Of a DNA stretch of 8,688 nt, positions 1 to 8,688 are shown piece after piece (position 1 is the first letter of the stretch; each line of letters starts with the position of its first letter). Made by a program: the position numbers and the translations under genes. The DNA is taken from contig CALBEV010000165.1 of the NCBI GenBank assembly GCA_937891045.1, forward strand, positions 1-8,688, given 5' to 3'. Origin of the DNA: an uncultured Burkholderiales bacterium. Its GTDB lineage: Bacteria; Pseudomonadota; Gammaproteobacteria; Burkholderiales; Burkholderiaceae. The notes under the pieces were generated by a model. That model had not been told where the DNA came from. It searched no databases and saw only the letters and a program-made list of their open reading frames with translations.

Positions 1-1
1 C

Positions 2-529
2 AAGCGCACTTTGTTGCTCGGCCCCAACTGCCCCGGTTTGATCACCCCCGACGAAATCAAGATCGGCATCATGCCCGGTCACATCCACCGCAAAGGCCGG
101 ATTGGCGTGGTGTCCCGCTCGGGTACCTTGACTTATGAAGCCGTGGCGATGTTGACCGAAGTGGGTTTGGGCCAGTCCAGCGCCGTCGGTATCGGTGGCG
201 ACCCGATCAACGGTTTGAAGCACATCGAAGTCATGCAAGCTTTCAACGACGATCCAGACACCGACGCCGTCATCATGATTGGCGAAATCGGCGGTCCAGA
301 CGAAGCCGAAGCCGCCATGTGGTGCAAAGCCAACATGAAGAAGCCTGTTGTGGGCTTCATCGCCGGTGTGACTGCCCCTCCCGGCAAGCGCATGGGCCAT
401 GCAGGTGCTTTGATTTCTGGCGGCGCCGACACGGCCGATGCCAAGCTGGCCATCATGGAAGAGTGCGGCTTCATCGTCACACGCAACCCGTCTGAATTGG
501 GCAAATTGCTCAAGGCTCAGCTGAAGTAA
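2..529 (+). CDS. sucD: Succinyl-CoA ligase (ADP-forming) alpha subunit, 5'-truncated by the window edge
   Basis: This is the alpha subunit of succinyl-CoA synthetase, the TCA-cycle enzyme that interconverts succinyl-CoA and succinate with substrate-level phosphorylation of ADP or GDP; it works in the cytoplasm with the beta subunit SucC. The reading frame is open from base 2, and 175 residues are visible of a family length near 290, so roughly the first 115 residues (most of the CoA-binding Rossmann domain) lie outside the window. The family signature GPNCPG is at the start (about 17-34), followed by [15 protein letters not shown] and GIGGDP. The phosphorylated active-site histidine is in GKRMGHAGA, with its codon at 398-400. 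The C-terminus ends with LLKAQLK, in line with the normal family end. sucC would be expected just upstream but cannot be seen. A strong hairpin terminator follows at 592-629. Nothing looks broken. Confidence 0.97.
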
Positions 530-591
530 ACGCCTTCAAAGCCAGGTGAGCAACCCTGCCCGCAGGTGGGGTGTGGTTTGCCACAATACAA

Positions 592-629
592 AAGCCGGAT
601 TTTCTGAGGGAAAATCCGGCTTCATTTTT
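592..629 (+). terminator. Intrinsic terminator after sucD
   Basis: A perfect 13-bp inverted repeat (AAGCCGGATTTTC at 592-604, its reverse complement at 610-622) surrounds a 5-base loop and is followed by CATTTTT (623-629). A run of A lies before the left arm (588-592 region), so the hairpin may also stop transcripts on the other strand weakly. It separates the sucD transcript from the TerC gene, which would then need its own promoter between about 630 and 675. Confidence 0.9.
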
Positions 630-637
630 GGTATTCG

Positions 638-643
638 TATATA
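638..643 (+). promoter_or_regulatory. Possible -10 box for the TerC gene
   Basis: TATATA at 638-643 lies directly after the sucD terminator and about 33 bases before the GTG start, so transcription would begin near 650. No good -35 hexamer is found at the right spacing, because that region falls in the terminator stem. The call rests mainly on position and is weak. Confidence 0.25.
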
Positions 644-662
644 GGCCCGCCTTGCCGTGGGT

Positions 663-668
663 GAAAGG
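663..668 (+). promoter_or_regulatory. Ribosome binding site that decides the TerC start
   Basis: GAAAGG ends seven bases before the GTG at 676. No comparable site precedes the longer in-frame starts, and those would translate through the terminator hairpin. Confidence 0.6.
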
Positions 669-675
669 TATCGCC

Positions 676-1386
676 GTGGAAGAATTTCTTACCGCCCATT
701 TCTGGTTTGCTGTTGGCCAGATCATCATGATCGACATTTTGCTGGGGGGTGACAACGCGGTTGTGATCGCGCTGGCTTGCCGCCAGCTGCCTGAACACCA
801 GCGGACCAAAGGGATTTTGTGGGGCACGGCCGGTGCCATCGTGTTGCGCGTGATCCTGATCTTTTTCGCGCTCACCTTGCTGGCGATCCCCTTCCTCAAG
901 TTTGTGGGGGCGCTTTTGCTCATCTGGATTGGGGTCAAGCTTCTCACCCCTGATGCAGACGATGACCACAGCAACATCCAAGGCAGTGACAAGCTCTGGG
1001 GCGCGGTCAAAACCGTGATCATTGCCGACTTGGTCATGAGCGTGGACAACGTGATCGCCATCGCCGGTGCTGCCCAGACTTCGGGCAACGCCGACCACCA
1101 GATGCCTCTGGTCATCTTCGGTTTGCTGGTCAGCATCCCGATCATTGTCTGGGGTAGCCAGTTGGTGCTCAAGTTGATGGACCGGTTCCCGATGATCATC
1201 ACCGCCGGCGGCATGCTGCTGGGCTGGATTGCGGGCACCATGACGCAAACCGATCCGGGCTTGGTGGCTTATTTACCGCAAGACAAAGTCTGGGGTTACG
1301 GCATGGGTGTGGCCGGTGCTTTGCTGGTGCTGGCTCTGGGCAAGTTCATCATGGCGCGCCGACCCTCGGCACAGGAAGCCGCCTGA
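676..1386 (+). CDS. TerC/YjbE-family integral membrane protein
   Basis: This is a polytopic inner-membrane protein of the TerC superfamily, YjbE-like subgroup. Members of the superfamily have been linked to export of metal ions, notably manganese, and to metal delivery to secreted enzymes; the ion moved by this one cannot be read from the sequence. The protein has 236 residues. The two hallmark acidic transmembrane motifs are present: IDILLGGDNAVVIAL (about 19-33, D20 and D26) and DLVMSVDNVIAIAG (118-131, D118 and D124). Hydrophobic segments are visible at about 10-34, 50-71, 75-91, 110-133, 144-166, 174-190 and 206-226, which gives about seven helices, with an acidic loop DADDD at 93-97. The GTG at 676 was chosen because GAAAGG (663-668) sits seven bases upstream and MEEFLTAHFW matches a normal family N-terminus. 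Longer in-frame starts (from 571) would include the sucD terminator. No manganese (yybP-ykoY) riboswitch was recognised upstream. The stop codon is followed by a small hairpin and then pilA. Confidence 0.9.
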   Translation: MEEFLTAHFWFAVGQIIMIDILLGGDNAVVIALACRQLPEHQRTKGILWGTAGAIVLRVILIFFALTLLAIPFLKFVGALLLIWIGVKLLTPDADDDHSNIQGSDKLWGAVKTVIIADLVMSVDNVIAIAGAAQTSGNADHQMPLVIFGLLVSIPIIVWGSQLVLKLMDRFPMIITAGGMLLGWIAGTMTQTDPGLVAYLPQDKVWGYGMGVAGALLVLALGKFIMARRPSAQEAA

Positions 1387-1399
1387 CGCCCATCAGGCG
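1380..1399 (+). other. Small hairpin over the TerC stop codon
   Basis: CGCCTGA (1380-1386, including the stop codon) and TCAGGCG (1393-1399) form a perfect 7-bp stem with a 6-base loop. No T-tract follows, so it is at best a weak or Rho-assisted stop or an mRNA 3'-end stabiliser. Confidence 0.3.
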
Positions 1400-1476
1400 T
1401 TGGTGCGCAATTGTCACTGGCGTTTTGGGGAATGCATGGATTACCATCGATACCCAAATAACAGGGGGAGAATTCC

Positions 1477-1959
1477 ATGTACACAAGACAGCAAGGTTTG
1501 ACTTTGATTGAGCTGATGATCGTCATTGCGATCATTGGCATTTTGGGTGCCTTGGCGCTTCCGGCTTATCAGGATTACAGCATTCGCGCCAAAGCGTCTG
1601 AAATGCTGCTGGCGGCTGGGGGGTGCAAGACAGCGGTCAACGAGGCCATCAGCTCGGCGTCCCAAGCCGATGTGTCTGCCACTTTGCCCAAAGTTTGCGA
1701 GAGCCAAACCAGCCAATATGTCATCCAGATCAGCGCCGATGCGAATGGCGTGATCACCGTGGTCGGCAACCACGAAGCCCTGCGCGGCAGCACCAGTGCT
1801 TCTGCTAACAGCATTTCTTTAACGCCCCTGCAAACGGCTAGCACCCCGGTCAGCGGCAGCACCGACGGTGGCAAGCCGATTGCCAGCTGGCGCTGCGGCC
1901 CCTCCACCAGCAACGGTTTGCCGCTCAAATACCTGCCCGCATCGTGTAAAGCCAGTTGA
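1477..1959 (+). CDS. pilA: Type IV major pilin (prepilin) PilA
   Basis: This is the structural subunit of a type IVa pilus, used for adhesion, twitching or DNA uptake. It is made as a prepilin, cut and N-methylated by the peptidase PilD at the inner membrane, then polymerised by the PilB/PilC machinery, none of which is in this window. The 160-residue protein has a short leader MYTRQQG with cleavage expected between G7 and L8. The canonical glutamate E5 of the mature protein is present (LTLIE), followed by the hydrophobic helix [22 protein letters not shown] (13-34). Mature residue 1 is Leu instead of the common Phe, which is tolerated in the family. Four cysteines are present: C140 and C157 bracket the C-terminal D-region (WRCG ... 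YLPASC), and C50 and C74 could form a second disulfide. The start has a strong Shine-Dalgarno AGGGGGAG (1463-1470). Upstream there is TTGTCA at 1411-1416 but no good -10 at the right distance. A terminator-like hairpin follows, so the gene is probably transcribed alone. Confidence 0.93.
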
Positions 1960-1967
1960 TAGAGCCA

Positions 1968-2007
1968 CCCGGCACTTGCGCGTGCCGGGAAGGCCACCCG
2001 CTTTTTT
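1968..2007 (+). terminator. Probable terminator after pilA
   Basis: CCCGGCAC (1968-1975) and GTGCCGGG (1982-1989) form a perfect 8-bp G+C-rich stem with a 6-base loop, starting nine bases after the pilA stop. The run of six T (2002-2007) comes 12 bases after the stem instead of directly after it, so the fit to a classical intrinsic terminator is imperfect. Confidence 0.55.
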
Positions 2008-2055
2008 GCGCCAAGATTTCAGCCACTTTTTCAGGCCTGAGCAAGCTTGAAGAAA

Positions 2056-2097
2056 GCGTGGCTGCTCAAGTTCTGGGCTTGAAAATATCAGCCACGC
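2056..2097. repeat. Nested inverted repeat in the pilA/response-regulator gap
   Basis: GCGTGGCTG (2056-2064) and CAGCCACGC (2089-2097) are perfect 9-bp arms. Inside them TCAAG (2066-2070) and CTTGA (2078-2082) form a second stem with a 7-base loop. No T-tract follows on the + strand. On the - strand the stem would be followed by TTTCTTC, a weak terminator-like tail, though no - strand gene is seen nearby. The surrounding 2008-2160 has no convincing coding potential. A partial copy of one arm (CAGCCAC) recurs near 2020. It could be a second transcription stop, part of a 5' leader or of a small RNA; the sequence alone does not decide. Confidence 0.6.
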
Positions 2098-2170
2098 AGG
2101 CACAGTGCGACTTGGCGGAACACGCCTGACATCTTTAGAGTCTTTCGAGAGGTTGTAAAAGTTCTGCATA

Positions 2171-2190
2171 AATTACCCAATTGGGTAATT
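2171..2190. promoter_or_regulatory. Perfect 20-bp palindrome, candidate operator upstream of the response regulator gene
   Basis: AATTACCCAATTGGGTAATT at 2171-2190 equals its own reverse complement over all 20 bases. Its centre lies about 63 bases upstream of the start at 2244, in an AT-rich stretch that contrasts with the G+C-rich genes on each side. The word ATAAATT occurs at 2168-2174, 2193-2199 and 2210-2216, on both sides of the palindrome and once more downstream. The layout suits a dimeric regulator, and the neighbouring LuxR/FixJ-type regulator is the simplest candidate, which would make it autoregulatory. That link is inference. Confidence 0.6.
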
Positions 2191-2216
2191 ACATAAATTG
2201 GCATATTTGATAAATT

Positions 2217-2234
2217 ATTTGGTAAATTCCAAAT
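2217..2234. repeat. Short inverted repeat just before the response regulator start
   Basis: ATTTGG (2217-2222) and CCAAAT (2229-2234) are perfect 6-bp arms around a 6-base AT spacer, ending nine bases before the start codon at 2244. It could be a second operator half-site pair or could hinder ribosome access. Chance is possible in such an AT-rich stretch. Confidence 0.3.
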
Positions 2235-2243
2235 TGATACTTT

Positions 2244-2891
2244 ATGAAAAAACGACTGGGCCACATATTTTTGGTCGACGACAACCACGACATGCGCTTT
2301 TACCTCAGCGACATGTTGATCATGTTGGGTTATACCGTTGACACTTTTGACAATGCAAATGCGTTTCTCGACAACGCGATGGACATCTCGCCGGCGGTTT
2401 TGTTGTTGGACATGCGCATGCCAGGCATCAACGGCTTGGAGTTGCAGCTGCGCATGGAGTCTTTGTGCCGCAAAACGCCGATCATTTTCATCAGTGGGGA
2501 AAGCGACAAGGACGAAATCATTGAAGCCTTTCGCATGGGCGCAGTGGATTTTCTGCTCAAGCCGTTCAACCGTGAAAAGCTGTGTCAGGTGGTGGACAAG
2601 GCGCTTGAAATGGACCGTCAAAGGAACCATGAGTTCGTCAAGACCGATGTGCTCAGGCGTTCTTTTGAGACATTGTCAGCGCGAGAGCAGGAAATCTTCA
2701 TGCTGATTGTTCAGGGGCTCACCAACAAAGGCATTGCCGAAGTCACTGGAATACAGCCGGGTACGGCCAAAAAACACCGCGCCACCATCTACCAAAAGTT
2801 CCAAATCAACACCAGTGCCGAACTCATCAGCCAATGCCAAGGTGTGGATTTGAGCCAACTCAAGGTCACCGAAGAGAACGCAGAACAGTAA
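2244..2891 (+). CDS. FixJ/NarL-type two-component response regulator (orphan)
   Basis: This is a DNA-binding response regulator of 215 residues that would be phosphorylated by a sensor kinase and then control transcription. The N-terminal receiver domain (about 6-122) has the acidic pair D12/D13, phospho-acceptor D56 (LLLDMRMPG), switch residue S84 (FISGE) and conserved lysine K106 (LLKPF). A LuxR-type helix-turn-helix follows at about 140-196, with LSAREQEIF and GLTNKGIAEVTGI, then the recognition-helix region GTAKKHRATIYQKF. This domain order and spacing are typical of FixJ-family regulators. No histidine kinase is encoded in the window, so its partner and targets are unknown; the adjacent pilin gene is a possible target by position only. 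The ATG at 2244 has no clear Shine-Dalgarno sequence, and its upstream region is AT-rich with a palindrome at 2171-2190. No clear terminator follows before the metH leader. Confidence 0.92.
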   Translation: MKKRLGHIFLVDDNHDMRFYLSDMLIMLGYTVDTFDNANAFLDNAMDISPAVLLLDMRMPGINGLELQLRMESLCRKTPIIFISGESDKDEIIEAFRMGAVDFLLKPFNREKLCQVVDKALEMDRQRNHEFVKTDVLRRSFETLSAREQEIFMLIVQGLTNKGIAEVTGIQPGTAKKHRATIYQKFQINTSAELISQCQGVDLSQLKVTEENAEQ

Positions 2892-2996
2892 GGCTTTCCT
2901 GGTGAAGAGGATGACGGGGCCGTTGCCAAGCCACGAGCACTTCGCGCAGGCCTTGCTTACAAAACTCGCATATCCAAAAGTGATGGGTGGCCCGGT

Positions 2997-3002
2997 TAAA
3001 AT
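2997..3002 (+). promoter_or_regulatory. Candidate -10 box of the metH promoter
   Basis: TAAAAT (2997-3002) matches the -10 consensus at five of six positions. Transcription would start about 7 bases downstream, near 3009, just before the first base of riboswitch stem P1 at 3011. This fit between promoter and aptamer is the main support. No good -35 hexamer lies 16-18 bases upstream, so an activator or a weak promoter is possible. Confidence 0.45.
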
Positions 3003-3010
3003 CTGCACTT

Positions 3011-3102
3011 CCCCAAGGAGCGTTGCAGCCCGCCGCCGCCAAGGCGCAGCAGGTCAGGCTTGGGGCTGTTCTGATCCAGAAACATTGTGCACAACCACGC
3101 TC
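3011..3102 (+). ncRNA. S-adenosylhomocysteine (SAH) riboswitch aptamer
   Basis: This leader RNA element senses SAH, the by-product of methyltransferases, and is known in proteobacteria upstream of ahcY and metH, where it turns expression on. The core is seen directly. Stem P1 is CCCCAAG (3011-3017) with CTTGGGG (3059-3065), seven perfect pairs. The conserved strand GAGCG (3018-3022) follows P1 and pairs with CGCTC (3098-3102) to form the pseudoknot; the match can extend to GAGCGT/ACGCTC. P2 can be drawn as TTG (3023-3025) with CAG (3055-3057), plus GCC (3028-3030) with GGT (3052-3054). The CAGGCTTGGGG segment closing P2 and P1 resembles the family consensus CAGGCTCGG. A variable hairpin (TGTTCTG/CAGAAACA, about 3067-3085) fills the gap before the pseudoknot strand, as is allowed in the class. 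Assignment is from memory of the consensus; a covariance-model search would settle it. Confidence 0.88.
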
Positions 3103-3122
3103 ACCTGTTAGCCCAAGGTGAG
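3100..3122 (+). promoter_or_regulatory. Riboswitch expression platform: anti-Shine-Dalgarno hairpin of metH
   Basis: CTCACCT (3100-3106) is perfectly complementary to AGGTGAG (3116-3122), with a 9-base loop. The right arm is the metH Shine-Dalgarno sequence (AAGGTGAG, 3115-3122). The first three bases of the left arm (CTC, 3100-3102) also belong to the 3' strand of the aptamer pseudoknot, so pseudoknot and sequestering hairpin exclude each other. Without SAH the ribosome site would be masked; with SAH the pseudoknot would hold CTC and free it. This is translational ON control as expected for the class, inferred here from base pairing. Confidence 0.8.
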
Positions 3123-3125
3123 TCC

Positions 3126-5876
3126 GTGTCTGTTGTTGCCCCAGAAATCCTTTCCGTTCCCCCCATGAAGTTGTCCGGTCTGGAGCCTGTCTCCATCGGC
3201 ACCGGGTCGCTGTTTGTCAACGTGGGCGAGCGCACCAACGTGACCGGCTCCAAGGCCTTTGCCCGCATGATCCTGAACGGCGAGTACGAGCAGGCCTTGG
3301 CCGTGGCGCGCCAACAGGTCGAGAACGGCGCGCAGGTGATCGATGTCAACATGGACGAAGCCATGCTCGACAGTCAGGCGGCCATGGTGCGATTTTTGAA
3401 CCTGATGGCCGGTGAGCCCGACATCGCCCGTGTGCCGGTGATGGTGGATTCGTCCAAATGGACGGTGATCGAAGCCGGTCTGCGCTGCATTCAGGGCAAG
3501 GGCATCGTCAACTCGATCAGCATGAAAGAGGGCGTAGACGAATTCAAGCGCCAAGCCAAGTTGGTCAAGCGCTACGGTGCTGCCGCCGTGGTCATGGCGT
3601 TCGACGAAAAAGGCCAGGCCGACATCTACGAACGCAAAATCGAGATTTGCGAGCGCGCTTACCGCGTGCTGGTGGACGAGGTGGGCTTCCCGCCAGAAGA
3701 CATCATTTTTGACCCCAACATTTTTGCCATCGCCACCGGCATCGAAGAGCACAACAACTACGCGGTGGACTTCATCAATGCCACGCGCTGGATCAAAACC
3801 AACCTGCCGGGTGCCAAGGTGTCGGGCGGTGTGTCGAACGTGAGCTTTTCATTCCGTGGCAACGACCCGGTGCGTGAAGCGATCCACACCGTATTCCTGT
3901 ACCACGCCATCCAGGCGGGCATGGACATGGGCATCGTCAACGCGGGCATGGTTGGCGTGTACGACGATCTGGAGCCGAACTTACGCGAGCGTGTCGAAGA
4001 CGTGGTGCTGAACCGCCGCCCTGATGCGGGCGAGCGCTTGGTGGAAGTGGCCGACAGTGCCAAGGGCGCGGCCAAAGACGAGAGCACCAAGCTGGCCTGG
4101 CGCGGCACGCCCGATGCACCTGTGCGCGTGGCGCAGCGTTTGAGCCATTCGCTGGTGCATGGCATCACCGACTTCATCAGCGACGACACTGAAGAGGCCT
4201 ACCAAGAGATTTTGGCCAAGGGCGGTCGTCCGCTGCATGTGATCGAAGGCCCGTTGATGGACGGCATGAACATGGTCGGTGACCTGTTCGGCCAAGGCAA
4301 GATGTTCTTGCCGCAGGTCGTCAAAAGCGCTCGCGTGATGAAGCAGGCCGTGGCGCATTTGCTGCCCTACATCGAGGCTGAAAAACTCGCGCAAGAAGCG
4401 GCGGGCCAAGACGTCAAAGCCAAGGGCAAGATCGTGATTGCTACTGTTAAGGGCGATGTGCACGACATCGGCAAAAACATCGTTACCGTGGTCTTGCAGT
4501 GCAACAACTTTGAAGTGGTCAACATGGGCGTGATGGTGCCCTGTCACGAAATTCTGGCCAAAGCCAAAGCAGAAAACGCCGACATCATTGGCCTGTCGGG
4601 CCTGATCACGCCCAGCCTCGAAGAGATGCAGTACGTGGCCAGTGAGATGGAAAAAGACCCGTACTTCCGCGAGCGCCAGATGCCGCTGCTCATTGGTGGT
4701 GCCACCTGCAGCCGCGTGCACACCGCCGTAAAGATCGCGCCACATTACAGTGGCCCGGTGGTCTATGTGCCCGACGCTTCGCGCAGCGTGGGTGTTGCGC
4801 AAGGCTTGTTGTCTGAGCAAGCCGCCAAATTCATCGCTGACCTGAGCGCCGATTACGACAAGGTGCGCGAGCTGCACGCTAACAAAAAGCAAACGCCGAT
4901 GTGGACGTTGGCGCAAGCCCGCGCCAACAAGACGCCCATCGACTGGACCCAAGGCGTGCCCGCTGCGCCCAAGTTCATAGGCCGACGCGTGTTCAAAAAC
5001 TACGACCTGGCCGAAATCGCGCAGTACATCGACTGGGGTCCGTTCTTCCAGACTTGGGATTTGGCGGGGCCTTTCCCCGCCATCCTGGATGACGAAGTGG
5101 TGGGCGATCAGGCGCGCAAGGTGTTGGCCGATGGCCAGGCCATGCTCAAAAAAATCATCGATGGTCGTTGGGTCACGGCCAACGCGGTACTGGGCCTGTA
5201 TCCCGCTAACAGCGTGAACGACGATGACATCGCGCTTTACACCGACGAGTCGCGCAGTCAAGTTGCCATGACCTGGCGCGGCCTGCGTCAGCAGACTGAA
5301 AAGCAACGCATTGAAGGCGTGATGCGCCCCAGCCGCTGCCTGGCGGACTTTGTCGCCCCGCATGGCGTGGTGGCAGACCATGTCGGTGTGTTCGCTGTCA
5401 CCGCGGGCATTGGTGCTGACAAACGCGCCGAGGCTTTTGAGGCCGCGCATGACGACTACAGCGCCATCATGCTCAAGTCTCTGGCTGACCGTTTGGCTGA
5501 AGCGCTGGCCGAGTGTTTGCACCAAAAAGTGCGCACCGACTTGTGGGGTTACGCCGCAGGCGAGGCGCTCAGCCACCCAGAGTTGATCGCCGAAAAATAC
5601 CAGGGCATCCGCCCTGCGCCTGGCTACCCTGCCTGCCCCGACCACAGCGCCAAACAAGCCATGTTTGACTTGCTGCAGTGCCAGGACATTGGCATGGGCC
5701 TGACCGAGAGCTTGGCCATGACGCCTGCGGCCAGCGTGAGTGGTTTTTACATCGCTCACCCCGAAGCGCAGTATTTCAGCGTCGGCAAAGTGGGCGACGA
5801 CCAAGTGAAAGATCTGGCCCAGCGCAGCGGTGTGCAGGTCAAAGACCTGCAGCGCTTGCTCGCGCCCAACCTCTGA
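3126..5876 (+). CDS. metH: Cobalamin-dependent methionine synthase, large part without the homocysteine-binding domain
   Basis: MetH moves the methyl group of 5-methyltetrahydrofolate through cobalamin to homocysteine, giving methionine, in the cytoplasm. This protein has 916 residues; single-chain MetH has about 1,230. Present are the pterin-binding domain (about 19-280; [18 protein letters not shown] at 106-112, [13 protein letters not shown]), the helical cap (about 341-421), the Rossmann cobalamin domain with DVHDIG (444-449; H446 is the lower cobalt ligand) and GLSGLITPS, and the AdoMet-binding reactivation domain (about 590-910; YIDWGPFF at 634-641, [12 protein letters not shown] at 829-840). 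The N-terminal zinc/homocysteine domain is missing and no gene for it lies in the window. A split enzyme with a separate homocysteine-domain protein is known in related bacteria. GTG 3126 was chosen for its strong Shine-Dalgarno AAGGTGAG (3115-3122). An in-frame GTG at 3087 lies inside the riboswitch and is unlikely; ATG 3165 lacks a ribosome site. Expression is probably controlled by the SAH riboswitch directly upstream. Confidence 0.95.
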
Positions 5877-5899
5877 CGTCGGCTCTGAGGCCGTGTGCC

Positions 5900-5919
5900 A
5901 GGGCGCAGGCCGCAGCCCT
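5900..5919 (+). other. Weak hairpin after metH
   Basis: AGGGC (5900-5904) pairs with GCCCT (5915-5919), continued by GC/GC with one bulged A and a 5-base loop. It begins 24 bases after the metH stop. No T-tract follows, so it is at most a Rho-type or partial terminator; otherwise metH may read through into lemA. Confidence 0.25.
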
Positions 5920-6012
5920 AGCCAATGCGTGGTTTGTTGACCCACACGCATGTGCGTACACGTACTCATGGTGTAAGCTTTTCGTTTGTCACACAGCTTG
6001 GAGAATTTGACC

Positions 6013-6618
6013 ATGAACCGATTCGCGATCCGCGCCAGCGCCTGGATGGCCACAGCGGCCTTGGCGCTCAGCCTGACAGGCTGCGGCTACAACGATTTCC
6101 AGCGCCTGGATGAGCAGACGACATCCGCGTGGTCCGAGGTGCTCAACCAATACCAACGCCGTGCCGATCTGGTGCCCAACATCGTGGCCACCGTCAAAGG
6201 CGAGGCCAATTTCGAGCAAGAAACCCTCACCCAAGTGATCGAGGCCCGAGCCAAAGCCACCAGTTTCCAGATCACCCCCGAGGTGCTGACCAACCCCCAG
6301 GCGCTGCAACAATTTCAGGCCATGCAAGGAGAATTGTCCAGCGCCCTGTCCCGCCTGATGGTGGTGTCCGAGCAATACCCCAACCTCAAAGCCAACCAGG
6401 GCTTTGCCGATTTGCGCGTGCAGCTCGAAGGCACCGAAAACCGCGTCACCGTGGCGCGCAACCGCTACATCGCTGCCGTGAAAGACTACAACGTGTTGGC
6501 CCGCAGCTTTCCTAGCAACCTGACCGCCAAGGTGTTTGGCTACGCGCCCAAGGCCAATTTCACGGTGGCCAATGAAGCGGCGCTCAGTGCGCCACCCAAA
6601 GTGGATTTCGGCAAGTGA
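6013..6618 (+). CDS. lemA: LemA family lipoprotein
   Basis: This is a LemA-family protein of 201 residues; the family's molecular role is not well established. A signal peptide with lipobox LTGC (21-24) predicts lipidation at C24; G25 at position +2 does not signal inner-membrane retention, so outer-membrane anchoring facing the periplasm is likely. The family hallmark NQYQRRADLVPNIVATVKGEA is seen at about 49-69, and the mature part is mainly helical. The ATG at 6013 was chosen because GGAGA (6000-6004) lies eight bases upstream and the signal peptide begins sensibly there; a longer TTG start at 5986 would precede that ribosome site. The stop codon overlaps the GTG start of the next gene (GTGA), and lemA followed by TPM-domain genes is a recurrent arrangement in bacteria, so the three genes probably form an operon. 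TTGACC (5937-5942) is a -35-like box but no good -10 could be placed. Confidence 0.92.
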   Translation: MNRFAIRASAWMATAALALSLTGCGYNDFQRLDEQTTSAWSEVLNQYQRRADLVPNIVATVKGEANFEQETLTQVIEARAKATSFQITPEVLTNPQALQQFQAMQGELSSALSRLMVVSEQYPNLKANQGFADLRVQLEGTENRVTVARNRYIAAVKDYNVLARSFPSNLTAKVFGYAPKANFTVANEAALSAPPKVDFGK

Positions 6619-7577
6619 CGCAGGCGCACATGCGCCAGCAAGCGGCCTGGCCTGCTTGGTCCCGGACTTGGGCCATGTTGTCGCTGTGCGTGGCGCTTGG
6701 GGCCGCAGCCTTGTCGCCTGCATGGGCGCAAGCCTTGCTGCCCGTCCCCGCCCTCACTGCGCGGGTGATGGACCAAACCGGCACCTTGGCTGCCGCTGAT
6801 GTGGCCGCACTTGAGCAGCAGCTGCTGGCCTTTGAGCAGCAGCGCGGCACACAAATCGTGGTCTTGCTGGTGCCCAGCACAGCACCTGAAGACATTGCCG
6901 ATTTCACCCAACGACTGGGTGACAACTGGAAGATTGGTCGCCAGGAGGTCGGCGACGGCCTGTTGCTGGTGGTGGCCCTGAATGACCGGCGCTTGCGCAT
7001 TGCGCCAGCCAAAGCGCTCGAAGGCGCGGTGCCCGACTTGGCCGCCAAGCGCATCATCGATCAAGTGATCACGCCCGCGTTTCGTCAGGGCGATGTGGCC
7101 GGTGGTCTGCGTGCAGGCTTGGCGCATTTGCAAGCCCGCATTGAAGGCGAGGCTTTGCCCCTGCCTGCAGCAAGCACGCAGCGTGTCGACACGGGTGGCG
7201 TGGATTGGCTGGACCTGACCGTTCTCTTGCTCGTTGCCGTGCCCTTGGTGGCCAGCGTGCTGCGCAGCATCTTGGGCAACCGGCTGGGGTCCATGGCTGC
7301 AGCTGGGGCAGCCGGTTTTTTGGCCTGGAACATGACCGGCTTGTTGTGGTTGGCGGGGCTGGCGGGCATGGCCGGCTTGATGACCGCACTGTTCATGCAG
7401 GCTTTGTCCAGCGCGTCGGTCAGCCGCAGTCGACATCGAGGCGGGGCCGGCAACACCGCCGGTTCGGGTGGTTGGGGCCGGGGATCGCATGGTGGCTGGG
7501 GTGGCTCGGGCGGCGGTGGTTTCTCGTCGGGCGGTGGCGGTAATTTTGGGGGCGGCGGCGCCTCCGGGAGCTGGTGA
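6615..7577 (+). CDS. TPM-domain protein, secreted and membrane-anchored (YgcG-like)
   Basis: This 320-residue protein has a signal peptide (about 1-38, cleavage likely at AWA|QA) and a TPM domain (about 45-172). The domain shows VMDQTGTL, GTQIVVLLVPS, GDNWKIG, GDGLLLVVALNDRRLRIA, ALEGAVPD and AAKRIIDQVITPAFRQGD. TPM stands for the founding families (TLP18.3, Psb32, MOLO-1); some members have phosphatase activity, most bacterial ones are uncharacterised. Two hydrophobic stretches (about 200-219 and 226-264) would anchor the protein in the inner membrane with the TPM domain in the periplasm. The C-terminus is Gly/Ser-rich and ends GGGGASGSW, a common tail in this family. The GTG start at 6615 overlaps the lemA stop and has only a weak ribosome site, which fits translational coupling; ATG 6630 is the alternative. 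The stop overlaps the next ATG (TGATG). Confidence 0.9.
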   Translation: MTQAHMRQQAAWPAWSRTWAMLSLCVALGAAALSPAWAQALLPVPALTARVMDQTGTLAAADVAALEQQLLAFEQQRGTQIVVLLVPSTAPEDIADFTQRLGDNWKIGRQEVGDGLLLVVALNDRRLRIAPAKALEGAVPDLAAKRIIDQVITPAFRQGDVAGGLRAGLAHLQARIEGEALPLPAASTQRVDTGGVDWLDLTVLLLVAVPLVASVLRSILGNRLGSMAAAGAAGFLAWNMTGLLWLAGLAGMAGLMTALFMQALSSASVSRSRHRGGAGNTAGSGGWGRGSHGGWGGSGGGGFSSGGGGNFGGGGASGSW

Positions 7578-8125
7578 TGCAAGCACAAGAAGCAATCGGA
7601 CGCCGATGGCTGCGTTGGTGGCGTCACCGCTGGACGCCTGAGCGTGCTGCCGAACACGCCGTGCCGCCCGCCATGGCCGAGCGGCTGCAGGCGCGTGTGA
7701 TGGCCAGCGAGGCGCGCCACACAGGCCAAGTGGTGTTGTGCATCGAAGGGGCACTGCCCAACAGCTACTTGTTTCGTGCTGTGCGCGTGGCCCCAGTGGA
7801 GGCGGTGGTGCGCGAACGCGCCTTGGCCTGGTTCGGCAAACTGCGTGTGTGGGACACCGAGCACAACAACGGCGTGCTGATCTACTTGCAGCTGGCTGAG
7901 CGCAGGGTAGAGATCGTCGCCGACCGGGGCATCAACCGCCATGTGCCAGATGGCCATTGGCAAAACGTGGTGCGGCAATTGGGCACGCAACTGCGTCAGT
8001 CTGATTTTGAAAATGGCCTGACCCAGGCCCTCGAAGAGGTCTCGGCACTGCTGGTCCAGCACTGCCCGCTCCCAGTGGGGCAAGCGCCTTCCAACGAACT
8101 GTGCGACCGGGTGGTGTGGGCATGA
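7577..8125 (+). CDS. Second TPM-domain protein, cytoplasmic
   Basis: This protein of 182 residues carries a divergent TPM domain (about 30-163), with TGQVVLCIEGALP, VWDTEHNNGVLIYLQLAERRVEIVADRGINRHV and a C-terminal helix around LTQALEEVSALL. It has no signal peptide; the N-terminus is instead rich in Trp and Arg (RRWLRWWRHRW, 9-19), so it may sit at the inner face of the membrane. The ATG at 7577 overlaps the preceding stop by one base and has GGGAG (7566-7570) six bases upstream; a GTG at 7574 would be one codon longer. Position right after lemA and the exported TPM gene suggests a shared function, with TPM domains on both sides of the inner membrane. Biochemical activity is unknown. Confidence 0.85.
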   Translation: MQAQEAIGRRWLRWWRHRWTPERAAEHAVPPAMAERLQARVMASEARHTGQVVLCIEGALPNSYLFRAVRVAPVEAVVRERALAWFGKLRVWDTEHNNGVLIYLQLAERRVEIVADRGINRHVPDGHWQNVVRQLGTQLRQSDFENGLTQALEEVSALLVQHCPLPVGQAPSNELCDRVVWA

Positions 8126-8215
8126 CGCAATCACACGCCCTTGACCATCATCCATCAGCCGACAATGCGCCAGGCCATACTCGGCCATCGCGCAGCGCCC
8201 CTTAAGGCCCAAGCC

Positions 8216-8688
8216 ATGCACACTTTCTGGACGGCCTGTGGCCACCAACACCTGACCCTCAATGCACGCGGCTGGCTCAGCGCGAGCCCCGACTATTGGC
8301 GCTTGTGGCTGCAGCGCCCCGAGCTGGCGTTGGTGCCCGAATCGTGCAAGGCCGAAAAGCGTTTGCATGCCGCCCTGACCAAGATGCCCAACATGCAGGT
8401 CACCCCTGCAGACTACAAACATTTCAAGGACGACGATGTCCGTGAAAATTACAAACTGTTTCTGCGCTTTCGCGATGAAGTGGAAAGCGCAGGCTCACTC
8501 GAAGCGGCCTACATGGGCTGGATCCAGAGCGGCAACATCCAGCTGCCGCCCCTGTTCATCGACTTGGTGGTGCAAGCCATCGTATGCAATGTTCTGGCCG
8601 ATGTTCAGGACGCTTGGGTGTGGCGCGCTGCAGAGCTGCTGTTTCGCCGCCAACGCATTACGGTACGCGATGGCCGTGTGCTTTCAGG
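8216..8688 (+). CDS. Conserved protein of unknown function, 3'-truncated by the window edge (DUF6352-like)
   Basis: The frame is open from ATG 8216 to the end of the window (157 complete codons, no stop). AAGG at 8204-8207 lies eight bases upstream. The N-terminus MHTFWTACGHQHL, then NARGWLSASPDYWRLWLQRPELALVPESC and ENYKLFLRFRDEVESAGSLEAAYMG, matches what I remember of the DUF6352 family found in Burkholderiales; this is recall, not a search. No signal peptide or membrane helix is seen, and the protein appears soluble and helical. An upstream in-frame ATG at 8165 is possible but less like the family N-terminus. The gene starts 90 bases after the second TPM gene, so it may or may not belong to that operon. 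Function is unknown. Confidence 0.75.
   Translation, partial: MHTFWTACGHQHLTLNARGWLSASPDYWRLWLQRPELALVPESCKAEKRLHAALTKMPNMQVTPADYKHFKDDDVRENYKLFLRFRDEVESAGSLEAAYMGWIQSGNIQLPPLFIDLVVQAIVCNVLADVQDAWVWRAAELLFRRQRITVRDGRVLS

Follow-up and report, generated by a model that had tools for sequence, protein, structure and literature searches.

An SAH riboswitch upstream of metH2, the 3′ part of a split methionine synthase gene, with a predicted translational ON switch

The metH2 leader and its SAH aptamer

The window analysed here is the whole 8,688-nt stretch of DNA. On its + strand it carries metH2 (3126–5876, GTG start), a methionine synthase gene that lacks the homocysteine domain. The Pfam domains Pterin_bind, B12-binding_2, B12-binding and Met_synt_B12 were identified in its product, while a homocysteine-binding domain was not found by the same search. 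NCBIfam assigns the protein to metH, and the match begins at residues 325 and 343 of two metH models. Judged from these predicted domains, metH2 is the 3′ part (folate/cobalamin/activation) of a split metH. The homocysteine-binding part, metH1 (PF02574, 321 bits), sits on another contig of the same genome, whose assembly is 82% complete.

We compared the whole window with Rfam 15 using cmscan and obtained a single RNA-family match at E ≤ 1, the SAH riboswitch RF01057. This match lies on the + strand at 3009–3109, covers the full model (1–78) and has a modest score of 43.9 bits (E = 1.1e-5), which exceeds the gathering cut-off of 37 bits. The covariance-model search proposed in the original prediction was thus run, and it bore out both the identity of the aptamer and its strand. 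The P1 helix consists of seven Watson–Crick pairs, as had been predicted, between CCCCAAG (3011–3017) and CTTGGGG (3059–3065). In the Rfam alignment P1 is shifted one step outward (3010–3016/3060–3066), giving six pairs and a U/C mismatch at 3010/3066. The predicted pseudoknot between GAGCG (3018–3022) and CGCTC (3098–3102) was also recovered. The P2 stem-loop (3029–3053), earlier called plausible, is weak in the Rfam alignment, where four of the six pairs are standard and two are mismatches; folded alone, this 25-nt loop gives a hairpin of eight pairs (−9.1 kcal/mol), interrupted by a single C/A mismatch and a 2-nt bulge. Relative to the Rfam family, the window differs in this mismatch and bulge of P2, and it has CAACCACGCTC in place of the consensus CAACGGCGCUC. 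Among three near relatives, L124 (same genus) shares the minimum fold of P2, with A-U in place of one inner G-C pair; L123 has one extra pair and L005 one fewer. The element order expected for an SAH aptamer was confirmed at the sequence level: P1, pseudoknot strand, P2, P1′, CAAC and pseudoknot strand follow one another as in RF01057.

We analysed the covariation of P1 and the pseudoknot in 43 leaders (31 distinct rows). These comprised a set of 41, namely the window, 37 Rfam-positive relatives found among 80 metH loci and three other relatives, together with L016 and L023, whose aptamers were recognised at the motif level and have no match at the Rfam cut-off. Nine more metH2 leaders (L092, L093, L094, L099, L100, L117, L120, L122 and L129) were excluded from the 41- and 43-leader counts. 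We observed that 95.4% of the cells were paired and 37 cells were changed on both sides, and none of 500 shuffles was as high on either measure. In 12 of the 500 shuffles at least as many pairs had changes on both sides, and in 484 at least as many further pair types were seen; these shuffle statistics, like those for the platform helix below, ignore the relatedness among leaders. Changes on both sides occurred at four of the seven P1 pairs. All pseudoknot cells were paired in the 43 leaders, with a single compensatory change, G-C to A-U, in the metH2 leader of L016 (about 2850–2960; strands AAGCG/CGCTT; no match at the Rfam cut-off).

A chance match is unlikely because of the E-value, the recurrence in relatives (above cut-off in 37 of 80 metH loci) and the covariation. 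The score, P1, P2, the pseudoknot and the association with SAM-cycle genes (metH2 here, ahcY elsewhere in the genome) make membership in RF01057 well supported on sequence grounds.

A putative −10 element, TAAAAT (2997–3002, + strand), lies 13 nt upstream of the aptamer core, and transcription may thus begin at the aptamer itself, with a predicted start at about 3009. The pattern TANAAT is kept in relatives: of 40 metH leaders, 38 (the exceptions are L041 and L046) have it within the 30 nt that precede the core and 35 have it at a distance of 11–14 nt, as compared with 1 of 120 windows further upstream; this count omits L007, for which just 10 nt of upstream sequence were available. It is present even where the metH1 match ends 25–36 nt before the aptamer (L013, L014 and L066). 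A sigma-70 scan for a −35/−10 pair found no canonical −35, and the promoter is therefore proposed from the −10-like element alone. TAAAAT was also observed 6–7 nt before an ATG in front of the genome's own metH1 (L004, 2566–2580, − strand) and just before metH2 in L040, L043 and L044, which are Aquabacterium genomes whose metH2 has no aptamer match. With so short a spacing, the metH1 of the genome analysed here and the metH2 of the three Aquabacterium genomes may have leaderless transcripts. In most relatives the homology of metH1 begins near Met27, so that its true start may be later.

A predicted compact expression platform

The original prediction ended the element at 3102. The span 3011–3102 does hold the aptamer core; it stops before the expression platform, which reaches the start codon at 3126. 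An anti-Shine-Dalgarno (anti-SD) strand, CTCACCT (3100–3106, + strand), pairs at seven of seven positions with the Shine-Dalgarno (SD) sequence AGGTGAG (3116–3122, + strand), which ends 3 nt upstream of the GTG at 3126. The first three bases of the anti-SD strand, CTC (3100–3102), are common to the 3′ strand of the pseudoknot.

Among the 41 leaders, the anti-SD/SD helix had 7/7 pairs in 27, six pairs in 12 and five in two, L022 and L033, which fit poorly. It reached p < 0.05 against shuffled downstream sequence in 31 leaders and p ≥ 0.05 in 10. Over 32 distinct rows, 92.9% of the cells were paired and eight were changed on both sides, neither value being attained in 500 shuffles, and the covariation score was likewise higher than in all 500. 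At least as many pairs with changes on both sides were seen in 20 of the 500 shuffles, and at least as many further pair types in 26. When the partner strand was slid, pairing fell to 29.7–56.9%, while two slid versions still had seven cells changed on both sides as compared with eight. The outcome of this test is constrained in part, AGGTGAG being a good SD in its own right. An ATG or GTG follows within 10 nt of the helix in 34 of the 41 leaders, the true start being perhaps elsewhere in some. In 26 of the 41 it follows 2–4 nt after the SD arm, as GTG in the window, L005, L123 and L124 and as ATG in the other 22.

In the free fold of 3009–3140 the SD is closed, with unpaired probabilities of 0 to 0.12. 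When P1 was enforced and the pseudoknot strands were held out, 3120–3122 and the start codon opened and 3117–3119 were still paired. When the pseudoknot strands were held out without enforcing P1, the probability of P1 was about 0.29 and most of the SD was paired. The closed state was favoured by about 16 kcal/mol (−48.0 versus −32.0 under the first of these two constraints), and the bare pseudoknot helix gave −6.2 versus −11.9 kcal/mol for the SD hairpin; these ViennaRNA energies are nearest-neighbour values that exclude the pseudoknot, ligand and tertiary contacts, and hence are silent on equilibrium switching.

As the anti-SD strand shares bases with the pseudoknot and can pair along its whole length with the ribosome-binding site, SAH should turn translation ON. 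We consider it highly probable, from the sequence, that this SAH riboswitch switches metH2 translation ON. Without SAH, the anti-SD/SD hairpin would form and hide the ribosome-binding site. With SAH bound, the pseudoknot would retain CGCTC, closure of the hairpin would be incomplete and ribosomes could load at the GTG at 3126. The predicted stability of the hairpin greatly exceeds that of the bare pseudoknot helix, and the decision would therefore probably fall during transcription, ahead of the emergence of the SD. The ON logic that the original prediction had assumed thus gains a visible candidate basis in the overlap between the pseudoknot strand and the anti-SD, and we infer that SAH would raise MetH output. 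Release of the SD upon pseudoknot formation was reportedly described in the original SAH riboswitch papers.

Other riboswitch classes are known to act on transcription, and the aptamer could be real and yet work by attenuation or through Rho rather than on ribosome access, with the hairpin stalling the polymerase or exposing a Rho site. In L029, L039, L041, L045 and L047 the first ATG or GTG lies 20–43 nt after the hairpin, so that masking of the SD alone would not suit every relative. However, no intrinsic-terminator-like site was found in 2850–3200, and in the window the SD, which ends 3 nt upstream of the start codon, is formed by the 3′ arm of the hairpin; we therefore regard action on transcription as improbable here. 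Still less probable is that the element is a decayed relic whose regulation has been lost. Its 43.9 bits are the lower score of the genome's two copies and P2 has two mismatches in the Rfam alignment, but P1, the pseudoknot and the platform are intact, P2 folds well, and the metH2 copy is kept in both same-genus genomes searched (46.4 and 46.6 bits).

The reading frame raises one further alternative. The longest metH ORF opens at 3087, inside the aptamer, and if the protein began at this GTG the 3′ part of the aptamer would be coding and the platform meaningless. The stretch 3087–3125, however, spans conserved RNA strands, an SD and start are present at 3116–3128, and the same arm is followed by an ATG or GTG at 2–4 nt in the 26 leaders mentioned above. 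A start codon at 3087 was ruled out on these grounds, and we give this alternative the least credence of the three. Automatic annotation may call a false metH start at this position. Translational control of metH2 by the anti-SD/SD hairpin remains the preferred reading.

Distribution among split and fused metH genes

Next, we surveyed metH loci in relatives. The survey took the best 80 of at least 594 loci and is therefore biased to near relatives. An SAH match above cut-off was present in 37 of the 80 (by batch: 16, 14, 6, 1 and 0). From tblastn with metH1 together with the open frames, none of these 37 has a fused metH; metH1 was found in the examined flank in 15 and not in the flank in 22. 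By the same approach, fused metH was called at 14 of the 80 loci, none with an SAH match; the call for L072 may be due to chance, because its relatives are split. A further 26 loci, including L016 and L023, have a split metH without a match, and three are truncated. In 14 of the 15 loci with a flanking metH1, the aptamer lies between metH1 and metH2, 25 to 2719 nt past the metH1 match. The remaining one, from Comamonadaceae bacterium OS-4 (L007, 4–84), has the SAH riboswitch before metH1 instead, and its hairpin pairing is kept by a change on both sides (CTCACT/AGTGAG).

We found no SAH match within the 3.9 kb examined around metH1 of the window's genome. In two same-genus genomes rated 100% complete, just two SAH matches were found at E ≤ 0.1, one upstream of ahcY and the other upstream of metH2, and metH1 is therefore without a match at this threshold in both. 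In one of these, L123, metH1 is upstream of metH2 in the same orientation and an open frame on the opposite strand separates the two, which speaks for separate transcripts. The original placement in front of metH thus stands as to position, directly upstream of the gene, and needs amendment as to the gene, which is metH2 rather than a whole metH. If only metH2 is under the riboswitch and metH1 comes from a separate transcript without an aptamer, SAH would set the MetH1:MetH2 ratio and tune subunit stoichiometry rather than simply the amount of enzyme. We put this forward for the split-metH Comamonadaceae as a tentative and rather doubtful proposal.

No plasmid copies of the leader were found; four plasmid records match, in each case only within query bases 192–272 (3171–3251 of the window, metH2 coding). 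A search for a cobalamin riboswitch in the same genome gave none at E ≤ 0.01 in the 82% complete assembly. The same genome encodes a 339-aa protein (L135, 278–1297, − strand) in a region that matches Meth_synt_2 (112 bits), and this protein is possibly a core methionine synthase, as judged from its sequence.

In a sample of 200 genomes from the family, taken out of a larger group, an SAH match at E ≤ 0.01 was present in 196 and one above cut-off in 195. A third match above cut-off was seen in two of seven genomes inspected closely. One candidate, before ligA (L128, 1501–1603, − strand; 38.1 bits), was rejected as a regulon member because it belongs to a CATTGCGAG...CTCGCAATG repeat that recurs in the same genome (L132, 1501–1594). 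The genomic repeat CATTGCGAGGAGCG...CTCGCAATGACG is scored by the Rfam SAH model, once above cut-off (38.1 bits), and is likely a source of false positives for this model. Another match (L127, 1501–1583; 38.8 bits), located where a Bcr/CflA-type MFS gene begins, is a possible member: its core is atypical, with neither AGGCT nor CAAC, which are usual, and GGGTG/CGCCC could pair as a compensated pseudoknot.

The ahcY copy, known systems and the methyl cycle

The genome of the window has two SAH matches above cut-off, before ahcY (64.8 bits) and before metH2 (43.9 bits). The ahcY riboswitch (L001) has an aptamer of the same class and carries TAGAAT just upstream. Its platform differs: the ahcY hairpin is imperfect (CTCATCC/CGGTGAG) and 61 nt separate the start of its 3′ arm from the SD of ahcY, GGAG, whereas in the metH2 leader the 3′ arm is itself the SD. 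We compared 29 of 31 ahcY leaders, excluding L089 and L104, which are shortened by contig ends. A CTCACCC/GGGTGAG-like hairpin is kept in L001 and the 28 others, in a comparison made without a control. GGAG followed by ATG occurs in 25 of the 29, at 42–85 nt beyond the start of the hairpin 3′ arm, and between that arm and GGAG there is often a second sequence complementary to the CCCGC/CCCAC stretch. The comparison suggests that the ahcY leaders have a longer platform than metH2.

SAH riboswitches have been reported in 11 of 11 Comamonadaceae genomes, with MetH listed among the members of this riboswitch regulon that are specific to Comamonadaceae (Leyn et al. 2014; PMC4239095). Placement before metH, which the original prediction also held to be known, was therefore already on record. 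The parts of that article consulted here are silent on which part of split metH is controlled and on the platform. In a literature search that most subscription journals lay outside, we recognised no report of split-metH control or of the platform among the matches listed. As described in the parts of the literature consulted, the SAM/SAH riboswitch likewise binds SAH and acts on translation (PMC10516623); it differs in also binding SAM and in forming an H-type pseudoknot (PMC7367207), and it controls metK in Rhodobacterales (PMC4239095). The Rfam scan of the window gave no match to it at E ≤ 1. The class, its ligand and its placement before metH are thus already known, and the window adds a further member; what may be new is modest, namely a compact platform, different from that of the genome's ahcY copy, that would govern a single part of a split enzyme.

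With each gene under its own SAH riboswitch, an increase in SAH would induce the hydrolysis of SAH to homocysteine (ahcY) as well as the remethylation of that homocysteine (metH2), so that SAH clearance and homocysteine remethylation would be tied to one signal in the same genome. The metH2 leader offers a testable switch, in which three shared bases would decide between the pseudoknot and the SD-masking hairpin, and the restriction of this control to one part of a split enzyme would bear on the balance of its subunits.
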